Positions 1 through 64,000 of a stretch of DNA of 64,000 nucleotides are shown here, one piece after another; the stretch's first letter is position 1; the number at the start of each line of letters is the position of its first letter. The notes beneath the pieces are model-generated. The model made no database searches and was not told the DNA's origin. It saw nothing but the letters and a program-made list of their open reading frames with translations. The translations under genes and the position numbers were made by a program. This stretch comes from Allostellaceae bacterium (GTDB taxonomy: Bacteria > Pseudomonadota > Alphaproteobacteria > ATCC43930 > CGMCC-115725). The stretch spans positions 1 through 64,000 of the forward strand of contig JANWJX010000042.1 of the NCBI GenBank assembly GCA_025451725.1, written 5' to 3'.

Positions 1-429
1 CCAGATGACGCAGAGCTGTTCGGCCAGCGCGGCCTGGGTGCGCGAGGCGTTGCCGTCGATCTGGACGAGGCGGCGCTCGCCGGTCTCGCTTTGGGCGTCG
101 CGGCCGGTGCCGATCTCGGTCGCGCCGCGCGTCCCTGCGACCGCGGCGGCGACCGCCCAGGCGCCGGGCGGCAGCGCGGTCGGGCGCGCCGGCGGCACGC
201 GGCGGTCGATCTCGCCGAGCTTGGCGCGGCGCAGGCCGCGGCCGGGCGCGAGGAACGACACGGCTTCGAGAAGGTTGGTCTTGCCGGCGCCGTTCGGCCC
301 GGTCAGCACCACGGGCCGCGGTTCGAGCATCAGGCGCGCGGCGCCGTAGCCGCGAAAATCGGTAAGCGCCAACCGCGTCACCGACGCGGCGGTCAGAACC
401 CGCTCCGATACGATTGCGCTGACTGACAT
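1..429 (-). CDS. recF: DNA replication and repair protein RecF (partial, N-terminal part)
   Basis: SMC-like ATPase that helps load RecA at single-strand gaps (RecFOR pathway). Only the first 143 codons are in the window; the gene runs off the left edge. The Walker A motif GPNGAGKT lies at residues 44-51 and is followed by LLEAVSFLAPGRGLR, a typical RecF context; the visible part ends in EQLCVIW, where RecF proteins enter the lid region. The start is the ATG at 427-429. It lies downstream of dnaN on the same strand, the common dnaA-dnaN-recF order, but 157 bases containing two strong hairpins separate it from dnaN, so it may have its own promoter. Confidence 0.95.
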   Translation of the reverse strand, partial: MSVSAIVSERVLTAASVTRLALTDFRGYGAARLMLEPRPVVLTGPNGAGKTNLLEAVSFLAPGRGLRRAKLGEIDRRVPPARPTALPPGAWAVAAAVAGTRGATEIGTGRDAQSETGERRLVQIDGNASRTQAALAEQLCVIW

Positions 430-450
430 TATCGCATTTCCAATTTCGTC

Positions 451-532
451 ATTGCCGGGCTTGACCCGGCAATCCAATGCGAGCGACGGGGATTGCTCCC
501 GTGGCGTTGGACCCCCGGGTCGAGCCCGGGGG
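451..532. repeat. Pair of palindromic (REP-like) hairpins between dnaN and recF
   Basis: Two perfect hairpins lie 38 bases apart. The first (451-473) has a 9-bp stem, ATTGCCGGG with CCCGGCAAT, around a 5-base loop. The second (512-532) has an 8-bp stem, CCCCCGGG with CCCGGGGG, around the loop TCGAG. Neither is followed by a T-run, so this is not a standard terminator. Pairs of GC-rich palindromes of this kind are common intergenic repeats in alphaproteobacteria. The rest of 430-586 shows nothing else recognisable. Confidence 0.7.
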
Positions 533-586
533 CGACGGAAAGGGGCTGGCGGTATGAGCCTGAATCGTACGCGGTATAGCCAACCG

Positions 587-1702
587 TTACACCCGCATCG
601 GCATCAGCACATAGATCGCGCTGGGGTCGCCCGCGTCCTGCATCACCGCCGGCGAGGCCGCGTCGGCCAGCGCGATGCGGGCGCCTTCGCCTTCGATCTG
701 CCCGGCGATGTCGAGAAGATAGCGCGCGTTGAATCCGACCTCGAGCGGCGCCGCGTTGTAGCGCACCTCGAGTTCCTCGCTGGCGGTGCCGTTTTCCGGG
801 CTGGTGGCCGACAGATTGAGGCTGCCGCGCTCGATGGCGAGCTTGACCGCCCGCGAAATGGTCGAGACGCGGTCGACGGCCTCGGCGAACGGCTTGCTTT
901 CGATTTCGAGGATCTTGTCGTTGCCCGACGGAATCACACGGTCGTAATCAGGGAAGGTGCCGTCGATCAGCTTGGAATTGAGCACCGTCTCGCCCATGAC
1001 AAAGCGGATCTTGGTATCGGACAGCGAGATCACGACGTCCTGATCGGCGGCGCCGTCGGCGTCCAGGAGCTTGCGCACTTCCTGCACCGTCTTGCGCGGC
1101 ACGATCACGCCGGGCATGCCGGCCGCGCCCTCGGGCAGCGGCACTTCCATGCGCGCCAGACGATGCCCGTCGGTGGCGACGGCGCGCAGCATCGGCACAT
1201 CGTTGTTGCGCGCGGCATGGAGATAGATGCCGTTGAGATAGTAGCGCGTCTCCTCGGTCGAGATCGCGAACCGGGTGCGGTCGATAAGGCGTTTCAGCTC
1301 GGTCGCCGACACGGTGAAGGAATGGGCGAGGTCGCCCGCCGCCATCAGCGGGTAATCCTCGGGCGGCAGGCAGGCGAGGGTGAAGGTCGAGCGGCCCGAA
1401 CGCAGCACCATCTGGCCCTTGTCGCCGGTGGAATCGAGTTCGATCTGGGCGCCTTCGCGCAGTTTGCGGACGATGTCGTAAAGCGTGTGGGCCGGGGCGG
1501 TGGTGGAACCGCCCTTGCCGCCCTGGGCCGGCGCCCGCGCCACGATTTCGATGTCCATGTCGGTGGCGGACAGAGCGAGCCGGCCATCCTCGGCCTTAAG
1601 CAGGACGTTGGACAGGATCGGGATGGTATTGCGGCGCTCCACCACGCTTTGGACATGGCCCAGGGCGCGAAGCAAGGCGGCGCGTTCGATGGTCAGTTTC
1701 AT
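587..1702 (-). CDS. dnaN: DNA polymerase III beta subunit (sliding clamp)
   Basis: Ring-shaped processivity clamp of DNA polymerase III, also the docking platform for many repair proteins. The 371-residue length matches the family. The N-terminus MKLTIERAALLRALGHVQ is typical, the three clamp domains follow, and the protein ends in the usual YVLMPMRV. The open frame extends 46 codons upstream, but that part is low-complexity and unlike DnaN, so the ATG at 1700-1702 was chosen; no clear Shine-Dalgarno sequence precedes it. It lies between dnaA and recF on the same strand. The 362-base upstream gap probably holds its promoter. Confidence 0.97.
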   Translation of the reverse strand: MKLTIERAALLRALGHVQSVVERRNTIPILSNVLLKAEDGRLALSATDMDIEIVARAPAQGGKGGSTTAPAHTLYDIVRKLREGAQIELDSTGDKGQMVLRSGRSTFTLACLPPEDYPLMAAGDLAHSFTVSATELKRLIDRTRFAISTEETRYYLNGIYLHAARNNDVPMLRAVATDGHRLARMEVPLPEGAAGMPGVIVPRKTVQEVRKLLDADGAADQDVVISLSDTKIRFVMGETVLNSKLIDGTFPDYDRVIPSGNDKILEIESKPFAEAVDRVSTISRAVKLAIERGSLNLSATSPENGTASEELEVRYNAAPLEVGFNARYLLDIAGQIEGEGARIALADAASPAVMQDAGDPSAIYVLMPMRV

Positions 1703-2064
1703 GGCGTTGGTTTCATGCTGCGGATGTTGTTGTTGGATACTTCCAGCGGGAGCGGTACGGAGGTTTCCGGCCGGATTTTGCCCGGTTTCCCGCCCTCGCC
1801 GCCCAGCCCCCTGCGGCCCGCGCGAACGGGTTGAGACCATAGCACAGAACCAGGGTAATGATAATGCCGGGATACGCGGATCGGGGGCCGGTTTTGGCGC
1901 CCGGCGACCCTTTCGAAGGCCGGCCTTAAGGTTAAAAAGTAGCGTTAAGGAAATCGCGATACGGCGCCGAAAATTAGTAATTCTTCAACCCAACCGGCGG
2001 AAACTCCCATCGCGCCGCCCGTGCTTTGCGCTAGGCTGAGCGTCGTTCGAGGTCGAGGTGTGCG
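1703..2064. other. Intergenic region upstream of dnaN and of a small membrane ORF
   Basis: Divergent 362-base gap with no convincing ORF. Its middle (about 1920-1995) is richer in A and T than the surroundings and contains three TTAA tetramers at 1926, 1932 and 1945. It should hold the dnaN promoter on the minus strand and possibly one for the small ORF at 2065. No consensus DnaA box and no clear -35/-10 pair was found. Confidence 0.5.
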
Positions 2065-2277
2065 ATGGATTTCGTCAAGTGGGTCGGCATCGTGTTCGTC
2101 AGCGTCGTCATGGGCATGGTGTGCGGCGGCTTCGCCCTGCTCGCCGAGCCGTCAGTGTCGATGGCGATCCGCGTCGCGCTTGAAATTGTCGGCACCGCCG
2201 TGGTGTTGCACCAGATGATCGGCATCAAGGCCGTCGCCGACACGATCGAAACCGATCACGGCAAGCAGTTCGATTAG
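2065..2277 (+). CDS. Small hypothetical membrane protein
   Basis: A 70-residue ORF in the dnaA-dnaN interval, on the opposite strand to both. Two hydrophobic stretches are visible, about residues 6-29 (WVGIVFVSVVMGMVCGGFAL) and 35-52, separated by a short polar turn, followed by an acidic C-terminus (TIETDHGKQFD). This suggests a two-pass inner-membrane protein. A weak ribosome binding site (GAGGT) precedes the ATG. Strand, length and composition support a real gene, but I do not recognise the family, and a minus-strand frame of similar length covers the same bases. No function is proposed. Confidence 0.5.
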   Translation: MDFVKWVGIVFVSVVMGMVCGGFALLAEPSVSMAIRVALEIVGTAVVLHQMIGIKAVADTIETDHGKQFD

Positions 2278-2313
2278 CTCGCCCGATCAATCCGCCGCCG
2301 TCCGGGCGGCGAT

Positions 2314-3786
2314 TTACGCCGGCTTTTCGCCGGTCTGCAGCATCCGGGTCAGAATCGCCAGATCTTCCGCCAGCGTTTTGTCCGCGACGCTCAATTCCTC
2401 GATGCGCCTGATGGCGTGGATCACGGTGGTGTGATCGCGGCCGCCGAATTTCTTGCCGATTTCCGGCAGCGAGCGCGGCGTCAGCATCTTGCACAGATAC
2501 ATCGCGACCTGACGCGGCCGGGCGATTTCGCGCGCGCGGCGGGCCGAGTGCATGTCGGCGGAGCGGATATTGTAGTGCTCGGCGACGCGCTTCTGAATCT
2601 CGTCGATGGTGACGCGCCGGTCGTTTTTGCGCAAAAGGTCGTGCAGCACCTCTTCCGCCGAATCCACCGAGATGTCGCGGCCGATGAATTTGGCGTGCGC
2701 GGTGATGCGGTTGAGCGCGCCTTCGAGCTCGCGGACGTTGGACGCGATCTTGTGCGCGAGGAATTCCAGCACCTTCGCCGGTACCGCAAGCTGTAGCTGC
2801 TCGGCCTTCGATTGCAGGATGCCGAGCCGCAATTCGTAGGTGGTCGGATGCACGTCGACCACCACGCCGTGGACCAGGCGCGAGCGCATGCGCTCCTCGA
2901 TGTCGAGATCGCTCGGCGATTTGTCGGCCGAGATCACGATCTGCCGGTTCATTTCCACCAGCGCATTGAAGGTGTGGAAGAACTCTTCCTGGGTCGATTC
3001 CTTGCCGCCGATGAACTGGAAATCGTCGATCAGCAGCACATCGACCGAGCGGAACAATTCCTTGAACGGCATCGTGTCCTTTTGGCGCAGCGCCAGCACG
3101 AACCGGTACATGAATTTCTCGGCCGAGAGATAGATGAAGCGGCGATTGGGCCGGTAGCGCCGCATCTCCCACGCGATGGCGTGCATGAGATGCGTCTTGC
3201 CGAGGCCGACCCCGCCGTGAAGGAACAGCGGGTTGAACGGCGGCTCGAGGCTTTCCGCGACCGCCGCCTCGGCGAGACGCTTGGCGGCGGCGTGGGCGAA
3301 CTCGTTCGGCTTGCCGACGACGAAATTCTCGAACGTGAAGCGCGGATCGAGCGGCGAGATCATGCCGCGATCGTCGCCGTCGAGAATATCGCGCGCCGGC
3401 GCCGCGGCGGCGGGAGCGGCGGCCTCGCCATCGTCGGCGGCGGCGGCAAGGCCGGACACCACGACGAAATCGACCGCGACGATCTTGCGGTTCTCCTCAT
3501 GCCACAGCGCGCGGATGCGGTCGCGGTAATGCTGCTCGAACCAGTCGCGCGAGAATTGCGACGGCACGCCGATCTCGACGCGGTCGTCGGCGACGCGCAA
3601 GAGCGTCATCGGCTTGAACCAGTTGTTATAAACCGTGTCGCCATATTCGCCGCGCAGCTTGGCTCTGACGCGCGACCATTGTGCCTTGATTTCCGCCGAG
3701 AGGAATCCGCCCTCGTCCACGCCTTTTCCCGACGCTGCCATTTGTTTGCCAATGGCCTCCTCTTGTCCCGTCGAACCCAGGTTCAT
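2314..3786 (-). CDS. dnaA: Chromosomal replication initiator protein DnaA
   Basis: AAA+ initiator that binds origin DnaA boxes and melts the DNA unwinding element. The 490-residue protein shows the N-terminal helicase-loading domain (QWSRVRAKLRGEYGDTVYNNWF, about residues 36-57), a variable Ala-rich linker (about 112-135), Walker A GGVGLGKT at 191-198, Walker B (VLLIDDFQF) and the C-terminal signature FGGRDHTTVIHAIRRIEEL in the DNA-binding domain. The ATG at 3784-3786 is preceded by GGGGGAA, a good ribosome binding site. It lies downstream of rpsT on the same strand, a common alphaproteobacterial arrangement; its promoter should be in the AT-rich gap between them. Confidence 0.98.
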   Translation of the reverse strand: MNLGSTGQEEAIGKQMAASGKGVDEGGFLSAEIKAQWSRVRAKLRGEYGDTVYNNWFKPMTLLRVADDRVEIGVPSQFSRDWFEQHYRDRIRALWHEENRKIVAVDFVVVSGLAAAADDGEAAAPAAAAPARDILDGDDRGMISPLDPRFTFENFVVGKPNEFAHAAAKRLAEAAVAESLEPPFNPLFLHGGVGLGKTHLMHAIAWEMRRYRPNRRFIYLSAEKFMYRFVLALRQKDTMPFKELFRSVDVLLIDDFQFIGGKESTQEEFFHTFNALVEMNRQIVISADKSPSDLDIEERMRSRLVHGVVVDVHPTTYELRLGILQSKAEQLQLAVPAKVLEFLAHKIASNVRELEGALNRITAHAKFIGRDISVDSAEEVLHDLLRKNDRRVTIDEIQKRVAEHYNIRSADMHSARRAREIARPRQVAMYLCKMLTPRSLPEIGKKFGGRDHTTVIHAIRRIEELSVADKTLAEDLAILTRMLQTGEKPA

Positions 3787-4092
3787 CGCGCGCGTTCCCC
3801 CGCTGCGGAAAAGGTCATCCCTTTCCCGGCCCTCTCATCGAACCCAACGGTATTTACGGTTTAAGTCTAATCAGCCTGCGTATCCGACGCCTTCGCCCAA
3901 CATCGCTTGGCCCGGATTTTATTGCTGTACCGTCCGCCCAACTGTCCCCTCTTTTTTCGGTACCGCGGAACGTGACATCACTCTACTCAACACCGATCGA
4001 ACTTCGCAACCTTCTGCAATATGTTTTTCACAAAAACTTTTTGCTTGTTGCAATCGCATCACACGCGAAAAAATTTTTCGCGGCGCACTCGG
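3787..4092. other. rpsT-dnaA intergenic region, AT-rich, dnaA promoter and possible origin-like segment
   Basis: This 306-base gap on the minus-strand path from rpsT to dnaA is markedly more AT-rich than its surroundings, especially 4005-4085. It holds two short palindromes: 4031-4043 (CAAAAACTTTTTG) and 4064-4082 (stem CGCGAAAAA with TTTTTCGCG). One 7-of-9 match to the DnaA box occurs at 4024-4032 (TTTTTCACA). No full-consensus box was found, so this is read as the dnaA promoter region rather than as a proven origin. Confidence 0.5.
4064..4082 (-). terminator. Palindrome just after rpsT, possible terminator
   Basis: A perfect 9-bp palindromic stem with a single central base, lying 10 bases past the rpsT stop codon. 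The symmetric A/T tracts and CGCG ends could form a weak hairpin in RNA. There is no clean U-run after it on the minus strand, so the terminator reading is tentative. Confidence 0.4.
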
Positions 4093-4353
4093 TCACAGCG
4101 CTTTGATTCGCGCCGACAGTCGCGACAATTTTCGAGAAACCGTTCGCTTCTGCGCCACGCCTTTTTTTACGCCGCGCTGCATCTCGGGCTGCGCAGCGCG
4201 CAGCGCAGCGCGCGCTTTCTCCTTGTCGCCCGACGCGATCGCGGTCTCGACGTCTTTGACGAAACCGCGCACGCGGCTTTTGCGCGACGCGTTGACGGCG
4301 GTACGGCGAACGGTCTGGCGATGGCGCTTGGCCGCTGAAGGATGATTAGCCAT
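4093..4353 (-). CDS. rpsT: 30S ribosomal protein S20
   Basis: Small-subunit ribosomal protein that binds 16S rRNA. The 86-residue, very basic sequence has the typical start [19 protein letters not shown] and the family length. The ATG at 4351-4353 begins the conserved MANxxSAxKR motif, so the start is secure. It lies upstream of dnaA and downstream of an enoyl-CoA hydratase gene on the same strand. Confidence 0.97.
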
Positions 4354-4437
4354 GTCTCGAGTCCGGATTGGCGGAAGGCGTGGTGTATATCGAACCGCGC
4401 GCCGCGTGGCAAGAAGAGTCGGGCGCGCGGCGCCCGG

Positions 4438-5214
4438 TCAACGATTCTTGAAGGCCGGCTTGCGCTTTTCGATGAAGGCGGCCATGCCCTCTTTTTGGTC
4501 TTCGGTGGCGAACAGCGAGTGGAACAGGCGCCGTTCGAATCTGACACCTTCGTTGAGGCTCGTCTCGTAAGCGCGGTTCACTGATTCCTTCGCCATCATC
4601 GCCGATGGCCGTGACATGGATGCGATTTTCTCCGCCATCGCCAGCGCTTCCGTCATCAACTTATCGGCCGGCACCACGCGGCTGACGAGGCCGCTGCGCT
4701 CGGCTTCCGCCGCGTCCATCATGCGGCCCGTGAGCACCAGATCCATCGCCTTGGCCTTGCCGACGAAGCGCGTCAGGCGCTGCGTGCCGCCGGCGCCGGG
4801 AATGATTCCAAGCGTGATCTCGGGCTGACCGAATTTCGCGGTGTCGGCCGCGATGATCGTGTCGCACATCATCGCGACCTCGCAGCCGCCGCCGAGCGCG
4901 AAGCCGGCGACCGCGGCGACGATGGGTTTGCGGCAAGTGGTGATGCGTTCCCAGCCCTTGGTGATGAAATCGCCGAGATAGACCGACATATAGCTTTGGC
5001 TTGCCATTTCCTTGATGTCGGCGCCGGCGGCGAACGCTTTTTCGCTGCCGGTCACGATCACGCAGCCGATCGCGTCGTCGGCCTCGAAGACATCGAGTGC
5101 GTGGCCCATCTCCGTCACCAGCGCGGCACACAACGCGTTGAGCGCCTTCGGCCGGTTGAGCGTGACGATGCCGACAGCGCCTTTGGTTTCGACCAGGATG
5201 TTTTCGTAGCTCAT
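4438..5214 (-). CDS. Enoyl-CoA hydratase (crotonase family)
   Basis: Adds water across the double bond of 2-enoyl-CoA in fatty-acid beta-oxidation. The 258-residue sequence shows the crotonase landmarks: [11 protein letters not shown] (oxyanion hole and CoA binding), [13 protein letters not shown] and [19 protein letters not shown], which carry the two catalytic glutamates in the hydratase positions, and the C-terminal [19 protein letters not shown]. The start [12 protein letters not shown] at 5212-5214 fits the family; the 21 codons upstream look non-coding. It precedes rpsT on the same strand, a neighbourhood often seen near dnaA in alphaproteobacteria. A short-chain hydratase is the best reading; the exact chain length is unknown. 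Confidence 0.93.
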
Positions 5215-5288
5215 GAGTCTCGCTCGCGCTTTGGGGAGGGCCGCCGTCATCCTGTCGAAGCGCGGCGGCGCCCGCAAGCCCGCCTAAA

Positions 5289-6059
5289 TCAGGTAACGGG
5301 GCGGCTCGCGGCGAATTGCGGATCGAACAGCACTGCGCCCGTGAGCAGCGCGAGCTCCGCCTCGGGCGGCAAGGGATCGCCGGCGTGGCGCGCGAGATAC
5401 CAGCTGGCGCCGGGATGGAACCAGGCGAGACGCCGGCAATGCAAACCCTGCGCCGCGCACAGATCGGCGATATGCGCGTCGCTGTAGAGCACGCAGTCCG
5501 GATAGACCCAGCCGCAGCGCTCGGTCCGTTCCGCGCTATCGTCCTGGCGCAGAATGGAAAAGACGATCTTGCCGCCGGGCGCCAGCGATTTCGCCATTTC
5601 CGACAAGAGCCGGGTGGCGAGATCGATGCCGCAATGCGTCAGCATGGATTGCGCGACGATGAAATCGAATTGCGTGCCAAAGACGTCGCAGGCGAAATCC
5701 CGATGATACGCGAAGCGCGGCTGCTTGATCGCGACTGCGTCCCGGCCGAGTTCGCGTTCGATCGCATCGTCGATCAGCCAAGCATTGGGATCGATGCCGA
5801 AATAGCGGTTCGGCAAGAGATAAGGGATCAGCAGCCTTCCGGCGCGCAGCGAGCCGCAGCCCACATCGAGCAGGCGCGCATCCTCGCGCAGCCCGAGTGC
5901 GAACAGCAGCGCGAACTGCGTCGCGCCCATGAAATCGAAACGATCGGGCGGCCCGACATAGGCGCGATAATGGAGATCGCCGGGTTGGAGCGCGCGTGAT
6001 TCCTCGGCGCTCATGTCGCGCGGCAGGCGCGGCGCGGTCACATTATTGGTGTCGGGCAT
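5289..6059 (-). CDS. Class I SAM-dependent methyltransferase
   Basis: A 256-residue protein with a Rossmann-type SAM-binding motif LLDVGCGSLRAG at about residues 63-74, an acidic second strand (YFGIDPN, 86-92) and the later motifs FDFIVAQSMLTHCG and LAPGGKIVFSI. These place it in the class I methyltransferases. The substrate cannot be told. The segment before the motif (GDLHYRAYVGPPDRFDFMG) resembles methyltransferases that sit beside sugar- or polyketide-modifying genes, but no such cluster is present here. It ends 74 bases before the enoyl-CoA hydratase start on the same strand. Confidence 0.8.
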   Translation of the reverse strand: MPDTNNVTAPRLPRDMSAEESRALQPGDLHYRAYVGPPDRFDFMGATQFALLFALGLREDARLLDVGCGSLRAGRLLIPYLLPNRYFGIDPNAWLIDDAIERELGRDAVAIKQPRFAYHRDFACDVFGTQFDFIVAQSMLTHCGIDLATRLLSEMAKSLAPGGKIVFSILRQDDSAERTERCGWVYPDCVLYSDAHIADLCAAQGLHCRRLAWFHPGASWYLARHAGDPLPPEAELALLTGAVLFDPQFAASRPVT

Positions 6060-6095
6060 GGCAGAAATCCCCCGTCGGTGACCCTGCCTTGTCTA

Positions 6096-6929
6096 TTAGC
6101 GCTGATTCTTGACGCAATAAAAGGTCGAACGCGCATTCTGCACGATGCGCCTGATGCCTTTGCCGCAATCGCAGGCGGGGCATTTTTCGCCTTCCTTGCC
6201 GTAGACCGCCCATTGATGCTGGAAATAGCCGAGCTCGCCCGAAGCCTGGACATAGTCGCGCAAGCTCGACCCGCCCGCCGCGATGGCGCGTGTCAGCGTC
6301 TCGCGGATCGAGCGCGCCAGCGCATCGGCGCGCGCGCCTTGCACCGTGCCGGCGTTGCGCTTGGGCGAGAGGCTCGCGCCGTAAAGCGCTTCCGAGACAT
6401 AGATATTGCCGAGCCCGGCAACGATGCGCTGATCCAGGAGCGCCGCCTTGATGCTGGTGTTCTTGCCCTTCAATAATTTCGCAAGGCTCGGCCCGTTGAA
6501 TTCGTTGCCAAGCGGCTCGAGCCCCAAATGACGCAACAGCTTGTGTTCATCGAGCTTCGCCGCCGCTACGCGATCCATCATGCCGAAACGGCGCGCGTCG
6601 TTGAACGCGACGATGCTGCCATCGTCAAGCGTGAACACGACATGATCGTGCTTGCCTTGTTTCCAGCCGTCGCCCGGCGCGTGAACGGTTATGCGGCCCG
6701 ACATGCCGAGATGCGCCAGCAGCACGAAATCGTCGTCGGTATGAATCAATATGTATTTGGCGCGGCGGGCGACGCGCTCGATGCGCCGCCCTTCGAGCGA
6801 CGCTTTAAGATCGCGCGGCAGCCTGGTGCGCAGATCGGCGCGGTTGAGCGTGACCTCGCGGAACCGCCGCCCGACCAGATGCCGTTGCAGCCCGCGGACG
6901 ACGGTCTCGACTTCCGGCAGTTCGGGCAT
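6096..6929 (-). CDS. mutM: Formamidopyrimidine-DNA glycosylase (Fpg/MutM)
   Basis: Bifunctional glycosylase/AP lyase that removes 8-oxoguanine and formamidopyrimidines. The N-terminus MPELPEVETV gives catalytic Pro-2 and Glu-3; Lys-58 lies in RRAKYIL. The helix-two-turn-helix region (ALLDQRIVAGLGNIYVSEAL) is intact. In the C-terminal zinc finger, Cys-250, Cys-253, Cys-255 and Cys-272 are present, but the usual fourth ligand is Asn-275 (CVKNQR where CPKCQ is expected). Length is 277 residues. The start overlaps the stop of the upstream aldo/keto reductase by one base (TGATG), so the two are translationally coupled. Confidence 0.95.
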   Translation of the reverse strand: MPELPEVETVVRGLQRHLVGRRFREVTLNRADLRTRLPRDLKASLEGRRIERVARRAKYILIHTDDDFVLLAHLGMSGRITVHAPGDGWKQGKHDHVVFTLDDGSIVAFNDARRFGMMDRVAAAKLDEHKLLRHLGLEPLGNEFNGPSLAKLLKGKNTSIKAALLDQRIVAGLGNIYVSEALYGASLSPKRNAGTVQGARADALARSIRETLTRAIAAGGSSLRDYVQASGELGYFQHQWAVYGKEGEKCPACDCGKGIRRIVQNARSTFYCVKNQR

Positions 6930-7888
6930 CAGCCCTTCTTGGTGATCTTGTCGACCTCGGCGATCTCGTCGGCGGTCAGCGCCCAGTCGGCGGCCTTGGC
7001 GTTGGCCTCGATCTGCTCGGGCTTGGTGGCGCCGGCAATCACGCTCGACACTTGGGGCCGCGCCAAGAGCCAGGAAAACGCAAGTTCGAGAAGAGTATGG
7101 CTCCGGCTTTCGCTGAACTGGGCGAGCTTGTCGACGATGTCGTGATTGGCGTCGCTCAGGAACCGTGCCGACAGCGGCGACTTCGCCGCAAGCCGGCCGG
7201 CGGCCTGCTGATTCTGGTTGCGGCGGTACTTGCCGGTCAGCGCGCCGCTCGCCAGCGGGAAGAACGGCAGGATGCCGAGCCCGTATTTCTGCGCCGCACC
7301 CGACAATTCGCGCTCCACCGTGTCGCGGGCGAGCAGCGAATATTCGTCCTGGCACGACACGAAATGATTGAGGCCGCGCAGCTGCGCCGTCCATTGCGCC
7401 TCGACCACCTGCCACGCCGGCATGTTGGAAACGCCGATGTAACGCACCTTGCCTTGATGCACGAGGTCGTCCAACGCGCGCAGCGTTTCCTCGATCGGCG
7501 TGTCGGCGTCGGGCCGGTGCAGTTGATACAAGTCGATGTAATCGGTCTTGAGGCGGCGCAGCGAATCCTCGACCGCCTGCATGATATAGCGCCGGGAGCC
7601 GCCTTTTTTCACGCCTGTCTGATCCATCTGCATGCCGAACTTGGTGGCGAGCACGATGTCCTTGCGCCGGTCGCCCAGCACCTGGCCCATCTGTTCTTCG
7701 GAGGAGCCGGGCGTGCCGGGCGCGTAGACATCGGCGGTGTCGAACAGGGTGATGCCGCAATCCATCGCTTTGTGGATGACGGCTCGGGTGGCGTTCACGT
7801 CCATCTTGCCGAAATTGCCGAAATTGTTGCAGCCGAGGCCGACGACCGAGACTTGCAGGCCGGAATTGCCGAGGCGACGCAGTTTCAT
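6929..7888 (-). CDS. Aldo/keto reductase
   Basis: NADPH-dependent carbonyl reductase of the AKR superfamily (319 residues, TIM barrel). The catalytic Asp and Tyr are seen in GITLFDTADVYAPG, the catalytic Lys in IVLATKFG, and the His in YQLHRPD. The C-terminal nucleotide-binding signature is SSVIAGATKPEQIEANAKA. The sequence is closest in look to the YhdN/Tas-like group. The ATG at 7886-7888 (MKLRRLGNSGLQVS) is the family start; the frame open upstream is discarded. It is coupled to mutM downstream and is divergent from ubiE, with 62 bases between the two starts. Confidence 0.93.
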   Translation of the reverse strand: MKLRRLGNSGLQVSVVGLGCNNFGNFGKMDVNATRAVIHKAMDCGITLFDTADVYAPGTPGSSEEQMGQVLGDRRKDIVLATKFGMQMDQTGVKKGGSRRYIMQAVEDSLRRLKTDYIDLYQLHRPDADTPIEETLRALDDLVHQGKVRYIGVSNMPAWQVVEAQWTAQLRGLNHFVSCQDEYSLLARDTVERELSGAAQKYGLGILPFFPLASGALTGKYRRNQNQQAAGRLAAKSPLSARFLSDANHDIVDKLAQFSESRSHTLLELAFSWLLARPQVSSVIAGATKPEQIEANAKAADWALTADEIAEVDKITKKG

Positions 7889-7950
7889 GGTTTTGTCCTT
7901 GCGGGAGGGGGCCGGTAGCTTGTTCCTAACTCTCACGATATGTTTCGCGC

Positions 7951-8754
7951 ATGACGGGAACGGAAACAAGCGTCGGAACGGACGGGGGTCCCGGCGAAAA
8001 CGCCCCCTCTTCTTCCAGCACCGCGGATTTCGGCTATCGCCGCGTCCGCGAAGCCGACAAGGCCGGGCTGGTGCGCGGCGTGTTCGACAACGTTGCCGGG
8101 CGCTACGATTTGATGAACGACCTGATGTCGGGCGGCGTCCATCGTTTGTGGAAGGCGGCGCTGATCGAGCGGCTCAATCCGCGCCGCGGCGAGACCTTCC
8201 TCGACGTCGCGGGTGGCACTGGCGACATTGCGCAACGCATCCTGCATCGCGCCGGCCCATCGGCGCGCGTCATTCTGTGCGACATCAACGAAGCGATGGT
8301 GAACCGCGGCCGCGACCGCGCCATCGACGCCAACATCCTGACCGGCATCGACTATCTGGTGGGCGACGCCGAGCATCTGCCGGTCGCGAGCGCCAGCGTC
8401 GACGCCTATACCATCGCGTTCGGGCTGCGCAACGTCACGCATATCGCGGCAGCATTGGGAGAGGCGCGGCGGGTACTGAAGCCGGGCGGCCGGTTTTTCT
8501 GTCTCGAATTTTCCCACGTCGCCGCCGCGCCGCTGCGCCGCGCCTACGATCTCTATTCCTTCAACGTGCTGCCGAGGCTCGGCCAGATCGTGGCCGGCGA
8601 CCGCGAGTCCTATCAATATCTGGTGGAGAGCATCCGCCGCTTCCCGCCGCAGCAGGAACTGGCCGGGATGATGCGCGACGCCGGTCTCGAGCAAGTGCGC
8701 TGGCGCGATTTCACCTTCGGTGTCGCGGCGCTCCATTCCGGCTGGCGGCTGTAA
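7951..8754 (+). CDS. ubiE: Demethylubiquinol/demethylmenaquinol C-methyltransferase UbiE
   Basis: SAM-dependent methyltransferase of ubiquinone (and menaquinone) synthesis. The 267-residue protein has the UbiE/COQ5 signatures: [25 protein letters not shown] (about 44-68), motif [11 protein letters not shown] (83-92), the second family signature [15 protein letters not shown] and the C-terminal GVAALHSGW. It has a 25-residue polar N-terminal extension rich in Gly and Ser. It is divergent from the aldo/keto reductase and is followed by ubiB after a 165-base gap holding a palindromic repeat. Confidence 0.97.
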
Positions 8755-8768
8755 CGGCATGACCCATG

Positions 8769-8888
8769 GTGCGTGCTTCGAGACGCACGCTTCGCGTGCT
8801 CTTCAGCATGAGGATCGATTTTCAATGGCGCGAAGAAAAAACCTCATCCTGAGGAGCGATGCGCAGCATCGCGTCTCGAAGGACGCAC
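8769..8888. repeat. Imperfect inverted-repeat element between ubiE and ubiB
   Basis: Two arms of about 45 bases, 8769-8813 and 8842-8888, are imperfect reverse complements of each other. The outer 15-20 bases (GTGCG, CTTCGAGACGC) and the inner CATGAGG/CCTCATC parts match best; 28 bases separate the arms. The right arm includes a second nested palindrome (GCGATGCGCAGCATCGC). Similar elements are known as dispersed intergenic repeats in alphaproteobacterial genomes. It fills nearly the whole gap and could form a large hairpin in RNA. Confidence 0.75.
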
Positions 8889-8919
8889 CCGGCCAATCCC
8901 GGGCGCGAACCGCACCCCC

Positions 8920-10476
8920 ATGACCCGCGCCTGGCGCGCCGGCCGCCACCTCGCCCGGTTGCTGTCGATCGCCGCGATCCTGGCGCGCTACGACGCGGTG
9001 TTTCCGCTGGAGCGGGTCAACGGCACGCGCTGGATCGTCGCGCTGTTCCGAATCTTTCGCCGCCGCGACCGAAAATTGCGCGACTTGCGGCCCGGTCAAC
9101 GCCTGGCCCTGGCGTTGCAAGCAATGGGGCCAAGCTTCATCAAATTGGGCCAGGCCCTCGCCACCCGCGCCGATCTGATCGGCGAGGAAATGTCGGGCGA
9201 CCTCGCCGAACTGCAAGACCGGCTGCCGCCCTTTCCCACGTCCGAAGCCCGCGCCGCCATCGAGCGCGAGTTGGGCAAGCCCGTCGCCGAGCTGTACGCC
9301 GCGTTCGACGACGAGCCGGTCGCCGCCGCCTCGATCGCGCAAGTGCATTTCGCCCGCACCGCCGAGGGCGAGGCGGTCGCGGTCAAGGTGCTGCGTCCCG
9401 GCATCGCGGCGGCGATGGCGCGCGACCTCGATTTTTTCGCCTGGCTGGCGCAACTGGCCGAGCGCTGGCAGCCGAGCCTGCGCCGTTTGAAGCCCGTCGC
9501 GGTGGTCGAGACTTTGGCCGATTCCGTGCGTATCGAGATGGATTTGCGGCTCGAAGCGGCGGCGGCGGATGAACTGCGCGAGAATTTTGCCGGCGACGAC
9601 GGGTTCCGCGTGCCGAAGATCGACTGGACGCGCACCGCGCGCCGCGTCCTGACCCTGGAGCGGGTCGGCGGCATCCGCGCCGACGACCGGGCCGGCCTCT
9701 TGGCTGCAGGGTTCGATTTGCACGATCTCCTCGCCCGCGCCGCCGCCAATTTCTTTTACCAGGTGTTCCGCGACGGCTTTTTCCACGCCGACATGCACCC
9801 GGGCAATTTGTTCATCGCCCCGGACGGCGCGCTGATCGCGGTCGATTTCGGCATTATGGGCCGGCTCGACCGCGCCTCGCGGTTCTATCTCGCCGACATG
9901 CTGGTGGCGTTCCTCAACCGCGACTATCGCCGCGTCGCGGAGGTGCATTTCGAGGCGGGCTATGTCCCGCGCAGCCAGTCGCTCGACAATTTCGCCCAGG
10001 CGGCGCGCGCCATCGGCGAGCCGATTTTCGGCCGGCCGCTGGCCGAGATCTCGCTCGGCCGCCTCCTCGCGCAATTGTTCGAAGTCACGGAACAGTTCGA
10101 GATGGAAACGCAGCCGCAATTGCTGCTGCTGCAAAAAACCATGGTGCTGATCGAAGGGATCGGGCGCCAGCTCGACCCCGGCACCAATATGTGGCTGTTG
10201 GCGCGGCCGCTGGTCGAGGAATGGATGCGCGCCAATCGCGGCCCCGAAGCACGCATCGCGGATATCGTGACGCAATCCGCCGAGCTGGTCGAACGCCTGC
10301 CGGTGACGCTGCGCCGTATCGAGGACGTGCTGACCATCATCGCCGACGAGGGCGGCGTGCCGCTCCATCCCGACGCGCTCGAGGCGCTGGCGAAACGCGG
10401 CGCCATCGACCTTGTGGGATTGCCGCTGTGGATCATCGCCATCGCGCTGGCGGCCATCGCCATCGCGTTATGGTGA
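8920..10476 (+). CDS. ubiB: Ubiquinone biosynthesis regulatory kinase UbiB
   Basis: Atypical protein-kinase-like ATPase of the ABC1/ADCK/UbiB family that supports ubiquinone synthesis at the membrane. In 518 residues the hallmark KxGQ motif is present (SFIKLGQALATR, Lys-75), then an Ala-rich nucleotide loop (AAASIAQVH), the catalytic HADMHPGN and the metal-binding VDFG. The C-terminus carries a hydrophobic tail (LPLWIIAIALAAIAIALW) that should anchor it in the inner membrane. The ATG lies just past a repeat element; the start fits the family. The stop overlaps the start of the next gene (ATGGTGA), so they are probably cotranscribed. Confidence 0.96.
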   Translation: MTRAWRAGRHLARLLSIAAILARYDAVFPLERVNGTRWIVALFRIFRRRDRKLRDLRPGQRLALALQAMGPSFIKLGQALATRADLIGEEMSGDLAELQDRLPPFPTSEARAAIERELGKPVAELYAAFDDEPVAAASIAQVHFARTAEGEAVAVKVLRPGIAAAMARDLDFFAWLAQLAERWQPSLRRLKPVAVVETLADSVRIEMDLRLEAAAADELRENFAGDDGFRVPKIDWTRTARRVLTLERVGGIRADDRAGLLAAGFDLHDLLARAAANFFYQVFRDGFFHADMHPGNLFIAPDGALIAVDFGIMGRLDRASRFYLADMLVAFLNRDYRRVAEVHFEAGYVPRSQSLDNFAQAARAIGEPIFGRPLAEISLGRLLAQLFEVTEQFEMETQPQLLLLQKTMVLIEGIGRQLDPGTNMWLLARPLVEEWMRANRGPEARIADIVTQSAELVERLPVTLRRIEDVLTIIADEGGVPLHPDALEALAKRGAIDLVGLPLWIIAIALAAIAIALW

Positions 10477-12065
10477 CCGCGCGCCGACAGTCCGACCCGC
10501 TGCTGGTCGCGGCGTATCTTACACTTGTTTGCATTGTCGTCGCGCCGGTCTTCCTGGTTGCGACGCCGCCGCTGGTCGATTATCCGATGCATCTCGCGCG
10601 CATGTGGATTTTACGCCACGCCGCCGAAGACCCGACGCTCGCCGCGAACTATGTGGTGCATTGGCGGCTGGTTCCTTATCTAGCGATGGATCTCGCGGTG
10701 CCGGTCATGGCCCTCGTCATGCCGGTCGCGCTCGCCGGAAAATTGTTCCTGGCGGCGACCATGGCACTGCCGATCGGCGGCACAGCGGCACTGCATCGCG
10801 CGCTTTTTGGCCGGGTCGGGTGGTGGCCGTTGGCCTCGATCCTGTTCGTCTACAATGCCGTGCTGTTTTTCGGCTTCCTCAATTGCCTGTTCGGCATCGG
10901 CATCTTCTTGTTTGCGTTCGCCGGCTGGATCGCAAGCGCCGCGTGGCGGCCGGCGTGGCGCATTCCCGTGTTTGCGCTGATCGCCGCGCTGTTGTTCACG
11001 CTTCATTTGTTCGCGTTCGGGCTTTACGGGCTGGCCGTGGCGAGCTGGGAGTTGGGTCTCGCGGCGACCGGGCGCTCGGCGCGTCGTGACCAGGTCGCCA
11101 CGCTGTTGCTCGCCGCGCTGCAATTCGTGCCGGCGCTGTTGCTGTGGGTCGCGGTCGTGACGGTAAGCGCCGGCGGTTCCGACTATGCGCGGTATGGCAG
11201 CCTTAACGACAAGCTGTTCGCGCTGTTCGCCGCAACCAGCTTTGCCGATCCGCCGACCGCGTTCGACCTGGTATTTTGGCTGGTTGCCGCGGCCGCCCTT
11301 GCGGCGGGGTTGCTTCAGGGCCAGCTGCGGATCGCGCCACGCATGAAGCCGGTCCTGGCTGCGCTGTTGATCGCGGCCGCGGCGATGCCGAACTGGCTCG
11401 GCGGTTCCTGGGGCGCCGATTTCCGGCTGCCGGCGATTTTGCCGTTCCTGGCGATCGCCGCGATCGAGGCGAGACCCTCGCCCCGTCCGCTTGCCGCGGT
11501 GGCCGGCGTGCTGGCGGCGGCGCTGCTGGCGCTGCGGCTGTGGGGCGTGGTCGGTCTGTGGCAGGATAGCGACCGCCGCATCGCGGAGTTTCGCGCGGCG
11601 GACGAGGTGATGACGCCGGGCGCGCGGTTGCTTCCCGTGTTCGGCGCAATGCCCGCGGAAGCGCAAGCGCTGCGCGGAATCCCGCCCTGGCTGGCGCGGC
11701 GGCAGGAATACGATCTGACCCATCTCGACGCCTATGCGGTGATCGACCGCGCCGCGTTCGTCCCCGATATTTTTATCGCCTGGATGACCGTCGACGCCGC
11801 GCCGCGCCATGCCGGGCAACATCAGATCGCGGGAACGCCGGTCGAGCCCGATCTCTTGCGCCGGAGCGCCGACCCGAGTTCGGCACGGACGCTTGCCGCC
11901 GGCCCCGATATATTCGGCGACATGCCCTTCTGGCGCGACTGGCCCCAACGGTTCGACTACGTGCTATGGATCGATTATGGCATCGCCCCGACCGACCTAC
12001 CCGCGATGCTCAAACCCATCGCACACGGCAGTTATTTTCACCTCTACCGCATCGAGCACGGGTGA
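10470..12065 (+). CDS. Hypothetical multi-pass membrane protein
   Basis: A 531-residue protein whose N-terminal two thirds hold about ten hydrophobic segments, for example LLVAAYLTLVCIVVAPVFLV near residues 10-30 and LASILFVYNAVLFFGFLNCL near 120-140. The motif TPPLVDYPMHLAR after the first segment (a charged loop with D and H) and the long soluble C-terminal domain recall integral-membrane glycosyltransferase-like proteins of the GT-C type, but no diagnostic signature was recognised. It starts inside the ubiB stop region and ends overlapping the lipoprotein gene (TGATG), so all three form one unit. Confidence 0.7.
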   Translation: MVTARRQSDPLLVAAYLTLVCIVVAPVFLVATPPLVDYPMHLARMWILRHAAEDPTLAANYVVHWRLVPYLAMDLAVPVMALVMPVALAGKLFLAATMALPIGGTAALHRALFGRVGWWPLASILFVYNAVLFFGFLNCLFGIGIFLFAFAGWIASAAWRPAWRIPVFALIAALLFTLHLFAFGLYGLAVASWELGLAATGRSARRDQVATLLLAALQFVPALLLWVAVVTVSAGGSDYARYGSLNDKLFALFAATSFADPPTAFDLVFWLVAAAALAAGLLQGQLRIAPRMKPVLAALLIAAAAMPNWLGGSWGADFRLPAILPFLAIAAIEARPSPRPLAAVAGVLAAALLALRLWGVVGLWQDSDRRIAEFRAADEVMTPGARLLPVFGAMPAEAQALRGIPPWLARRQEYDLTHLDAYAVIDRAAFVPDIFIAWMTVDAAPRHAGQHQIAGTPVEPDLLRRSADPSSARTLAAGPDIFGDMPFWRDWPQRFDYVLWIDYGIAPTDLPAMLKPIAHGSYFHLYRIEHG

Positions 12066-12901
12066 TGCGTCCGATCCTTTCGCTATTGACACTGGTTCCG
12101 ATGCTCGCCGCCTGCGCCGCGCCGGCGCCGAGCGTGCCGCCGCCCGGCCCGGTTCCGGGGTTTGCCCAAAAGCGCGTCGAGCCGTTCAACCGCGCCGACA
12201 CGGTGGCGATTGCGCTGCGCGAGTGGCGGCTGTTCGGCTCCAAGATCCAAGACGCACCGGCGGACCAGCGTCCGGTGCCGCAGCCGCAGGACAAGCCCGA
12301 GCGCCAACCGGGATTGTGGCAGCGCGTCGGCGAATATTGGTGGGTCGGGCTCGCGGTCGATCCGAGCCAGAAGGCGCCGCGCGAGGAATCCTGGACCGGC
12401 AAGCATGACGAGAATGGCGGTCTGTTCCCGGCATCGGACGACGGGCGCTATGCCTGGTCGGCGGCGTTCATTTCCTATGTCATGCGCATCGCCGGCGCCG
12501 GGCCGCGCTTCCCCTATTCCGCCAACCACGCCACCTACGTCAACGCCGCCGCGTCCCGGCGAACGCCGATCCTTCAGGCGCTCCGGCCGGTCGACTACGC
12601 ACCGCGCCCCGGCGATCTCATCTGCTTCGGACGCTATGACGCGCGCGCGTTGAAATTTTCCGACCTGCCGACGAGCTACATCTGGCCAGGCCACTGCGCC
12701 ACCATGGTCGGCGACCAGCCGGGCACCATCAGCGTGATCGGCGGCAATGTCGACGACGCGGTAACGCTGACCCATGTGCCGGTGACGGTGACCGGGATGC
12801 TGGCGACGCCGGACGGCAACGTGCTCGACCGGCGCTATCCGTGGTTTGTCATACTGCGCGTCATCTACGACGCCGAGACCGAACCGCCGGGGGATGAATA
12901 G
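12065..12901 (+). CDS. Lipoprotein, DUF2272-like
   Basis: A 278-residue protein with a lipoprotein signal: MRPILSLLTLVPMLAAC, with the lipobox LAAC at about 14-17, followed by a Pro-rich stretch. The central part (YAWSAAFISYVMRIAGAGPRFPYSANHATYVNAA) fits the DUF2272 family as I recall it, with the conserved WSAAFISYVMR and the H-x2-Y motif. Further on, APRPGDLICFGR and PGHCATMVG recall a CHAP/NlpC-like fold, so a cell-wall hydrolase role is possible but unproven. The ATG overlaps the stop of the membrane-protein gene by one base. Confidence 0.75.
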   Translation: MRPILSLLTLVPMLAACAAPAPSVPPPGPVPGFAQKRVEPFNRADTVAIALREWRLFGSKIQDAPADQRPVPQPQDKPERQPGLWQRVGEYWWVGLAVDPSQKAPREESWTGKHDENGGLFPASDDGRYAWSAAFISYVMRIAGAGPRFPYSANHATYVNAAASRRTPILQALRPVDYAPRPGDLICFGRYDARALKFSDLPTSYIWPGHCATMVGDQPGTISVIGGNVDDAVTLTHVPVTVTGMLATPDGNVLDRRYPWFVILRVIYDAETEPPGDE

Positions 12902-12913
12902 CCCCGAAGGGCC

Positions 12914-12990
12914 GCGAGCAAGTGCGAGCGCGCGCCGCTAGGCGCGAAGCCAAGCGAGCGGACGCGAGCGCCCGGAGTCTGAGGGACTAA
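12914..12990. repeat. Dispersed repeat family A, copy 1
   Basis: This segment shares long identical stretches, in the same orientation, with 24006-24080, including GAGCGCGCGCCG and TAGGCGCGAAGCCAAG. It contains a 6-bp stem CGCGCC/GGCGCG with loop GCTA. It lies between the lipoprotein gene (plus) and the Rrf2 gene (minus) and covers the last bases of the latter, that is, at a convergent junction. Confidence 0.75.
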
Positions 12991-13442
12991 ATGGTATAAT
13001 CGTACCGCGCGGCGTATTCGCCCGCGATGCCGGCCTTGTGCGCGCGGTTGCAGAGTTCCTCGATGGTGGTGGCGTCGAGCTGTTTCATCGCCGCGTCCTG
13101 AAGCTCGACCCAAAGCGGCCGCACCACGCGGCGGCCAAGCTCGGCGCCGGCCTCATCCTCGATCGGGTCGTCGCCTTGCTCCAGCAAGCGCACCACGCGC
13201 ACGATTTCGCCGACCGTGATGCGGCGCCGCTCGCGCGCGAGGCGATAGCCGCCGCGCGGACCGCGCACCCCGACCAGAATCCCGGCGCGCACCAGTTGCT
13301 GCAACACTTGTTCGAGATAGCGGCGCGGGATGCCCTGCCGCTTGGTGATCTCACCCGACTGCACCGGCAGCGTGCCGGCGTTGTAGGCAATGTCGAGCAC
13401 CGCCTCGATTGCGAACAGGAGTTTCTTCGAAAGCCGGAGCAT
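12987..13442 (-). CDS. Rrf2-family transcriptional regulator
   Basis: A 151-residue winged-helix regulator. Features of the Rrf2 family are the start MLRLSKKLLFAIEAVLDIA, the recognition-helix region ITKRQGIPRRYLEQVLQQLVRAGIL and the wing VRGPRGGYRLAR. Unlike IscR it lacks the three-cysteine Fe-S cluster motif; only one Cys (ELCNRA) is present near the C-terminus, so it is unlikely to bind a cluster in the IscR way. The ATG at 13440-13442 overlaps the coaBC stop (TGATG). The link with coaBC suggests shared transcription; its targets are unknown. The 3' end lies within repeat family A. Confidence 0.9.
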   Translation of the reverse strand: MLRLSKKLLFAIEAVLDIAYNAGTLPVQSGEITKRQGIPRRYLEQVLQQLVRAGILVGVRGPRGGYRLARERRRITVGEIVRVVRLLEQGDDPIEDEAGAELGRRVVRPLWVELQDAAMKQLDATTIEELCNRAHKAGIAGEYAARYDYTI

Positions 13443-14635
13443 CACGCCGCGAAGAAATGGGCGATCCGCGCGGCAAGCCGTTCGGCGACCTCGCGCTTCG
13501 ACAAAGCCGGCCAGTCCTCGACGCCGGCCGCGTCGACGATATGCACGATATTGGCGTCGCCGCCGAATACGCCGGTTCCGGGCGAGACGTCGTTGGCGAC
13601 GATCCAGTCGCAGCCTTTGCTCGCCAGTTTCTTGCGCGCCCCCGCGATCAGATTCTCGGTCTCGGCGGCGAACCCGACAACGAGGCGCGGGCGGCGATTG
13701 CCGGCATGGCTCAGTGTTCGGAGGATGTCGGGATTTTCCGTGAGTTTCAGCGCCGGCGGCGCGCCGGTCTTCTTGAGCTTGTGCGATGCCGCCTCGACAC
13801 GCCAGTCGGCGACCGCAGCGGCGCACACCGCGATCTCCACCGGCAGCGCGGCCTCGCACGCTTTCATCATGTCGCGCGCGGATTCGACGCGATGCACCGT
13901 GACGCCGACCGGATCGGGCTCGGCGGTCGGGCCCGAGACCAGCACGGTCTCGGCACCGGCATGCGCCAGCGCCGCCGCGATGGCATGGCCCTGTTTGCCG
14001 GAGGAACGGTTGGCGAGAAAGCGCACCGGGTCGATGGCCTCGTGGGTCGGGCCGGAGGTGACGAGGGCGCGGCGGCCCTTGAGCGGACCCGCCGACAGCA
14101 ACGTCTCGATGGCGGCGACAATTTCGAGCGGCTCGGCCATGCGCCCCGGCCCGGTCTCGCCTTCGGCGAGCGCGCCGGAATTGGGCCCGATGCGCTTGAC
14201 GCCGCGCGCCTCGAGCAGCGCCATGTTGGCGTGCGTCGCGTCGTGCAGCCACATGCGATGGTTCATCGCCGGCGCGACCAGGATCGGCCGGTCGGTCGCG
14301 AGCAAGGCGGTCGAGGCGAGATCGTCGGCGATCCCGCCCGCCATCTTGGCCAGCATGTCCGCTGTCGCCGGCGCGACCACGACGAGATCGGCGTCCCGCG
14401 CGAGGCGCAGATGGCCCATCTCGCTTTCGTCGGTGAGGGAGAAAATATCCGAATAGACCCGGTTGCCGCTCAGGGTCTGGACCGCGAGCGGCGTCACGAA
14501 CCGCGTCGCCGCATCGGTCAGGATCGCCCGCACCGACGCGCCGCGCTCGCGCAACCGGCGGATCAGATCGAGCGATTTATAGGCGGCAATGCCCCCGGTA
14601 ATGACCAGCAGCACGCGGCGATTGTGCAAGGACAT
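13442..14635 (-). CDS. coaBC: Bifunctional phosphopantothenoylcysteine decarboxylase / phosphopantothenate-cysteine ligase
   Basis: Catalyses two steps of coenzyme A synthesis. The N-terminal CoaC half (about 1-185) is an FMN flavoprotein with VLLVITGGIAAYKS, the APATADMLAKMAGGIADDL region and the PAMNHRMW motif. The CoaB half begins at about 190 with RALVTSGPTHEAIDPVRFLANRSSGKQG, holding the nucleotide-binding loop, and has the KLKKTG motif near 314-319. Total length is 397 residues, as expected. It precedes the Rrf2 gene with a one-base overlap. In related genomes coaBC often follows ubiB; here two plus-strand genes lie between. Confidence 0.96.
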   Translation of the reverse strand: MSLHNRRVLLVITGGIAAYKSLDLIRRLRERGASVRAILTDAATRFVTPLAVQTLSGNRVYSDIFSLTDESEMGHLRLARDADLVVVAPATADMLAKMAGGIADDLASTALLATDRPILVAPAMNHRMWLHDATHANMALLEARGVKRIGPNSGALAEGETGPGRMAEPLEIVAAIETLLSAGPLKGRRALVTSGPTHEAIDPVRFLANRSSGKQGHAIAAALAHAGAETVLVSGPTAEPDPVGVTVHRVESARDMMKACEAALPVEIAVCAAAVADWRVEAASHKLKKTGAPPALKLTENPDILRTLSHAGNRRPRLVVGFAAETENLIAGARKKLASKGCDWIVANDVSPGTGVFGGDANIVHIVDAAGVEDWPALSKREVAERLAARIAHFFAA

Positions 14636-14772
14636 GGCCGGGAAACATAGGGAGCAGGGGTTAAATAAGCAAGAATTTGTGTGAAATATCGGCCCGGACC
14701 GGGGACCTTTCGCCCGCCGCAGGCGTTTTCTTGATACATCCCGCCCGCTTACCGGGCGACATGGAGGAACCG

Positions 14773-14943
14773 ATGGGCTTGCTTCTGGTTATCGTGGTGC
14801 TGCTAATCCTGTTCGGCGGCGGCGGATTTTACGGCTACCGGCGTCAGTACTACGGCGGCGGCGGGTTCGGCATTGTCGGGCTGATCCTCATCATCCTCGT
14901 GGTGCTCGCGATATTCGGCCATAGCAGCTACCACTATTACTAA
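14773..14943 (+). CDS. Small Gly/Tyr-rich membrane protein (DUF3309-like)
   Basis: A 56-residue protein starting MGLLLVIVVLLILFGGGG, with two hydrophobic segments (residues 2-14 and about 29-48) around a GFYGYRRQYYGGGGFG loop. It resembles the short two-segment DUF3309-type proteins, which have no known function. The ATG at 14773 is preceded by GAGGAA with good spacing; a 32-codon upstream extension of the frame is less likely. Its TAA and the TAG of the opposite gene share bases at 14940-14943. Confidence 0.65.
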   Translation: MGLLLVIVVLLILFGGGGFYGYRRQYYGGGGFGIVGLILIILVVLAIFGHSSYHYY

Positions 14944-15098
14944 GGCTCGGCGACCGGACTGCGTTTCGTGGTCCTGACTTTCCGCGAATAGGATTTTTTC
15001 GATTTGACCACGCGCGGGCGGTAGGTCGGCGAACGCAATGCCGTGGCGGCGGGATTGTGCCGCCTTGGTTTGCGCCGTTTCGGTTTGGCCCGCGCCAT
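14940..15098 (-). CDS. Small basic protein with ArfA-like sequence
   Basis: A 52-residue, very basic protein. Residues 15-40 contain NPAATALRSPTYRPRVVKSK followed by KSYSRK. By eye this lines up with the core of ArfA, the alternative ribosome-rescue factor, whose E. coli form has [20 protein letters not shown] then KGKGSYMRK: shared N, AL, P, aromatic-R-x-R-V, K, KK, SY and RK. E. coli ArfA is active as a form of about 55 residues lacking its hydrophobic tail, close to this length. AGGGGA precedes the ATG by about six bases. The start is 9 bases past the stop of the upstream esterase, so the two may be cotranscribed. Function is inferred from resemblance only. Confidence 0.6.
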   Translation of the reverse strand: MARAKPKRRKPRRHNPAATALRSPTYRPRVVKSKKSYSRKVRTTKRSPVAEP

Positions 15099-15106
15099 GC
15101 CGTCCC

Positions 15107-16039
15107 CTAGACCGACGCGAAGCGCGCCTTGAGCCAGGCGCCGTGCGCCGCGATTTCCTCGGCGGCCGTCGATACGACATTGAGCGACAGGCCGGGGAAC
15201 GCGTGAATCATGTCGCTGTAGCGTTTCCGCACCACCGGCACGCCGGCGGCCGCGAGCTTGTCGGCATAGGCCTCGCCCTCGTCGCGCAACGGATCGAATT
15301 GCGCCGTCAGCACATAGGCCGGCGGCAGGCCGCGCAGATCCTTGGCCTTGAGCGGCGCCGCGCGCGGATCGTCGCGATCCGCCGCGCCGCGCAGATAATG
15401 CCCCTCGAACCATTTCATCAGCGGCAGCGTGAGGAAATACCCGGCGCCGTTCTCGCGGTAGGATGAGGTCGTGGTGTCGTAGTCGAGCCACGGACAATCC
15501 AAGAGCTGGGCGCAGATCGTCGGCCCGTCGCTGTCGCGCAGGCTGATCGCGGTCGCGGCGGTGAGATTGCCGCCGGCGCTGTCGCCCGCGAGCGCGATGC
15601 GGCGCGGATCGATGCCGAGCATGCCGGCATTCGCCGCCGCCCATTTGGTCGCGGCGAGGCAATCGTCATGCGCGGCCGGAAATTTATGCTCGGGTGCTAG
15701 CCGGTAATCGACCGCCATCACGACGCAATGCGCGGCAAGGCAGAGATGGCGGCACAGCCCGTCATGCGTATCGAGATTGCCGATCACGAACCCGCCGCCG
15801 TGGAAATACATGGTCAGCGGGAACGGGCCGGCGCCGAACGGCTGGTAAATCCGCACCGGGATATCGCCGCCCGGGCCGGGCACCGCGCGATTGATGACGT
15901 GACCCACCGCGGGCGGCGGCGGTTGCAGCGCGAGGCCGGCAATGACGCCGGCTCGGCCGTCGGCGACCGGCAGCGTCTCCAGCGCCGGCATCGTGTTCAT
16001 CAAGCCGATCCAGGCTGCGACCGTGGGATGCACCGGCAT
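15107..16039 (-). CDS. HSL-family alpha/beta hydrolase (esterase/lipase), copy 1
   Basis: A 310-residue carboxylester hydrolase of the hormone-sensitive lipase family. The oxyanion-hole motif HGGG is at residues 80-83, the nucleophile elbow GDSAGG at 152-157 (Ser-154), the Asp in QFDPLRDEG (Asp-249) and the His in DMIHAFPG (His-279), so the triad is complete. No signal peptide is seen, so it acts in the cytoplasm. The ATG is preceded by AAGGAGGAAAC. The neighbour at 16068 is a paralogue with the same layout, arranged head to tail with 28 bases between, so this is a tandem duplication. Confidence 0.93.
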   Translation of the reverse strand: MPVHPTVAAWIGLMNTMPALETLPVADGRAGVIAGLALQPPPPAVGHVINRAVPGPGGDIPVRIYQPFGAGPFPLTMYFHGGGFVIGNLDTHDGLCRHLCLAAHCVVMAVDYRLAPEHKFPAAHDDCLAATKWAAANAGMLGIDPRRIALAGDSAGGNLTAATAISLRDSDGPTICAQLLDCPWLDYDTTTSSYRENGAGYFLTLPLMKWFEGHYLRGAADRDDPRAAPLKAKDLRGLPPAYVLTAQFDPLRDEGEAYADKLAAAGVPVVRKRYSDMIHAFPGLSLNVVSTAAEEIAAHGAWLKARFASV

Positions 16040-16067
16040 CGTTTCCTCCTTTGTCGTTCGATGTCGT

Positions 16068-16997
16068 TCAGACCGATGCGAACCGCGCCTGAAGCCAGGC
16101 GCCGAACGCGCGCAATTCCTCGGCCGCTTCCGGCACGACATTGAGCAACAGGCCCGGAAACGCGTGGATCATGTTGCTGTAGCGTTTTTTCACCACCGGC
16201 ACGCCGGCGGCGGCGAGCCTGTCGCCATATTCCTCGCCCTCGTCGCACAGCGGATCGTATTGCGCCGTCAGCACATAGGCCGGCGGCAGGCGGGAAAAAT
16301 CCTTGGCGCGGATCGGCGCGGCGTGCGGGTGTTTCCGGTCCTCGGGGCGCTTCAAATAGTGGTTGTCGAACCACCGCATCGTGTCGCGGGTGAGGAAATA
16401 GCCGTCGGCATTGGCGCGGTAGGACGGCCGCTCCATGTCGTAATCGGTGACGGGGCAGTTGAGCAGTTGGCCGCAGAGTTTCGGCCCGCCTTCGTCGCGC
16501 ACCCGCAGACTCACGACCGCCGCGAGATTGCCGCCGGCGCTGTCGCCCGACACGGCGAAACGCCTGCCGTCGGCGCCGATCTCGCCGGCATGCTGGCCGA
16601 CCCACACCGTCGCCGCATAGCAATCGTCGGGCGCCGCCGGGAACGGATGCTCGGGCGCGAGCCGATAATCGACCGCCATCACGATGGAATTGCTGTTGAG
16701 GCAGAGATGCCGGCACGCGGAATCGTGGCTGTCGAGATTGCCGAGCACGAAGCCGCCGCCATGGAAATAGATCGTCAGCGGGAACGGCCCGATGCCGAAC
16801 GGCGTATAGAGCCGCACCGGAATGTCGCCACGCGGGCCGGGCAGCTTGCGGTCGGCGACATGGCCGACCGCGGGCGGCGGCATCATGGCGCGCGCCGCGA
16901 TCATGTTCGCGCGCACCACCTCGACCGGCAGGGTATGGGTCGGCGGCAGTTTTTTCAGCGGTTCGAGCCAGGCGGCGACAGCGGGATGCAGCGACAT
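16068..16997 (-). CDS. HSL-family alpha/beta hydrolase (esterase/lipase), copy 2
   Basis: A 309-residue paralogue of the downstream esterase. It has HGGG at 79-82, GDSAGG at 151-156 (Ser-153), the Asp in QYDPLCDEG and the His in NMIHAFPG, so it should be active. The two proteins share long identical segments (AVDYRLAPEH, RLPPAYVLTAQ, AAAGVPVV) but differ in the N-terminal cap region that shapes the acyl pocket, suggesting different substrates. GGGGAAGG precedes the ATG at 16995-16997. It is divergent from the CmcJ-like gene, with 83 bases between. Confidence 0.93.
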   Translation of the reverse strand: MSLHPAVAAWLEPLKKLPPTHTLPVEVVRANMIAARAMMPPPAVGHVADRKLPGPRGDIPVRLYTPFGIGPFPLTIYFHGGGFVLGNLDSHDSACRHLCLNSNSIVMAVDYRLAPEHPFPAAPDDCYAATVWVGQHAGEIGADGRRFAVSGDSAGGNLAAVVSLRVRDEGGPKLCGQLLNCPVTDYDMERPSYRANADGYFLTRDTMRWFDNHYLKRPEDRKHPHAAPIRAKDFSRLPPAYVLTAQYDPLCDEGEEYGDRLAAAGVPVVKKRYSNMIHAFPGLLLNVVPEAAEELRAFGAWLQARFASV

Positions 16998-17080
16998 AAG
17001 TCCTTCCCCTTGTGACGGTATATCTTCCCCCGCGGCATTGTTATCATGCCCGGGCGGAAAAGAAATCCGGGAGGCGTGCC

Positions 17081-17980
17081 ATGAACGCAAGCCAAGTCGC
17101 GACGGTTCCCTTCGTCGAGGCCGATCTTGCCTATATCGACGCGGCCTTTGGACCGACCACGATCTACGAATATCAGCGCGAGGCGACGACGCACCATTAC
17201 GACCCGCACCGCGTCCGCATTCACGACGCACGCGCCGAGCGCGGCCTGTCGCTCGACCGCAACGGCTTCACCCTGATCGAGCACCGCTCGGCCGTCGGCG
17301 ATTTCCGCGACCCCGAACAGGTCCACCGCCTCTATTACCCCGAGGTCGAGCGCCTGGTCGCCGAGCTCACCGGGGCGGAGAAAGTCGTGGTGTTCGGCGA
17401 CGTCTACCGCACCGACGATCCCAACCGCGCGCCGCTGATCCCGCCCGCGCCCGGCGCGCGCAGCGACCAGGTGTTCAGCGACTCGGCGCGGGGCGGCGGC
17501 ACCGTGCCGCCCTTGCAGGCGCACGAGCCAGCCAACAATCCGCACATCGATTTCAACGAAAAGACCATGCGCCGAATGGCAGCGGAAATGCTGGGGCCGG
17601 AAGCGCCGAAATACGCCGACCGGCGGGTGGTGCTGATCAATTTGTGGCGCGGCATCGAACCGGTCGAGCGCAAGCCGCTGGCGGTGTGCGACGCCTCGAC
17701 CGTCGCGCAACAGGACCTGGTGCTGGGCCTCATCGGCACGCGGCCCGAAGACCCGAGCGATTTCCTCGAAGGCTTCAATGTCGCCTACAGCCCCACGCAC
17801 CGCTGGTACTACTATCCACGCATGCGGCCGGACGAGCTTCTGGTCTTCAAGCTGTGCGATTCCGACCGCGCGCGGCCGCAGCTGACGGCGCATACCGCGT
17901 TCGACGACCCGTCGAGTCCGCCGGGCGCACGACCGCGGCGCAGCCTGGAAATACGGACGATCAGCTTCCTGCCGAACTGA
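17081..17980 (+). CDS. CmcJ/NvfI-like oxidoreductase
   Basis: A 299-residue protein of the CmcJ/NvfI family, which includes a cephamycin-cluster protein and fungal Fe(II)/2-oxoglutarate oxygenases. The key segment HIDFNEKTMRRM (His and Asp as probable iron ligands, about residues 155-166), RWYYYPRMRPDE and the later TAHTAFDDP (a candidate distal His) are all present. Substrate is unknown. The ATG at 17081 has GGGAGG seven bases upstream. It stands alone, divergent from the esterases and convergent with the DHA2 exporter, so a link with secondary metabolism cannot be shown from context. Confidence 0.75.
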   Translation: MNASQVATVPFVEADLAYIDAAFGPTTIYEYQREATTHHYDPHRVRIHDARAERGLSLDRNGFTLIEHRSAVGDFRDPEQVHRLYYPEVERLVAELTGAEKVVVFGDVYRTDDPNRAPLIPPAPGARSDQVFSDSARGGGTVPPLQAHEPANNPHIDFNEKTMRRMAAEMLGPEAPKYADRRVVLINLWRGIEPVERKPLAVCDASTVAQQDLVLGLIGTRPEDPSDFLEGFNVAYSPTHRWYYYPRMRPDELLVFKLCDSDRARPQLTAHTAFDDPSSPPGARPRRSLEIRTISFLPN

Positions 17981-18067
17981 CGTTCTTAAAAAAATTGGTA
18001 CGAAAATTCGCGGTTGGCCCGCCTAAAGCGAGCCTAGACGATCACAATCAGGACCGATCCGGCGGCG

Positions 18068-19621
18068 CTATTCTAGCGCCACTATTTCCGGCTTTTCGCC
18101 GGGACGGGGCGCTTTCACGCGCAGGAAGATCAGGAACGGAATCGTCAACAGCGACAGGATCATCATGATCTTGAAGTCGTCGTTATAGGCGACCATCGCC
18201 GCCTGGCTGGTGATAAGGCCGTTAAGCTGCGCCAGGGTCTGCGTCGAGTGCAGATCGAAACCGTGCAGCGCCGGATTGTACGGCGAGATGAACCGCGACA
18301 GGCTCGAATGCATCGTCTGGGTGTTCTCGGTCAGCAGCGCCTGCACCGCGGAAATCCCGATGCTGGAGCCGAGATTGCGCATCAAGTTGAAAAACGCCGT
18401 GCCTTCGGCGCGATATTGCGGCGGCAGCGTCGCGAACGACACGCTGGACAGCGAAACATAAGCGAAGCCGACGCCGAAACCCTGCGTCAGACCCGACCAG
18501 ATCACCGGCCATTCGTCCATCTGCAGATCGAAACCCATCATCTGCCACAATGACAACGCGCTGAGCGCGAAGCCGAACCCGATCAGGATTCGCGGATCGA
18601 TCTTGCCCGCGACGCGGCCCACCAGCACCATCGACAGCATGGTGCCGACGCCGCGCGGCGCCATGATCAGGCCGGTGGTGATGACGGGATAATTCATCAG
18701 GCCCTGGAACAGCGGCGGCACCAGCACCAACGTCGCGAACAGAATGATGCCGACGACGAAAATGAACATGTTGCCGGTGACGAAATTGCGATCCTTGAAC
18801 AAAGCGAGGCTGAGAAACGGATGCTTCGCCGTCACCATCCGCACGACAAAGAAATAAAAGCCGAAGCCCGCCAGCGCCGCCTCGACGATGATTTCGGGCG
18901 AGTTGAACCAGTCCTTGATCTCGCCGCGGTCGAGCATCATTTGCAGCGCGCCGACGCCGACCGACAGCACGCCGAAGCCGAAGAAATCGAAATTGCGCTT
19001 GATGCGCGGGCTGTCCTTGACCGACGTCAAAAGGCCGAAAAACGCCAGGATGCCGATCGGCACGTTGATATAGAACACCCAGCGCCACGAATAATCGTCG
19101 GTCAGCCAGCCGCCCAGCACCGGGCCGACCACCGGCGCCAGCGTCACGCCGAGACCCCACATCGCCATCGCCTGACCGTGCTTGCTGGTCGGATACGTGT
19201 CGAGCAGCACCGCCTGGCTGATCGGCACCAGCGCGGCGCCCGAGACGCCTTGCAACAGCCGATAGATCACCATCTGCGGCAACGAGATGGCGATGCCGCA
19301 TAGCGCCGACGACAGGACGAAGCCGGCGACGGAGATGAGCAGTACGCGCTTGCGTCCGAACCGTCCCGCGAGCCAACCGGTCAGCGGCGTCATGATCGCC
19401 GCCGCGACGATGTAGGAGGTCAGGATCCAGGTGATCTGATCCTGAGTCGCCGACAGACTCCCCTCCATGTGCGGCAGCGCGACGTTGGCGATGGTGGTGT
19501 CGAGCGCCTGCATGAAGGTCGCCGCCATCAGCGACCCGGTCAGCAACAAGCGCCCGCTTTTTGCGGCGGGCGCTTGAGCTTCCATCGCACGCGGATCGGC
19601 GCTGGCGCTGGCGTCGGGCAT
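18068..19621 (-). CDS. DHA2-family MFS multidrug exporter (EmrB/QacA type)
   Basis: A 517-residue drug:proton antiporter of the 14-helix DHA2 group. Motifs seen are LDTTIANVALPHMEGSL (motif D1 in helix 1), GWLAGRFGRKRVLL (motif A, loop 2-3) and the helix 5 antiporter motif GPVLGGWLTDDYSWRWVFYINVP. No EmrA-type membrane-fusion partner is adjacent. The ATG at 19619-19621 begins MPDASASADPRAM; a second Met 12 codons on is possible. The open frame continues past the start into the SDR region, but that part is the SDR gene read in another frame, not a fusion. Confidence 0.93.
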   Translation of the reverse strand: MPDASASADPRAMEAQAPAAKSGRLLLTGSLMAATFMQALDTTIANVALPHMEGSLSATQDQITWILTSYIVAAAIMTPLTGWLAGRFGRKRVLLISVAGFVLSSALCGIAISLPQMVIYRLLQGVSGAALVPISQAVLLDTYPTSKHGQAMAMWGLGVTLAPVVGPVLGGWLTDDYSWRWVFYINVPIGILAFFGLLTSVKDSPRIKRNFDFFGFGVLSVGVGALQMMLDRGEIKDWFNSPEIIVEAALAGFGFYFFVVRMVTAKHPFLSLALFKDRNFVTGNMFIFVVGIILFATLVLVPPLFQGLMNYPVITTGLIMAPRGVGTMLSMVLVGRVAGKIDPRILIGFGFALSALSLWQMMGFDLQMDEWPVIWSGLTQGFGVGFAYVSLSSVSFATLPPQYRAEGTAFFNLMRNLGSSIGISAVQALLTENTQTMHSSLSRFISPYNPALHGFDLHSTQTLAQLNGLITSQAAMVAYNDDFKIMMILSLLTIPFLIFLRVKAPRPGEKPEIVALE

Positions 19622-19689
19622 CGCCCTTAATCTAGGGACGAAGCCTTGGCCCGGCACCGCATCTTTTCGTGAGGGAGTGTTGCGCGTGC

Positions 19690-20448
19690 TTACTGCGCGG
19701 TCATGGCGCCGTCGACGATCAGCGAATGGCCGGCCATGTAGGACGCGTCGTCGGAGCACAGGAACAGCACGGCTTTGGCCTGTTCCGACGGATCGGCCCA
19801 GCGGCCGATCGGGTGCAGCGCCTTGACGTGCTCCTCGACGCCCGGCTCCTGAAACCAGTTCTTGAGCATCGGCGTCGCGGTGCCTCCCGGGCACAGCGCG
19901 TTGATCCGCACGCCCTGCGCGACATATTCGAGCGCAGCGACCTTGGTGATGCCGATGACGCCGTGCTTCGCCGCGCAATAGGCGCCGAGACCGGGATTGC
20001 CGACGATGCCGCCGACCGACGCGGTGTTGACGATGGCGCCGCCGCCATGTTTCAGCATTTCGGGGATTTCGTATTTCATCGACAGGAACACGCCGTTGAG
20101 ATTGACGGCGATGACCTCGTTCCACGACGATTCCTCGATGTCGGCCGTAAGATAGCCGTGGCGCTCGATGCCGGCATTGTTGAAGGCGCATTGGAGCCCG
20201 CCATGCGCGGCGACCGCGGCTGCGACCATGGCGCGGCAATCGGCGGCCTTCGACACGTCGGCCTTGAAAAAGATCGCGGCGCCGCCGGCGTCGCGGATCG
20301 CCTTCGCCGTCGCTTCGCCGTCCTTGTCGCTGCGGTCCACCACGGTGACGCGCCCGCCCTCGGCGCCGAACGCCAGCGCGGTCGCGCGCCCGATCCCCGA
20401 CGCCGCACCCGTCACCAGAATGGATTTGCCTTCGAAGCGTTTCGCCAT
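19690..20448 (-). CDS. SDR-family oxidoreductase
   Basis: A 252-residue classical short-chain dehydrogenase/reductase. The cofactor motif TGAASGIG is at about 12-19, the NNAG motif at about 90-93, the catalytic Ser in NTASVGGIVG and the Tyr/Lys pair in YCAAK. The acidic residue after the second strand (VVDRSD) favours NAD(H). RBS GGAGGAAAG precedes the ATG at 20446-20448. It is divergent from the SnoaL-like gene across a region with a 13-bp inverted repeat, and similar in kind to the SDR at 20968, so the four genes 19690-22805 may serve one catabolic route. Confidence 0.92.
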   Translation of the reverse strand: MAKRFEGKSILVTGAASGIGRATALAFGAEGGRVTVVDRSDKDGEATAKAIRDAGGAAIFFKADVSKAADCRAMVAAAVAAHGGLQCAFNNAGIERHGYLTADIEESSWNEVIAVNLNGVFLSMKYEIPEMLKHGGGAIVNTASVGGIVGNPGLGAYCAAKHGVIGITKVAALEYVAQGVRINALCPGGTATPMLKNWFQEPGVEEHVKALHPIGRWADPSEQAKAVLFLCSDDASYMAGHSLIVDGAMTAQ

Positions 20449-20469
20449 GTGCTTTCCTCCGTTTATGTC

Positions 20470-20508
20470 CGCGCGCCACTCGCCGCCCGCCAACCCGAGT
20501 GGCGCGCG
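20470..20508. promoter_or_regulatory. 13-bp inverted repeat between divergent genes (possible operator)
   Basis: Perfect 13-bp arms, CGCGCGCCACTCG (20470-20482) and its complement (20496-20508), flank a 13-base C-rich spacer. The element sits in the only gap between the divergent SDR (start 20448) and SnoaL-like (start 20554) genes, where no terminator is needed. It could be an operator or a DNA hairpin. Confidence 0.5.
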
Positions 20509-20553
20509 TAAGTAGTTTTCTTTAGCATAACGTCAAACCCGCAGGAGGGAACG

Positions 20554-20967
20554 ATGAGTGCAGCGGACAACAAGGCCCTGGCGCTGGAGTATATGCGCCT
20601 CTTGGAAAAGGGCGATTACGACGCGGCGTTCGGCAAGTTCGCGCCCGACGGCAAGGTCAGCGTGATGGGCCGCACCTCGTCGGTCGGCGATTTCGCCAAA
20701 GTGGTGCGCGAGTTTCGCGGCATGGTGGTCGGCGCGATGACGCTGACGCCGACCAGCACGGTGGCGGAAGGCGACAAGGTCGCGATGGAAGTCACCGGCG
20801 GCGCCGACATGATCAAGGGCGTGCGCTACGACAACCAGTACCATTTCCTGTTCGAGTTCAAGAACGGCAAGATCGCGCACCTCAAGGAATACATGGACAC
20901 CGCGAAAGCCCAGGCGACCTGGGACGCGCTCGGCAAGGCGCCGCCCGAGAACGAGTGGAAAAAATAG
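20554..20967 (+). CDS. SnoaL/NTF2-like protein
   Basis: A 137-residue protein of the SnoaL-like (NTF2 fold) group: an N-terminal helix pair (NKALALEYMRLLEKGDYDAAF), mid segments FAPDGKVSVMGR and FRGMVVGAMTLTPTSTVAEGDKVAMEV, and the C-terminal HFLFEFKNGKIAHLKEYMD sheet-plus-acidic end. Such proteins often isomerise or bind ring ketones or act as small-molecule hydrolases; the catalytic residues cannot be named here. GGAGGGAACG precedes the ATG. Its stop touches the stop of the SDR at 20968 on the opposite strand. Confidence 0.85.
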   Translation: MSAADNKALALEYMRLLEKGDYDAAFGKFAPDGKVSVMGRTSSVGDFAKVVREFRGMVVGAMTLTPTSTVAEGDKVAMEVTGGADMIKGVRYDNQYHFLFEFKNGKIAHLKEYMDTAKAQATWDALGKAPPENEWKK

Positions 20968-21732
20968 CTACCCCGCGATGCCGCCGCCATCGATCGGCAC
21001 GATGACGCCGGTCATGTAAGAGGCCGAGTCCGAGGCGAGGAACAGGATCGTCCGCGCGATTTCCTCGGGCTGCGAGATGCGGCCCATCGGCGTGGATTCG
21101 GCGATGGCGGGAATCGGCACATGGCCGTCGACCATGCGATGCAACAACCCGGTCTCGACCGCGCCCGGCGCCACCGCGTTGACGCGGATATTGTCGCGCG
21201 CCGTCTCGAGCGCCGCCGCCTTGGTCAGGCCGGCGACGCCGTGCTTCGACGCGGTGTAGACCGCGATATTGGCGATGGCCTTGAGGCCGGCATTCGACGA
21301 CATGTTGACGATGGCGCCGCCGCCATTCGCCTTCATGTGCGGAATTTCGTGCTTCAGCCCGAGGAACATGCCGCGCAGATTGACCGCGATGATGTTGTCG
21401 AACTCGGCCGCGCTCATGTCCTGAAGCGGCGCGAAACGGCCTTCGGTGCCGGCGTTGTTGACCGCGACATGGATGCGTTTCCAGCGCGCGATGGCGGCGG
21501 CGATCAGTTTTTCGATCTGCGCCTCCTGCCGCACGTCGGTCTCCAGGAAGAGCGCGTCGCGCCCGCGTTTCTTGATCTCGGCCTCGACCGCGCGCCCGTC
21601 AGCCTCGCCCAGCCCGCCGATGGCGACGTTCGCGCCGGCCTCGGCGAAGGCGATGGCGGTGGCGCGCCCGATACCGGTCGTGGCGCCGATCACCAGCACG
21701 TTGCAGCCCGAAAAATCCGTCGGCGTCGTCAT
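20968..21732 (-). CDS. SDR-family oxidoreductase (second)
   Basis: A 254-residue classical SDR. The nucleotide loop GATTGIGRATAIAF lies near residues 16-29, NNAG at about 92-95, the catalytic Ser in NMSSNAGL, and Tyr/Lys in YTASK. The stretch NVAIGGLGEADG after the second strand lacks the acidic residue typical of NAD(H)-specific enzymes and may favour NADP(H). The C-terminal PIDGGGIAG is family-typical. It is divergent from the CurA-like reductase and convergent with the SnoaL-like gene. Confidence 0.92.
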   Translation of the reverse strand: MTTPTDFSGCNVLVIGATTGIGRATAIAFAEAGANVAIGGLGEADGRAVEAEIKKRGRDALFLETDVRQEAQIEKLIAAAIARWKRIHVAVNNAGTEGRFAPLQDMSAAEFDNIIAVNLRGMFLGLKHEIPHMKANGGGAIVNMSSNAGLKAIANIAVYTASKHGVAGLTKAAALETARDNIRVNAVAPGAVETGLLHRMVDGHVPIPAIAESTPMGRISQPEEIARTILFLASDSASYMTGVIVPIDGGGIAG

Positions 21733-21803
21733 GCGTCGCTCCCTGTCTTTGCGTTGCCGGCGACATTATAGTCTCGGCCAACATCATCAAAGAGGAGCGC
21801 GCG

Positions 21804-22805
21804 ATGCCCACCAACCGCCAGATCCTGCTCAAATCCCGCCCGACCGGCGCGCCGAGCGCCGCGAATTTCGAACTGGTCAGCACGCCGGCGCCCGAACCCA
21901 AGGACGGCGAGGTGTTGCTCAAGACGCTGTTCCTGTCGCTCGACCCCTATATGCGCGGGCGGATGAATGACGGCCCGTCCTATGCCGCGCCGGCGGTGGT
22001 CGGGCAGCCGATGGTCGGCGGCACGGTCAGCCAGGTCGCGGCGTCGAAAAACAAGGATTTCAAAGAAGGCGACGTGGTTGGCTCCTATGTCGGCTGGCAG
22101 GATTACGCCGTGTCGAACGGCGCGGGCCTCACCAGGCTCGACCCCAAGATCGTGAAGCCTTATTCGCTGGCGTTGGGCCTCCTCGGCATGCCGGGCATGA
22201 CGGCCTATGCCGGCCTCATGGATATCGGCCAGCCCAAGCCGGGCGAGACGGTGGTGGTGTCGGCGGCCTCGGGCGCGGTCGGCTCGGTGGTCGGCCAGCT
22301 CGCCAAGCTCAAAGGCTGCCGCGCGGTCGGCGTCGCGGGCGGGCCCGAGAAATGCAAATACGTGGTCGAGACGCTGGGCTTCGATGCCTGCATCGATCAC
22401 CGCTCGGACAAATTGCGCGACCAGATCGCCGCCGCCTGTCCCAAGGGCATCGATTTCTATTTCGAGAATGTCGGCGGCGCGACGCAGCGCGCGGTGTGGC
22501 CGCTCCTCAACAATTTCTCGCGCGTTGCGGTGTGCGGGATGATTTCGTCCTACAACGACCCGAACCCGCAAACGGGACCCGATCTGCGCTCGGTGCTGGT
22601 GAAACGCATGACGGTGCGCGGCTTCATCGTCACCGAGCTGGCGCCGAAATTCCCGAACGCAATCGCCGAGCTGGCGCAGGCCTATCACCAGGGCAAGATC
22701 AAATACCGCGAGGATGTGGTCGAGGGATTGGAGAAGGCGCCCGAGGCGTTTTTCGGCCTGCTTCAGGGCAAGAATTTCGGCAAGCTGGTGGTGAAGGTCG
22801 CGTAA
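21804..22805 (+). CDS. NADP-dependent medium-chain oxidoreductase (CurA/PTGR1-like)
   Basis: A 333-residue zinc-independent MDR. The N-terminal LKTLFLSLDPYMRGRMND is the hallmark of the leukotriene B4 12-hydroxydehydrogenase/curcumin reductase group. The Rossmann loop is VVSAASGAVGSVVGQLAK, followed by GGPEKCKYVVETLGFDACIDH, where the Lys/Lys-Tyr pair suits NADPH. FYFENVGG and the C-terminal PEAFFGLLQGKNFGKLVVKV are family features. Likely reduces C=C bonds of unsaturated ketones. It has an AGAGGAGCG ribosome binding site and ends near the acyltransferase gene. Confidence 0.92.
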   Translation: MPTNRQILLKSRPTGAPSAANFELVSTPAPEPKDGEVLLKTLFLSLDPYMRGRMNDGPSYAAPAVVGQPMVGGTVSQVAASKNKDFKEGDVVGSYVGWQDYAVSNGAGLTRLDPKIVKPYSLALGLLGMPGMTAYAGLMDIGQPKPGETVVVSAASGAVGSVVGQLAKLKGCRAVGVAGGPEKCKYVVETLGFDACIDHRSDKLRDQIAAACPKGIDFYFENVGGATQRAVWPLLNNFSRVAVCGMISSYNDPNPQTGPDLRSVLVKRMTVRGFIVTELAPKFPNAIAELAQAYHQGKIKYREDVVEGLEKAPEAFFGLLQGKNFGKLVVKVA

Positions 22806-22874
22806 CCGCGCGAAATTTTACCGTTTTACCGTCGCGCGCTTGTGACCGGGCGCGAAGCGGGCCATAGAGCCGGG

Positions 22875-23999
22875 GTGGCAGACCGCGTTCCGCATCTCGC
22901 CGCCGCCGACATGGCGGCGCGCGCCGGCCAGGTGCCGAGCCTCGACGGGCTGCGCGCGGTGTCGATCGCGCTGGTGCTGCTGGCGCATCTGGTCAGCGAC
23001 CGCTGGTTCCCCGGTGGGTTCGGCGTCCTGACGTTCTTCGTCATCAGCGGATTCCTCATCACGCGTCTCTTGTTCGCCGAGCACAAATCGCGCGACACGA
23101 TCTCGCTCGGCGCGTTCTATGCGCGGCGCGTGGTGCGGCTTTATCCCGCGGTGCTGGCCTACACGGTGATTGTCTGCGCCGTGTTCCTGATCGCGGCACC
23201 CAGCCAGATCGATTGGCCCGAGCCGATCTCGGCGCTGTTCTATTACGCCAACTATCTCTTCGTTCATTACAACGTCGACCACGTCACGGTGACGATGCCG
23301 TTCACCCATTTCTGGTCGCTGTCGATCGAAGAGCAGTTCTATATTTTCTTCCCGGCGCTGGTGCTGTTGCTGCGCGCGCGGCCGGGTTCGGTCGCGGCGC
23401 TCGCCATCGTCGCCTGCGCGGTGCCGCTGGCGCTGCGTTTCATCGGCGCCGCCCGGCATCCAGAGCTGCTCGACACCGAATATTTCTATCTGCGCACCGA
23501 GCTGCGCATCGATTCGATTGCGTTCGGCGTACTGGCCGCTTCGCTGTGCGAGCTGCCGGGCGGCCGCGCGCTGATCCGGTTCCTGATCCGGCCGCTGCCG
23601 GTTGCCGCCGCTTTGCTGGTGCTGATTTTCTGTTTCGCGTATCGCGAGCCGTTTTTCCGCGAGACGCTGCGCTACAGTTTGCTCGCCGCGGTCATCGCCA
23701 TCGGCATGAGCGCCATCGTGTTCAGCGCGCGTTACGCGCCGGCGAACTGGCTCCTCAACACCGCGCCGGCCGCGTGGATCGGCAGGCTCAGCTATTCGCT
23801 TTATGTCTGGCACCTCGCCACCGGCGAGGCGGTGAAATACGAACTCGCGGGCCAGCCGCGCGCGATCGTCGCGCTCGCGGCGCTCGCCGCCTGCGTCGCG
23901 ATGGCGGCGCTGTCGTACTACGCGCTGGAGCAGCCGCTCATTGGATTGCGGAAGCGTCTCGGGTCACGGACGGCGGAGAGAGCGGCTTTATCCTCTTAA
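22875..23999 (+). CDS. Acyltransferase 3 family membrane protein
   Basis: Integral-membrane O-acyltransferase of the acyltransferase-3 (OafA/NodX/ExoZ-like) family. It starts with the signature VPSLDGLRAVSIALVLLAHL, whose His is catalytic in the family, followed by FFVISGFLITRLLF and FYARRVVRLYPAVL. The central THFWSLSIEEQFYIFFP is the second family signature. About ten membrane helices are seen, ending in a charged tail. The start is uncertain: GTG at 22875 has a weak AGAG site, while GTG at 22842 and ATG at 22911 are in frame. The target (lipid A, exopolysaccharide or peptidoglycan sugar) cannot be told. Confidence 0.85.
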   Translation: MADRVPHLAAADMAARAGQVPSLDGLRAVSIALVLLAHLVSDRWFPGGFGVLTFFVISGFLITRLLFAEHKSRDTISLGAFYARRVVRLYPAVLAYTVIVCAVFLIAAPSQIDWPEPISALFYYANYLFVHYNVDHVTVTMPFTHFWSLSIEEQFYIFFPALVLLLRARPGSVAALAIVACAVPLALRFIGAARHPELLDTEYFYLRTELRIDSIAFGVLAASLCELPGGRALIRFLIRPLPVAAALLVLIFCFAYREPFFRETLRYSLLAAVIAIGMSAIVFSARYAPANWLLNTAPAAWIGRLSYSLYVWHLATGEAVKYELAGQPRAIVALAALAACVAMAALSYYALEQPLIGLRKRLGSRTAERAALSS

Positions 24000-24005
24000 T
24001 TCTTC

Positions 24006-24080
24006 GCGACCAAGTGGGAGCGCGCGCCGTTAGGCGCGAAGCCAAGGCGGCCGGACGGCCGCCGCCCGGCGTCTGAGGGC
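24006..24080. repeat. Dispersed repeat family A, copy 2
   Basis: Second copy of the element at 12914-12990, same orientation. The stem CGCGCC/GGCGCG is kept while its loop differs (GTTA against GCTA). This copy has an extra 7-bp stem, GGCGGCC with GGCCGCC, around GGAC. It again lies at a convergent junction, between the acyltransferase (plus) and pckA (minus). Confidence 0.75.
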
Positions 24081-24086
24081 CAAAAA

Positions 24087-25706
24087 CTAAGCCGCCGCGT
24101 AAATGGCGGCTTTTTTCACTTCGGGACCGACATACTCCTCGAACTTCTTGAAGTTGGTCTCGAAGCGCTTGGTCAGGTCGCGGGCGGTGTTGTCGTACGC
24201 CGTCTTGTCCGACCAGGTATTGCGCGCCATCAGCACGTCCGACGGCACTTCGGGGCAGCTCTCCGGCACCAGGAGGCCGAAGAACGGCTCCTTGCGCACC
24301 GGCACGTTCTTGAGCTTGCCGTCGAGCGCGGCGCGCACCAGCGCGCGCGAGTAAGCGATCTTCATGCGGCTGCCGACGCCGTAGGCGCCGCCCGACCAGC
24401 CGGTATTCACCAGCCAGCACGCGGCGCCGGTCTTTTCGATCCGCTCGCCCAGCATCTTGGCGTAGACCGAGGGATGGCGCGGCATGAACGGCGCGCCGAA
24501 ACAGGTCGAGAAGGTCGCCTTCGGCTCGGTGACGCCGATCTCGGTGCCCGCCACCTGTGCGGTGTAGCCCGAGAGGAAATGATACATCGCCTGTTCCGGC
24601 GACATGCGTGCAATGGGCGGCAGCACGCCGAACGCATCCGCGGTCAGCATGATGACGTTTTCGGGATGCGGCGCGACGCCGTTGGGATCGGCGTTGGGAA
24701 TGAAATCGAGCGGATAGCACGCGCGGGTGTTTTCGGTGAGGCTGCCGTCGGCGAGATCGGGCGCGCGCGTCAGCGGATCGAGCACGACGTTCTCCAGCAC
24801 CGTGCCGAAGCGATGGGTCGCGGCATAGATTTCGGGCTCATGCGCGGCGGAGAGATTGATCGCCTTGGCGTAACAGCCGCCTTCGAAATTGAAGAGGCCG
24901 TTGTCGCTCCAGCCATGCTCGTCATCGCCGATCAAGGTGCGCGAACCGTCGGCGGACAGCGTGGTCTTGCCGGTGCCGGAGAGGCCGAAGAACACCGCGC
25001 TGTCGCCGCGCGGGCCGACATTGACCGAGCAATGCATCGGCAGCACGCCCCTGGCGGGCAGCATGAAATTGAGATAGCCGAAGACGCATTTCTTGATCTC
25101 GCCGGCATATTCGGTGCCGCCGATCAGCACGAGGCGCCGGCCGAAATCAACCAGGATGAACGTGTCGGACGCGGTGCCGTCGGCGAGCGCGTCGCCGAAA
25201 AATTTGGGGGCGTGCAGGATGGTGAAGTCCGGCGTAAAATCGGCAAGTTCCTGAACCTTGGGCCGGATGAACATGTTGCGCACGAACAGCGAATGCCAGG
25301 CGCTGTCGGTGACGACACGCACCTTGAGGCGGTAGGCCGGATCGGCGCCGCCATAAAGATCCTGGACGAACAGTTCCTTGCCTTGGAAATAGGCGCGCAC
25401 GCGCTCGAGCATGCGCTCGAACACGGTTCCGGAAATCGGCTTGTTGAAGCCGCCCCACCAGATGTCGTTTTTCGAGGACGGTTCCTCGACGAAATATTTA
25501 TCGCGCGGGGTGCGGCCGGTGAATTTGCCGGTGCGCGCGACAAAGGCGCCGCCGGCGGCGACCTCGCCCTCGCGGCGGCGAATGGCGTGTTCGTAGAGCC
25601 AAGGCGCCGTCAGGTTCCAATGCTGGGCGGCTGCGTGGCGGACACCGACTTGATCGAGTCCGTAATCGCTGGCCGTCCCCGTGACGGCGGAGCTTGCGTT
25701 CGTCAA
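24087..25706 (-). CDS. pckA: Phosphoenolpyruvate carboxykinase (ATP)
   Basis: Converts oxaloacetate plus ATP to phosphoenolpyruvate, the first committed step of gluconeogenesis. The 539-residue protein shows the kinase loop GLSGTGKTTLS, the metal-binding DDEHGWSD, the substrate loop RTPRDKYFVEE and the NTGWSGGAYGVGSRM segment of ATP-type PCK. It is divergent from chvI with the PNPOx-like gene in between, a link also known near chvI in rhizobia. An upstream 118-base gap holds its promoter region. Confidence 0.97.
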   Translation of the reverse strand: MTNASSAVTGTASDYGLDQVGVRHAAAQHWNLTAPWLYEHAIRRREGEVAAGGAFVARTGKFTGRTPRDKYFVEEPSSKNDIWWGGFNKPISGTVFERMLERVRAYFQGKELFVQDLYGGADPAYRLKVRVVTDSAWHSLFVRNMFIRPKVQELADFTPDFTILHAPKFFGDALADGTASDTFILVDFGRRLVLIGGTEYAGEIKKCVFGYLNFMLPARGVLPMHCSVNVGPRGDSAVFFGLSGTGKTTLSADGSRTLIGDDEHGWSDNGLFNFEGGCYAKAINLSAAHEPEIYAATHRFGTVLENVVLDPLTRAPDLADGSLTENTRACYPLDFIPNADPNGVAPHPENVIMLTADAFGVLPPIARMSPEQAMYHFLSGYTAQVAGTEIGVTEPKATFSTCFGAPFMPRHPSVYAKMLGERIEKTGAACWLVNTGWSGGAYGVGSRMKIAYSRALVRAALDGKLKNVPVRKEPFFGLLVPESCPEVPSDVLMARNTWSDKTAYDNTARDLTKRFETNFKKFEEYVGPEVKKAAIYAAA

Positions 25707-25824
25707 GGCGTTCCCTTTCGAAATTTATTTCACAACGTCTCTTGGCAGGACTTTATTCGGCGTCGCTTCTCGTCGATTGATCTTTTTCCCGCCCGTGAAG
25801 TCAAGGGCGGCAAGGGTCAATTGC

Positions 25825-26280
25825 TTAATTGTCACGCGAAAATAGCGCTATCGCGTCAAGCCAGGCAATGCGACCAAATCCCGCGACCAGATGCGCACCC
25901 TCGGGTTCGAGCCGGTACAGGCGGAAGTCGCTCATTTGCGCCCACCCCGCGGCGTCATTGTGCTGTGCAACATAACGGGCGAGATCGGCGGGGTCCGGGG
26001 CCGGCGCGACCCTACCCATCAGCGTGAGGCGCGGTCCGGTCAGTGGCTGGTCGAGGCCGGCGGTGCCATCGAACAGCAGGGAGGCGCGGGCGTCGCGGCG
26101 AAGGTTCTTGCTGTGCTCCGCCAAATCGGACAGCAGGAGGAGGGGTTTGCACGCCGCGTCCGCCGCCGCCAGGACCAGCGAAACATAAGGCGCGCCGCTG
26201 GGATCGATTGTGCCGAGGGCGGCCCGATCGAGCCGGAGCAAGACCCGCGCGTCGGTCAGATTATCTCGGGGATCGGCCAC
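25825..26280 (-). CDS. PNPOx-like / HugZ-type flavin or heme-binding protein
   Basis: A 151-residue protein with the split-barrel look of the pyridoxamine-5'-phosphate-oxidase-like superfamily: LRLDRAALGTIDPSGAPYVSLVLAAAD, then PLLLLSDLAEHSKNLRRDARASLLF, and a final GFGRIAWL. The Leu-Ser-x-Leu-x-x-His-x-x-Asn motif (LLSDLAEHSKN) is found in HugZ/CREG-like members. It could be a heme-utilisation or flavin protein. It lacks the extra C-terminal domain of longer HugZ proteins. It lies between pckA and chvI, divergent from chvI; 169 bases separate the two starts. Confidence 0.82.
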   Translation of the reverse strand: MADPRDNLTDARVLLRLDRAALGTIDPSGAPYVSLVLAAADAACKPLLLLSDLAEHSKNLRRDARASLLFDGTAGLDQPLTGPRLTLMGRVAPAPDPADLARYVAQHNDAAGWAQMSDFRLYRLEPEGAHLVAGFGRIAWLDAIALFSRDN

Positions 26281-26449
26281 TGCCTGCCTGTCCTAAGAAT
26301 GGGTTGACGCTGGCCCACCATCATGGTCCGATCTTGCCACATTTCCATCGGCGGCGGGTTGAAAGACGGGAACGGCTACCCTTGCCAGGGGTTCCAGTCT
26401 CATACCGCCGCCGTTATGGGGGTGTCCCGCAGGGGCCAGGGAGCGAGGC

Positions 26450-27142
26450 TTGAGTAATTCGATCGCAATCGTCGACGACGACCGCAACATTCTGACCTCG
26501 GTCACGATGGCGCTGGAGGCCGAGGGTTTCCAGGTGCGGGCCTATTCGGACGGCGCCGAGGCGCTCAAGAGCCTGACCCAGCGTCCGACCGACCTCGCCA
26601 TCCTCGACATCAAGATGCCGCGCATGGACGGGATGGAATTATTGTCCCAGTTGCGCAAGCAGAGCGCGATGCCGGTGATCTTCCTGACCTCGAAGGACGA
26701 CGAGGTCGATGAAGTGCTTGGGCTGCGAATGGGCGCCGACGACTACATCCGCAAGCCGTTCTCGCAGCGTCTTCTGGTCGAGCGTATCCGCGCGCTGTTG
26801 CGGCGCGGCGAGCTGCAGCAGGAAAGCACCGACGCCGAACCGGTGATCCAGCGCGGCGATCTGACGCTCGATCCGAGCCGTCATCAATGCGGCTGGAAGG
26901 GTCAGAACGTCGATCTGACCGTGACCGAATTCCTGATCCTGAAATCGCTGGCGCTGCGTCCCGGCCATGTCAAAAGCCGCGACCAGTTGATGGACGGCGC
27001 CTATGGTGAGCATATTTATGTCGACGACCGCACCATCGACAGCCACATCAAGCGGCTGCGCAAGAAATTCAAGCTGATCGACCCGGATTTCGCACAGATC
27101 GAAACCCTGTATGGCGTCGGATACCGTTACCGCGACGGATAA
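26450..27142 (+). CDS. chvI: ChvI-type response regulator
   Basis: OmpR-family response regulator. The receiver domain has D9-D11 and the phosphoacceptor Asp-53 ([13 protein letters not shown]), then Thr (FLTSKDD) and Lys (IRKPFS). The C-terminal winged helix (about 130-228) ends in [10 protein letters not shown]. Beginning with TTG at 26450, preceded by GGGAG; the family start [15 protein letters not shown] supports it. ChvI proteins control envelope, acid and exopolysaccharide responses in alphaproteobacteria. It overlaps chvG by 32 bases and leads the run to the PTS genes. Confidence 0.93.
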
Positions 27143-28802
27143 CACGGCCGAGCAGCGCTTCGCCGAGACCGCGGAAGAGTCGACCGAACAACAACGCGAT
27201 ACCTCACGCCGTCAGAGCGGCGTGTCGCCGCTGACGCGGCGCATCCTCGGCGTCAACGTCATCGCGCTCTTGGTGCTGGGCGGCGCGCTGTTCCAGCTCG
27301 GCGACTATCAGCAGAGTCTGGTCGAGACCGAGATCGCGGCGCTCAAGACCCGCGCGCAAGTGTTCGCCGCCGCGCTCGGCGAAGGCGCGATCACGGTCGG
27401 CGACGCCGGAAACGAGGAACTGGCGCCGGAATTGACGCGGCAGATGACGCGCCGCCTGGTCGAGCCGACCAAGCGCCGCGCGCGCGTGTTCGACACCGAA
27501 GGCCGCATGCTGATCGATACCCGCACGCTCGAATCCTTTGGCGGCGTGCAGGTCCAGGAACTTGCGCCGCCGGCGCAAGGCGGGCTGATCGAACGCGCCT
27601 TCAACGAGATCTATCAGTACTTCGTCCAGATCCTGCCGGGACGCTATCCCAACGAAGCCAACCTGCCGATGGAAAGCCCCGGCAATTATCCCGAGGTGCG
27701 GCTCGCCATCAACGGCGACATCGCCGACGCGGTGCGGCGCCGCTCCGACGGCGCGCTCGTCCTGTCGGTCGCGGTGCCGATTCAGCATTACCGCAAGGTG
27801 CTCGGTGCGCTGTTGCTGACCGCGGACAACGGCGAGGTCGAGACCGCGGTGCGCGGCGTGCGCTTCACCATCGTCGAGGCCTTCGCCATCGCCTTCGTCA
27901 TCACCGTGCTCTTGTCGCTTTATCTGGCGCAGACCATCGCGCGGCCGCTGCGCCGGCTCGCCGACGCGGCCGAGCGCATCCGCCGTCACGGCCGGCAGGT
28001 GACGATTCCCGCCTTCACGCGGCGGCACGACGAGATCGGCGATCTGGCGCGCGCCCTCAACGACATGACCGGCGCACTGTGGCAGCGCATGGACGCGACC
28101 GAACGGTTCGCCGCCGACGTCGCGCACGAAATCAAGAATCCGCTGAGCTCGGTGCGCAGCGCCATCGAAACCGCCGTGCGCATCGCCGACCCCGACAAGC
28201 GCCAGCAACTGTTGTTGCTGGTGCTCGACGACATCGAGCGGCTGACGCGCCTCATCAACGACATATCCGACGCCTCGCGGCTCGACGCCGAGCTGAGCCG
28301 CGACACGATGGAGAAAGTTTCTGTCGGCCGGCTGCTCGAGACCCTGGCAGAGGTGCATGAAGCCGCCGCCGGCGACAAGCAAGTGCCGCGCATCGCGCTG
28401 ACACGCTCCGGCCCGCGCAACACCGCGGCGAGCGACCTCGCGGTGTGGGGGCACGAGGACCGGCTGGCGCAAGTGTTCCGCAACGTCATCGCCAACGCGA
28501 TCTCGTTCAGCCCGCCGAACGGCGTCATCCGCGTCGTGGCGTCGCGCCAGTCGGGCTATGTCGTGGTGGCGATCGAGGATGACGGTCCGGGCATTCCCGA
28601 GGGCAAGTCCGAGGCGATTTTCGGCCGTTTCTACTCGCTCCGCCCCGAAGGCGAGAAATTCGGGACCCATTCGGGCCTCGGCCTCTCGATCTCGAAACAG
28701 ATCGTCGAAAGTCACCACGGCACCATCCGGGCCGAAAACCGGGTCGGCCGCGACGGCAGGGTGCAGGGCGCGCGGTTCGTCATCCGCCTCCCCGCCGCCT
28801 GA
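27111..28802 (+). CDS. chvG: ChvG-type sensor histidine kinase
   Basis: A 563-residue inner-membrane kinase. Residues 44-64 ([19 protein letters not shown]) form the first helix, a periplasmic sensor domain follows, then a second helix at about 250-268 ([15 protein letters not shown]), a HAMP domain and the kinase core. The phosphoacceptor is His-339 in [11 protein letters not shown]; the G-box DDGPGIP and GLGLSISKQ are intact. The N-terminus has about 40 polar residues, as in other ChvG proteins. It overlaps chvI and ends 55 bases before hprK. Confidence 0.93.
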
Positions 28803-28857
28803 CCCCTAACCGCCCCGCCATTGACTTTAGCTTGGGTGCGGCGCAACACAGCGCCCC

Positions 28858-29304
28858 ATGATCCGCATTCACGGCACGGCAATCGCCCTGGGGAGCGACG
28901 GCGTATTGCTGCGCGGCCCATCGGGCAGCGGTAAGTCCGACCTGGCGCTGCGCCTCATCGACGCCGGCGCCGTGCTGATCGCCGACGACCAGACCGAACT
29001 GCGCGACATCGGCGGCACGGTGCGCCTGTCGGCACCGCCGACCATCGCGGGACGCATGGAGGTGCGCGGCGTCGGCATCGTCGAAGTCCCGTCGCGCGCC
29101 TCCGCGCCACTCCGTCTTGTCGCCGATCTGGTGCCCCCGGACCGCGTCGAACGCCTGCCCGAGCCGGCCTGGTGCCGGTATTTGGGTTACGATTTTCCGT
29201 TGCTTGCGCTGACGCCGTTCGAAGTCTCGGCACCCGCCAAGCTGCGCGCCGCCCTCGCCCTACTCACCACCCTTCCCGCTCGCGATGTCGGCGAGCGGCG
29301 ATAG
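28858..29304 (+). CDS. hprK: HPr kinase/phosphorylase (short alphaproteobacterial form)
   Basis: Phosphorylates HPr on a Ser and removes the phosphate, tying the PTS to energy state. The 148-residue form has only the catalytic C-terminal domain, as usual in alphaproteobacteria. The P-loop GPSGSGKS is at 20-27, followed by ADDQTEL (catalytic acidic residues) and the signature MEVRGVGIVEV. It starts ATG at 28858 and overlaps rapZ by 20 bases. The Gram-positive N-terminal sensor domain is absent. Confidence 0.94.
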   Translation: MIRIHGTAIALGSDGVLLRGPSGSGKSDLALRLIDAGAVLIADDQTELRDIGGTVRLSAPPTIAGRMEVRGVGIVEVPSRASAPLRLVADLVPPDRVERLPEPAWCRYLGYDFPLLALTPFEVSAPAKLRAALALLTTLPARDVGERR

Positions 29305-30184
29305 ACCGGCGCGGCTCATTATCGTCACCGGCCTGTCCGGCGCGGGCCGGTCGACCGCATTGAAATCTCTGGAAGATTTGGGTTACGAGACCGTCGACAA
29401 ATTGCCGCTGTCGCTGTTGCCGGCTTTGCTCGGCTCGAAGCCGGCAGCGCACCCGATCGCGGTCGGCATCACGGTGCTGGAAGACGATCGCGACACCGCG
29501 GCGGCACTGACCGCGCTCGACCGGGTCGATGCCAAGACCGAGCGACGCCCGACCCTGGTGTTCCTCGACTGCGACGACGACAAGCTGATCCAGCGCTATA
29601 CCGAGACGCGCCATCGCCATCCCGCCGCCGGCGATCGGCCGGTGAGCGACGGCATCCAGCGCGAGCGTCGGCTGGCGGCGCCCTTGCGCGCCCGGGCCGA
29701 TCTGGTTATCGATACCACCGCGCTCAGCCCGGGCGATTTGAAGCGGTTGTTGCATGGTCATTTCGCGATTGATTCGGCGCCGGGCATCGCCATTTTCGTG
29801 ACTTCGTTCTCTTATCGCCACGGTTTGCCGCGCGATGCGGATTTGGTCCTGGATGTCCGTTTCCTGCGTAATCCCCACTATGTCGCTGAACTGGCGCCGC
29901 TTACCGGCCACGACCCCAAAGTCGCCGCCCATATTGCGGCCGACCCCGATTTTCCGCGATTTTTCAATGATTTATGCGGCTGGCTCAGGCCGCTCTTGCC
30001 GCGCTATGAAAGCGAAGGCAAAAGCTACTTCACCGTCGCCGTCGGCTGTACCGGGGGGCGGCATCGCTCGGTCTATGTCGCCGACCGGCTCGGCGAGGCG
30101 CTGCGCGATCAGGGTTTCCGGGTCGCGGTCGAGCATCGGGACCTGGCACGCGGCGACGCGGCACCTTTGAGGGATGGGACATGA
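29285..30184 (+). CDS. rapZ: RapZ/YvcJ-family nucleotide-binding protein
   Basis: P-loop protein; in E. coli RapZ binds small RNAs and controls glmS. The 299-residue protein has an N-terminal Walker motif GLSGAGRST in which Arg-22 replaces the usual Lys, then LEDLGYETVDKLPLSLL and the C-terminal VAVGCTGGRHRSVYVADRL typical of the family. In alphaproteobacteria it is commonly linked with hprK and the EIIA gene. It overlaps hprK upstream and EIIA downstream by four bases (ATGA). Confidence 0.93.
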   Translation: MSASGDRPARLIIVTGLSGAGRSTALKSLEDLGYETVDKLPLSLLPALLGSKPAAHPIAVGITVLEDDRDTAAALTALDRVDAKTERRPTLVFLDCDDDKLIQRYTETRHRHPAAGDRPVSDGIQRERRLAAPLRARADLVIDTTALSPGDLKRLLHGHFAIDSAPGIAIFVTSFSYRHGLPRDADLVLDVRFLRNPHYVAELAPLTGHDPKVAAHIAADPDFPRFFNDLCGWLRPLLPRYESEGKSYFTVAVGCTGGRHRSVYVADRLGEALRDQGFRVAVEHRDLARGDAAPLRDGT

Positions 30185-30585
30185 TCGGAATGGTTCTTGT
30201 CACACATGGCCGGCTCGCCGCCGAATTCATCGCGGCGCTCGAGCATGTGGTCGGCGGGCAGAAAGCCATCGCCGCGGTATGTATCGGCCCCGACGACGAC
30301 ATGGAAAAGCGACGGCAGGACATTCTGACCGCGGTGTCTGAGGTCGATGACGGCTCGGGCGTGGTGTTGCTGACCGATATGTTCGGCGGCACGCCGTCGA
30401 ACCTCGCCATCTCGGTCATGGACAAGAGCAAGATCGAGGTGATCGCCGGTATCAACCTACCGATGCTGATCAAGCTCGCCGGGCTCCGCCAGACCGAGAC
30501 GCTGGCCAACGCCGTCCGCGGCGCGCAGGAAGCAGGACGCAAATACATCAACGTGGCCTCGCAGCTTCTGGCCGACGTGAAATGA
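30181..30585 (+). CDS. PTS EIIA component, mannose family
   Basis: A 134-residue phosphocarrier. The motif MVLVTHGRLAAEF places the phosphorylated His at residue 9. The segment DMFGGTPSNLA is typical of mannose-type EIIA. No EIIB or EIIC gene lies near, so it probably acts as a regulatory relay rather than for sugar uptake. ATGA overlaps join it to rapZ before and HPr after. Confidence 0.93.
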   Translation: MIGMVLVTHGRLAAEFIAALEHVVGGQKAIAAVCIGPDDDMEKRRQDILTAVSEVDDGSGVVLLTDMFGGTPSNLAISVMDKSKIEVIAGINLPMLIKLAGLRQTETLANAVRGAQEAGRKYINVASQLLADVK

Positions 30586-30872
30586 CCGATGTGGACGGCG
30601 CCGCGCCGCTGCGGCGCTCCGCCACCATCCGCAACCAGCGCGGCCTTCATGCGCGCGCCGCCGCGCGCTTCGTCAAGCTCGCCTGGGAATACGACGCCGA
30701 CGTCACGGTCGCAAAGAATGGAACCGAAGTGTCGGGACGCTCGATTATGGGGCTGATGATGCTGGCGGCCGGACCGGGCACCGTGATCGAGATGCGCGCC
30801 ATCGGGCCGCAAGCGGCGACCGCCCTCGATGCGCTCGCCGCACTGATCGACGGCGGCTTCGATGAAGACTGA
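30582..30872 (+). CDS. Phosphocarrier protein HPr
   Basis: A 96-residue relay protein. The active-site His-23 lies in NQRGLHARAAARF and the regulatory Ser-54 in EVSGRSIMGLMMLA, which is the HprK target site. Its N-terminus is eight residues longer than the classic E. coli HPr. It overlaps EIIA by four bases and EI by 11, so all are translated together. It takes phosphate from EI and passes it to EIIA. Confidence 0.94.
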   Translation: MTDVDGAAPLRRSATIRNQRGLHARAAARFVKLAWEYDADVTVAKNGTEVSGRSIMGLMMLAAGPGTVIEMRAIGPQAATALDALAALIDGGFDED

Positions 30873-32619
30873 CCGCGGCGAGCGCACTCTCACCGGCCTG
30901 TCGATCTCGCCGGGCATCGCGATCGGCCCCGCCTTCATCAGCGACGTCGGCGCCGTCCAGGTGCCGGACTACAAGGTTGCTCATGACGACGTCGCCGCCG
31001 AGCGCAAGCGCCTCGCCGACGCGGTGTCGCTGTCGCTGAGACAACTCGCGAAACTCAAGGTCAAGGCCGCGGCTCTGCCTGGCGCCGCCGCCGAGGAGGC
31101 AGGCTACCTCCTCGACGCGCATGTCGCGATGCTGACCAATTCGCGCCTGGTCCGCGGCGCCGACCGGCGCGTCGGCGACGACCGGGTCAACGCCGAGCGC
31201 GCGGTGCAATTGGAATTGGGCCAGATCGGCTCGAGCTTCGCCGCGATGGACGACGCCTATCTCGCGGCGCGCGGCGACGATATCCGCGTCGTCGGCGCGC
31301 GGCTGATCCGCAACCTGACCAAGACGCCTTACGCCGCGCTGCAACGTCTGGCGCCCGGCACGATCATTGTCGCGGAGGAACTGACTCCCGCCGACACCGC
31401 GCTGATCGATCCGCGCATGGTCGTGGCGCTCGCCACCGAACTCGGCGGCGCCGAGGGCCACACCGCGATCATGGCGCGCGCGCTCGGCTTGCCGGCGGTG
31501 CTGGGCATCGCCGATCTGCTGCGTCGCGTCGAGCCGGGCGATACGATCATCGTCGATGGCGGCATGGGCCGCGTCATCCTCAATCCCACCGCCGCGACCC
31601 GTGCCGCTTATGAGCGTCAGCGCGAGGAGCTGGAACATGAGCGCCGACGTCTCTCCCGCCTGCGCCGCCTGCCGGCGGTGACTCGCGACGGGGTCGAAAT
31701 CACGCTCGACGCCAATCTTGAATTGCCGCGCGAGCGCGAGCTGGCGATCGCTGCGGGCGCGCAGGGATTGGGGCTGGTGCGCACCGAGTTCCTTTACATG
31801 AACCGTGACGACCTGCCCGGGGAGGACGACCAGTACGCCGCCTACGCCGCCTTGGTGCGCGGCATGGACGGCAAGCCCGTCACGCTGCGTACGCTCGACA
31901 TCGGCGGCGACAAGCTCGCCGGCAACATTTCGCCGGAAAGCGCCAACCCGGCGCTCGGCTTGCGGGCGGTGCGGCTGGCGCTTAAAGAGCGGCGCCTGCT
32001 CGACGTGCAGCTTGCCGCGATGCTGCGCGCCAGCGCCATCGGCAAGGTGCGCATCCTGGTGCCGATGATCGCTAATCCCGGCGAGCTACGCGCCGTGCGC
32101 GAGGCGCTGCATCAGGCGGCGCGGCGCCTCAGACGGCGCGGGGTCACTCTTCCCGACCCGCTGCCGCCTTTGGGCGCGATGATCGAGATTCCAGGCGCGG
32201 CGCTCGCCGCCGACGCGCTCGCCGCCGAGGCCGAATTCTTTTCGATCGGCACCAACGATCTGATCCAATACACGCTCGCCATCGATCGCAGCGACGAGCA
32301 GGTCGCCTATCTCTACAACCCGCTTCATCCCGCCGTGTTGCGGCTGATCCAGTTCGCCGTCGAGGCGGCGATGCGGGCGCGGATTCCGGTCAATTTGTGC
32401 GGCGAAATGGCGGGCGATCCGCGTTTCACCGCGCTGCTCCTCGGCTTGGGCCTGCGTAACCTCTCGATGGCGCCGAGCAATATCGGCCGGGTCAAGGAAC
32501 GGATCCGCACCCTCGATCTGCGCGCCGCGACCCAGCGGGCGCGGGCCGTCATGGACCAGACAGACGACGTGAGGATCGCGTCGCTTGTCGACGATTTTAA
32601 TGAAATGCACGGGACTTGA
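30862..32619 (+). CDS. Phosphoenolpyruvate-protein phosphotransferase (EI)
   Basis: First enzyme of the PTS; takes phosphate from phosphoenolpyruvate. The 585-residue protein has the phosphohistidine segment GGAEGHTAIMARALGLPAVLG with His-200, the PEP-binding domain (QGLGLVRTEFLYM, TLDIGGDK), SIGTNDLIQYTLAIDR and the catalytic Cys in NLCGEMAGDP. It lacks an N-terminal GAF domain, so it is EI and not PtsP. It begins inside the HPr gene and ends 135 bases before divL. Confidence 0.95.
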   Translation: MKTDRGERTLTGLSISPGIAIGPAFISDVGAVQVPDYKVAHDDVAAERKRLADAVSLSLRQLAKLKVKAAALPGAAAEEAGYLLDAHVAMLTNSRLVRGADRRVGDDRVNAERAVQLELGQIGSSFAAMDDAYLAARGDDIRVVGARLIRNLTKTPYAALQRLAPGTIIVAEELTPADTALIDPRMVVALATELGGAEGHTAIMARALGLPAVLGIADLLRRVEPGDTIIVDGGMGRVILNPTAATRAAYERQREELEHERRRLSRLRRLPAVTRDGVEITLDANLELPRERELAIAAGAQGLGLVRTEFLYMNRDDLPGEDDQYAAYAALVRGMDGKPVTLRTLDIGGDKLAGNISPESANPALGLRAVRLALKERRLLDVQLAAMLRASAIGKVRILVPMIANPGELRAVREALHQAARRLRRRGVTLPDPLPPLGAMIEIPGAALAADALAAEAEFFSIGTNDLIQYTLAIDRSDEQVAYLYNPLHPAVLRLIQFAVEAAMRARIPVNLCGEMAGDPRFTALLLGLGLRNLSMAPSNIGRVKERIRTLDLRAATQRARAVMDQTDDVRIASLVDDFNEMHGT

Positions 32620-32754
32620 TGGCGCCGCGCGACTCGGTGGCATAATCGCATCGACAGCATGGGATTGGTTATAATTCGTCCACCATTTCCTTGTTAAAAA
32701 CGCGCCCCGGACGCCTGCACTGCCGAGACAATCACAGGAAACACGGAAAATACT

Positions 32755-34785
32755 GTGGGCGTTACCATCTCGATCGTTCTGCTGGTCATTATCGCGCTGA
32801 TCGCCGCGGTGGCGGTGCGCTGGCGATTGGCCAGGAGCGCTGAGGAGATCGCCGAGGAACGGAACCGCTATCTCGCCGAACTGTCCGCGGCCGAGCACGA
32901 ACGCGAAGTGGCGTCGCAGCAAATTGCCACCAGCCTCGCCCGCGTCGCCGCGACCGCCGGCACGCTCGACGCCTTGCCGATGCCGGTCTGGCACCGCCGC
33001 AAAGGCGACCTGTCGCTGATCGAGGTCAACGAAGCCTACGCCCTGGCGGTCGATTCGACGCGCGAGGCCACCATCGCCGAACAGCGCGAGCTCGGTATCG
33101 GCGTCTTGGGCGAGGACGGCCGCGCCCTCGCGCTGCGCGCGCGCACCATCAACGCGCTCCAGCGCGAAAGCCATCACATCGTCGTCGGCGGTCAGCGGCG
33201 CTTTCTCGAAATCACCGAGGCGCCGCTGCCGAATTCCGACCGGCTTGTCGGTTATGCCCGCGACTACTCGGAGATCGAAGCCAAGGAGAGCGAGCTCAAC
33301 CGTCACGCCGATTCCCATGCCGAAGTGCTGGAAAGCCTCGCGGTCGCGATCGCGATTTTCGGCGTCGATACGCGGCTAAGTTTTTACAATCGCGCCTTCG
33401 CCGCGCTGTGGCAGCTCGATGCCGAATGGCTCGACGCCAATCCGAGCATCGACGAACTGCTCGAACATTTGCGCGAGCGCCGCCGTCTGCCCGAGTTCGT
33501 CGATTTTCCCGCCTATAAGCGCAACGTCCAGGCGATGTTCACGGCGCCCGCCGCGCCGGCGCCTGACTTGATGCATCTGCCCGACGAGCGGACGCTGCGC
33601 GTTTCCGTGTCGCCGCATCCGATGGGTGGCCTGATCTTCGTCTATGACGACGTCACCGACCGGCTGGCGCTCGAGCGCTCGTTCAACACCCTGACCGAAG
33701 TGCAGCGCGAGACGCTCGACCAGCTCAAGGAAGGCGTCGCCGTCTATGGAACGGACGGGCGGCTCAAACTGTCGAACCCGGCCTTCGCGGCGATGTGGAA
33801 ATTGTCGCCGGACGACCTCAAGGGCGAGCCGCATATCAACGAGATCGTCGACAAGACGCGGCCGCTGATCGACCGCGGCGGCGACTGGCCGGCGCAGCGT
33901 CGCGAATTGGTGGCGCGCTTCATGAGCCATGAAGCGCTCGACGAAAAATTGGAACGACTCGACGGCTCGATCCTGCGCGTCGCCACAGTGACGCTGCCCG
34001 ACGGCAACACTCTCTGCCTCTATCTCGACGTCACCGACACGACCAAGCTCGCCGACGCGCTGACCGAGAAGAACGCGGCGCTTGAGGCCGCCGATCGGCT
34101 CAAGAGCGAGTTCATCGCCAATGTGTCGTACGAGTTGCGCACGCCGCTCAATGTCATCGTCGGTTTCTCCGAGCTTCTGGTGAACCAGTATTTCGGCAAG
34201 CTCAACGACCGCCAGATGGAATACAGCAAGGGGATTCTCGGCAGTGCGCAGTCGCTGGCGGCATTGATCGGCGATATTCTCGATCTCTCCACCATCGAGG
34301 CCGGTTATTTGGCGCTCGACGTCGAAACCATCGACATCAAGGAGATGATGGCGAGCCTCCAGACGCTGGCGCACGAACGGGCGCGGGGGCGCAATGTCGG
34401 CTTCCGGCTCGACGTGCCTGCGGATATCGGCAGCCTCAAAGGCGATCAGCGGCGCCTCAAACAGGCGATGTTCAACCTCCTGTCCAACGCCTTCAAATTT
34501 ACCCCGGCGGGCGGCGAGGTGACGCTGGCGGCACGGCGGGTGCAGGACGGCGTTGCGCTGTCGGTCGCCGACACCGGGCCGGGCGTACCGCCCGAGGACA
34601 TCGCCCGCATCTTCGTCAAATTTGAGCGCGGCACGGCGCCGACCCGCGCCAATGGCGGCGCCGGTCTGGGCCTTGCGCTGGTCAAGAGCATCGTCGAGCT
34701 GCACGGCGGGCGGATCGAGCTCGATTCGGTCGCGGGCATCGGCACCGCGGTGATCTGCTTCCTGCCCAACGAGCCGCCGGCATAG
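32755..34785 (+). CDS. divL: DivL-type PAS sensor tyrosine kinase
   Basis: A 676-residue protein with one N-terminal membrane helix (VTISIVLLVIIALIAAVAV), a coiled-coil, PAS-like domains at about 60-430 and a kinase core. The H-box reads FIANVSYELRTPLNVIVGF, so the phosphoacceptor position is Tyr-459 instead of His, the hallmark of Caulobacter DivL, a regulator of the CckA-CtrA pathway. The ATP-binding parts (N-box QAMFNLLSNAFKFTP, DTGPGVP, GGAGLGLALV) are intact. GTG start at 32755, with GGAAA upstream. It sits close to tsaE, a familiar order for divL. Confidence 0.88.
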   Translation: MGVTISIVLLVIIALIAAVAVRWRLARSAEEIAEERNRYLAELSAAEHEREVASQQIATSLARVAATAGTLDALPMPVWHRRKGDLSLIEVNEAYALAVDSTREATIAEQRELGIGVLGEDGRALALRARTINALQRESHHIVVGGQRRFLEITEAPLPNSDRLVGYARDYSEIEAKESELNRHADSHAEVLESLAVAIAIFGVDTRLSFYNRAFAALWQLDAEWLDANPSIDELLEHLRERRRLPEFVDFPAYKRNVQAMFTAPAAPAPDLMHLPDERTLRVSVSPHPMGGLIFVYDDVTDRLALERSFNTLTEVQRETLDQLKEGVAVYGTDGRLKLSNPAFAAMWKLSPDDLKGEPHINEIVDKTRPLIDRGGDWPAQRRELVARFMSHEALDEKLERLDGSILRVATVTLPDGNTLCLYLDVTDTTKLADALTEKNAALEAADRLKSEFIANVSYELRTPLNVIVGFSELLVNQYFGKLNDRQMEYSKGILGSAQSLAALIGDILDLSTIEAGYLALDVETIDIKEMMASLQTLAHERARGRNVGFRLDVPADIGSLKGDQRRLKQAMFNLLSNAFKFTPAGGEVTLAARRVQDGVALSVADTGPGVPPEDIARIFVKFERGTAPTRANGGAGLGLALVKSIVELHGGRIELDSVAGIGTAVICFLPNEPPA

Positions 34786-34802
34786 GCAACGACGGCGTAG
34801 CT

Positions 34803-34862
34803 AGGGTCGGATCGCCCTTGATGGAATCGCCTTCGCGATCCATCAGGCGTGAATCCGACCCT
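34803..34862. repeat. Dispersed repeat family B, copy 1 (60-base hairpin)
   Basis: Arms AGGGTCGGAT (34803-34812) and ATCCGACCCT (34853-34862) frame an inner inverted pair around TGATGGAATCGC and GCGATCCATCA. Bases 34808-34857, read on the minus strand, match 60517-60567 over about 50 bases. It lies between divL and the oppositely oriented reductase gene. Confidence 0.75.
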
Positions 34863-34874
34863 ATCAAATAATGA

Positions 34875-34933
34875 GAGTGCGATTCACCGGTCGGACGGAA
34901 GCGAACATGCTTCCGTCTGACCGGATCGCACTC
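34875..34933. repeat. Large imperfect palindrome ending at the reductase stop
   Basis: Arms GAGTGCGAT (34875-34883) and ATCGCACTC (34925-34933) enclose a second inverted pair built on CGGTCGGACGGAAGC and GCTTCCGTCTGACCG. It directly follows the family B copy and its last base is the final base of the reductase gene, so it could act as a convergent terminator. Confidence 0.65.
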
Positions 34934-35940
34934 TAGCGCCCGGGCACGCCGGTCGTCGTCGAATATTGGAAGTGCAGCGCCTCGCCGGGCCGCACCAGCG
35001 GGAAGATGGCGCGCGACGCCTGCGCCGCTTCGGCAAAGCCGGTCAGGATCAGCTTGAGTTTGGCGGGATAGGTGGCGATGTCGCCGACGGCGAAAATGCC
35101 GGGCACCGACGTGGCGCCGGTCGCCTGATCGACCGCGATATGGCTCTGGTCGAGCGCCAAACCCCATTGCGCGATCGGCCCGAGATTCATGGAGAGGCCG
35201 AAAAACGGCAGCAGCCGGTCGGCCTCGAGCCGCCGCGTCTTGCCGTCGAGATCGACGACGGTGACGGCGCGGAGCTGGCCGTTCTCGCCGTCGAGTCCGT
35301 GGAGCTGGAAGGGCGTCACCAGCTCGACCTTGCCGTCGGCGGCGAGGCGTTTCAGCCGCGCCAGCATTTCGGGCGCGGCGCGAAACTTGTCGCGGCGATG
35401 GACCAGCATCACCGAGGCAGCGACCTCGGCCAGCGACACCGCCCAGTCGATCGCCGAATCGCCGCCGCCGGCGATTACGACGCGGCGGCCGCGATACTCC
35501 TCGCGCCGCTGCACCAAGTAGAACACGCTTTTGCCCTCGAACGATTCGATGCCGTCGAGCGGCGGCCGGTTGGGACCGAACGCGCCGACCCCCGCGGCGA
35601 CGATGACCGCGCCGGCCTCGATCGAGTTGCCGTCGTCGGTGCCGAGGCGGAAGCCGCCGCCCGGCAGCGCCTCCAGCCGGTCGACGCGATGCCCGAGATG
35701 ATAGAGCGGCTCGAAGGGCGCGGCCTGTTCGGAAAGCCGCTCGATCAATTGCTGCGCCTCGATCACCGGATAACCCGGAATGTCGTAAATCGGCTTTTCG
35801 GGATAGAGCGCGGCGCATTGCCCGCCCGGCATGTCGAGCACGTCGATGACGTGACAGGAGAGACCGAGCATGCCGCATTCGAACACGGCAAACAGCCCGA
35901 CCGGCCCGGCTCCGATAATCGCCACGTCCCTGCGCTGCAT
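34933..35940 (-). CDS. Ferredoxin/flavodoxin-NADP+ reductase, thioredoxin-reductase-like
   Basis: A 335-residue FAD flavoprotein. FAD loop IIGAGPVGLFAVFECGM (residues 8-24), the MPGGQCAALYPEKPIYDIPG segment, NADP loop VVIAGGGDSAIDWAV and the final FAVGDIATYPAKLKLILTGFAEAAQASR mark the TrxR-like FNR (YumC) type. It lacks the CxxC redox pair of thioredoxin reductases. AAGGAG precedes the ATG at 35938-35940; a longer frame upstream runs across tsaE on the other strand and is rejected. Divergent from tsaE. Confidence 0.92.
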   Translation of the reverse strand: MQRRDVAIIGAGPVGLFAVFECGMLGLSCHVIDVLDMPGGQCAALYPEKPIYDIPGYPVIEAQQLIERLSEQAAPFEPLYHLGHRVDRLEALPGGGFRLGTDDGNSIEAGAVIVAAGVGAFGPNRPPLDGIESFEGKSVFYLVQRREEYRGRRVVIAGGGDSAIDWAVSLAEVAASVMLVHRRDKFRAAPEMLARLKRLAADGKVELVTPFQLHGLDGENGQLRAVTVVDLDGKTRRLEADRLLPFFGLSMNLGPIAQWGLALDQSHIAVDQATGATSVPGIFAVGDIATYPAKLKLILTGFAEAAQASRAIFPLVRPGEALHFQYSTTTGVPGR

Positions 35941-36037
35941 TTTTTCTCCTTGGCGGCGGAGAATGGCCGGGCAGGGGACCCCGCGCAAGCGCCGCGCTTG
36001 TTGCCCCGCCAAGCCGAAACAGAATAAGACTGGCGCG

Positions 36038-36496
36038 ATGGCGCGGCGCGTGATCGACCTTGCCGACGAGGCGCAAACGGCGCGGCTGGCTGCCCGGATC
36101 GCGGCCGCGGCGCGGACGCGCGACACGATCGCGCTATCCGGTCCGCTCGGCAGCGGCAAGACCAGCTTCGCCCGCGCGTTCATCCGTTCCCTCGGCAATG
36201 GCGACGAAGACGTCCCGAGTCCAACCTTCACCCTGGTCCAGACCTATGAATTTCCGGGCCGGCCGACCGTGTGGCATTTCGATCTCTATCGGCTCGAAGC
36301 GGCGGACGAAATCTATGAGCTCGGCATCGAGGAGGCGTGGGCGGACGGGATTTGCCTGATCGAGTGGCCCGAGCGCATCGCGGCGCTCCTGCCGCGCGAC
36401 CGGCTCGACATCGCGCTGGCGGCCGGCGAGCAGCCGCAGCAGCGGCGCGCCACGGTGACCGGGCCGGCGCGCTGGGACGCGGTGCTCGATGGCTGA
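36038..36496 (+). CDS. tsaE: tRNA threonylcarbamoyladenosine synthesis ATPase TsaE
   Basis: ATPase partner of TsaD/TsaB in making the t6A modification of tRNA. The 152-residue protein has the P-loop SGPLGSGKTSFARAFIRSLG and then PSPTFTLVQTYEFPGRPTVWHFDLYRLEAADE, a firm TsaE signature, and CLIEWPERI. The ATG is at 36038. It overlaps amgK by eight bases, forming a tsaE-amgK-murU-addB run. Confidence 0.95.
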   Translation: MARRVIDLADEAQTARLAARIAAAARTRDTIALSGPLGSGKTSFARAFIRSLGNGDEDVPSPTFTLVQTYEFPGRPTVWHFDLYRLEAADEIYELGIEEAWADGICLIEWPERIAALLPRDRLDIALAAGEQPQQRRATVTGPARWDAVLDG

Positions 36497-37493
36497 CCGC
36501 GCGGCGCTTATCCGCGATTTCCTCGCGACGCATCGCTTGGCCGAGGCGACATGCACGCCGCTCGCGATGGACGCGTCGTTCCGGCGGTATGTGCGGCTAG
36601 CGGCGGGCGACAGGCGCGCCATCCTGATGGACGCGCCGCCACCGCAGGAAGACGTGCGGCCCTTTATCGCGATCCAGACCCTGCTGCGCGGCATGGATCT
36701 GAGCGCTCCCGAGATTTTCGCCGCCGACATCGAGCGCGGCCTTTTGTTGATCGAAGATTTCGGCGACGGCACCTATACGCGCCTGCTCGCCGCCGGCGAG
36801 GCCGAGGAACCGCTTTATGCGCTCGCCGTCGATGTGCTGATCGCGTTGCGTCGGCGGTTCGAAGCGGCGGCGAGCGACCTGCCGCGCTATGACGAGGCGC
36901 GGTTCCTCGACGAGGCGGTGCGTTTCGTCGACTGGTATCTGCGCCTTGTCGCCGGGAAGGAAGCGCCGGCGGCGCTGCGCGAGGATTATCTCGCGCGCTG
37001 GCGCGTGGTGTTAGCGTCGGCAGAGAGTACGCCGGCGACGCTGGTACTGCGCGACTACCATGTCGACAATCTGATGCGTGTCGCCGGGCGTAACGGCGTC
37101 GCCGCCTGCGGGCTCTTGGATTTTCAGGACGCAGTGCTCGGTCCCGCGACCTACGATCTCATGTCACTGCTCGAAGACGAGCGCCGCGACGTGGCATTGC
37201 CGCTGCGGCAAAAAATGATCGCACGCTATCTCGCCGCCTTTCCCGATCTCGATCGCGACGGCTTCGCCACCTCCTACGCCGTCATGGGCGCACAGCGGCA
37301 TGCCAAGAATATCGGCCAGTTCGCGCGCCTCAAATTGCGCGACGACAAGCCGCACTACCTCAAACATATTCCGCACATGTGGCGACTCCTGATCGAGGAT
37401 CTGGCGCACCCGGCGCTGGCGCCGGTGCGGCAATGGTTCGAAGCGAACGTACCGCCCGGCTGGCGGCGCGTGCCGGAAAGCGCGCTCGCATGA
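36489..37493 (+). CDS. amgK: Aminoglycoside-phosphotransferase-like sugar kinase (AmgK-like)
   Basis: Likely anomeric sugar kinase for N-acetylmuramate/N-acetylglucosamine in peptidoglycan recycling. In 334 residues the APH fold is shown by ASFRRYVRLA (nucleotide-binding strand), LLLIEDFGDG (hinge), the catalytic LRDYHVDNLM and the metal-binding GLLDFQDAVLGPATYDL. Pairing with murU directly downstream (ATGA overlap) strongly supports the AmgK/MurU pathway that bypasses de novo UDP-MurNAc synthesis. Its start lies inside the tsaE gene. Confidence 0.88.
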   Translation: MADRAALIRDFLATHRLAEATCTPLAMDASFRRYVRLAAGDRRAILMDAPPPQEDVRPFIAIQTLLRGMDLSAPEIFAADIERGLLLIEDFGDGTYTRLLAAGEAEEPLYALAVDVLIALRRRFEAAASDLPRYDEARFLDEAVRFVDWYLRLVAGKEAPAALREDYLARWRVVLASAESTPATLVLRDYHVDNLMRVAGRNGVAACGLLDFQDAVLGPATYDLMSLLEDERRDVALPLRQKMIARYLAAFPDLDRDGFATSYAVMGAQRHAKNIGQFARLKLRDDKPHYLKHIPHMWRLLIEDLAHPALAPVRQWFEANVPPGWRRVPESALA

Positions 37494-38221
37494 ACATGCC
37501 GGCGACCGCGCCAAAAACCGCCATCGTGCTGGCGGCGGGCCTTGCCACCCGCATGCGGCCGATCACCGACACCATGCCGAAGGCGCTGATCCCGGTCGCG
37601 GGCAAGCCGATCATCGACCACGCCATCGACCGCCTGGTCGCGATCGGCGTCAAGCGCATCGTGGTCAATCTGCATTATCGCGGCGACATGATCGCGCGCC
37701 ATCTCGAAGGGCGGCGCGACGTCGAGATCGTGCTGTCGCCGGAGGACGAGCTCCTCGACAGCGGCGGCGGCGTGGTCAATGCGCTGCGGCATCTCGGCGA
37801 GATTTTCTACGTGATCAATGCCGATGTGTTCTGGCTCAACGGCAAGGTGCCCGCGCTGATCCGCATGGCGCGCGCCTTCGACGAGGAAAAGATGGATGGG
37901 TTGTTGTTGATGCAACGCACCGTCACCGCCGTTGGGATCGACGGGCCGGGCGATTTCATGATCGACTCCGCAGGCCTGTTGCGCTGGCGGGGCGAAACCG
38001 AGATCGCGCCGCACTATTTCGCCGCCGTCCAGATGCTGCATCGCCGCTTTTTCGGCGGCGCGCCGGCGGCGAAATTCTCGATCAAACCCTATTGGACGCG
38101 CGCCATCCTGGCGGAGCGGCTCTACGGCATCGTCCATGACGGCGAATGGTATCACCTCGAAACGCCGAAGGGCCTGGCCGAGGTTGAGCAGCGCCTCGCA
38201 TCGCGGCGCATCGAGCGCTGA
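37490..38221 (+). CDS. murU: Nucleotidyltransferase, MurU-like
   Basis: A 243-residue sugar-1-phosphate nucleotidyltransferase that would activate MurNAc-1-phosphate to UDP-MurNAc. The signature VLAAGLATRMRPITDTMPKAL holds the nucleotide-binding loop and the catalytic Lys in PKALIPVAGKPI. The metal-binding Asp is in INADVFW. It lies right after amgK, with a four-base overlap, and two bases before addB. The substrate follows from the pairing, not from the sequence alone. Confidence 0.87.
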   Translation: MNMPATAPKTAIVLAAGLATRMRPITDTMPKALIPVAGKPIIDHAIDRLVAIGVKRIVVNLHYRGDMIARHLEGRRDVEIVLSPEDELLDSGGGVVNALRHLGEIFYVINADVFWLNGKVPALIRMARAFDEEKMDGLLLMQRTVTAVGIDGPGDFMIDSAGLLRWRGETEIAPHYFAAVQMLHRRFFGGAPAAKFSIKPYWTRAILAERLYGIVHDGEWYHLETPKGLAEVEQRLASRRIER

Positions 38222-38223
38222 CC

Positions 38224-41166
38224 GTGGCGTTTTACACCATCCCCGCCCATTTGCCGTTTCTCGACGCGCTGGTCGCCGGGATTTTGCCGCACGCCGGAAG
38301 CGATCCGCTCGCCCTGACACGCATCACCATCCTGCTGCCGACACGGCGCGCGGCGCGCAGCCTCGGCGAGGCGTTTTTGCGCGCGAGCCAGGGCCGCGCC
38401 CTGCTGTTGCCGCGCATGATGCCGGTCGGCGATCTCGACGCCGAGGAATTGGCCATCGGCGACGATGACGACGCGCTCGCCGTGCCGCCGGCCTTGCCGC
38501 CGCTGAGGCGGCAATTGCTGCTGGCGCAATTGGTGCGCCGCTGGAGCGCGCGCCCCGGCGGCAGTCCGGTGACGCCGGGCCAGGCCTTGCCGCTGGCCCG
38601 GTCGCTCGCCGAATTTCTCGACATCGTGCAGACCGCGCGTTGTGACATAGCGGCACTTAAAAACCTCGCACCCGACCGGTTCGCGGAACACTGGCAGCAC
38701 GTGCTGAAATTCCTCGAGATCGTCACCGACTACTGGCCGGTGATGCTGGCCGAGGCTGGTGCGCTCGATCCCGCCGAGCGGCGCAACCGCGTGCTGGCGG
38801 CGCGGATCGCCGCGTGGGAAAAGGCCCCGCCGCAGGACCCGGTGATCGCGGCGGGATTGAGCGGCGGCATCGCCGCCGTTGGCGATCTGATCGCCGCCGT
38901 GTCGCGGCTGCCGCACGGCGATGTCGTACTGGCGGGGCTGGAACTCGATTCGGCGAGCGTCGACGCCGTGGCTGCCGATCCGACCCATCCGCAACATCTC
39001 CATGCGCACCTTCTATCCCGCTTCGGTCTGGTGCCGGAGCAAATTCCGGTTTGGGGTAAGAGGCGCAAGGCAACGCCCTCGCCGCGGCGCGCGCTGGTCG
39101 CCGCCGCGCTGGCACCGGCAAGTGAAACCGATGGCTGGCGCCGGCGGACCGATTTCAAGGCAGACGCGGTCGCCGACCTGCGCCGGCTCGACTGTGCCGG
39201 CGCACAGGAAGAAGCCGAGACCATTGCACTGCTGATGCGGCAAGCGTTGATCGTACCCGAGCGCACGGCGGCACTGGTGACGCCGGATCGCGCGCTGGCG
39301 CGGCGCGTCGCCGCCGAACTCAAGCGCTGGGACATCGAGATCGACGATTCCGCCGGCGTGCCCCTCGACCAGACGCCGCCCGCCGTGTTCCTGCGCCTCC
39401 TGCTCGACACTGCGACGCGGGAACTGGCCCCGTTGCCGCTGTTGGCACTGCTCAAGCATCCACTGGCGGCAGCGGGTTTGGCGCCCGAGATTTTCCGCGC
39501 GCGCGTCCGAAGGCTCGAGGAGCAATGCCTGCGCGGGCCGCGCCCCGCGCCGGGTCTTGCGGGATTGCGCCGCGCCGTGCCGCCCGGCGACCGTGCCCTC
39601 GGCGATCTTGTCTCGCGGCTCGAGGCGGCGCTGACGCCGCTGATCGCGCTTTTCGGCGCGCGCGAGACCAGCCTTGCCGACGTGGTTGCCGCGCACATCG
39701 CCGCCGCCGAGCAATTGGCGCGCAGCGATGCCGAGAGCGGCGCCGACCGGCTATGGGCCGAGATCGCCGGCGAGACGGCGTCGCAGTTCGTCGCCGAGCT
39801 CAACGCCGCCGCTTCCGACTATCCGGCGATCGCGGGCGGCGACTATGCCGCGTTGTTTGAGTCGCTAATCGCCGGCACGGTGGTGCGACCGCGCTTCGGC
39901 CGTCATCCGCGTCTCGCCATCTGGGGCTTGCTCGAAGCGCGGCTGCAACGCGCCGACGTTATGATCCTCGGTGGCCTCAATGAAGGGGTCTGGCCGCCGC
40001 AGACCGAAAGCGACGCGTTCCTGTCGCGGCCGATGCGCCAGGCCTTCGGCCTGCCGTCGCCCGAGGAGCGGATCGGCATCGCGGCGCACGATTTCGCGCA
40101 AGCGCTCGGCGCGCGCGCGGTGTGGCTGACGCGCGCGGCGCGGGTCGAGGGCACGCCGACCGTGCCGTCGCGCTGGCTGTTACGGCTCGATACGGTGCTG
40201 CGCGCCTCGACCATCGAACGCGAACTCAACGCCGCGCACGAGCCGCTGTCATGGCAGCGCCTGCTCGACACGCCCGCCGCGTCCGAATGGAAACGCGCGG
40301 CGCCGCCGAAGCCGCGCCCGCCGGTCGGCGACCGGCCGCGAAAATTGCCGGTGACGCAGATCGAGCGCCTCATCCGCGACCCCTATTCGGTCTATGCGCG
40401 GCAGATCCTCGATTTGCGACCGCTCAAGCCAATCGACGAGCCGCCCGATGCCGCCGCGCGAGGCTCCTTCATCCACGACGCGCTCGATCGGTTCCTGCGC
40501 GAGCATCGTGGCGCGCTGCCGGCAAATGCCGAGCGGCGGCTGATCGCGATCGGCGAGGAGTTGTTCGCGGCGTGGAGCGACCGGTCCGAACTGCGCGCCT
40601 TCTGGTGGCCGCGCTTCCTGCGGATCGCGCGCTGGTTCGTCGAGCATGACGGCGCGCGGCGCTTCGGCCTCGCCAGCATCGCCAGCGAAATTTCCGGCGA
40701 GTATTCCTTCGCCGCGCCCGGCGGCGACTTCACCCTCACCGCCAAGGCCGACCGTATCGACCGGCGGCACGACGGCGCGCTTGCCATCGTCGATTACAAG
40801 ACCGGCGGCGTGCCGCGCGCCGCGGAATGGGATTTGGGCTATGCGCCGCAATTGCCGCTCGAGGCCGCGATGGCGGAAGCAGGCGCGTTCAAGGATATCG
40901 CAGGCGCAGTCGCGGAGCTGGAATTCTGGCGCCTCAGCGGCGGCGATCCGCCCGGCGAGGTCAAACCGCTGGCCAAAGACTCGGCAAAGCTGCGCGAACT
41001 GATCGACGGCGCGCTACCGGGCCTCAAGCGGCTGATCGCCGCCTTCGACCGGGTCGAGACGCCGTACGAGGCGGTGCCGCGCAGCGAATACGCGCCGCGT
41101 TACAACGATTACGAACACCTCGCGCGCATCAAGGAGTGGCTGGCGGCAGACCGCGGCGAGGAATGA
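38224..41166 (+). CDS. addB: Double-strand break repair protein AddB
   Basis: Nuclease/helicase-like subunit of the AddAB complex that resects DNA double-strand ends. The 980-residue protein starts at GTG 38224 with ITILLPTRRAARSLGEAFL, has the family motif MILGGLNEGVWPPQTESDAFLS in the middle and ends with a PDDEXK nuclease domain (FTLTAKADRIDR, then IVDYKTGGVP near residues 855-864). The gene follows murU without a gap. The usual partner addA, a UvrD-like helicase expected directly downstream, is not present: the next gene is convergent and overlaps addB by 38 bases. Confidence 0.94.
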   Translation: MAFYTIPAHLPFLDALVAGILPHAGSDPLALTRITILLPTRRAARSLGEAFLRASQGRALLLPRMMPVGDLDAEELAIGDDDDALAVPPALPPLRRQLLLAQLVRRWSARPGGSPVTPGQALPLARSLAEFLDIVQTARCDIAALKNLAPDRFAEHWQHVLKFLEIVTDYWPVMLAEAGALDPAERRNRVLAARIAAWEKAPPQDPVIAAGLSGGIAAVGDLIAAVSRLPHGDVVLAGLELDSASVDAVAADPTHPQHLHAHLLSRFGLVPEQIPVWGKRRKATPSPRRALVAAALAPASETDGWRRRTDFKADAVADLRRLDCAGAQEEAETIALLMRQALIVPERTAALVTPDRALARRVAAELKRWDIEIDDSAGVPLDQTPPAVFLRLLLDTATRELAPLPLLALLKHPLAAAGLAPEIFRARVRRLEEQCLRGPRPAPGLAGLRRAVPPGDRALGDLVSRLEAALTPLIALFGARETSLADVVAAHIAAAEQLARSDAESGADRLWAEIAGETASQFVAELNAAASDYPAIAGGDYAALFESLIAGTVVRPRFGRHPRLAIWGLLEARLQRADVMILGGLNEGVWPPQTESDAFLSRPMRQAFGLPSPEERIGIAAHDFAQALGARAVWLTRAARVEGTPTVPSRWLLRLDTVLRASTIERELNAAHEPLSWQRLLDTPAASEWKRAAPPKPRPPVGDRPRKLPVTQIERLIRDPYSVYARQILDLRPLKPIDEPPDAAARGSFIHDALDRFLREHRGALPANAERRLIAIGEELFAAWSDRSELRAFWWPRFLRIARWFVEHDGARRFGLASIASEISGEYSFAAPGGDFTLTAKADRIDRRHDGALAIVDYKTGGVPRAAEWDLGYAPQLPLEAAMAEAGAFKDIAGAVAELEFWRLSGGDPPGEVKPLAKDSAKLRELIDGALPGLKRLIAAFDRVETPYEAVPRSEYAPRYNDYEHLARIKEWLAADRGEE

Positions 41167-42451
41167 GCGCTGCCTTGCCTTTGATATAGGTCTGCATCAC
41201 TGCACGGTCGTCGCCGAGCGTCATCAGCACGAATAATTCGTCCTCGAGGCCGCGCGCGGTTTCCATGCGATGCGCCATTGCGGGGGTCGCGCGCGCATCG
41301 AGCACGACGATGTCGGCATAGGCGCCGGGCGCGAGCGTGCCGATCTCGGCCTCCAACCCCAGCGCGGCCGAGTTGCCGCGCGTCATCAGGTCGAACGCGG
41401 CGAGCGCCGACAGCGTCTGGCCCTGGAGCTGCATCGCCTTGTAAGCCTCGGCGGCGGTTTGCAGCATCGAATAAGAGGTGCCGCCGCCAACATCGGTGGC
41501 GAGCGCGATGCGCACGCCATTCGCGGCCAATCGCGCATGGTCGAAGAGTCCGCTGCCGATAAACAGGTTGGAGGTCGGGCAGAACACCGCGACCGATTGC
41601 GTGTCGCGCAACAGCGCGACCTCGCTGTCGTCGAGATGGATGCAGTGGCCCAGGAGCGCGCGCGGCCCGAGCAGCCCGGCGCGCGCATAGACCGATGTGT
41701 AGCTCGGATCGTTCGGGAACAGCCGGCGCGTCGTGGCAATTTCTTCGGGATTCTCGGCGAGATGCGTCTGCATATAGACACCGGAAAATTCATGCAGCAG
41801 CGCACCGCACGCCGCGAGCTGCGCCTCGGTCGAGGTGATGGCGAAACGCGGCGTCACCGCATAACGCTGACGCCCTTTGCCGTGCCAGCGCTTGATGAGG
41901 TCGCGGCTTGCCGCGACCGAGTCCTTGCCGACATCGAGCAGCGCCTGCGGCCCGTTGCGGTCCATGATCGCGGTGCCGGCGATCATGCTGGCGCCGCGTT
42001 TCTCCGCGGCGGCGAACAGCGCTTCGACCGATGTCGCATGCACCGAGCCGTAACAGCACGCCGTCGTGGTGCCGCATCGCGCCAATTCGTCGAGAAAAAA
42101 TTCCGCGTTGCGCGCGGCGTGGCCGGCGTCGGCATATTTCTGTTCTTCGACGAAGGTGTATTTCTCGAGCCACTCCAGGAGCTGTGCGCCGTAGGAAGCG
42201 ATCACCTGGGTTTGCGGGAAATGGATATGCGTGTCGATGAAGCCGGGCAGGATCAGCTTGTCGGGGAAATGATCGACTGGCGCGCCGCCGAGGCGCGGCA
42301 ACAGCGACGCGGTGGGGCCGACCGCCTCGACCCGCCCGTCTTTGACCAGGACGATTCCGTCGGGGAGAAAGGCATAGCTGCCGGCATCGCCCGCACCCGC
42401 CGGCGCGCGGCGGAAGGTCAACACTCGGCCCCTTATGGCGCGGTCGGCCAT
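41129..42451 (-). CDS. guaD: Guanine deaminase
   Basis: Amidohydrolase converting guanine to xanthine and ammonia. The 440-residue protein has the zinc motif DTHIHFPQ (His-75, His-77), QTHLAENPEEI, LGHCIHLDDSE, PTSNLFIGSGLFD and the Asp in ATDVGGGTSYSM. This matches GuaD-type enzymes. The start overlaps the stop of the Tag-like gene by one base (TGATG) and the 3' end overlaps convergent addB by 38 bases. It is likely cotranscribed with the Tag-like gene. Confidence 0.94.
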   Translation of the reverse strand: MADRAIRGRVLTFRRAPAGAGDAGSYAFLPDGIVLVKDGRVEAVGPTASLLPRLGGAPVDHFPDKLILPGFIDTHIHFPQTQVIASYGAQLLEWLEKYTFVEEQKYADAGHAARNAEFFLDELARCGTTTACCYGSVHATSVEALFAAAEKRGASMIAGTAIMDRNGPQALLDVGKDSVAASRDLIKRWHGKGRQRYAVTPRFAITSTEAQLAACGALLHEFSGVYMQTHLAENPEEIATTRRLFPNDPSYTSVYARAGLLGPRALLGHCIHLDDSEVALLRDTQSVAVFCPTSNLFIGSGLFDHARLAANGVRIALATDVGGGTSYSMLQTAAEAYKAMQLQGQTLSALAAFDLMTRGNSAALGLEAEIGTLAPGAYADIVVLDARATPAMAHRMETARGLEDELFVLMTLGDDRAVMQTYIKGKAALIPRRGLPPATP

Positions 42452-43128
42452 CAATCCACCGACGCCGCGAGGGTCATCGACAGATGCGCCAGCTTCTTGC
42501 CGGTTTCCTTGGCCCAGCCATTGAACGCTTCCTGGATTTTGGCGCGGTCGGCCTTGCCTTTGGCTTCGCCCTTCACCACGCCCCAATGGTTGAGCGCCTT
42601 CACCACCCAATCGCTGAGGACGAACGTGTCCTTGCCGGCCATGCGCAGGAATTGCTGGCCTGAGCCGCCGCCGAGATGGGAGAAACGCTTGGCGAGGTCG
42701 TCCCACAGCCCGACGATATTGTCGCCCGGCCAGTCGGCGAGATAGGCGCCGACGGAGCCCTTTTCCTCGGCCAACGCCACCACCGCGGCGCCGTTGGCGT
42801 GAACCGCCTGGAGTTTGCCGAGATGGCGGATCAGTTTGGCATCCTTCATCAGCGCTTCGATGGCCTCGTCGCTCATCGCCCGCACGCGGCGCGGATCGAA
42901 ACCGTGAAACGCCTTCTCGAAAGCCGGCCATTTGGCATCGACCATCTCATGCTTCAGCCCGGCACGGAAAATCCTGAGGCCCATCAGCGACAGGTACCGG
43001 TCGTCCGGCATCTTGCGCAGCGCCGCCGCGCTCTTGACCGGCGGAATCCGGTGCTTGATCCGGTCCACAAGCTCCTTGGCCCCGACCCGCCCGATTGCCG
43101 CTTTTTCGATCCTGGCGAATGCGACCAC
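42451..43128 (-). CDS. DNA-3-methyladenine glycosylase I-like protein
   Basis: A 225-residue protein with the helical repeat region of Tag: MGLRIFRAGLKHEMVDAKWPAFEKAFHGFDPRRV, then LIRHLGKLQAVHANGAAVV. Tag has a Glu and a Trp in the stretch LEGQQAGLSW; here the same positions read LRIFRAGLKH, so Arg and His replace them. The N-terminal zinc ligands (C/W motif) and the C-terminal HxxxC are also missing. It may therefore be a Tag relative with another substrate. It is coupled to guaD by one-base overlap. Confidence 0.8.
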   Translation of the reverse strand: MVAFARIEKAAIGRVGAKELVDRIKHRIPPVKSAAALRKMPDDRYLSLMGLRIFRAGLKHEMVDAKWPAFEKAFHGFDPRRVRAMSDEAIEALMKDAKLIRHLGKLQAVHANGAAVVALAEEKGSVGAYLADWPGDNIVGLWDDLAKRFSHLGGGSGQQFLRMAGKDTFVLSDWVVKALNHWGVVKGEAKGKADRAKIQEAFNGWAKETGKKLAHLSMTLAASVD

Positions 43129-43241
43129 GAACTCTCTCCCGCCTATTTGTTAGCCAGAACGCCTAGGCCCGCGCCAAATTGCACATTGATTGGGCAATTC
43201 GCCTTCGTCACTATCGCCCGCGCAAAATACGGGGGATTTCC

Positions 43242-44462
43242 TTGTCGACCATCGATACCGGCGCGACTGCCTGGGTGCTGACCGCCTCCGCCCTGGTGCT
43301 GTTCATGACCTTGCCCGGGCTGGCCCTGTTTTACGGCGGCTTGCTGCGGGCGCGCAATCTTCTGTCGATCCTGATGCATTGCTTTGCGATCTGCTGCGTC
43401 GTGTCGACGATCTGGGCGCTGTTCGGGTACAGCCTCGCTTTCTCCGACGGCGGCGGGTTGATCGGCGGGTTCGGCAAGGCCTTCCTCGCCGGCCTCGCGC
43501 CGAGTTCGGGCGAGCCGCATCTGCCCGAGATCGCGTTCGCGCTGTTCCAGATGACCTTCGCCATCATCACCCCGGCGCTGATCGTCGGCGCCTTCGCCGA
43601 GCGCGTGCGTTTTCCGTTCGTGCTGCTGTTCAGCGCGCTGTGGCTGATCGTGGTCTATCTGCCGGTGGCGCATCTGGTGTGGGGCGGCGGCTGGGCGGCG
43701 CGCGCGCATGTCTTTGATTTCGCCGGCGGCATCGTGGTGCACACCACGGCGGGCGTGTCGGCGTTGGCGACGGCGATCCTGATCGGGCCGCGGCGCGGCT
43801 TCCCCGATCATCTCATTCCGCCGCACAGTCCCGGCATGACCATGGCCGGCGCCGGCATGTTGTGGGTCGGCTGGTTCGGCTTCAACGGCGGCAGCGCGCT
43901 CGCCGCCAACGCCAATGCGGCCTACGCCATCATGGCGACGCATCTCGCCGCGTCCGCCGCCGCCATTACCTGGACCGGCCTCGAATGGTGGCGCGCCGGC
44001 AAGCCGACCTCGATCGGCCTCGTCACCGGCGCGGTCGCGGGCCTCGCCGCCGTAACGCCGGCCTCGGGCTATATCGGGCCGATGGGCGCATTGGTTCTGG
44101 GTCTCGTCGGCGGCACGGTGTGTTTCCTCGCGACCAACCTCGTGAAACGGAGCTTCCGCATCGACGACACGCTCGACGTGTTCGCGGTGCATGGCGTCGG
44201 CGGCATGATCGGCTCGATCCTGGTCGCGATCCTCGCCATGCCGGCGCTCGGCGGCGTCGGTTATGGCGCGGGCATGAATACCGGCTCACAGCTCGCGGTG
44301 CAGATCGTCACCGTCGCCGGCGTGGCGATATGGTCCGCGGTCGCCACCTTCGTGCTGGTGAAGCTGATCGGCGCCGTGACCCGCTCGCGCGTCAGCCGCG
44401 AGCAGGAGATCGAAGGCCTCGACGTCGTCAGCCACGGCGAACGGGCTTACGATCTGACGTGA
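43242..44462 (+). CDS. Ammonium transporter (Amt family)
   Basis: A 406-residue membrane channel for ammonia/ammonium with about 11 helices. The start MSTIDTGATAWVLTASALVLFM is typical of mature Amt. The twin His residues lie in VVHTTAGVSAL and VFAVHGVGGMIG, and the pore Phe/Trp region in MLWVGWFGFNGGSALAAN. TTG at 43242 is preceded by GGGGGA; a longer frame from 43179 is less likely. A GlnK gene, often paired with Amt, is not seen. The C-terminal cytoplasmic tail (DVVSHGERAYDL) is the usual GlnK contact. Confidence 0.94.
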   Translation: MSTIDTGATAWVLTASALVLFMTLPGLALFYGGLLRARNLLSILMHCFAICCVVSTIWALFGYSLAFSDGGGLIGGFGKAFLAGLAPSSGEPHLPEIAFALFQMTFAIITPALIVGAFAERVRFPFVLLFSALWLIVVYLPVAHLVWGGGWAARAHVFDFAGGIVVHTTAGVSALATAILIGPRRGFPDHLIPPHSPGMTMAGAGMLWVGWFGFNGGSALAANANAAYAIMATHLAASAAAITWTGLEWWRAGKPTSIGLVTGAVAGLAAVTPASGYIGPMGALVLGLVGGTVCFLATNLVKRSFRIDDTLDVFAVHGVGGMIGSILVAILAMPALGGVGYGAGMNTGSQLAVQIVTVAGVAIWSAVATFVLVKLIGAVTRSRVSREQEIEGLDVVSHGERAYDLT

Positions 44463-44469
44463 TCTTTCT

Positions 44470-44627
44470 CAACGCAAAGAGGCGAAGACGCGAAGAAAGA
44501 AATCGTCATGCCCCGGCTTGGCCGCGGCATCCACGATAGGTTCACAAAAACAAAAGTCGTGGATGGCCCGCCTTCGCGGGCCAAGACGACAGGGGAATCT
44601 TGGCGTCTTGGCGTCTTGGTGGTTCAA
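44470..44627. repeat. Composite palindromic repeat downstream of the amt gene
   Basis: Nested inverted repeats between two convergent genes. The inner arms are 44504-44536 (CGTCATGCC through CATCCACGA) and 44557-44590 (TCGTGGATG through GACGAC). The outer arms are 44470-44498 (AAGAGGCGAAGACGCG region) and 44599-44627 (CTTGGCGTCTTGGCGTCTT), imperfect inverse copies of each other. Nearly the whole 176-base gap is repeat; no T-run terminator was seen. Confidence 0.7.
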
Positions 44628-44638
44628 ATTTTTCCTTT

Positions 44639-47032
44639 TCAGCTTCGCAGCTTGCCACCCGTTGCCTTTTCCACCGTCTCGATGAGTTTTTTCGAGAACC
44701 CGTCGATCTGGGCGTCGGTCAGGGTCGCGTCGTTGGGTTGCAGGCGGACCGTGATGGCGAGCGATTTCTTGCCGTCCTCGACGCCCTTGCCCTGATAGAC
44801 GTCGAACAGCCGCACCTCGGTGACGAGCTTCTTGTCGACGCCGCGCGCGGCGCGCAGCAGCGTCTCGGCGGCGAGATCGACCGGCACGATAAAGGCGAAG
44901 TCGCGCTCGACCGGCTGGAACGGCGACGGGCGCAGCAGCGGCCGCGCCCTGCCTCGCGCGCGCGGCGCGGGCAACGCGCCGAGAAAAATCTCGAACCCGA
45001 CCGCCGGTCCGTCGACCCCGAGCGCCGCCAGTACGCCGGGATGAATCTCGCCGAACGCGCCGAGTGTTTTCGGCCCGAGCTGCAGCGTGCCGGCGCGGCC
45101 TGGATGGTACCAGGCGGGCGGATCGGCGTTGACCTGCACGTTGTCGGCCGCGACGCCGGCAGCGGCGAGCGCGGCCAGCGCGTCTTCCTTGGCCATCAGG
45201 GCGTCGACCGGCCTGCCGGGATCGTCCCAGCGTTTGACGCCGCTCCGTCCCACCCGAATCCCGGTCGCCATTTCGTCCTGGCCTTCCGGCGTGTCATCGC
45301 GATATTGCGGGCCGATTTCGAACAAGGCCGCGTTGGGCTCGAACCGGTCGGCGTTGCGCTGCGCCGCCGCCAAGAGATTGGGCAGGATCGAGGGTCGCAT
45401 CTGATCGAGGCCGGCGGCGATCGGATTGACGAGACGCAACGCCTCCGGCGCGCCGCCGAACAGTTCCGCTTGCGCCGGCGGCAGGAAGGAAAAGCTGATC
45501 GCCTCGATCAGGTCGCGCGAGGCCAACGTGCGGCGCACGAAGTCGGTGCGGCGCCGCGCGGCGTCGATCGCCGGTTTCGGCAGGTCGGAATCGCGCCTGA
45601 GCGGCACCGCCGGAATTTTGTCGTAACCGTGGATGCGCAGCACCTCCTCGACGAGATCGGCCTCGCCCAGAATGTCGGCGCGCCAGGAGGGCGGATCGAC
45701 CGACAGCGTGTCGCCGGAGCCGGAGATTTTGCAGCCGAGCGATTCGAGGATGCGGCGCTGTTCGCGCGGATCGAGATCGAGCCCGCCCAGCGTCCAGGTG
45801 CGGGCGGGGCGGAACGCGATGGTGTGCCGCCATTGGGGCACCGCGCCGGCAGTGACGATCTCGCCCGGCTCGCCGCTGCACAATTCCAGCACCAGTTTCG
45901 TCGCCAGTTCGATGCCGGGCCGGACGAATTCGGGATCGAGGCCGCGCTCGAAGCGGTAGCGCGCGTCGCTTTGAATGCCGAGCCGGCGGCCGGTCGCGGC
46001 GGTCCGCACCGGATCGAACAACGCCGCCTCGATGAACACATCCGTGGTGGAGTCGGAGCAGCCGGTGCTCTCGCCGCCGATAACGCCGCCAAGACTGATC
46101 GCGCCGCTATTGTCGGCGATCACCGTCATTTCGCCGTCGAGTGCGTATTCCTTGCCGTCGAGCGCCTTCAGCTTTTCGTGCGGCCGTGCGCCGCGCAGCG
46201 CGAGATCGCCGTCGAGCTTGCCCGCGTCGAACACATGCAGCGGGCGGCACAGATCGAAAGTGAGGAAATTGGTGATGTCGACCAGCGCTGAGATCGGCCG
46301 CAGCCCGATGGTGGTGAGCCGGTCTTGCAGCCATTGCGGGCTCGGGCCGTTTCTGACGCCGCGCACCAGCCGGCCAAGAAACAGCGGGCACGCCTTGTCG
46401 TCGGGCCCGGCGAGATGCACCGCGATCGGCGACGGGAATTTGCCCGGCACCGGGTCGATGGCGAGGGGTTTCAGCGCCCCGAGGCCCGACGCCGCGAGGT
46501 CGCGGGCGAGACCGCGCACGCCGAGGCAATCGGCGCGGTTCGCCGTGATCTTGATGTCGAGCACCGGATCGTCGCGCCCGGTCGCGGACGCGAAACCGGC
46601 GCCGACCGTGAGGCCTGCAGACAGTTCGATGATGCCTTCGTGATCCTCGCTGAGACCAAGCTCATAGCCCGAGCACAGCATGCCCTGACTCTCGACGCCG
46701 CGGATCGCGCTTGCCTTCAGCACGGCGCCGGTGCGCGGAATCACCGAGCCGACCGGCGCGAACACCGCCAGCATCGGCGCGTGCGCGTTGGGCGCGCCGC
46801 ACACGACCTGCACCTCCTTGCCGCCGATATCGACCCGGCAGAGTTTGAGCTTGTCGGCGTTGGGATGTTTTTCCGCCGAGACGACGCGCGCGACAATGAA
46901 CGGTTTCAGCGCCGCCGCACGGTCATCGATGGCGTCGACCTCGAGCCCGCGCATCGCCAGCGCCGACACCATGTCGTCCAGCGACGCGGCGAGATCGATA
47001 TGCGTCTTGAGCCAGCCGAGCGTGGTCTTCAT
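44639..47032 (-). CDS. pheT: Phenylalanyl-tRNA synthetase beta subunit
   Basis: Beta chain of the alpha2-beta2 PheRS. The 797 residues include the start MKTTLGWLKTHIDL, an EMAP-like tRNA-binding domain (about 40-150: HPNADKLKLCRVDIG), the B3/B4 editing region, a B5 domain and a C-terminal FDX-ACB domain (SPFQPVERDFAFIV, LKK-type end). It follows pheS with three bases between, so the two are cotranscribed. Convergent with the repeat-filled gap after the amt gene. Confidence 0.97.
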   Translation of the reverse strand: MKTTLGWLKTHIDLAASLDDMVSALAMRGLEVDAIDDRAAALKPFIVARVVSAEKHPNADKLKLCRVDIGGKEVQVVCGAPNAHAPMLAVFAPVGSVIPRTGAVLKASAIRGVESQGMLCSGYELGLSEDHEGIIELSAGLTVGAGFASATGRDDPVLDIKITANRADCLGVRGLARDLAASGLGALKPLAIDPVPGKFPSPIAVHLAGPDDKACPLFLGRLVRGVRNGPSPQWLQDRLTTIGLRPISALVDITNFLTFDLCRPLHVFDAGKLDGDLALRGARPHEKLKALDGKEYALDGEMTVIADNSGAISLGGVIGGESTGCSDSTTDVFIEAALFDPVRTAATGRRLGIQSDARYRFERGLDPEFVRPGIELATKLVLELCSGEPGEIVTAGAVPQWRHTIAFRPARTWTLGGLDLDPREQRRILESLGCKISGSGDTLSVDPPSWRADILGEADLVEEVLRIHGYDKIPAVPLRRDSDLPKPAIDAARRRTDFVRRTLASRDLIEAISFSFLPPAQAELFGGAPEALRLVNPIAAGLDQMRPSILPNLLAAAQRNADRFEPNAALFEIGPQYRDDTPEGQDEMATGIRVGRSGVKRWDDPGRPVDALMAKEDALAALAAAGVAADNVQVNADPPAWYHPGRAGTLQLGPKTLGAFGEIHPGVLAALGVDGPAVGFEIFLGALPAPRARGRARPLLRPSPFQPVERDFAFIVPVDLAAETLLRAARGVDKKLVTEVRLFDVYQGKGVEDGKKSLAITVRLQPNDATLTDAQIDGFSKKLIETVEKATGGKLRS

Positions 47033-47035
47033 GGC

Positions 47036-48115
47036 CTAAAGGCCCCCAACCATCGACGGCACGTCGAGCGGCAGAAAGCCGTAATGCCGTAGCCAGCGCA
47101 GATCGCTGTCGTAGAAGGTGCGCAGATCGGGAATGCCGTATTTCAGCATTGCGATGCGCTCGACCCCCATGCCGAAGGCGAAGCCCTGATATTTCGCCGG
47201 GTCGATGCCGCCATATTCCAGCACCTTGGGATTGACCATGCCGCAGCCGAGAATTTCGAGCCAGTCGGCGCCCGCGCCGATCTTCAATTCGCCGCCGGCG
47301 CGCGAGCAGCCGATATCGACCTCGGCCGAGGGCTCGGTGAAGGGGAAATAGCTGGCGCGGAACCGCACCGGCAGGTGGTCGATGCCGAAAAACGCGCGGC
47401 AGAAATCGATGAGGCAGCCTTTGAGCTGGCCCATATGCGTCGACTCGTCAATCACCAGCCCCTCGACCTGATGGAACATCGGCGAGTGCGTCGCGTCGTG
47501 ATCCGAGCGGAAGGTCCGGCCCGGCACGATGATGCGGATCGGCGGCTGTTGCGCCAGCATGGTGCGGATCTGGACCGGCGAGGTGTGGGTACGCAGCAGC
47601 CGGCGATGACCTTCCGCCGATTCGGGGAAATAGAACGTGTCGTGCTCCTGCCGCGCCGGATGCTCGGGCGGAATGTTGAGCGCGGTGAAATTGTAGAAAT
47701 CGTCCTCGATATGCGGGCCTTCGGCGACGCGGAACCCCATCTCGCCGAAAATCGCCACCACTTCGGCGATGGTCTGGCTGATCGGATGGATGCGGCCCGC
47801 GATCTCGGATTTCACCGGTAACGTAACGTCGACGCGTTCGGTGGCGAGCCGCGCCGCGAGGGCCGCCGCCTCGAATTTTTGCGCCGCCGCCGCGAGTTTC
47901 TCCTCAATGCCGGCGCGAAGCTGGTTGAAGCGCGCGCCCGCCGCCGCGCGCTCGTCCTTCGGCAACGTGCCGAGCGACTTCATCCATTGGGTGACAGTGC
48001 CGCTGCGTCCGAGCGCGGCGACGCGGATTTTTTCGATCTCGTCGAGGCTTGCCGCGGCGTCGATCGCGGCGCCGGTCTCGCTGGCATAGGCGTCGATGTT
48101 GTCGGCTTGCGTCAT
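47036..48115 (-). CDS. pheS: Phenylalanyl-tRNA synthetase alpha subunit
   Basis: Catalytic class II subunit of PheRS. The 359-residue protein has an N-terminal coiled-coil, then the class II core: [11 protein letters not shown] (motif 1 area), [26 protein letters not shown] (motif 2) and [22 protein letters not shown] (motif 3). The ATG at 48113-48115 has AAGGAA upstream; an in-frame ATG 16 codons earlier lies in the terminator hairpin and is rejected. A strong terminator-like hairpin ends 15 bases before the start codon. Confidence 0.97.
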
Positions 48116-48130
48116 GTTCCTTCGCTCACG

Positions 48131-48154
48131 AAAAAGGGGCCTTATCGGCCCCTT
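48131..48154 (-). terminator. Intrinsic terminator/attenuator hairpin between rplT and pheS
   Basis: On the minus strand the stem AAGGGGCC with GGCCCCTT encloses GATAA and is followed at once by a run of T. It ends 15 bases before pheS. This is either the rplT terminator with readthrough or an attenuator for pheST. A GGCCCC copy at 48202-48207 (minus strand), about 48 bases upstream of the hairpin, could pair with the first arm. Confidence 0.75.
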
Positions 48155-48262
48155 CCATCGCATTAGGGACTTGCGTCCCAGTATGACATGCGCCGCGTCG
48201 TGGGGCCTAGCGGGAGGACCCGGCGGTAAATCGAGCGCGGTGACGGCGGGCGGCGCGCACGG

Positions 48263-48622
48263 TCACTTACCCAGCGCCACTTGCGCCTGGACCACGATCG
48301 CCTTGAAGGCGTCGGGCTCGCGCACCGCGAGGTCCGCGAGGATCTTGCGGTCGAGCTCGATCCCCGCCTTGGCGGCGCCGGCGATGAATTGCGAATAGGT
48401 CATGCCCAGCTCGCGCACGCCGGCATTGATGCGCTGAATCCACAGGCTGCGGAAATTGCGCTTTTTGTTACGGCGGTCGCGATAGGCATAGCGCAGCCCC
48501 TTCTCGACCTTCTCCACCGCGATGCGGAAATTGGTGCTGGACCGGCCGCGATAGCCTTTCGCCAGCTTCAGCACCTTCTTGTGACGAGCGTGAGCGGTCA
48601 CGCCCCGTTTGACGCGCGCCAT
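48263..48622 (-). CDS. rplT: 50S ribosomal protein L20
   Basis: Large-subunit protein that binds 23S rRNA early in assembly. The 119 residues begin [27 protein letters not shown], with the conserved [23 protein letters not shown] end region, and are of family length. Four bases separate it from rpmI; both are in the usual rpmI-rplT order upstream of pheST. Confidence 0.97.
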
Positions 48623-48626
48623 CGGC

Positions 48627-48830
48627 CTAGCCCCTCAGATACGGCATGTAGGTGAGCACCAGCCGGGTATCGCCCGGCTGCAAAATCACCGTGCCCTTGG
48701 CGTTGCGCTTGGCGCGCTTCGATTTGGAAATCAGGCGGTGGCGCTTATGCGCGTTGGCGGCCTTGATCTTGCCCGTGGCGGTGCGGCCGAAGCGTTTCTT
48801 CGCCCCGCTCTTGGTCTTCAGCTTGGGCAT
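48627..48830 (-). CDS. rpmI: 50S ribosomal protein L35
   Basis: Large-subunit protein of 67 residues with the family start [21 protein letters not shown] and end [12 protein letters not shown]. The ATG at 48828-48830 has AAGGACG upstream. infC, which usually precedes rpmI, is not upstream here; a promoter-like sequence lies instead at 48910-48938. Confidence 0.96.
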
Positions 48831-48909
48831 TTTCGTCCTTTCAATCAGGGAGTTACATATGGTGGCCGAGGCATGCCCGTTTTCGAGCCCCGACCAGCCG
48901 AAGCGCGGG

Positions 48910-48938
48910 TTTATATAGGCGGGAGTGGGCAAAGACAA
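48910..48938 (-). promoter_or_regulatory. Sigma-70-like promoter for rpmI-rplT
   Basis: On the minus strand TTGTCT and TATAAA are separated by exactly 17 bases, close to the sigma-70 consensus. The -10 end lies about 80 bases upstream of the rpmI ATG. This supports an own promoter where infC is missing. Confidence 0.6.
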
Positions 48939-48981
48939 GGGCCGCTCTAACGCCGCCCGGCTCGCCATTTCTCCGCTGAAT

Positions 48982-49401
48982 TCAGAACTGCGCTTTGCCG
49001 ACTTGGCAGGTCCATTCGGCGTGGCCGGCAACATGATGATCGCCAGCATACTGAGTCAGTTGGATGGTCGATGTCAGACGATTGATGACATACGTATTTA
49101 CGGCGCCGTAATCGTTCGTGGAAATAGTGATCGCGGCCGGGGCAAATGTTGCCGGGAGCGGGCCGGACGATCTGGCGGGGCCGACACTCCCGTCATTATG
49201 TTGAACCGCGGCAAACGCAATGGTGACCGAATTTTGGGCTTCATTCAGGATAAACAAGTCCGGCCCCAGACTCCCATTGTTACGTGAGCTGCAAGCAAGC
49301 GTTACCGTCTGGGCCATCGCCGCCTGACCGGCCATTACAAGGATGGCCAATCCCAAAAGCATTCTGGCTGCGATTCCGGAAACCGCGAGACGTTTGGCCA
49401 T
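48982..49401 (-). CDS. Secreted hypothetical protein
   Basis: A 139-residue protein with a clear signal peptide: [20 protein letters not shown] followed by AQAAMAQ-type cleavage region. The mature part has [22 protein letters not shown] and ends [16 protein letters not shown], with two Cys that may pair. The family is not recognised. A GGGGGAAA site precedes the ATG at 49399-49401. The last 29 bases of the gene are repeated 439 bases upstream, with one mismatch, suggesting that a tandem copy once lay there. Confidence 0.65.
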
Positions 49402-49421
49402 GACATTTCCCCCGTGATGCT

Positions 49422-49450
49422 CAGAACTGCGCTTTGCCGACGTGGCAGGT
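49422..49450. repeat. Direct repeat of the end of the secreted-protein gene
   Basis: This 29-base segment matches 48983-49011 with one mismatch and lies in the same orientation. At 48983 it encodes the C-terminus CQVGKAQF plus stop; here the same codons read CHVGKAQF plus stop just upstream of the gene. It is probably the last remnant of a deleted tandem paralogue. Confidence 0.65.
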
Positions 49451-49494
49451 AAATGCATTAGGCTATCACCGCCACCATAGTCCCTTGCGGATGG

Positions 49495-49740
49495 TTACTC
49501 GCCGCAGGCATAGAGCGCCGCCTGGCCCTCGATGGCGAAACTGCCGCCGGTTTTCCCGTTTTTCCCCGCTCGGGTGACGGTCCATTTACCGTCGGTCCCC
49601 TGGGCAACCGTTGCGCTCGACCCGTCACCGCAACGGATATTGCCGTGGCCGTCGGTACTCCAGGCCAATGCCGCGCCACTCGACATGATGCCAAGACCGG
49701 CCGCGATGGCGGCAACGGCGATCGCGTTCCCAAGACGCAT
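49495..49740 (-). CDS. Small secreted protein, hypothetical
   Basis: An 81-residue protein with signal peptide MRLGNAIAVAAIAAGLGIMS plus SGAALA before the mature STDGHGNIRCGDGSSATVAQ. The mature part has two Cys (in NIRCGDG and YACGE) that may form a disulfide. No family was recognised. It precedes the other secreted gene on the same strand. GGGGGATAC lies before the ATG. Confidence 0.65.
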   Translation of the reverse strand: MRLGNAIAVAAIAAGLGIMSSGAALAWSTDGHGNIRCGDGSSATVAQGTDGKWTVTRAGKNGKTGGSFAIEGQAALYACGE

Positions 49741-49925
49741 GGGTATCCCCCTTCAGCGACTCTATCATCGCAACGGGCGTGATGCCGGAATCGGCCCCGT
49801 GGCCGATGCCAATTTTTTAAGACAACGCCGCCAACTAGCGATTTATTCCCGCGCGCTCAGCCAGCGCGGCCGTGTCCGACGAGCCGGCACGTGGACTGCC
49901 GGAGATGGCAAGAATGTCGATTGAA

Positions 49926-50966
49926 TCAGCCGCCGAGCTTCTTGCGCACGATGGCGGCGCCGGCGGCGAGCGCCTTCAATTTGCCGAACGCGACCGCGCG
50001 CGGCATGTATTTCATGCCGCAATCGGGCGCCGGCATGATGCGCTCGGCCGCGACATGCGGCAGCGCGCGCTCGATGCGCTTCGCCACTTCCTCGGGCGTC
50101 TCGATGTTGTGCGTGCCGAGATCGATGACGCCGAGAATGATGGTCTTGTTCGCAAGACCCTTGAGCACGGCGAGATCCATCTTGGGCTGCGCCGCCTCGA
50201 TCGAGATCTGATCGACGGTGCTGTCGGCGAGTTGCGTCAGGAAGGAGTAATGGTCGGGCTTTTCCTTCACGACATGGGCATAGCCCATGCAGAGATGGAT
50301 CGCGGTCGGGCCGGCGATGCCGTCGAGCGCGCGGTTGATCGCCTTCACGCCGTAGCGGTTCGCTTTGTCGGGGCGCGCCTGCAGCCACGGCTCGTCGAGC
50401 TGGACAATGTCGATGCCGGTGGCCTTGATCGCCTTCAGTTCCTGGTTGACGGCGACGGCGTAGTCCATCGCCATCTCTTCGTCGTCTTTGTAGAAATCGT
50501 TCTGCACTTGCTGCGCCAGCGTGAACGGACCGGGCAGCGTGATCTTGGTGGCGTGCGTCGCCTCGGCGACGAGGAACGCGGCGTCGCGCGCCTCGACCGG
50601 GCCCTTCCACTTGATCTTCCCGGCGACGCGCGGCACCGGCATGGTGCGCGAGCCGCCCGCGCGGCCCGCCGCCGCGCCGGGATTGGCGAGGTCGATGCCC
50701 TCGAGCGCCAACGCGAACCGGTTGGAATAGCTTTCGCGGCGAATCTCGCCGTCGGTGATGATGTCGATGCCGGCTTTTTCGAGATCGTGAATCGCGAGCC
50801 GCGTCGCGTCGTCCTGCGCCGCTTCGCGCTGCGCCTCGGGGATGCGCCACATTTGCGGTGCGCCGACGCGTGGAATGCCCTTGGCCGCCTCGTGATCGAC
50901 AAGCCAGGTCGGCTGCGGATAGGAACCGACGATCGTGGTGGGGATAAGCGGCAGACGGGCGGGCAT
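49926..50966 (-). CDS. MetE-like C-terminal-domain protein
   Basis: A 346-residue protein matching only the C-terminal, catalytic barrel of cobalamin-independent methionine synthase. TTIVGSYPQP, DGEIRRESY, QLDEPWL, the zinc motif HLCMGY, SIEAAQPK and the final Cys in APDCGMKY are seen. It lacks the N-terminal half of MetE, so it may use a methylcobalamin- or other methyl-donor route, or act on another thiol. The ATG at 50964-50966 has GAGGAA 11 bases upstream; a GTG at 50996 is the alternative. Divergent from the FAH-family gene. Confidence 0.87.
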   Translation of the reverse strand: MPARLPLIPTTIVGSYPQPTWLVDHEAAKGIPRVGAPQMWRIPEAQREAAQDDATRLAIHDLEKAGIDIITDGEIRRESYSNRFALALEGIDLANPGAAAGRAGGSRTMPVPRVAGKIKWKGPVEARDAAFLVAEATHATKITLPGPFTLAQQVQNDFYKDDEEMAMDYAVAVNQELKAIKATGIDIVQLDEPWLQARPDKANRYGVKAINRALDGIAGPTAIHLCMGYAHVVKEKPDHYSFLTQLADSTVDQISIEAAQPKMDLAVLKGLANKTIILGVIDLGTHNIETPEEVAKRIERALPHVAAERIMPAPDCGMKYMPRAVAFGKLKALAAGAAIVRKKLGG

Positions 50967-51117
50967 ATCGAACGCAATTCCTCGGTTATGACGCACGCAT
51001 ATCCGCCGGGCGCAATGCGACCTTGCCTCGACGGGTGGGCCAAGCTAAACGCTTGGCTTAGCTATCGCAAGCAGCCATCCGCGTCCGTGCGGTAGGCGAA
51101 AAAACCGGGAGAGCGAG

Positions 51118-52035
51118 ATGAAATTGGTGAGCTTCACACGCGGCGGGATCGCGTCCTACGGCCTGATTCTAAGGGACGGAAGAATCATGGACCTGCCGCA
51201 GGCCGCGAGCCTGGCCGGCCTGGCCTCGCCGGGCGCCAACATGATCGCGTTCGTCGCGGGCGGCGACGCGTCGGCGCAGACCGCGCGGCGGCTCGAGGAC
51301 GATGCCGGCAACGCCAAGCTCGCTCCCGCGATTTCCGCCGCGTCTTCGGTAAAGCTGACGGCGCCGATTCCGCGTCCCGCGAAGAACGTGTTCTGCATCG
51401 GCCGCAACTACAAAGAGCATGTCGCCGAAGGCTATCGGGCGCGCGGACAGGAGATCAAGCTGCCCGAGGCGCCGCAAATCTTCTCGAAGCCGCCGACCGC
51501 AGTGATCGGGCCGGGCGACGAGTTCCGCATCGACCCGGCGGTATCGAGCGTGATCGACTACGAAGTCGAGCTCGGCGTCATCATCGGCCAGGGCGGCGCC
51601 AACATTCCCGCCGCCAAGGCGATGGACCACGTTTACGGCTATACCATCATCAACGACGTGACGGCGCGCGATTTGCAGCGCAAGCATGACCAGTGGTTCA
51701 AGGGAAAGGGCCTCGACCGGTCGTGCCCGATGGGACCCTACATCCTGACCAAGGATGAAGTGCCGAATGTCGGCGAGCTGGAGCTGACGCTGACGGTGAA
51801 CGGCGAGCAGCGACAGAAATCGACCGTCAACATGATGATCTTCGACATTCCGGCCATCATCCAGAACCTGTCGTCGGGCATGACGCTGGAAGCGGGCGAC
51901 GTGATCGCGACCGGCACGCCGTCGGGCGTCGGCTTCGCGATGAACCCGCCGGGCCTCTTGAAGGCCGGCGACGTCACGGTGTGCAAGATCACCAAGCTCG
52001 GCGAACTGACGACGAAGTTCGTTGCGGCAAAATAA
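51118..52035 (+). CDS. Fumarylacetoacetate hydrolase family protein
   Basis: A 305-residue FAH-superfamily enzyme (hydrolase or decarboxylase of dicarboxylic catabolites). Motifs are PAKNVFCIGRNYKEH, FSKPPTAVIGPGDEF, DYEVELGVIIGQGG with the metal ligands Glu/Glu and the Asp in the VYGYTIINDVTARDLQ block, and ATGTPSGVGFAMNPP. An N-terminal lid of about 80 residues precedes the core. A GGGAGAG site lies before the ATG. The substrate is unknown; no aromatic-degradation cluster surrounds it. Confidence 0.92.
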   Translation: MKLVSFTRGGIASYGLILRDGRIMDLPQAASLAGLASPGANMIAFVAGGDASAQTARRLEDDAGNAKLAPAISAASSVKLTAPIPRPAKNVFCIGRNYKEHVAEGYRARGQEIKLPEAPQIFSKPPTAVIGPGDEFRIDPAVSSVIDYEVELGVIIGQGGANIPAAKAMDHVYGYTIINDVTARDLQRKHDQWFKGKGLDRSCPMGPYILTKDEVPNVGELELTLTVNGEQRQKSTVNMMIFDIPAIIQNLSSGMTLEAGDVIATGTPSGVGFAMNPPGLLKAGDVTVCKITKLGELTTKFVAAK

Positions 52036-52080
52036 CCGGCCGCGACGGCGGCCACCGCGGTTGCACCTGTAACCGGAAGA

Positions 52081-53376
52081 TCAGGCGGCCAAGCGAAATT
52101 CGGGTTGCGGTTCGGCTTCGGGGACCGGTGCGATAGGGGCGGCGCGCGCCGCCTCGTGGCGTGCGTGAAACACCATGATCCACATCGTGGTGGCGACCAC
52201 CGTGGCGTTGGCAAGCGCGGCATAAGCCGCGCCGATGGCGCCGAACCGCGGCACCAGGAGGCTGGTCAGCAGCACCGGCGACAACGACAGCACCGAGATC
52301 ACCGTGGCCCGGCGGCGCTGTTTCCCCGCCGACGTCAGGATGTCGCCGCCGATCGCGGTGAGTCCGTTGAACACCGGCAGAAACGCAAGCCACACCGTCA
52401 CCGGCGCGGCCGCGCGGAATTTTTCGCCTAACAACAACGGCAGATAACCGGCGCCGAAAATAAGCACGATTCCGGCGAACAGCGAGTAACCGAGCGTCAG
52501 CGGCAGCACTTTGAGCGCGAACTGGAAACTATGCTCGATGCCCTTGTGGCCGTGTTTGAAAAACCGAGCATAGAACGCCGCGGTCATGGCGCGCAGCGGC
52601 ATCGCGGCGGCGTCGACAATTCGGAACGCGGCGTTATACAGGCCCGCGACCGACGCGCCGGCGAGATAGGCGACTACCGGCTTATCGCTGTCGCGGAACG
52701 CGCTGTCGGCGGCGAAATAGAGGCAGAACTGGAAACCGAGCGCGAGTTCCTGGCGCGCGATGTACCAGCGCGGCTTGCCGAGCCGCGCGATGACATAGGC
52801 GGTCGACAACAACCCGGACAGCGCGGCGCCGGCGAGATACCACTCCGCCCAGGCCGCGATGGTCAGGGGATGGCAAAAGGCGATGGCGGCGCCGCATGCG
52901 AGAAGCCTGATCAGGCTGAACGCGATATTGATGAGCAGAAGATCGGTGCCGCGCTCGAACGCCATGAAGCAACAGGTCGCCAGCACATGGAGTCGCCCGA
53001 AGAACAGATCGCCGACAACGAACAACGCGAGCGCCAGCGGCGCCATGCCGATGACGAAGCTTTGAGTGGCGTAGACCAGGAGGCCGAGCGGCAGCAGCGT
53101 CGCCGTGATCTGTAACAGCGCGTTGCCGAAATAGCGGCCGAACCGCTCCGGCGCTTCGGTGACATTGCGGATAAGGACATGATCCGAGCCCCAGCCTGCA
53201 AAAGCGCCGAACACGACGAGAAGCGCGAACACGCTCGCCACCATGCCGTAGCCGGAGGGACCGAGCGCGCGCGCCACCAGGAGGAAATAGCCGAGCTGGC
53301 CGACCAGGCGGACGATAAAGCCCAGCCAGGTGACGGCGAAATTGAGCGCCCCGCGCGGCCGTTGCGGGCGGAGCAT
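52081..53376 (-). CDS. Polysaccharide biosynthesis/flippase-like membrane protein (MOP superfamily)
   Basis: A 431-residue protein with about 12-14 membrane segments. Features are the N-terminal TWLGFIVRLVGQLGYFLLVARALGPSGYG, typical of Wzx-type flippases, and the repeat segment with AGLYNAAFRIVDAAAMPLRAMTAAFY and the C-terminal GAIGAAYAALANATVV. It likely exports a lipid-linked glycan or similar. The ATG at 53374-53376 follows the stop of the ATP-grasp gene by two bases, so the two are coupled. Confidence 0.85.
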   Translation of the reverse strand: MLRPQRPRGALNFAVTWLGFIVRLVGQLGYFLLVARALGPSGYGMVASVFALLVVFGAFAGWGSDHVLIRNVTEAPERFGRYFGNALLQITATLLPLGLLVYATQSFVIGMAPLALALFVVGDLFFGRLHVLATCCFMAFERGTDLLLINIAFSLIRLLACGAAIAFCHPLTIAAWAEWYLAGAALSGLLSTAYVIARLGKPRWYIARQELALGFQFCLYFAADSAFRDSDKPVVAYLAGASVAGLYNAAFRIVDAAAMPLRAMTAAFYARFFKHGHKGIEHSFQFALKVLPLTLGYSLFAGIVLIFGAGYLPLLLGEKFRAAAPVTVWLAFLPVFNGLTAIGGDILTSAGKQRRRATVISVLSLSPVLLTSLLVPRFGAIGAAYAALANATVVATTMWIMVFHARHEAARAAPIAPVPEAEPQPEFRLAA

Positions 53377-53378
53377 GG

Positions 53379-54488
53379 TTACCGCGCCGCAACTTTGGGC
53401 AGGAGCGGCGCCGGCAATGGCAGAGCGCCCGGGGCGCGCGGTTGGCGCTGAAAAGGAAGCACCGGCGCGGCATGGTCGGCACGGCGTTCGGGCGCGGCGG
53501 CGAAACCGGCGAGCAGGGCGGCGGGCAGGCCGACATCGCCCGGGATGGCAAGCGCCGAGATTTCGGTGGCAAAGGGCTTCACGCCAAGCAGCCACGGCTG
53601 GCGCGTGGCGTGTTCGAGTACGAAATCGAACCCGACGATGCCGGAAAGATTGAGAGTCCGAACCACGAAGGCGGCAATTTCGTCCATCGTCGGGTGGCGA
53701 ATGATCTTCGCCACCATGGCTGGGCCGGCGCCGTCGAGCGGTTCGACGCTGACCCCGGCCAGCACCTTGCCGTCGCGGCACGCCACCGAGCGCTTCGCGG
53801 GGACGCTGTCGATATATTGCTGGAGCGACACAGTGCGAGAGCGCGGCTGCAACAGGTCGGAAAGCCGGTGGAGCTTGTTCTGCTCTTTCCACAATTTGGT
53901 GACTTGCGACGCGCCGGTGACGCGGTGATAGGCGGCGATGCCGGTCTCCATGCTGCGGACTAGCTCGGCGCGCGACCCTGCCCAGCCGCCATCGCCCTTG
54001 AGCATGACCGGCAGCGGCACCGATTCGAGCAGCGCGCGCAACGTTGCTTCGTCTTCGACTTCGACCGAGTTCGGCACCGGCAAGCCGTGCTCACGCGCGA
54101 AGGCCTGAAGAAGGGTGCCGGAGGCGACGCTGTCATAAGCGGCGACGTCGCCGAGCGATTTTGCGATGGTGCGCGCGATCGGCGAGCGCATCCGTCCGGC
54201 CTCGCTGCGCAGGGCGTAGATTTCGCGCAGATGCTGGAATGATGCGTCGTCCGTCGGCATCACCAACTCGGGCGTCAGATCCTGCATCACCCGTTCGATG
54301 GTGTGTCGGAACTGGAGTGGACGCGCCAGGAACATCGCGATCGAGGCGTCGTGCAGCACATGGCCGCCGGCCTGGCCGTGGACCAGGGCCACGGCAAAAC
54401 CGGCGTGTTCGAAGCTGCGCAGGAACGGCTCGACCGCAGTCCAGGACCGCGTGGTAACGACGAGTAGACGGGTTTTACCTTGCGGCAT
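53379..54488 (-). CDS. ATP-grasp-fold protein
   Basis: A 369-residue protein of the ATP-grasp fold: VMPTDDASFQHL in the N-terminal Rossmann-like part and VMLKGDGGWAGSRAELV with the ATP-binding Lys in the middle, then SGIVGFDFVLEHATRQPWLLGVKPF. The last segment normally reads like LLEINPR with metal-binding Glu and Asn; here Gly and Lys stand in those places. The C-terminus is a Pro-rich tail. GGAGGAG precedes the ATG. The coupled flippase suggests a role in making or modifying an exported molecule; substrate unknown. Confidence 0.8.
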   Translation of the reverse strand: MPQGKTRLLVVTTRSWTAVEPFLRSFEHAGFAVALVHGQAGGHVLHDASIAMFLARPLQFRHTIERVMQDLTPELVMPTDDASFQHLREIYALRSEAGRMRSPIARTIAKSLGDVAAYDSVASGTLLQAFAREHGLPVPNSVEVEDEATLRALLESVPLPVMLKGDGGWAGSRAELVRSMETGIAAYHRVTGASQVTKLWKEQNKLHRLSDLLQPRSRTVSLQQYIDSVPAKRSVACRDGKVLAGVSVEPLDGAGPAMVAKIIRHPTMDEIAAFVVRTLNLSGIVGFDFVLEHATRQPWLLGVKPFATEISALAIPGDVGLPAALLAGFAAAPERRADHAAPVLPFQRQPRAPGALPLPAPLLPKVAAR

Positions 54489-54675
54489 ATAGACTTGGCT
54501 CCTCCGGGGCAGCCATTTGGCCGGAGAGCCGTAAACACGTTCTTAAGAAACCGGCGGTTTGTGGGGGTTTTTGCCGAAATAAATTCAAAAACTCTTCAAA
54601 TGTTGCCGACCTGCCGCCGGGGACGCATACCGGCGCCACCCTGGCCGTCGCGACAGCCGCTTCGCGGCCGAGGCA

Positions 54676-54906
54676 TCAATCGCCTGCGCCGAGGCAATAG
54701 GGGCATTTGATCGCATCGTCGATACAGGGAAATTCCAGTTCGATGTAGGCGACCGCTTCGGCTAGCGTCCCCATCGGCGGAGACCACGCTTCGGGATCGG
54801 GCTCCTCCTGGTTCTCGGGTCCGCGCCCATTGCGACAACGCGCGCACGACCCTTTGTGAATGCGCGCCCGATCGTGCGGCGTGGCATGAAAAACGTAATA
54901 GCTCAT
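54676..54906 (-). CDS. Small Cys-rich protein, hypothetical
   Basis: A 76-residue protein, MSYYVFHATPHDRARIHKGS with a Cys pair CARC and a C-terminal CPYC, spaced like two knuckles of a zinc-binding site. It is charged and has no membrane segment. Start at 54904-54906 with GAGAAC upstream. The family is not recognised with certainty, though similar short Cys-containing proteins are known from alphaproteobacteria. The 187-base gap to the ATP-grasp gene holds only a small GCCGC/GCGGC hairpin at 54656-54670. Confidence 0.55.
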   Translation of the reverse strand: MSYYVFHATPHDRARIHKGSCARCRNGRGPENQEEPDPEAWSPPMGTLAEAVAYIELEFPCIDDAIKCPYCLGAGD

Positions 54907-54934
54907 CGGAGTTCTCGCTACCGTCAGGCGGGCG

Positions 54935-55480
54935 TCAGATCCGGGTCGAGAGCCAGATCGCCACGCGTGTCCCGGCCTTGACCAGCGCGGTCATCGGCTC
55001 GTAGCCGGGCGACTCGCCGGCGCCATGCGCCAGGGCGGTGTCGCGATGCTCGATCTCGTCGCCGCGGAACTCCGCGATGGTCGCACTCAGTTCCGGCTCG
55101 TCGCCGCCGAGCCGGTCGAGCTGGCCCTGATAATGCGCGTCGATCACTTCCTCGACCGCGGCGGTGCAGGCCATCGCGGCGCGCTCGCCCAACAGCGCCG
55201 AGGCGGCACCGAGCGCGAAACCCGCGACATGCCAGAGCGGCGCCAGTGCGGTCGGTCGGACGCGGCGCGCCACCAGCAATTTGTCGAACGCGGCGAGATG
55301 GCGCTGTTCCTGCTTCGCCATGTGGCGGATCACCGGCGCGGCGGGCGAGCGTTTCAGCACGGCGAGCTGGCCGTCATAGATGCGGCGCGCGCCATATTCG
55401 CCGGCATGATCGACGCGGATCATGCGCGCCAGCGTTTCGCGCGCGGCGGGATCGCCGGGGAGACGATGCTTGTCGTTCAT
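54935..55480 (-). CDS. coq7: Demethoxyubiquinone hydroxylase (Coq7)
   Basis: Di-iron monooxygenase that adds the C6 hydroxyl in ubiquinone synthesis. The 181-residue protein shows RVDHAGEYGARRIYDGQ with the iron ligand Glu-28, KQEQRHLAAFD with Glu-58 and His-61, then AAVEEVIDAHY and DEIEHRDTALAHGA for the second half-site. The ATG overlaps the dsbB-like stop by four bases. It fits the UbiE/UbiB genes at the left of the window. Confidence 0.95.
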   Translation of the reverse strand: MNDKHRLPGDPAARETLARMIRVDHAGEYGARRIYDGQLAVLKRSPAAPVIRHMAKQEQRHLAAFDKLLVARRVRPTALAPLWHVAGFALGAASALLGERAAMACTAAVEEVIDAHYQGQLDRLGGDEPELSATIAEFRGDEIEHRDTALAHGAGESPGYEPMTALVKAGTRVAIWLSTRI

Positions 55481-55953
55481 GCGCGTCCCACCCGTATCAT
55501 TGCGCGCCACGACACCGCGATCATGACCAGCGATGCGATCAGATTGAGCCCGGCGAGCGAGACGCCCGCGACGGACCATTGCACCTCGTCGCAGCGCACC
55601 ACCGGCGTCGCGAGCAATTGCTTGCGCAGATCGGCGATCGAGCCCTTGCCGAGCGGTGCGGCGGTGCAGGCGGTCGGGCCGGCGAACCAATGCTGCTCGA
55701 CGCCGACGTGATAGAAGGCGAGCGCCGCGCTGAGGGCGAAGATCAGCGCCGCCAACATGAGCGCCGCGCGGCTGGCGTCGCGGCGTCCGACGACGACGGC
55801 GAGCGCAGCAAGCGCGATCACCGCGTAATAGGGCCAGCGCTCGTAGAGACACAATTCGCACGGCACCAGCCGGCCCCAATATTGCGTCAGCAGCGCGGTG
55901 CCGACGATGGCGGCGCTGAGCACCAGGACGATGAGGGGCGCGATTCGGCTCAT
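55477..55953 (-). CDS. DsbB-type disulfide bond formation protein
   Basis: Inner-membrane protein passing electrons from DsbA to quinone. In 158 residues four helices are seen; the CxxC motif is PCELCLYERWPYY (Cys-32, Cys-35) and the second pair is Cys-96 (TACTAAP) and Cys-121 (VVRCDEV). The start overlaps nothing upstream but lies three bases past the YqaA-like stop, and the end overlaps coq7. The link to coq7, a quinone-synthesis gene, suits a quinone-dependent enzyme. Confidence 0.93.
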   Translation of the reverse strand: MSRIAPLIVLVLSAAIVGTALLTQYWGRLVPCELCLYERWPYYAVIALAALAVVVGRRDASRAALMLAALIFALSAALAFYHVGVEQHWFAGPTACTAAPLGKGSIADLRKQLLATPVVRCDEVQWSVAGVSLAGLNLIASLVMIAVSWRAMIRVGRA

Positions 55954-55956
55954 CGT

Positions 55957-56535
55957 CTAAAGATAAGCGACGGCGACGAAACCGCCCACCAGAAGAATCA
56001 CGAAGGCGCTGGTTACGAGGGTCAGGCGTTTTTCGATGAAGACGCGGACCGGCTCGCCAAAAATATAGAGCAGCGCTGCGACCAGGAAAAACCGCATCGC
56101 GCGCGACACCAGCGATGCGACACCGAAGGCGAGCAACGGAAAGTGAAACGCGCCGCTGGCGATGGTGACGATCTTGTAGGGGATCGGCGTCATCCCTTTG
56201 AGCACGATGATCCACGCGCCCCAATGCGCGTATGCTTGCTGCATCGCATCGTAGCGCGCCATGGCGCCGTAGAATTCGAGGATCGGCCGGCCCAGCGCCG
56301 CGAACAGGTAATACCCGACGGCATAGCCGAGGAAACCCCCCGTGACCGAAGCCAGCGTCGCCACCGCGGCGTAGCGCCACGCTTTCTCGCGCGCCGCCAG
56401 CACCATCGGGATCAACAGAATATCGGGCGGGATCGGGAACACCGAGCTTTCGATGAAGGCGACCGTGGCGAGCGCCGCGAGCGCGTTCCTGCTCGCCGCC
56501 AGCCGCATCGTCCAGTCATAGAGCGAGCGCAACAT
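55957..56535 (-). CDS. YqaA/DedA-family membrane protein
   Basis: A 192-residue inner-membrane protein of the VTT/DedA superfamily. It shows the segment FIESSVFPIPPDILLIPMVLA and the G-x-LGYAVGYYLFAALG stretch, then the second conserved region WGAWIIVLKGMTPIPYKIVTIASGAF. Such proteins handle membrane lipid and proton balance. It forms a run with dsbB and coq7, with three bases between it and dsbB. Confidence 0.9.
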   Translation of the reverse strand: MLRSLYDWTMRLAASRNALAALATVAFIESSVFPIPPDILLIPMVLAAREKAWRYAAVATLASVTGGFLGYAVGYYLFAALGRPILEFYGAMARYDAMQQAYAHWGAWIIVLKGMTPIPYKIVTIASGAFHFPLLAFGVASLVSRAMRFFLVAALLYIFGEPVRVFIEKRLTLVTSAFVILLVGGFVAVAYL

Positions 56536-56541
56536 GGCGCG

Positions 56542-56991
56542 TCAGGCCGTCGCCGGGCGCCGGCCGAAGAAATTGATGGCGCGGACGGTCATCACCACCT
56601 CGCCGTCCTGGTTGGTCAGTCGGCCTTCGGTCTTGACGACGCCGCGGTCGGCGCGGCTTTTCGACGGCATTGCCTCGAGCACGCGCAAATGGCCCGTCAG
56701 TTGATCACCCGGCTTGACCGGTTTGAGCCATTGGATGCCTTCGACCCCCGGCGAGCCCATGCTGGCGGTATCGGCGAGCAGGCTTTTGACCAGCAGCGAC
56801 ATGAACACGCCCATGGTCTGCCAGCCGCTCGCCACCAGGGTGCCGAAGGCGCTCGATTTCGCGGCAACAGGGTCGGTGTGGAAAGGCTGCGGGTCGTAAT
56901 CGCGGGCGAAAGCGACGATCTCGTCCTGGCTCAGGGAGCGCGAACCAAGCTCGTATTCTGCGCCCACCGGAAAATCCTCGAAGTAACGCAA
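56542..56991 (-). CDS. MaoC-like dehydratase
   Basis: A 149-residue hot-dog-fold protein with RYFEDFPVGAEYELGSRSLSQDEI, the catalytic FARDYDPQPFHTDP (Asp and His of the hydratase dyad) and FGTLVASGWQTMGVF. It should act on enoyl-CoA substrates. The start is uncertain: TTG at 56989-56991 has GGGAG six bases upstream and gives the family start MRYFEDF; the frame is open further to 57045. It lies six bases from the YqaA-like gene and is divergent from the ThDP enzyme. Confidence 0.85.
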   Translation of the reverse strand: MRYFEDFPVGAEYELGSRSLSQDEIVAFARDYDPQPFHTDPVAAKSSAFGTLVASGWQTMGVFMSLLVKSLLADTASMGSPGVEGIQWLKPVKPGDQLTGHLRVLEAMPSKSRADRGVVKTEGRLTNQDGEVVMTVRAINFFGRRPATA

Positions 56992-57117
56992 GCCTTGCTC
57001 CCGAACCCTCGCGCCTTCATAAGCGGGCACCGGGGTCGCGCGCAAGCGCGGCGCGGCGCCCGGATTTGCAAATAGTTTGACGCCAAACCATTATTATGGA
57101 GTTTGCGGGAGGCGGCG

Positions 57118-58815
57118 GTGGCGGATCGGACCAACGAGCTCGATGGCGGCGAAGCGGTGCTGGAGGCGTTCCGCCGGCTCGGCACGGATTACATCGTGTC
57201 CTCGCCCGGCTCGGAGTGGGGGCCGCTGTGGGAAGCGCTGGCGCGCCAGCGGATCGGCGACAAGAAAGGCCCGGCGTTTCTCGAAACCTGGCACGAGAAT
57301 CTGGCGGTCAATATCGCGACCGGCTACACGCTGATGACCGGACGCGGCCAGGCCGTGCTGCTCCATGCCGGGGTCGGCCTGCTGCATGGCGCGATGGGCA
57401 TCCTCACGGCGCAGCAGGGCGAAGTGCCGATGGTGGTGATGTCGGGCGAGTCGGTGAGCCTCGGCGAGAACCCCGACATGCCGATCGAGCCGCAATGGTA
57501 TGGCGGGCTGAGCGTCGGCGGGCCGGAGCGGCTGATCGAGCCCTTGGTCAAGCATGCGCGCCAGATCGCGAGCCCGTTCACCATCCATGACAGCATCATC
57601 CGCGCCGGCGAGATGGCGGAGCGCACGCCGCGCGGGCCGGTCTATCTCAGCATTTCGCTCGAAGACATGCTGCATGGCTGGACGCCGCCGCAGGATGCGC
57701 GCCGCGTGCCGCCGCCGCCCAAGGTCGCGCCGCATCCCGACGAAGTCGCCAAGATCGCCGCGCTGATCCGCGCCGCGAAAAACCCGGTGATCGTCGCCGA
57801 GGCGGCGGGCCGCGATTCCGCCGCCTATGCGGCGCTGGTGACGCTGGCGGAACAGCTCGGTGCACCGGTGATCGGCGGCATCAATATGTGGTTCACGAAT
57901 TTCCCGACCGATCACAAGCTCTGGCTCGGCGCCGGCGAGTACGGCGCGCTTCCCGAGGCGGACCTGGTGCTGCTGGTCGGGCCGCGCGCGCCCTGGTATC
58001 CGGCATATCGCCGTCCCACCAAAGGCCCGATCGTCGCGATCCACGACAATCCGCACAAGACCCACATGGTCTATCAGAACCTCCACGCCGACCATTATCT
58101 CGAAGGCGACATCGCGTCGGCGCTGAACATGCTCTCGGCCGCACTGCCGAAGGGCGGCGACGCCGCGCACGCCGCGCGGCGCGACCGCTGGCACCAGGCG
58201 CACGAGGCTTACGTCGCGACGCGAGCGGCGGAACAGGCGGCGGCGCGGGCGCGGCCCGGGATCGACCCGGTCACGCTGGCCGCGATGCTGGGCGACGCAC
58301 TGCCGGCCGACGCGATCGTGGTCGACGAGACCATCACCCATCATCCCATCGTGCGGCGGCATCTCAATTTCACCCGGCCGCAAAGCTATTTCCGCGTGTT
58401 CGGCGGGCTGGGCCAGGGCATGGGCACCGCGCTCGGCGTCAAGCTCGCGTCGCGCGACCGGCCGGTGGTGCTGACCGCGGGCGACGGCGGCTTTCTCTAT
58501 AACCCGATCGTGCAGGCGCTCGGCGCGGCCAAGCAGCATGGCCTGCCGATACTGATCGCGGTGTTCAACAACGGCCGCTATCAGGCGATGAAGCAGGGCC
58601 ATGTGTTCCATTACCCCAAGGGCGCGTCGGTCGAGGCGGACCTGTTCTATGGCGTCCATCTGGACGCGCCCGACTTCGCCGACTTCGCGAGGCCCTTTGG
58701 CGCCTGGGGCGGCAAGGCCGACACGCCGGCGGAACTGGCGAAAGCACTGCCCGAGGCGCTGGCCGCGACGCGCGCCGGCCGGGCCGCGATCCTCAACGTG
58801 GCGGTGACAAGCTGA
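57118..58815 (+). CDS. Thiamine-diphosphate-dependent enzyme (acetolactate synthase-like)
   Basis: A 565-residue ThDP enzyme of the decarboxylase/acetohydroxyacid-synthase class. The N-terminal catalytic Glu lies in LETWHENLAVNIATGY, the middle domain holds the FAD-type Rossmann region, and the C-terminal motif GDGGFLYNPIVQALG to FNNGRYQAMKQGH is the ThDP site. GTG at 57118 has GGGAGG upstream; TTG at 57103 is in frame. It differs from IlvB in length and loop details, and no small subunit (IlvH) is near, so a benzoylformate- or oxalyl-type decarboxylase is possible. Confidence 0.88.
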   Translation: MADRTNELDGGEAVLEAFRRLGTDYIVSSPGSEWGPLWEALARQRIGDKKGPAFLETWHENLAVNIATGYTLMTGRGQAVLLHAGVGLLHGAMGILTAQQGEVPMVVMSGESVSLGENPDMPIEPQWYGGLSVGGPERLIEPLVKHARQIASPFTIHDSIIRAGEMAERTPRGPVYLSISLEDMLHGWTPPQDARRVPPPPKVAPHPDEVAKIAALIRAAKNPVIVAEAAGRDSAAYAALVTLAEQLGAPVIGGINMWFTNFPTDHKLWLGAGEYGALPEADLVLLVGPRAPWYPAYRRPTKGPIVAIHDNPHKTHMVYQNLHADHYLEGDIASALNMLSAALPKGGDAAHAARRDRWHQAHEAYVATRAAEQAAARARPGIDPVTLAAMLGDALPADAIVVDETITHHPIVRRHLNFTRPQSYFRVFGGLGQGMGTALGVKLASRDRPVVLTAGDGGFLYNPIVQALGAAKQHGLPILIAVFNNGRYQAMKQGHVFHYPKGASVEADLFYGVHLDAPDFADFARPFGAWGGKADTPAELAKALPEALAATRAGRAAILNVAVTS

Positions 58816-58841
58816 ATGTGCTAACCACCCGCCCCGGTGCC

Positions 58842-58927
58842 GCCGGTGTGGCGGAATGGTAGACGCGACGGACTCAAAATCCGTTTCTCGCAAGGGAGTG
58901 GGGGTTCGAGTCCCTTCACCGGCACCA
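58842..58927 (+). tRNA. tRNA-Leu (CAA)
   Basis: 86-base tRNA. The 7-bp acceptor stem GCCGGTG pairs with CACCGGC, followed by discriminator A and an encoded CCA. The anticodon stem ACGGA/TCCGT holds the loop CTCAAAA, giving anticodon CAA (reads UUG). The D-arm has TGGTAGACGC, the variable arm is long, as in class II tRNA-Leu, and the T-loop is GGTTCGAGTCC. Confidence 0.95.
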
Positions 58928-58954
58928 TCAATCGATATTGATTGATCGAAGGCG

Positions 58955-59548
58955 TCAGCGCCCCACCGGTCGGCGTGCCGCCAGCGCCGCCGACAGCGTG
59001 CCGTCGTCGAGATAGTCGAGCTCGCCGCCCATCGGCACGCCTTGCGCGAGACGCGTCACGGCGACGGCCGACTGGCCGAGCCGGTCGGCGAGATAATGCG
59101 CGGTGGTCTGGCCCTCGACCGTGGCGCTCAATGCCAGGATCACTTCGCCGACGCCGTCGCGCGCGACCCGCGCCACGAGCTGTTCGACGCGCAATTCCTC
59201 GGGCCCGACGCCTTCGAGCGCCGACAGCGTGCCGCCGAGCACGTGATAGCGGCCGGCGAAGGCCCCGCTGCGCTCGATCGCCCAGAGATCGGCGACATCC
59301 TCGACGACACACAGATGCGTTCCGTCGCGTCGCGCGTCGGCGCAGATGGCGCACGGATCGGTGGTGTCGAGATTGCCGCACTGGCTGCATTGGGCGACAT
59401 GGGCCGCGGCGTCGGCCAAGCCCTGGGCAAGCGGAGTCAGGAGGCTCTCGCGCCGCTTTAGGAGATAGAGCGCGGCGCGGCGCGCGGAACGCGGACCCAA
59501 GCCCGGCAATTTCGCCAAAAGCTGGATAAGCTGGTCTATTTCATTCAT
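58955..59548 (-). CDS. recR: Recombination mediator RecR
   Basis: Ring-forming protein of the RecFOR gap-repair pathway, partner of the RecF at the left edge. The 197 residues have [17 protein letters not shown] (HhH), the C4 zinc finger [16 protein letters not shown], and a Toprim domain ([18 protein letters not shown]). The ATG is at 59546-59548. It is not next to dnaX or ybaB in this window. Convergent with the tRNA-Leu gene. Confidence 0.96.
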
Positions 59549-59685
59549 GGCAACGCGAGCCGCGATGGCACCCATTCCCGGATAGGGGGTTTAATCTTGC
59601 GGCGACTCATGGATAGCATACCATAGAGTTTGCATCGGCGCCGGAGCAATTCGGCGACAGATCGGCGATAACGGCGAGAGCTTTC

Positions 59686-60057
59686 GTGGCGACGACGATC
59701 CTTCTCATTGATGACGACCCGCTGGTCGCTTTCACCGTCGAGCGCATGCTCCAAGGCGGCGGCTTCACCGTGATTCGCGCCGCCGATGGCGAAAAGGGCC
59801 TGCGCCTCCTCAAGGAACAGAAAGTCGACCTCATTATCACCGACATCATCATGCCGGTGAAGGAAGGTATCGAGACCATCCGAGAGATTCGCGAGCACGA
59901 CGCCAAGCTGCCGGTGATCGCGGTGTCGGGCGGTGGGCACGGCTCGGGCGGCAATTATCTGCGCATGGCGCAGGCGCTCGGCGCCACCGAGATCCTGACC
60001 AAGCCGTTCGACCAGGACGAATTGCTCGGCGCGGTGAAGCGCTGCTTGAAACAATAG
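59686..60057 (+). CDS. CheY-like single-domain response regulator
   Basis: A 123-residue receiver domain with LIDDDP near residue 7-12, the phosphoacceptor Asp in LIITDIIMP (about residue 53), Ser in VIAVSGGG and Lys in LTKPF. It has no output domain. GTG start at 59686 with GGCGAGAG upstream. A partner kinase is not in the window. It is followed after 17 bases by an SCP2 protein. Confidence 0.9.
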   Translation: MATTILLIDDDPLVAFTVERMLQGGGFTVIRAADGEKGLRLLKEQKVDLIITDIIMPVKEGIETIREIREHDAKLPVIAVSGGGHGSGGNYLRMAQALGATEILTKPFDQDELLGAVKRCLKQ

Positions 60058-60074
60058 CCAAATCCAGGGGCACC

Positions 60075-60377
60075 ATGTCACTCGAATCGACGACCGAAGG
60101 CCTCAGGGCCAAGGCTTCCACCTCGCCGCCGCTCGGCCATACCGTGCGCTTCGATCTCGGCGCCGACGGCAGCATCTTCTGGGACGGCACCGGCGCGACC
60201 GCCGTGGTCAACAACGAGTCCAAAGACGCCGAGTGCACCCTGATCCTGAGCCTCACCGATCTCGAGGCGATGTCCTCGGGTGGGCTCGACCCGACCATGG
60301 CCTATATGACCGGGCGGCTGAAAATCGACGGCGCGATGGGCGTTGCGATGAAAATCGGCCAGGTGCTCGGGGGCTAA
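60075..60377 (+). CDS. SCP2-like sterol/lipid-binding protein
   Basis: A 100-residue single-domain SCP2 protein: VRFDLGADGSIFWDGTGATAVVNNES, ECTLILSLTDLEAMSSGGLDPTMAYMTGRLKIDGAMGVAMKIG. This domain binds hydrophobic ligands such as fatty acyl chains. AGGGGCACC lies before the ATG. The 17-base gap to the CheY-like gene suggests cotranscription. Confidence 0.9.
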   Translation: MSLESTTEGLRAKASTSPPLGHTVRFDLGADGSIFWDGTGATAVVNNESKDAECTLILSLTDLEAMSSGGLDPTMAYMTGRLKIDGAMGVAMKIGQVLGG

Positions 60378-60516
60378 ACCCGCCGCCTTACCGGGGCGGA
60401 GAGACTTCAGTCATTGTCCTGTAACACGCGACCCCTCGCGGGGCGGGGCGCCACGCCGCGCTTTCGCTCGGCCAAAGATCGCGCTATGTGTCGCCCGCCA
60501 ATTTATTGATCAGAGA

Positions 60517-60567
60517 CGGATTCGCACCTGATGGAATCGCCTGTGGCGATTCCGCAAAGGCGATCCG
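60517..60567. repeat. Dispersed repeat family B, copy 2
   Basis: Matches the minus strand of 34808-34857 over about 50 bases (CGGATTC, CCTGATGGA, GGCGATTCC, GGCGATCCG in common). It lies 28 bases upstream of the ABC permease start. The surrounding gap, 60378-60595, holds short GC hairpins but no clear promoter. Confidence 0.75.
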
Positions 60568-60595
60568 GCTCAAGAGCAAATTCGAGACAGACACG

Positions 60596-62344
60596 ATGGC
60601 CGAGCGTTGGGGATTGCCGATCGTCGCTTGGCCACAGCGCCTGCGTCCCAATTATTGGGACGGGATCGCGCTGCCCGTGGTGATCGGGGTCATCCTGCTC
60701 GCCGGTTGGGCCAGCCAGCAAATGGCCGCGCCCTACCAGCCGGGCCAGGAACTGCCGATCTCGCTCGACCCGGCGAACCTCCCGGCATACGGCGCCCGCA
60801 CCGTGCTGCGCATGATCGCGGCGCTGGCCTTCTCGCTGATCTTCAGTCTCGGTTACGCCGCCATCGCCGCCAAGAGCCGCCGGGCGGAAAAACTGCTGAT
60901 CCCGATCCTCGACATTCTGCAATCCGTTCCGATTCTCGGCTTTTTGTCGATCACCGTGACCGGGTTCGTCGCGTTGTTTCCGGGGAGCCTGCTCGGTTAC
61001 GAGTGCGCCGCCATCTTCGCCATCTTCACCTCGCAGGCCTGGAACATGACGTTCAGCCTGTACCAGTCGTTCCTCGGCGTGCCCATGGATCTGCGCGAGG
61101 CGGCGCGCATGTACCACCTAACGCCGTGGCAGAGTTTCTGGCGGCTCGAAGTGCCCTACGCCATGCCGCAATTGACCTGGAACATGATGATGTCGGTGTC
61201 GGGCGGCTGGTTTTTCGTGGTCGCCTCCGAGGCGATCAGCGTCGCCGGCCACGACGTCAAGCTGCCGGGCATCGGCTCTTATATTGCCATGGCGATCGAG
61301 CAGCGCGATCTCGCCGCCGTTGCCTACGCCATTCTCGCCATGCTGGTGCTGATCCTGGCCTACGACCAGATTCTGTTCCGGCCGCTGCTGGCCTGGTCGC
61401 AGAAATTCAAGGTCGAGGCCATCGGCGGCGACGAGGTCGAGCCCCCCTGGTTCCTCTCCATGCTGCAAAAGGCGCGGCTGTTCGCGCTGGCCGAAGGCGC
61501 CATCGATTATCTGCGCATGCTGATGAGCCGGGCCCGGCGCGGCCTGCCGCAACTTCGCCGGCTTGAGGCGCCGGGACGCGCCGCCGCCGTGGCGCGCGAG
61601 CGGTGGTTAGATTATGCCTGGAACGCCGTGCTGCTGCTGATCGCGGCTTACACGCTGTGGCGGATCGTGGCTTTCGTGCAGGCCGAAGTGACCATGCACG
61701 AATTTCTCCATGTCCTGTTCCTGGGCTTCGTCACCTTGATCCGGGTCGTGGTCCTGATCGCGCTGGCGGCGTGCGTGTGGGTGCCGATCGGCGTGTGGAT
61801 CGGATTGCGCCCCACCCTCGCCCATCGCGTCCAGCCGATCGTGCAATTCCTCGCCGCGTTTCCGGCCAATCTGTTTTTTCCCGTGGCCGTGTTCCTGATC
61901 GTGCGATTCCATCTCAATGTCGAGATTTGGGTCAGCCCGCTGATGATTCTCGGCACGCAATGGTACATTTTGTTCAACGTCATCGGCGGCACGATGGCGC
62001 TGCCGACCGATTACCAGTATGTCGCCGGCAATCTCGGCGTGACGCGGTGGCTGTGGTGGCGGCGGCTGATCCTGCCGGCGATCTTCCCCGCTTTCGTCAC
62101 CGGCGCGGTGACGGCGTCCGGCGGTTCGTGGAACGCCAGCATCGTCTCCGAGATCGTGAAGTGGGGCAACACGACGCTGGTCGCCACCGGCATCGGCGCC
62201 TATATCGCGCAGCAGACCGAGGCCGGCGATTTTCCGCGCATCGCGCTTGGCGTGGCGGTGCTGTGCCTTTATGTCTTGGCCTTCAACCGGCTGCTGTGGC
62301 GGCGGCTTTACAATCTTGCGGAAGAACGACTGCGGCTCGACTGA
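60596..62344 (+). CDS. ABC transporter permease with two fused membrane domains
   Basis: A 582-residue permease with two binding-protein-dependent transport domains in one chain. The first (about 60-280) has a permease-loop motif in MDLREAARMYHLTPWQSFWRLEVPYAMPQL, the second (about 340-575) in VAGNLGVTRWLWWRRLILPAIFPAFVTGAVTASGG. It is of the nitrate/sulfonate/taurine type. ATG at 60596; a frame open 36 codons upstream runs through a repeat and is rejected. The ATPase gene follows at once; a substrate-binding protein is absent. Confidence 0.9.
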   Translation: MAERWGLPIVAWPQRLRPNYWDGIALPVVIGVILLAGWASQQMAAPYQPGQELPISLDPANLPAYGARTVLRMIAALAFSLIFSLGYAAIAAKSRRAEKLLIPILDILQSVPILGFLSITVTGFVALFPGSLLGYECAAIFAIFTSQAWNMTFSLYQSFLGVPMDLREAARMYHLTPWQSFWRLEVPYAMPQLTWNMMMSVSGGWFFVVASEAISVAGHDVKLPGIGSYIAMAIEQRDLAAVAYAILAMLVLILAYDQILFRPLLAWSQKFKVEAIGGDEVEPPWFLSMLQKARLFALAEGAIDYLRMLMSRARRGLPQLRRLEAPGRAAAVARERWLDYAWNAVLLLIAAYTLWRIVAFVQAEVTMHEFLHVLFLGFVTLIRVVVLIALAACVWVPIGVWIGLRPTLAHRVQPIVQFLAAFPANLFFPVAVFLIVRFHLNVEIWVSPLMILGTQWYILFNVIGGTMALPTDYQYVAGNLGVTRWLWWRRLILPAIFPAFVTGAVTASGGSWNASIVSEIVKWGNTTLVATGIGAYIAQQTEAGDFPRIALGVAVLCLYVLAFNRLLWRRLYNLAEERLRLD

Positions 62345-62345
62345 C

Positions 62346-63671
62346 ATGGACCAAGCCATAACCACCACCAACGGTCCCTTGATCGCCGCCGAGAAGATCA
62401 GCAAGACCTACCAGGCGCCCGACCATGCCGGGCGGCTGGTGCTCGACCGCATCGATTTCGGCCTCAAGGAAGGCGAGATTGTCGCCATTCTGGGCAAATC
62501 GGGCTCAGGCAAATCGACCTTTCTGCGCGTGCTGGCGGGCCTGACCCCGGCCAGCGAGGGCCGCGTCGTCTATCGCGGCCACGAGGTGCACGAGCCCGTG
62601 ACCGGGATCGCGATGGTGTTTCAAACCTTCGCGCTGTTTCCCTGGCTTACCGTGCTGGGCAATGTCGAACTCGGCCTCGAAGCGATGGGCGTGCCGCGCG
62701 CCGAGCGTCGCGAGCGCGCGCTCAAGGCCATCGACGTGATCGGCCTCGACGGATTCGAATCCGCCTATCCCAAGGAATTGTCGGGCGGCATGCGGCAGCG
62801 CGTCGGTTTCGCCCGCGCCCTGGTGGTCAATCCCGACATCCTCTTGCTGGACGAGCCGTTCTCGGCGCTCGACGTGCTGACGGCGGAGACCCTGCGCGGC
62901 GATTTGCAGGATCTGTGGGTCGAGCGCCGCATGCCCACCAAGGGCATCATCCTGGTCTCGCACAATATCGAGGAAGCGGTCGAGATTGCCGACCGCATCA
63001 TCGTGTTCGGCTCCGACCCGGGCTGCATTCGCGCCGATATTCCCGACACGCTGCCGCGGCCGCGCGACTGGGCGTCGGCCGGCTTTCGCCAGATCGTCGA
63101 CCAGGTTTACGGGCTGCTGACCACGACGCCGCAAGGCGCGGTCGGCCGTCGCGCGCGCGGCGAACCGGGCGCGACCGATGTCGGCATCGGCTATCGCCTG
63201 CCGAGCGCCTCGATCCAGCAGTTGATCGGCCTGATCGAGGCGCTGTGCCTGCCGCCCTATTCGGGGCGCGCCGACCTGCCGCATCTCGCCGAGAGCACGC
63301 AGATCAGCGACGAGGACATGTTCGTGCTGGTCGAGGCGATGCAGCTCTTGGGTTTCGGCAACGCGGCGGGCGGCGACATCGAGGCGACGGCGGCGGGCCG
63401 TGCCTTCGCCGATGCCGACATTCTCCACCGCAAGCAGATTTTCGCCGAGCACATCCTCAAGAACGTGCCGCTGATCGCGCATATCCGCAAAGTGCTCGAC
63501 GAACGCGGCGGCCACGCCGCGCCGGAAAGCCGCTTCCTCGCCGAGCTCGAGGATCATTTGTCGGAAGAAGAAGCGCAGCGCGTCCTCGAAACCGTGATCA
63601 ACTGGGGCCGTTACGCCGAGTTGTTCGCTTATGACTACGACCGCGGCACGTTGAGCCTCGAGAATCCTTGA
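62346..63671 (+). CDS. ABC transporter ATP-binding protein with AAA-associated C-terminal domain
   Basis: A 441-residue ATPase. The N-terminal half is the nucleotide-binding domain: Walker A GKSGSGKST at 50-58, Q-loop FQTFALFPWLT, signature LSGGMRQRVGFARAL, Walker B ILLLDEPFSALD and His in VSHNIEEAV. The C-terminal 170 residues (QQLIGLIEALCLPPYSG, FLAELEDHLSEEEAQRVLETVINWGRYAELFAYD) form the extra domain known in nitrate/sulfonate-type ATPases. It starts one base past the permease stop. Confidence 0.92.
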   Translation: MDQAITTTNGPLIAAEKISKTYQAPDHAGRLVLDRIDFGLKEGEIVAILGKSGSGKSTFLRVLAGLTPASEGRVVYRGHEVHEPVTGIAMVFQTFALFPWLTVLGNVELGLEAMGVPRAERRERALKAIDVIGLDGFESAYPKELSGGMRQRVGFARALVVNPDILLLDEPFSALDVLTAETLRGDLQDLWVERRMPTKGIILVSHNIEEAVEIADRIIVFGSDPGCIRADIPDTLPRPRDWASAGFRQIVDQVYGLLTTTPQGAVGRRARGEPGATDVGIGYRLPSASIQQLIGLIEALCLPPYSGRADLPHLAESTQISDEDMFVLVEAMQLLGFGNAAGGDIEATAAGRAFADADILHRKQIFAEHILKNVPLIAHIRKVLDERGGHAAPESRFLAELEDHLSEEEAQRVLETVINWGRYAELFAYDYDRGTLSLENP

Positions 63672-64000
63672 TCGCGCCCACCTCCCGCCTGTTCGTGATC
63701 ATGCTGGCCGGCATGAACGCGATGACCGCCCTCGCGGTCGATTCGTCGCTGCCCGCGATGCCGATGATGGGGCAGGAATTCGACGCCAGTCCCGAGCGCG
63801 TGCAGCTCACCCTCAGCCTCTTCATGTTCGGCTACGCGCTGGGCCAGATCATGGCGGGGCCGCTGTCGGACCGGTTCGGCCGGCGGCCGATGCTGTTGAT
63901 CGGCCTGTCGGTCTATACGCTGTCGGGCCTCGGCTGTGCCCTCGCCGGCAGCATCGACCAACTGGTTGTGCTGCGCTTCATCCAGGCGCTCGCCGCCGCG
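63668..64000 (+). CDS. Bcr/CflA-type MFS drug exporter (partial)
   Basis: The first 111 codons of a DHA1-family exporter, cut by the right edge. It shows helix 1 with ALAVDSSLPAMPMMGQEF, a Bcr/CflA-type segment, and motif A GPLSDRFGRRPMLL. TTG at 63668 overlaps the ATPase stop; ATG at 63701 is an alternative start. Its substrates are unknown. Confidence 0.85.
   Translation, partial: MIAPTSRLFVIMLAGMNAMTALAVDSSLPAMPMMGQEFDASPERVQLTLSLFMFGYALGQIMAGPLSDRFGRRPMLLIGLSVYTLSGLGCALAGSIDQLVVLRFIQALAAA

Follow-up and report, generated by a model that had tools for sequence, protein, structure and literature searches.

A DivL orthologue with tyrosine in place of the H-box histidine in an uncultured alphaproteobacterium, and the natural variation of that residue among DivLs

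Is a kinase-like protein whose phospho-accepting histidine is replaced by tyrosine a DivL, and if so, which circuit would it control? The question is raised by one gene of the window, by which we mean the whole stretch of 64,000 nucleotides analysed (contig JANWJX010000042.1, a metagenome-assembled genome of an Allostellaceae bacterium). The gene and its neighbours are arranged as follows.

28858..32619, plus strand: block of hprK, rapZ, EIIA, HPr and ptsI (Pfam/NCBIfam), which adjoins divL in several relatives
32755..34785, plus strand: divL orthologue with an N-terminal hydrophobic segment (by eye), PAS repeats, HisKA and HATPase_c
34129..34131, plus strand: TAC codon of Tyr459, which replaces the phospho-accepting His (read from the sequence); equivalent of Caulobacter Tyr550
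about 34933..35940, minus strand: FNR-type pyridine-nucleotide-disulphide oxidoreductase (Pyr_redox_2), convergent, between divL and tsaE
35870..36496, plus strand: tsaE as the listed ORF (PF02367, TIGR00150)
36489..37493, plus strand: AmgK-like kinase of the APH fold (NCBIfam AmgK best, below its cut-off)
37379..38221, plus strand: MurU-like nucleotidyltransferase (NCBIfam MurU best, below its cut-off)
38224..41166, plus strand: addB (TIGR02786, 968.8 bits, over its cut-off)

The divL ORF (32755-34785, plus strand) begins with GTG and encodes a 676-residue product, in which PAS_7 (two stretches), HisKA and HATPase_c all score over the Pfam cut-offs; the open frame amounts to 695 residues, shorter than in most listed relatives. 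The GC content by codon position (0.69/0.43/0.84, in a window of 66% GC) is as expected for a real gene. The H-box His that an active histidine kinase needs is absent. In its place residue 459 is Y (sequence context SEFIANVSYELRTPLNVIVG; SEFIANVSYELRTPLN), encoded by the TAC codon at 34129-34131, and the H-box motif reads VSYELRTP. The remaining kinase boxes are intact, namely N578, D606/G608 and G637/G639 of the N, G1 and G2 boxes. Both points had been made in the original prediction, the Tyr-459 substitution as well as the integrity of the other boxes, and both are borne out by the sequence. Of the kinase matches in this genome, ten others lie in the loci read and align over the position, and all ten carry the His.

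The gene order is hprK, rapZ, EIIA, HPr, ptsI, divL, the minus-strand oxidoreductase, tsaE, amgK, murU and addB. The start of the oxidoreductase was inferred from the sequence, and the true start of tsaE probably lies downstream of the listed one because the Pfam match begins at residue 65. The placement of divL "a few genes upstream of tsaE" was inaccurate, as a single convergent gene lies between them; the same oxidoreductase is found at this place in the relatives G009, G010 and G012, which keep the whole block, and beside the C38 copy of divL in G097. The window divL thus sits in the conserved DivL-TsaE-AmgK-MurU-AddB neighbourhood that we used as a criterion for DivL, taken from named alphaproteobacterial records; several other relatives share this order with the records of Methylobrevis, Xanthobacteraceae and Albimonas. 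The block is not universal: the regions read around the Tyr divLs in G005 (14 kb) and G013 (9.6 kb), and around several divergent divLs, showed no conserved neighbours. A 353-residue plus-strand ORF (34966-36027) matches no Pfam family, overlaps the oxidoreductase on the opposite strand and is regarded as a shadow frame. Where divL and the oxidoreductase gene converge, two long near-perfect hairpins lie next to each other (34800-34866 and 34874-34936), with folds of -43 and -49 kcal/mol. They have no terminator-like T run, and no second copy was found in the window or in the loci compared with it.

Comparison with solved structures revealed Caulobacter DivL (PDB 4q20) as the best match of the window protein, with an E-value of 1.4e-51, followed by another histidine kinase at 2.7e-36; in the alignment VSYELRTP is common to both DivLs, so that Caulobacter DivL carries the same substitution, as had been proposed. 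A FastTree tree was built from 224 DivL loci, five named reference DivLs (Caulobacter, DHp-CA part only; Methylobrevis; two Xanthobacteraceae; Albimonas) and six other kinases of the same genome. The 229 DivLs group together with a support of 0.904, apart from an outgroup limited to those six kinases, all from this one genome; a single clade (support 0.988) holds the 28 sequences from the family of this bacterium. Scanning of named genomes with a single protein query rather than an alignment gave 15 loci, of which five (L220 to L224) are DivL-like. The structure match, the position inside the DivL group and the conserved gene order uphold the assignment to the DivL type. Judged by these comparisons, the window gene is an ordinary alphaproteobacterial DivL and appears to bring an uncultured genus into the range of a known cell-cycle circuit.

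Within this genus, the DivL of G002 is 67% identical and carries Tyr, and a piece of DivL in G003 is 85% identical and stops at a contig end before the H box. The best match in the third congener, G001 (100% complete), is at generic-kinase level (3.9e-68, 33% identity). As G001 has CtrA over the cut-off as well as DivK (5.5e-62), either DivL was lost or it falls in a gap between the 260 contigs. A similar pattern is seen in genus g9 of the same family, where four genomes (G011, G020, G024, G028) have no DivL above generic-kinase level (best 4.9e-57), CtrA over the cut-off in all four and DivK in three, an apparent DivL loss. In family f2 of the same order, none of four genomes (G037 to G040) has a DivL-level match (best 3.4e-45), and G037, the one of them queried for CtrA, has none over the cut-off; f2 is seemingly a sister family lacking the DivL-CtrA pathway.

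In a sample of 387 genomes from the class, searching with the window protein gave a DivL in 204 at 1e-85 or better and no match at this threshold in the other 183; within the own family, 30 of 39 genomes matched at 1e-70 or better, fragments included. The aligned H-box column of 224 loci (223 genomes) holds Tyr in 181 and His in 20, the latter reduced to 17 once three f67 sequences without an alignable DHp domain were dropped. The other states are F, R and T (four each), Q (three), S and G (two each), V, K and L (one each) and one stop. The stop belongs to G302 (L085/L280), in which an in-frame TAG falls exactly on the Tyr codon of an otherwise intact and syntenic divL; rather than a recoded residue, the simpler account is that TAC/TAT mutated or was misread in sequencing. 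Another genome, G097, has two DivL genes (L084 on C79, L216 on C38), both with Tyr; the one on C38 lies in the conserved neighbourhood. Parsimony on the tree places Tyr at the root and counts a total of 24 residue changes when the f67 artefact is included, or seven for His versus not-His with f67 excluded. The accessible text of a 2014 paper describes the Tyr as conserved throughout DivL homologues except for Ala in Magnetospirillum magneticum (PMC4211667). In the present alignment the H-box Tyr is not universal, and since some DivL orthologues carry His or another residue, Tyr by itself does not define a DivL.

A DivL of the Caulobacter kind would need partners. The genome is a 1.73-Mb assembly of 70 contigs, 61% complete. 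CtrA is found on contig C10 (NF045991, 411.7 bits against a cut-off of 350); the same model matched 12 of 14 control genomes, one of them over the cut-off. CckA lies on the same contig, the pair falling between about 3.3 and 7.7 kb. Its best PDB match is 5idj (4.7e-69), and the NCBIfam CckA model scores 681.5 bits against a cut-off of 1000 on a fragment truncated where the locus ends; we take this C10 protein as CckA. A hybrid kinase on C23 (L041) was rejected for that role, with 370 bits on the CckA models against 681. ChpT is on C26, with PF10090 over its cut-off and NCBIfam ChpT below; PF10090 matched only Caulobacter among the 14 controls. The suggestion that the window points to a CckA-CtrA type of control is therefore supported, with CtrA, CckA and ChpT all in this genome; neither of the two outcomes named beforehand as counting against it, a genome lacking CckA/CtrA and a tree position outside DivL, was obtained. 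Of the four genes proposed for the genome-wide search, divK was the one not found: no protein of the 61%-complete assembly matched at 1e-28, the best receiver reaching 4.5e-25 (42% identity). DivK is present in two of the three congeners, G001 (5.5e-62) and G003 (7.5e-62), both at 79% identity, and gave no match in G002.

Two receivers were considered as DivK and set aside. The one at C9:3646 matched DivK (9.5e-25) and PleD (3.3e-24) about equally. The other is a stand-alone receiver gene in the window (59686-60057), which had no NCBIfam match at 1e-25 and is not among the matches listed at 1e-20 in the DivK search of this genome; it is followed by a short ORF and, by eye, an apparent ABC-transporter permease (60488-62344). 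The full CtrA site, TTAA-N7-TTAA, does not occur in the window.

We propose that the window gene is very probably a divL orthologue with a pseudokinase module, which would serve DivK~P-responsive control of CckA-ChpT-CtrA, as in Caulobacter. Sequence, domains, orthology, gene order and the presence of CckA, ChpT and CtrA were observed directly; DivK~P sensing and CckA control are inferred for the window DivL by analogy. The DHp domain would retain the shape on which a response regulator docks, and Tyr459 would be unable to accept phosphate in the usual way. Free DivL would keep CckA, a hybrid kinase, in its kinase state, from which phosphate would be relayed through ChpT to CtrA; phosphorylated DivK, docking on the DHp domain around Tyr459/Arg462, would change the shape of DivL and thereby turn CckA to phosphatase. 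Of seven interface or switch positions defined in Caulobacter, two are identical in the window DivL (Tyr550 and Arg553). Three others, T557 to N, Y562 to F and H579 to Y, show the commonest states among Tyr DivLs; D595 to G and A601 to S are rarer (9 and 17 of 181). As T557N disrupts DivK binding in Caulobacter, according to passages of PMC4211667, and N is native here, the docking code would have to be a different one. Constraint was measured in two sets of Tyr DivLs and is strongest in the DHp domain, with a pN/pS of 0.08-0.09 compared to 0.30-0.42 for PAS and CA.

The H-box residue was also compared with the presence of DivK. Of the 203 DivL genomes other than that of the window, 197 were read (G160, G205, G207, G284, G398 and G419 left out), and a genome was counted as having DivK when a protein matched the Caulobacter one at 1e-28 or better. 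DivK was present in 148 and absent from 11 genomes with Tyr, present in 11 and absent from one with His, and present in seven and absent from 15 with other residues; the three genomes without an alignable DHp lack it and the one with a stop at the H-box codon has it. Setting these four aside leaves 193 genomes, 159 with and 12 without DivK for Tyr or His versus 7 and 15 for other residues. In Fisher's test p is 2.2e-10 when genomes are counted and 4.6e-4 when families are, with related genomes and families treated as independent. The survey is consistent with docking, as Tyr or His stands in nearly all genomes with DivK and other residues go mostly with its absence; the seven genomes with DivK and another residue, and the 11 with Tyr and no DivK, speak against a simple rule. 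The available part of PMC2877005 states, as data not shown, that a kinase-less DivL always accompanies the absence of DivK, and that of PMC9430884 describes Rhodobacterales without DivK whose DivL has no kinase domain.

The missing divK could also mean that DivL serves a DivK-free CtrA pathway in this species, in motility or stress rather than the cell cycle. Seven other genomes do combine a Tyr DivL and CtrA with no detectable DivK (G045, G060, G174, G254, G314, G322, G383); we nevertheless consider this unlikely, given the 61% completeness of the assembly and the DivK of the congeners G001 and G003. Still less probable is a genuine tyrosine kinase that autophosphorylates Tyr459 and hands the phosphate on. 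The intact ATP boxes would suit such an enzyme, and a 1999 paper, known from its title in the reference list of PMC4211667, calls Caulobacter DivL a bacterial tyrosine kinase. However, the text of PMC4211667, as far as accessible, reports no autokinase activity, weak binding of an ATP analogue, a dispensable CA domain and a Y550F variant still selective for DivK~P, and 30 of the 181 Tyr DivLs lack, or are gapped at, at least one of the five ATP-box residues, some of these being sequences cut at contig ends. That the protein is a plain PAS/PleC-DivJ-type sensor kinase whose Tyr arose from a random mutation or a faulty assembly is scarcely credible and already refuted, even though generic NCBIfam kinase models score on the protein (none over its cut-off among the best 25 of 79 families) and the assembly is in 70 contigs, because independent orthologues bear the Tyr (181 of 224 loci, the congener G002 included) while ten of ten other kinases aligned from the genome keep His, and gene order and tree match DivL.

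Besides the pseudokinase reading preferred for the window gene, the survey brought up DivLs with a natural His. The 17 loci belong to f1/g11 (five genomes), f38/g48 (five), f82/g165 (four), G122 of f82, G086 of f46 and G246 of f7, several lineages nested among Tyr-bearing DivLs; in g11, part of the otherwise Tyr-bearing own family, five sequences with His are interspersed with three that have Tyr. Five of the seven His loci whose neighbourhood was read are positional orthologues: G021, G025, G031 and G061 keep DivL-TsaE-AmgK-MurU, with AddB found in the first three, and G393 of f38 has AhcY between HPr and DivL and otherwise the block from ChvG to AddB, in which neither ptsI nor the FNR-type gene was found. 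No conserved neighbours were found around the His divLs of G029 (8.6 kb) and G122 (12.5 kb). An f38 divL used as query against plasmids gave no match. DivK is present in 15 of the 17 genomes, with none in G031 (80% complete) and G246, and CtrA is over the cut-off in 14, with partial or weaker matches in G061, G356 and G416.

Eight of the 17 (five of f38, G122, G029 and G031) retain every one of the five ATP-box residues, and the other nine, f82/g165 included, have substitutions as aligned. In the f82/g165 genomes (G214, G291, G356, G416) and G086 of f46, a His phospho-acceptor thus seems to stand beside an apparently non-working ATP site. The f38 DivLs have a pN/pS of 0.08 in DHp, a constraint equal to that of the two Tyr sets, and 0.33 in CA, values for f38 and g11 being rough because dS is near saturation; the CA domain of f82/g165 is much looser (0.67). 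In Caulobacter, as given in the part of PMC4211667 at hand, DivL acts neither as a kinase nor as a phosphatase and its DHp domain binds DivK~P, and Y550H keeps DivK~P binding and viability, with growth and shape defects, its autophosphorylation being stimulated by DivK~P. Several alphaproteobacterial lineages, one of them in the own family, appear to have restored the His. Given the intact ATP boxes of f38/g48, G122 and the two g11 genomes G029 and G031, the pseudokinase may there have reverted to activity, and, tentatively, these DivLs could perhaps be active DivK-linked kinases or phosphatases again, which may talk directly to the CckA-CtrA pathway. A natural His DivL finds no mention in the accessible portions of the open-licence papers searched, including PMC4211667, PMC2877005, PMC9430884, PMC8116508 and PMC11500502.

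Set against known systems, the window DivL shares with Caulobacter crescentus DivL (4q20) the replacement of the H-box His by Tyr and a DHp-CA module of the same clade, but differs at five of the seven DivK-interface or switch residues. The DivLs of Methylobrevis albus (L221) and a Xanthobacteraceae assembly (L222), each about 42% identical to it, likewise have Tyr and the order DivL-TsaE-AmgK-MurU-AddB; the FNR-type gene between divL and tsaE was not found in either. Albimonas donghaensis DivL (L224) shares this gene order but carries Leu at the H-box position (VSLRMRTP) where the window protein has Tyr, and the accessible part of PMC9430884 mentions an Albimonas DivL whose HK/CA domains are degenerate. 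The natural His DivLs of g11, f38/g48, f82 and the two single genomes fall inside the DivL clade and differ from the window DivL in having the His. As putative revertants they make the role of His loss testable, and together with the DivLs that have neither Tyr nor His they are evolutionary experiments on why the kinase was disabled and what would follow if it were switched on.
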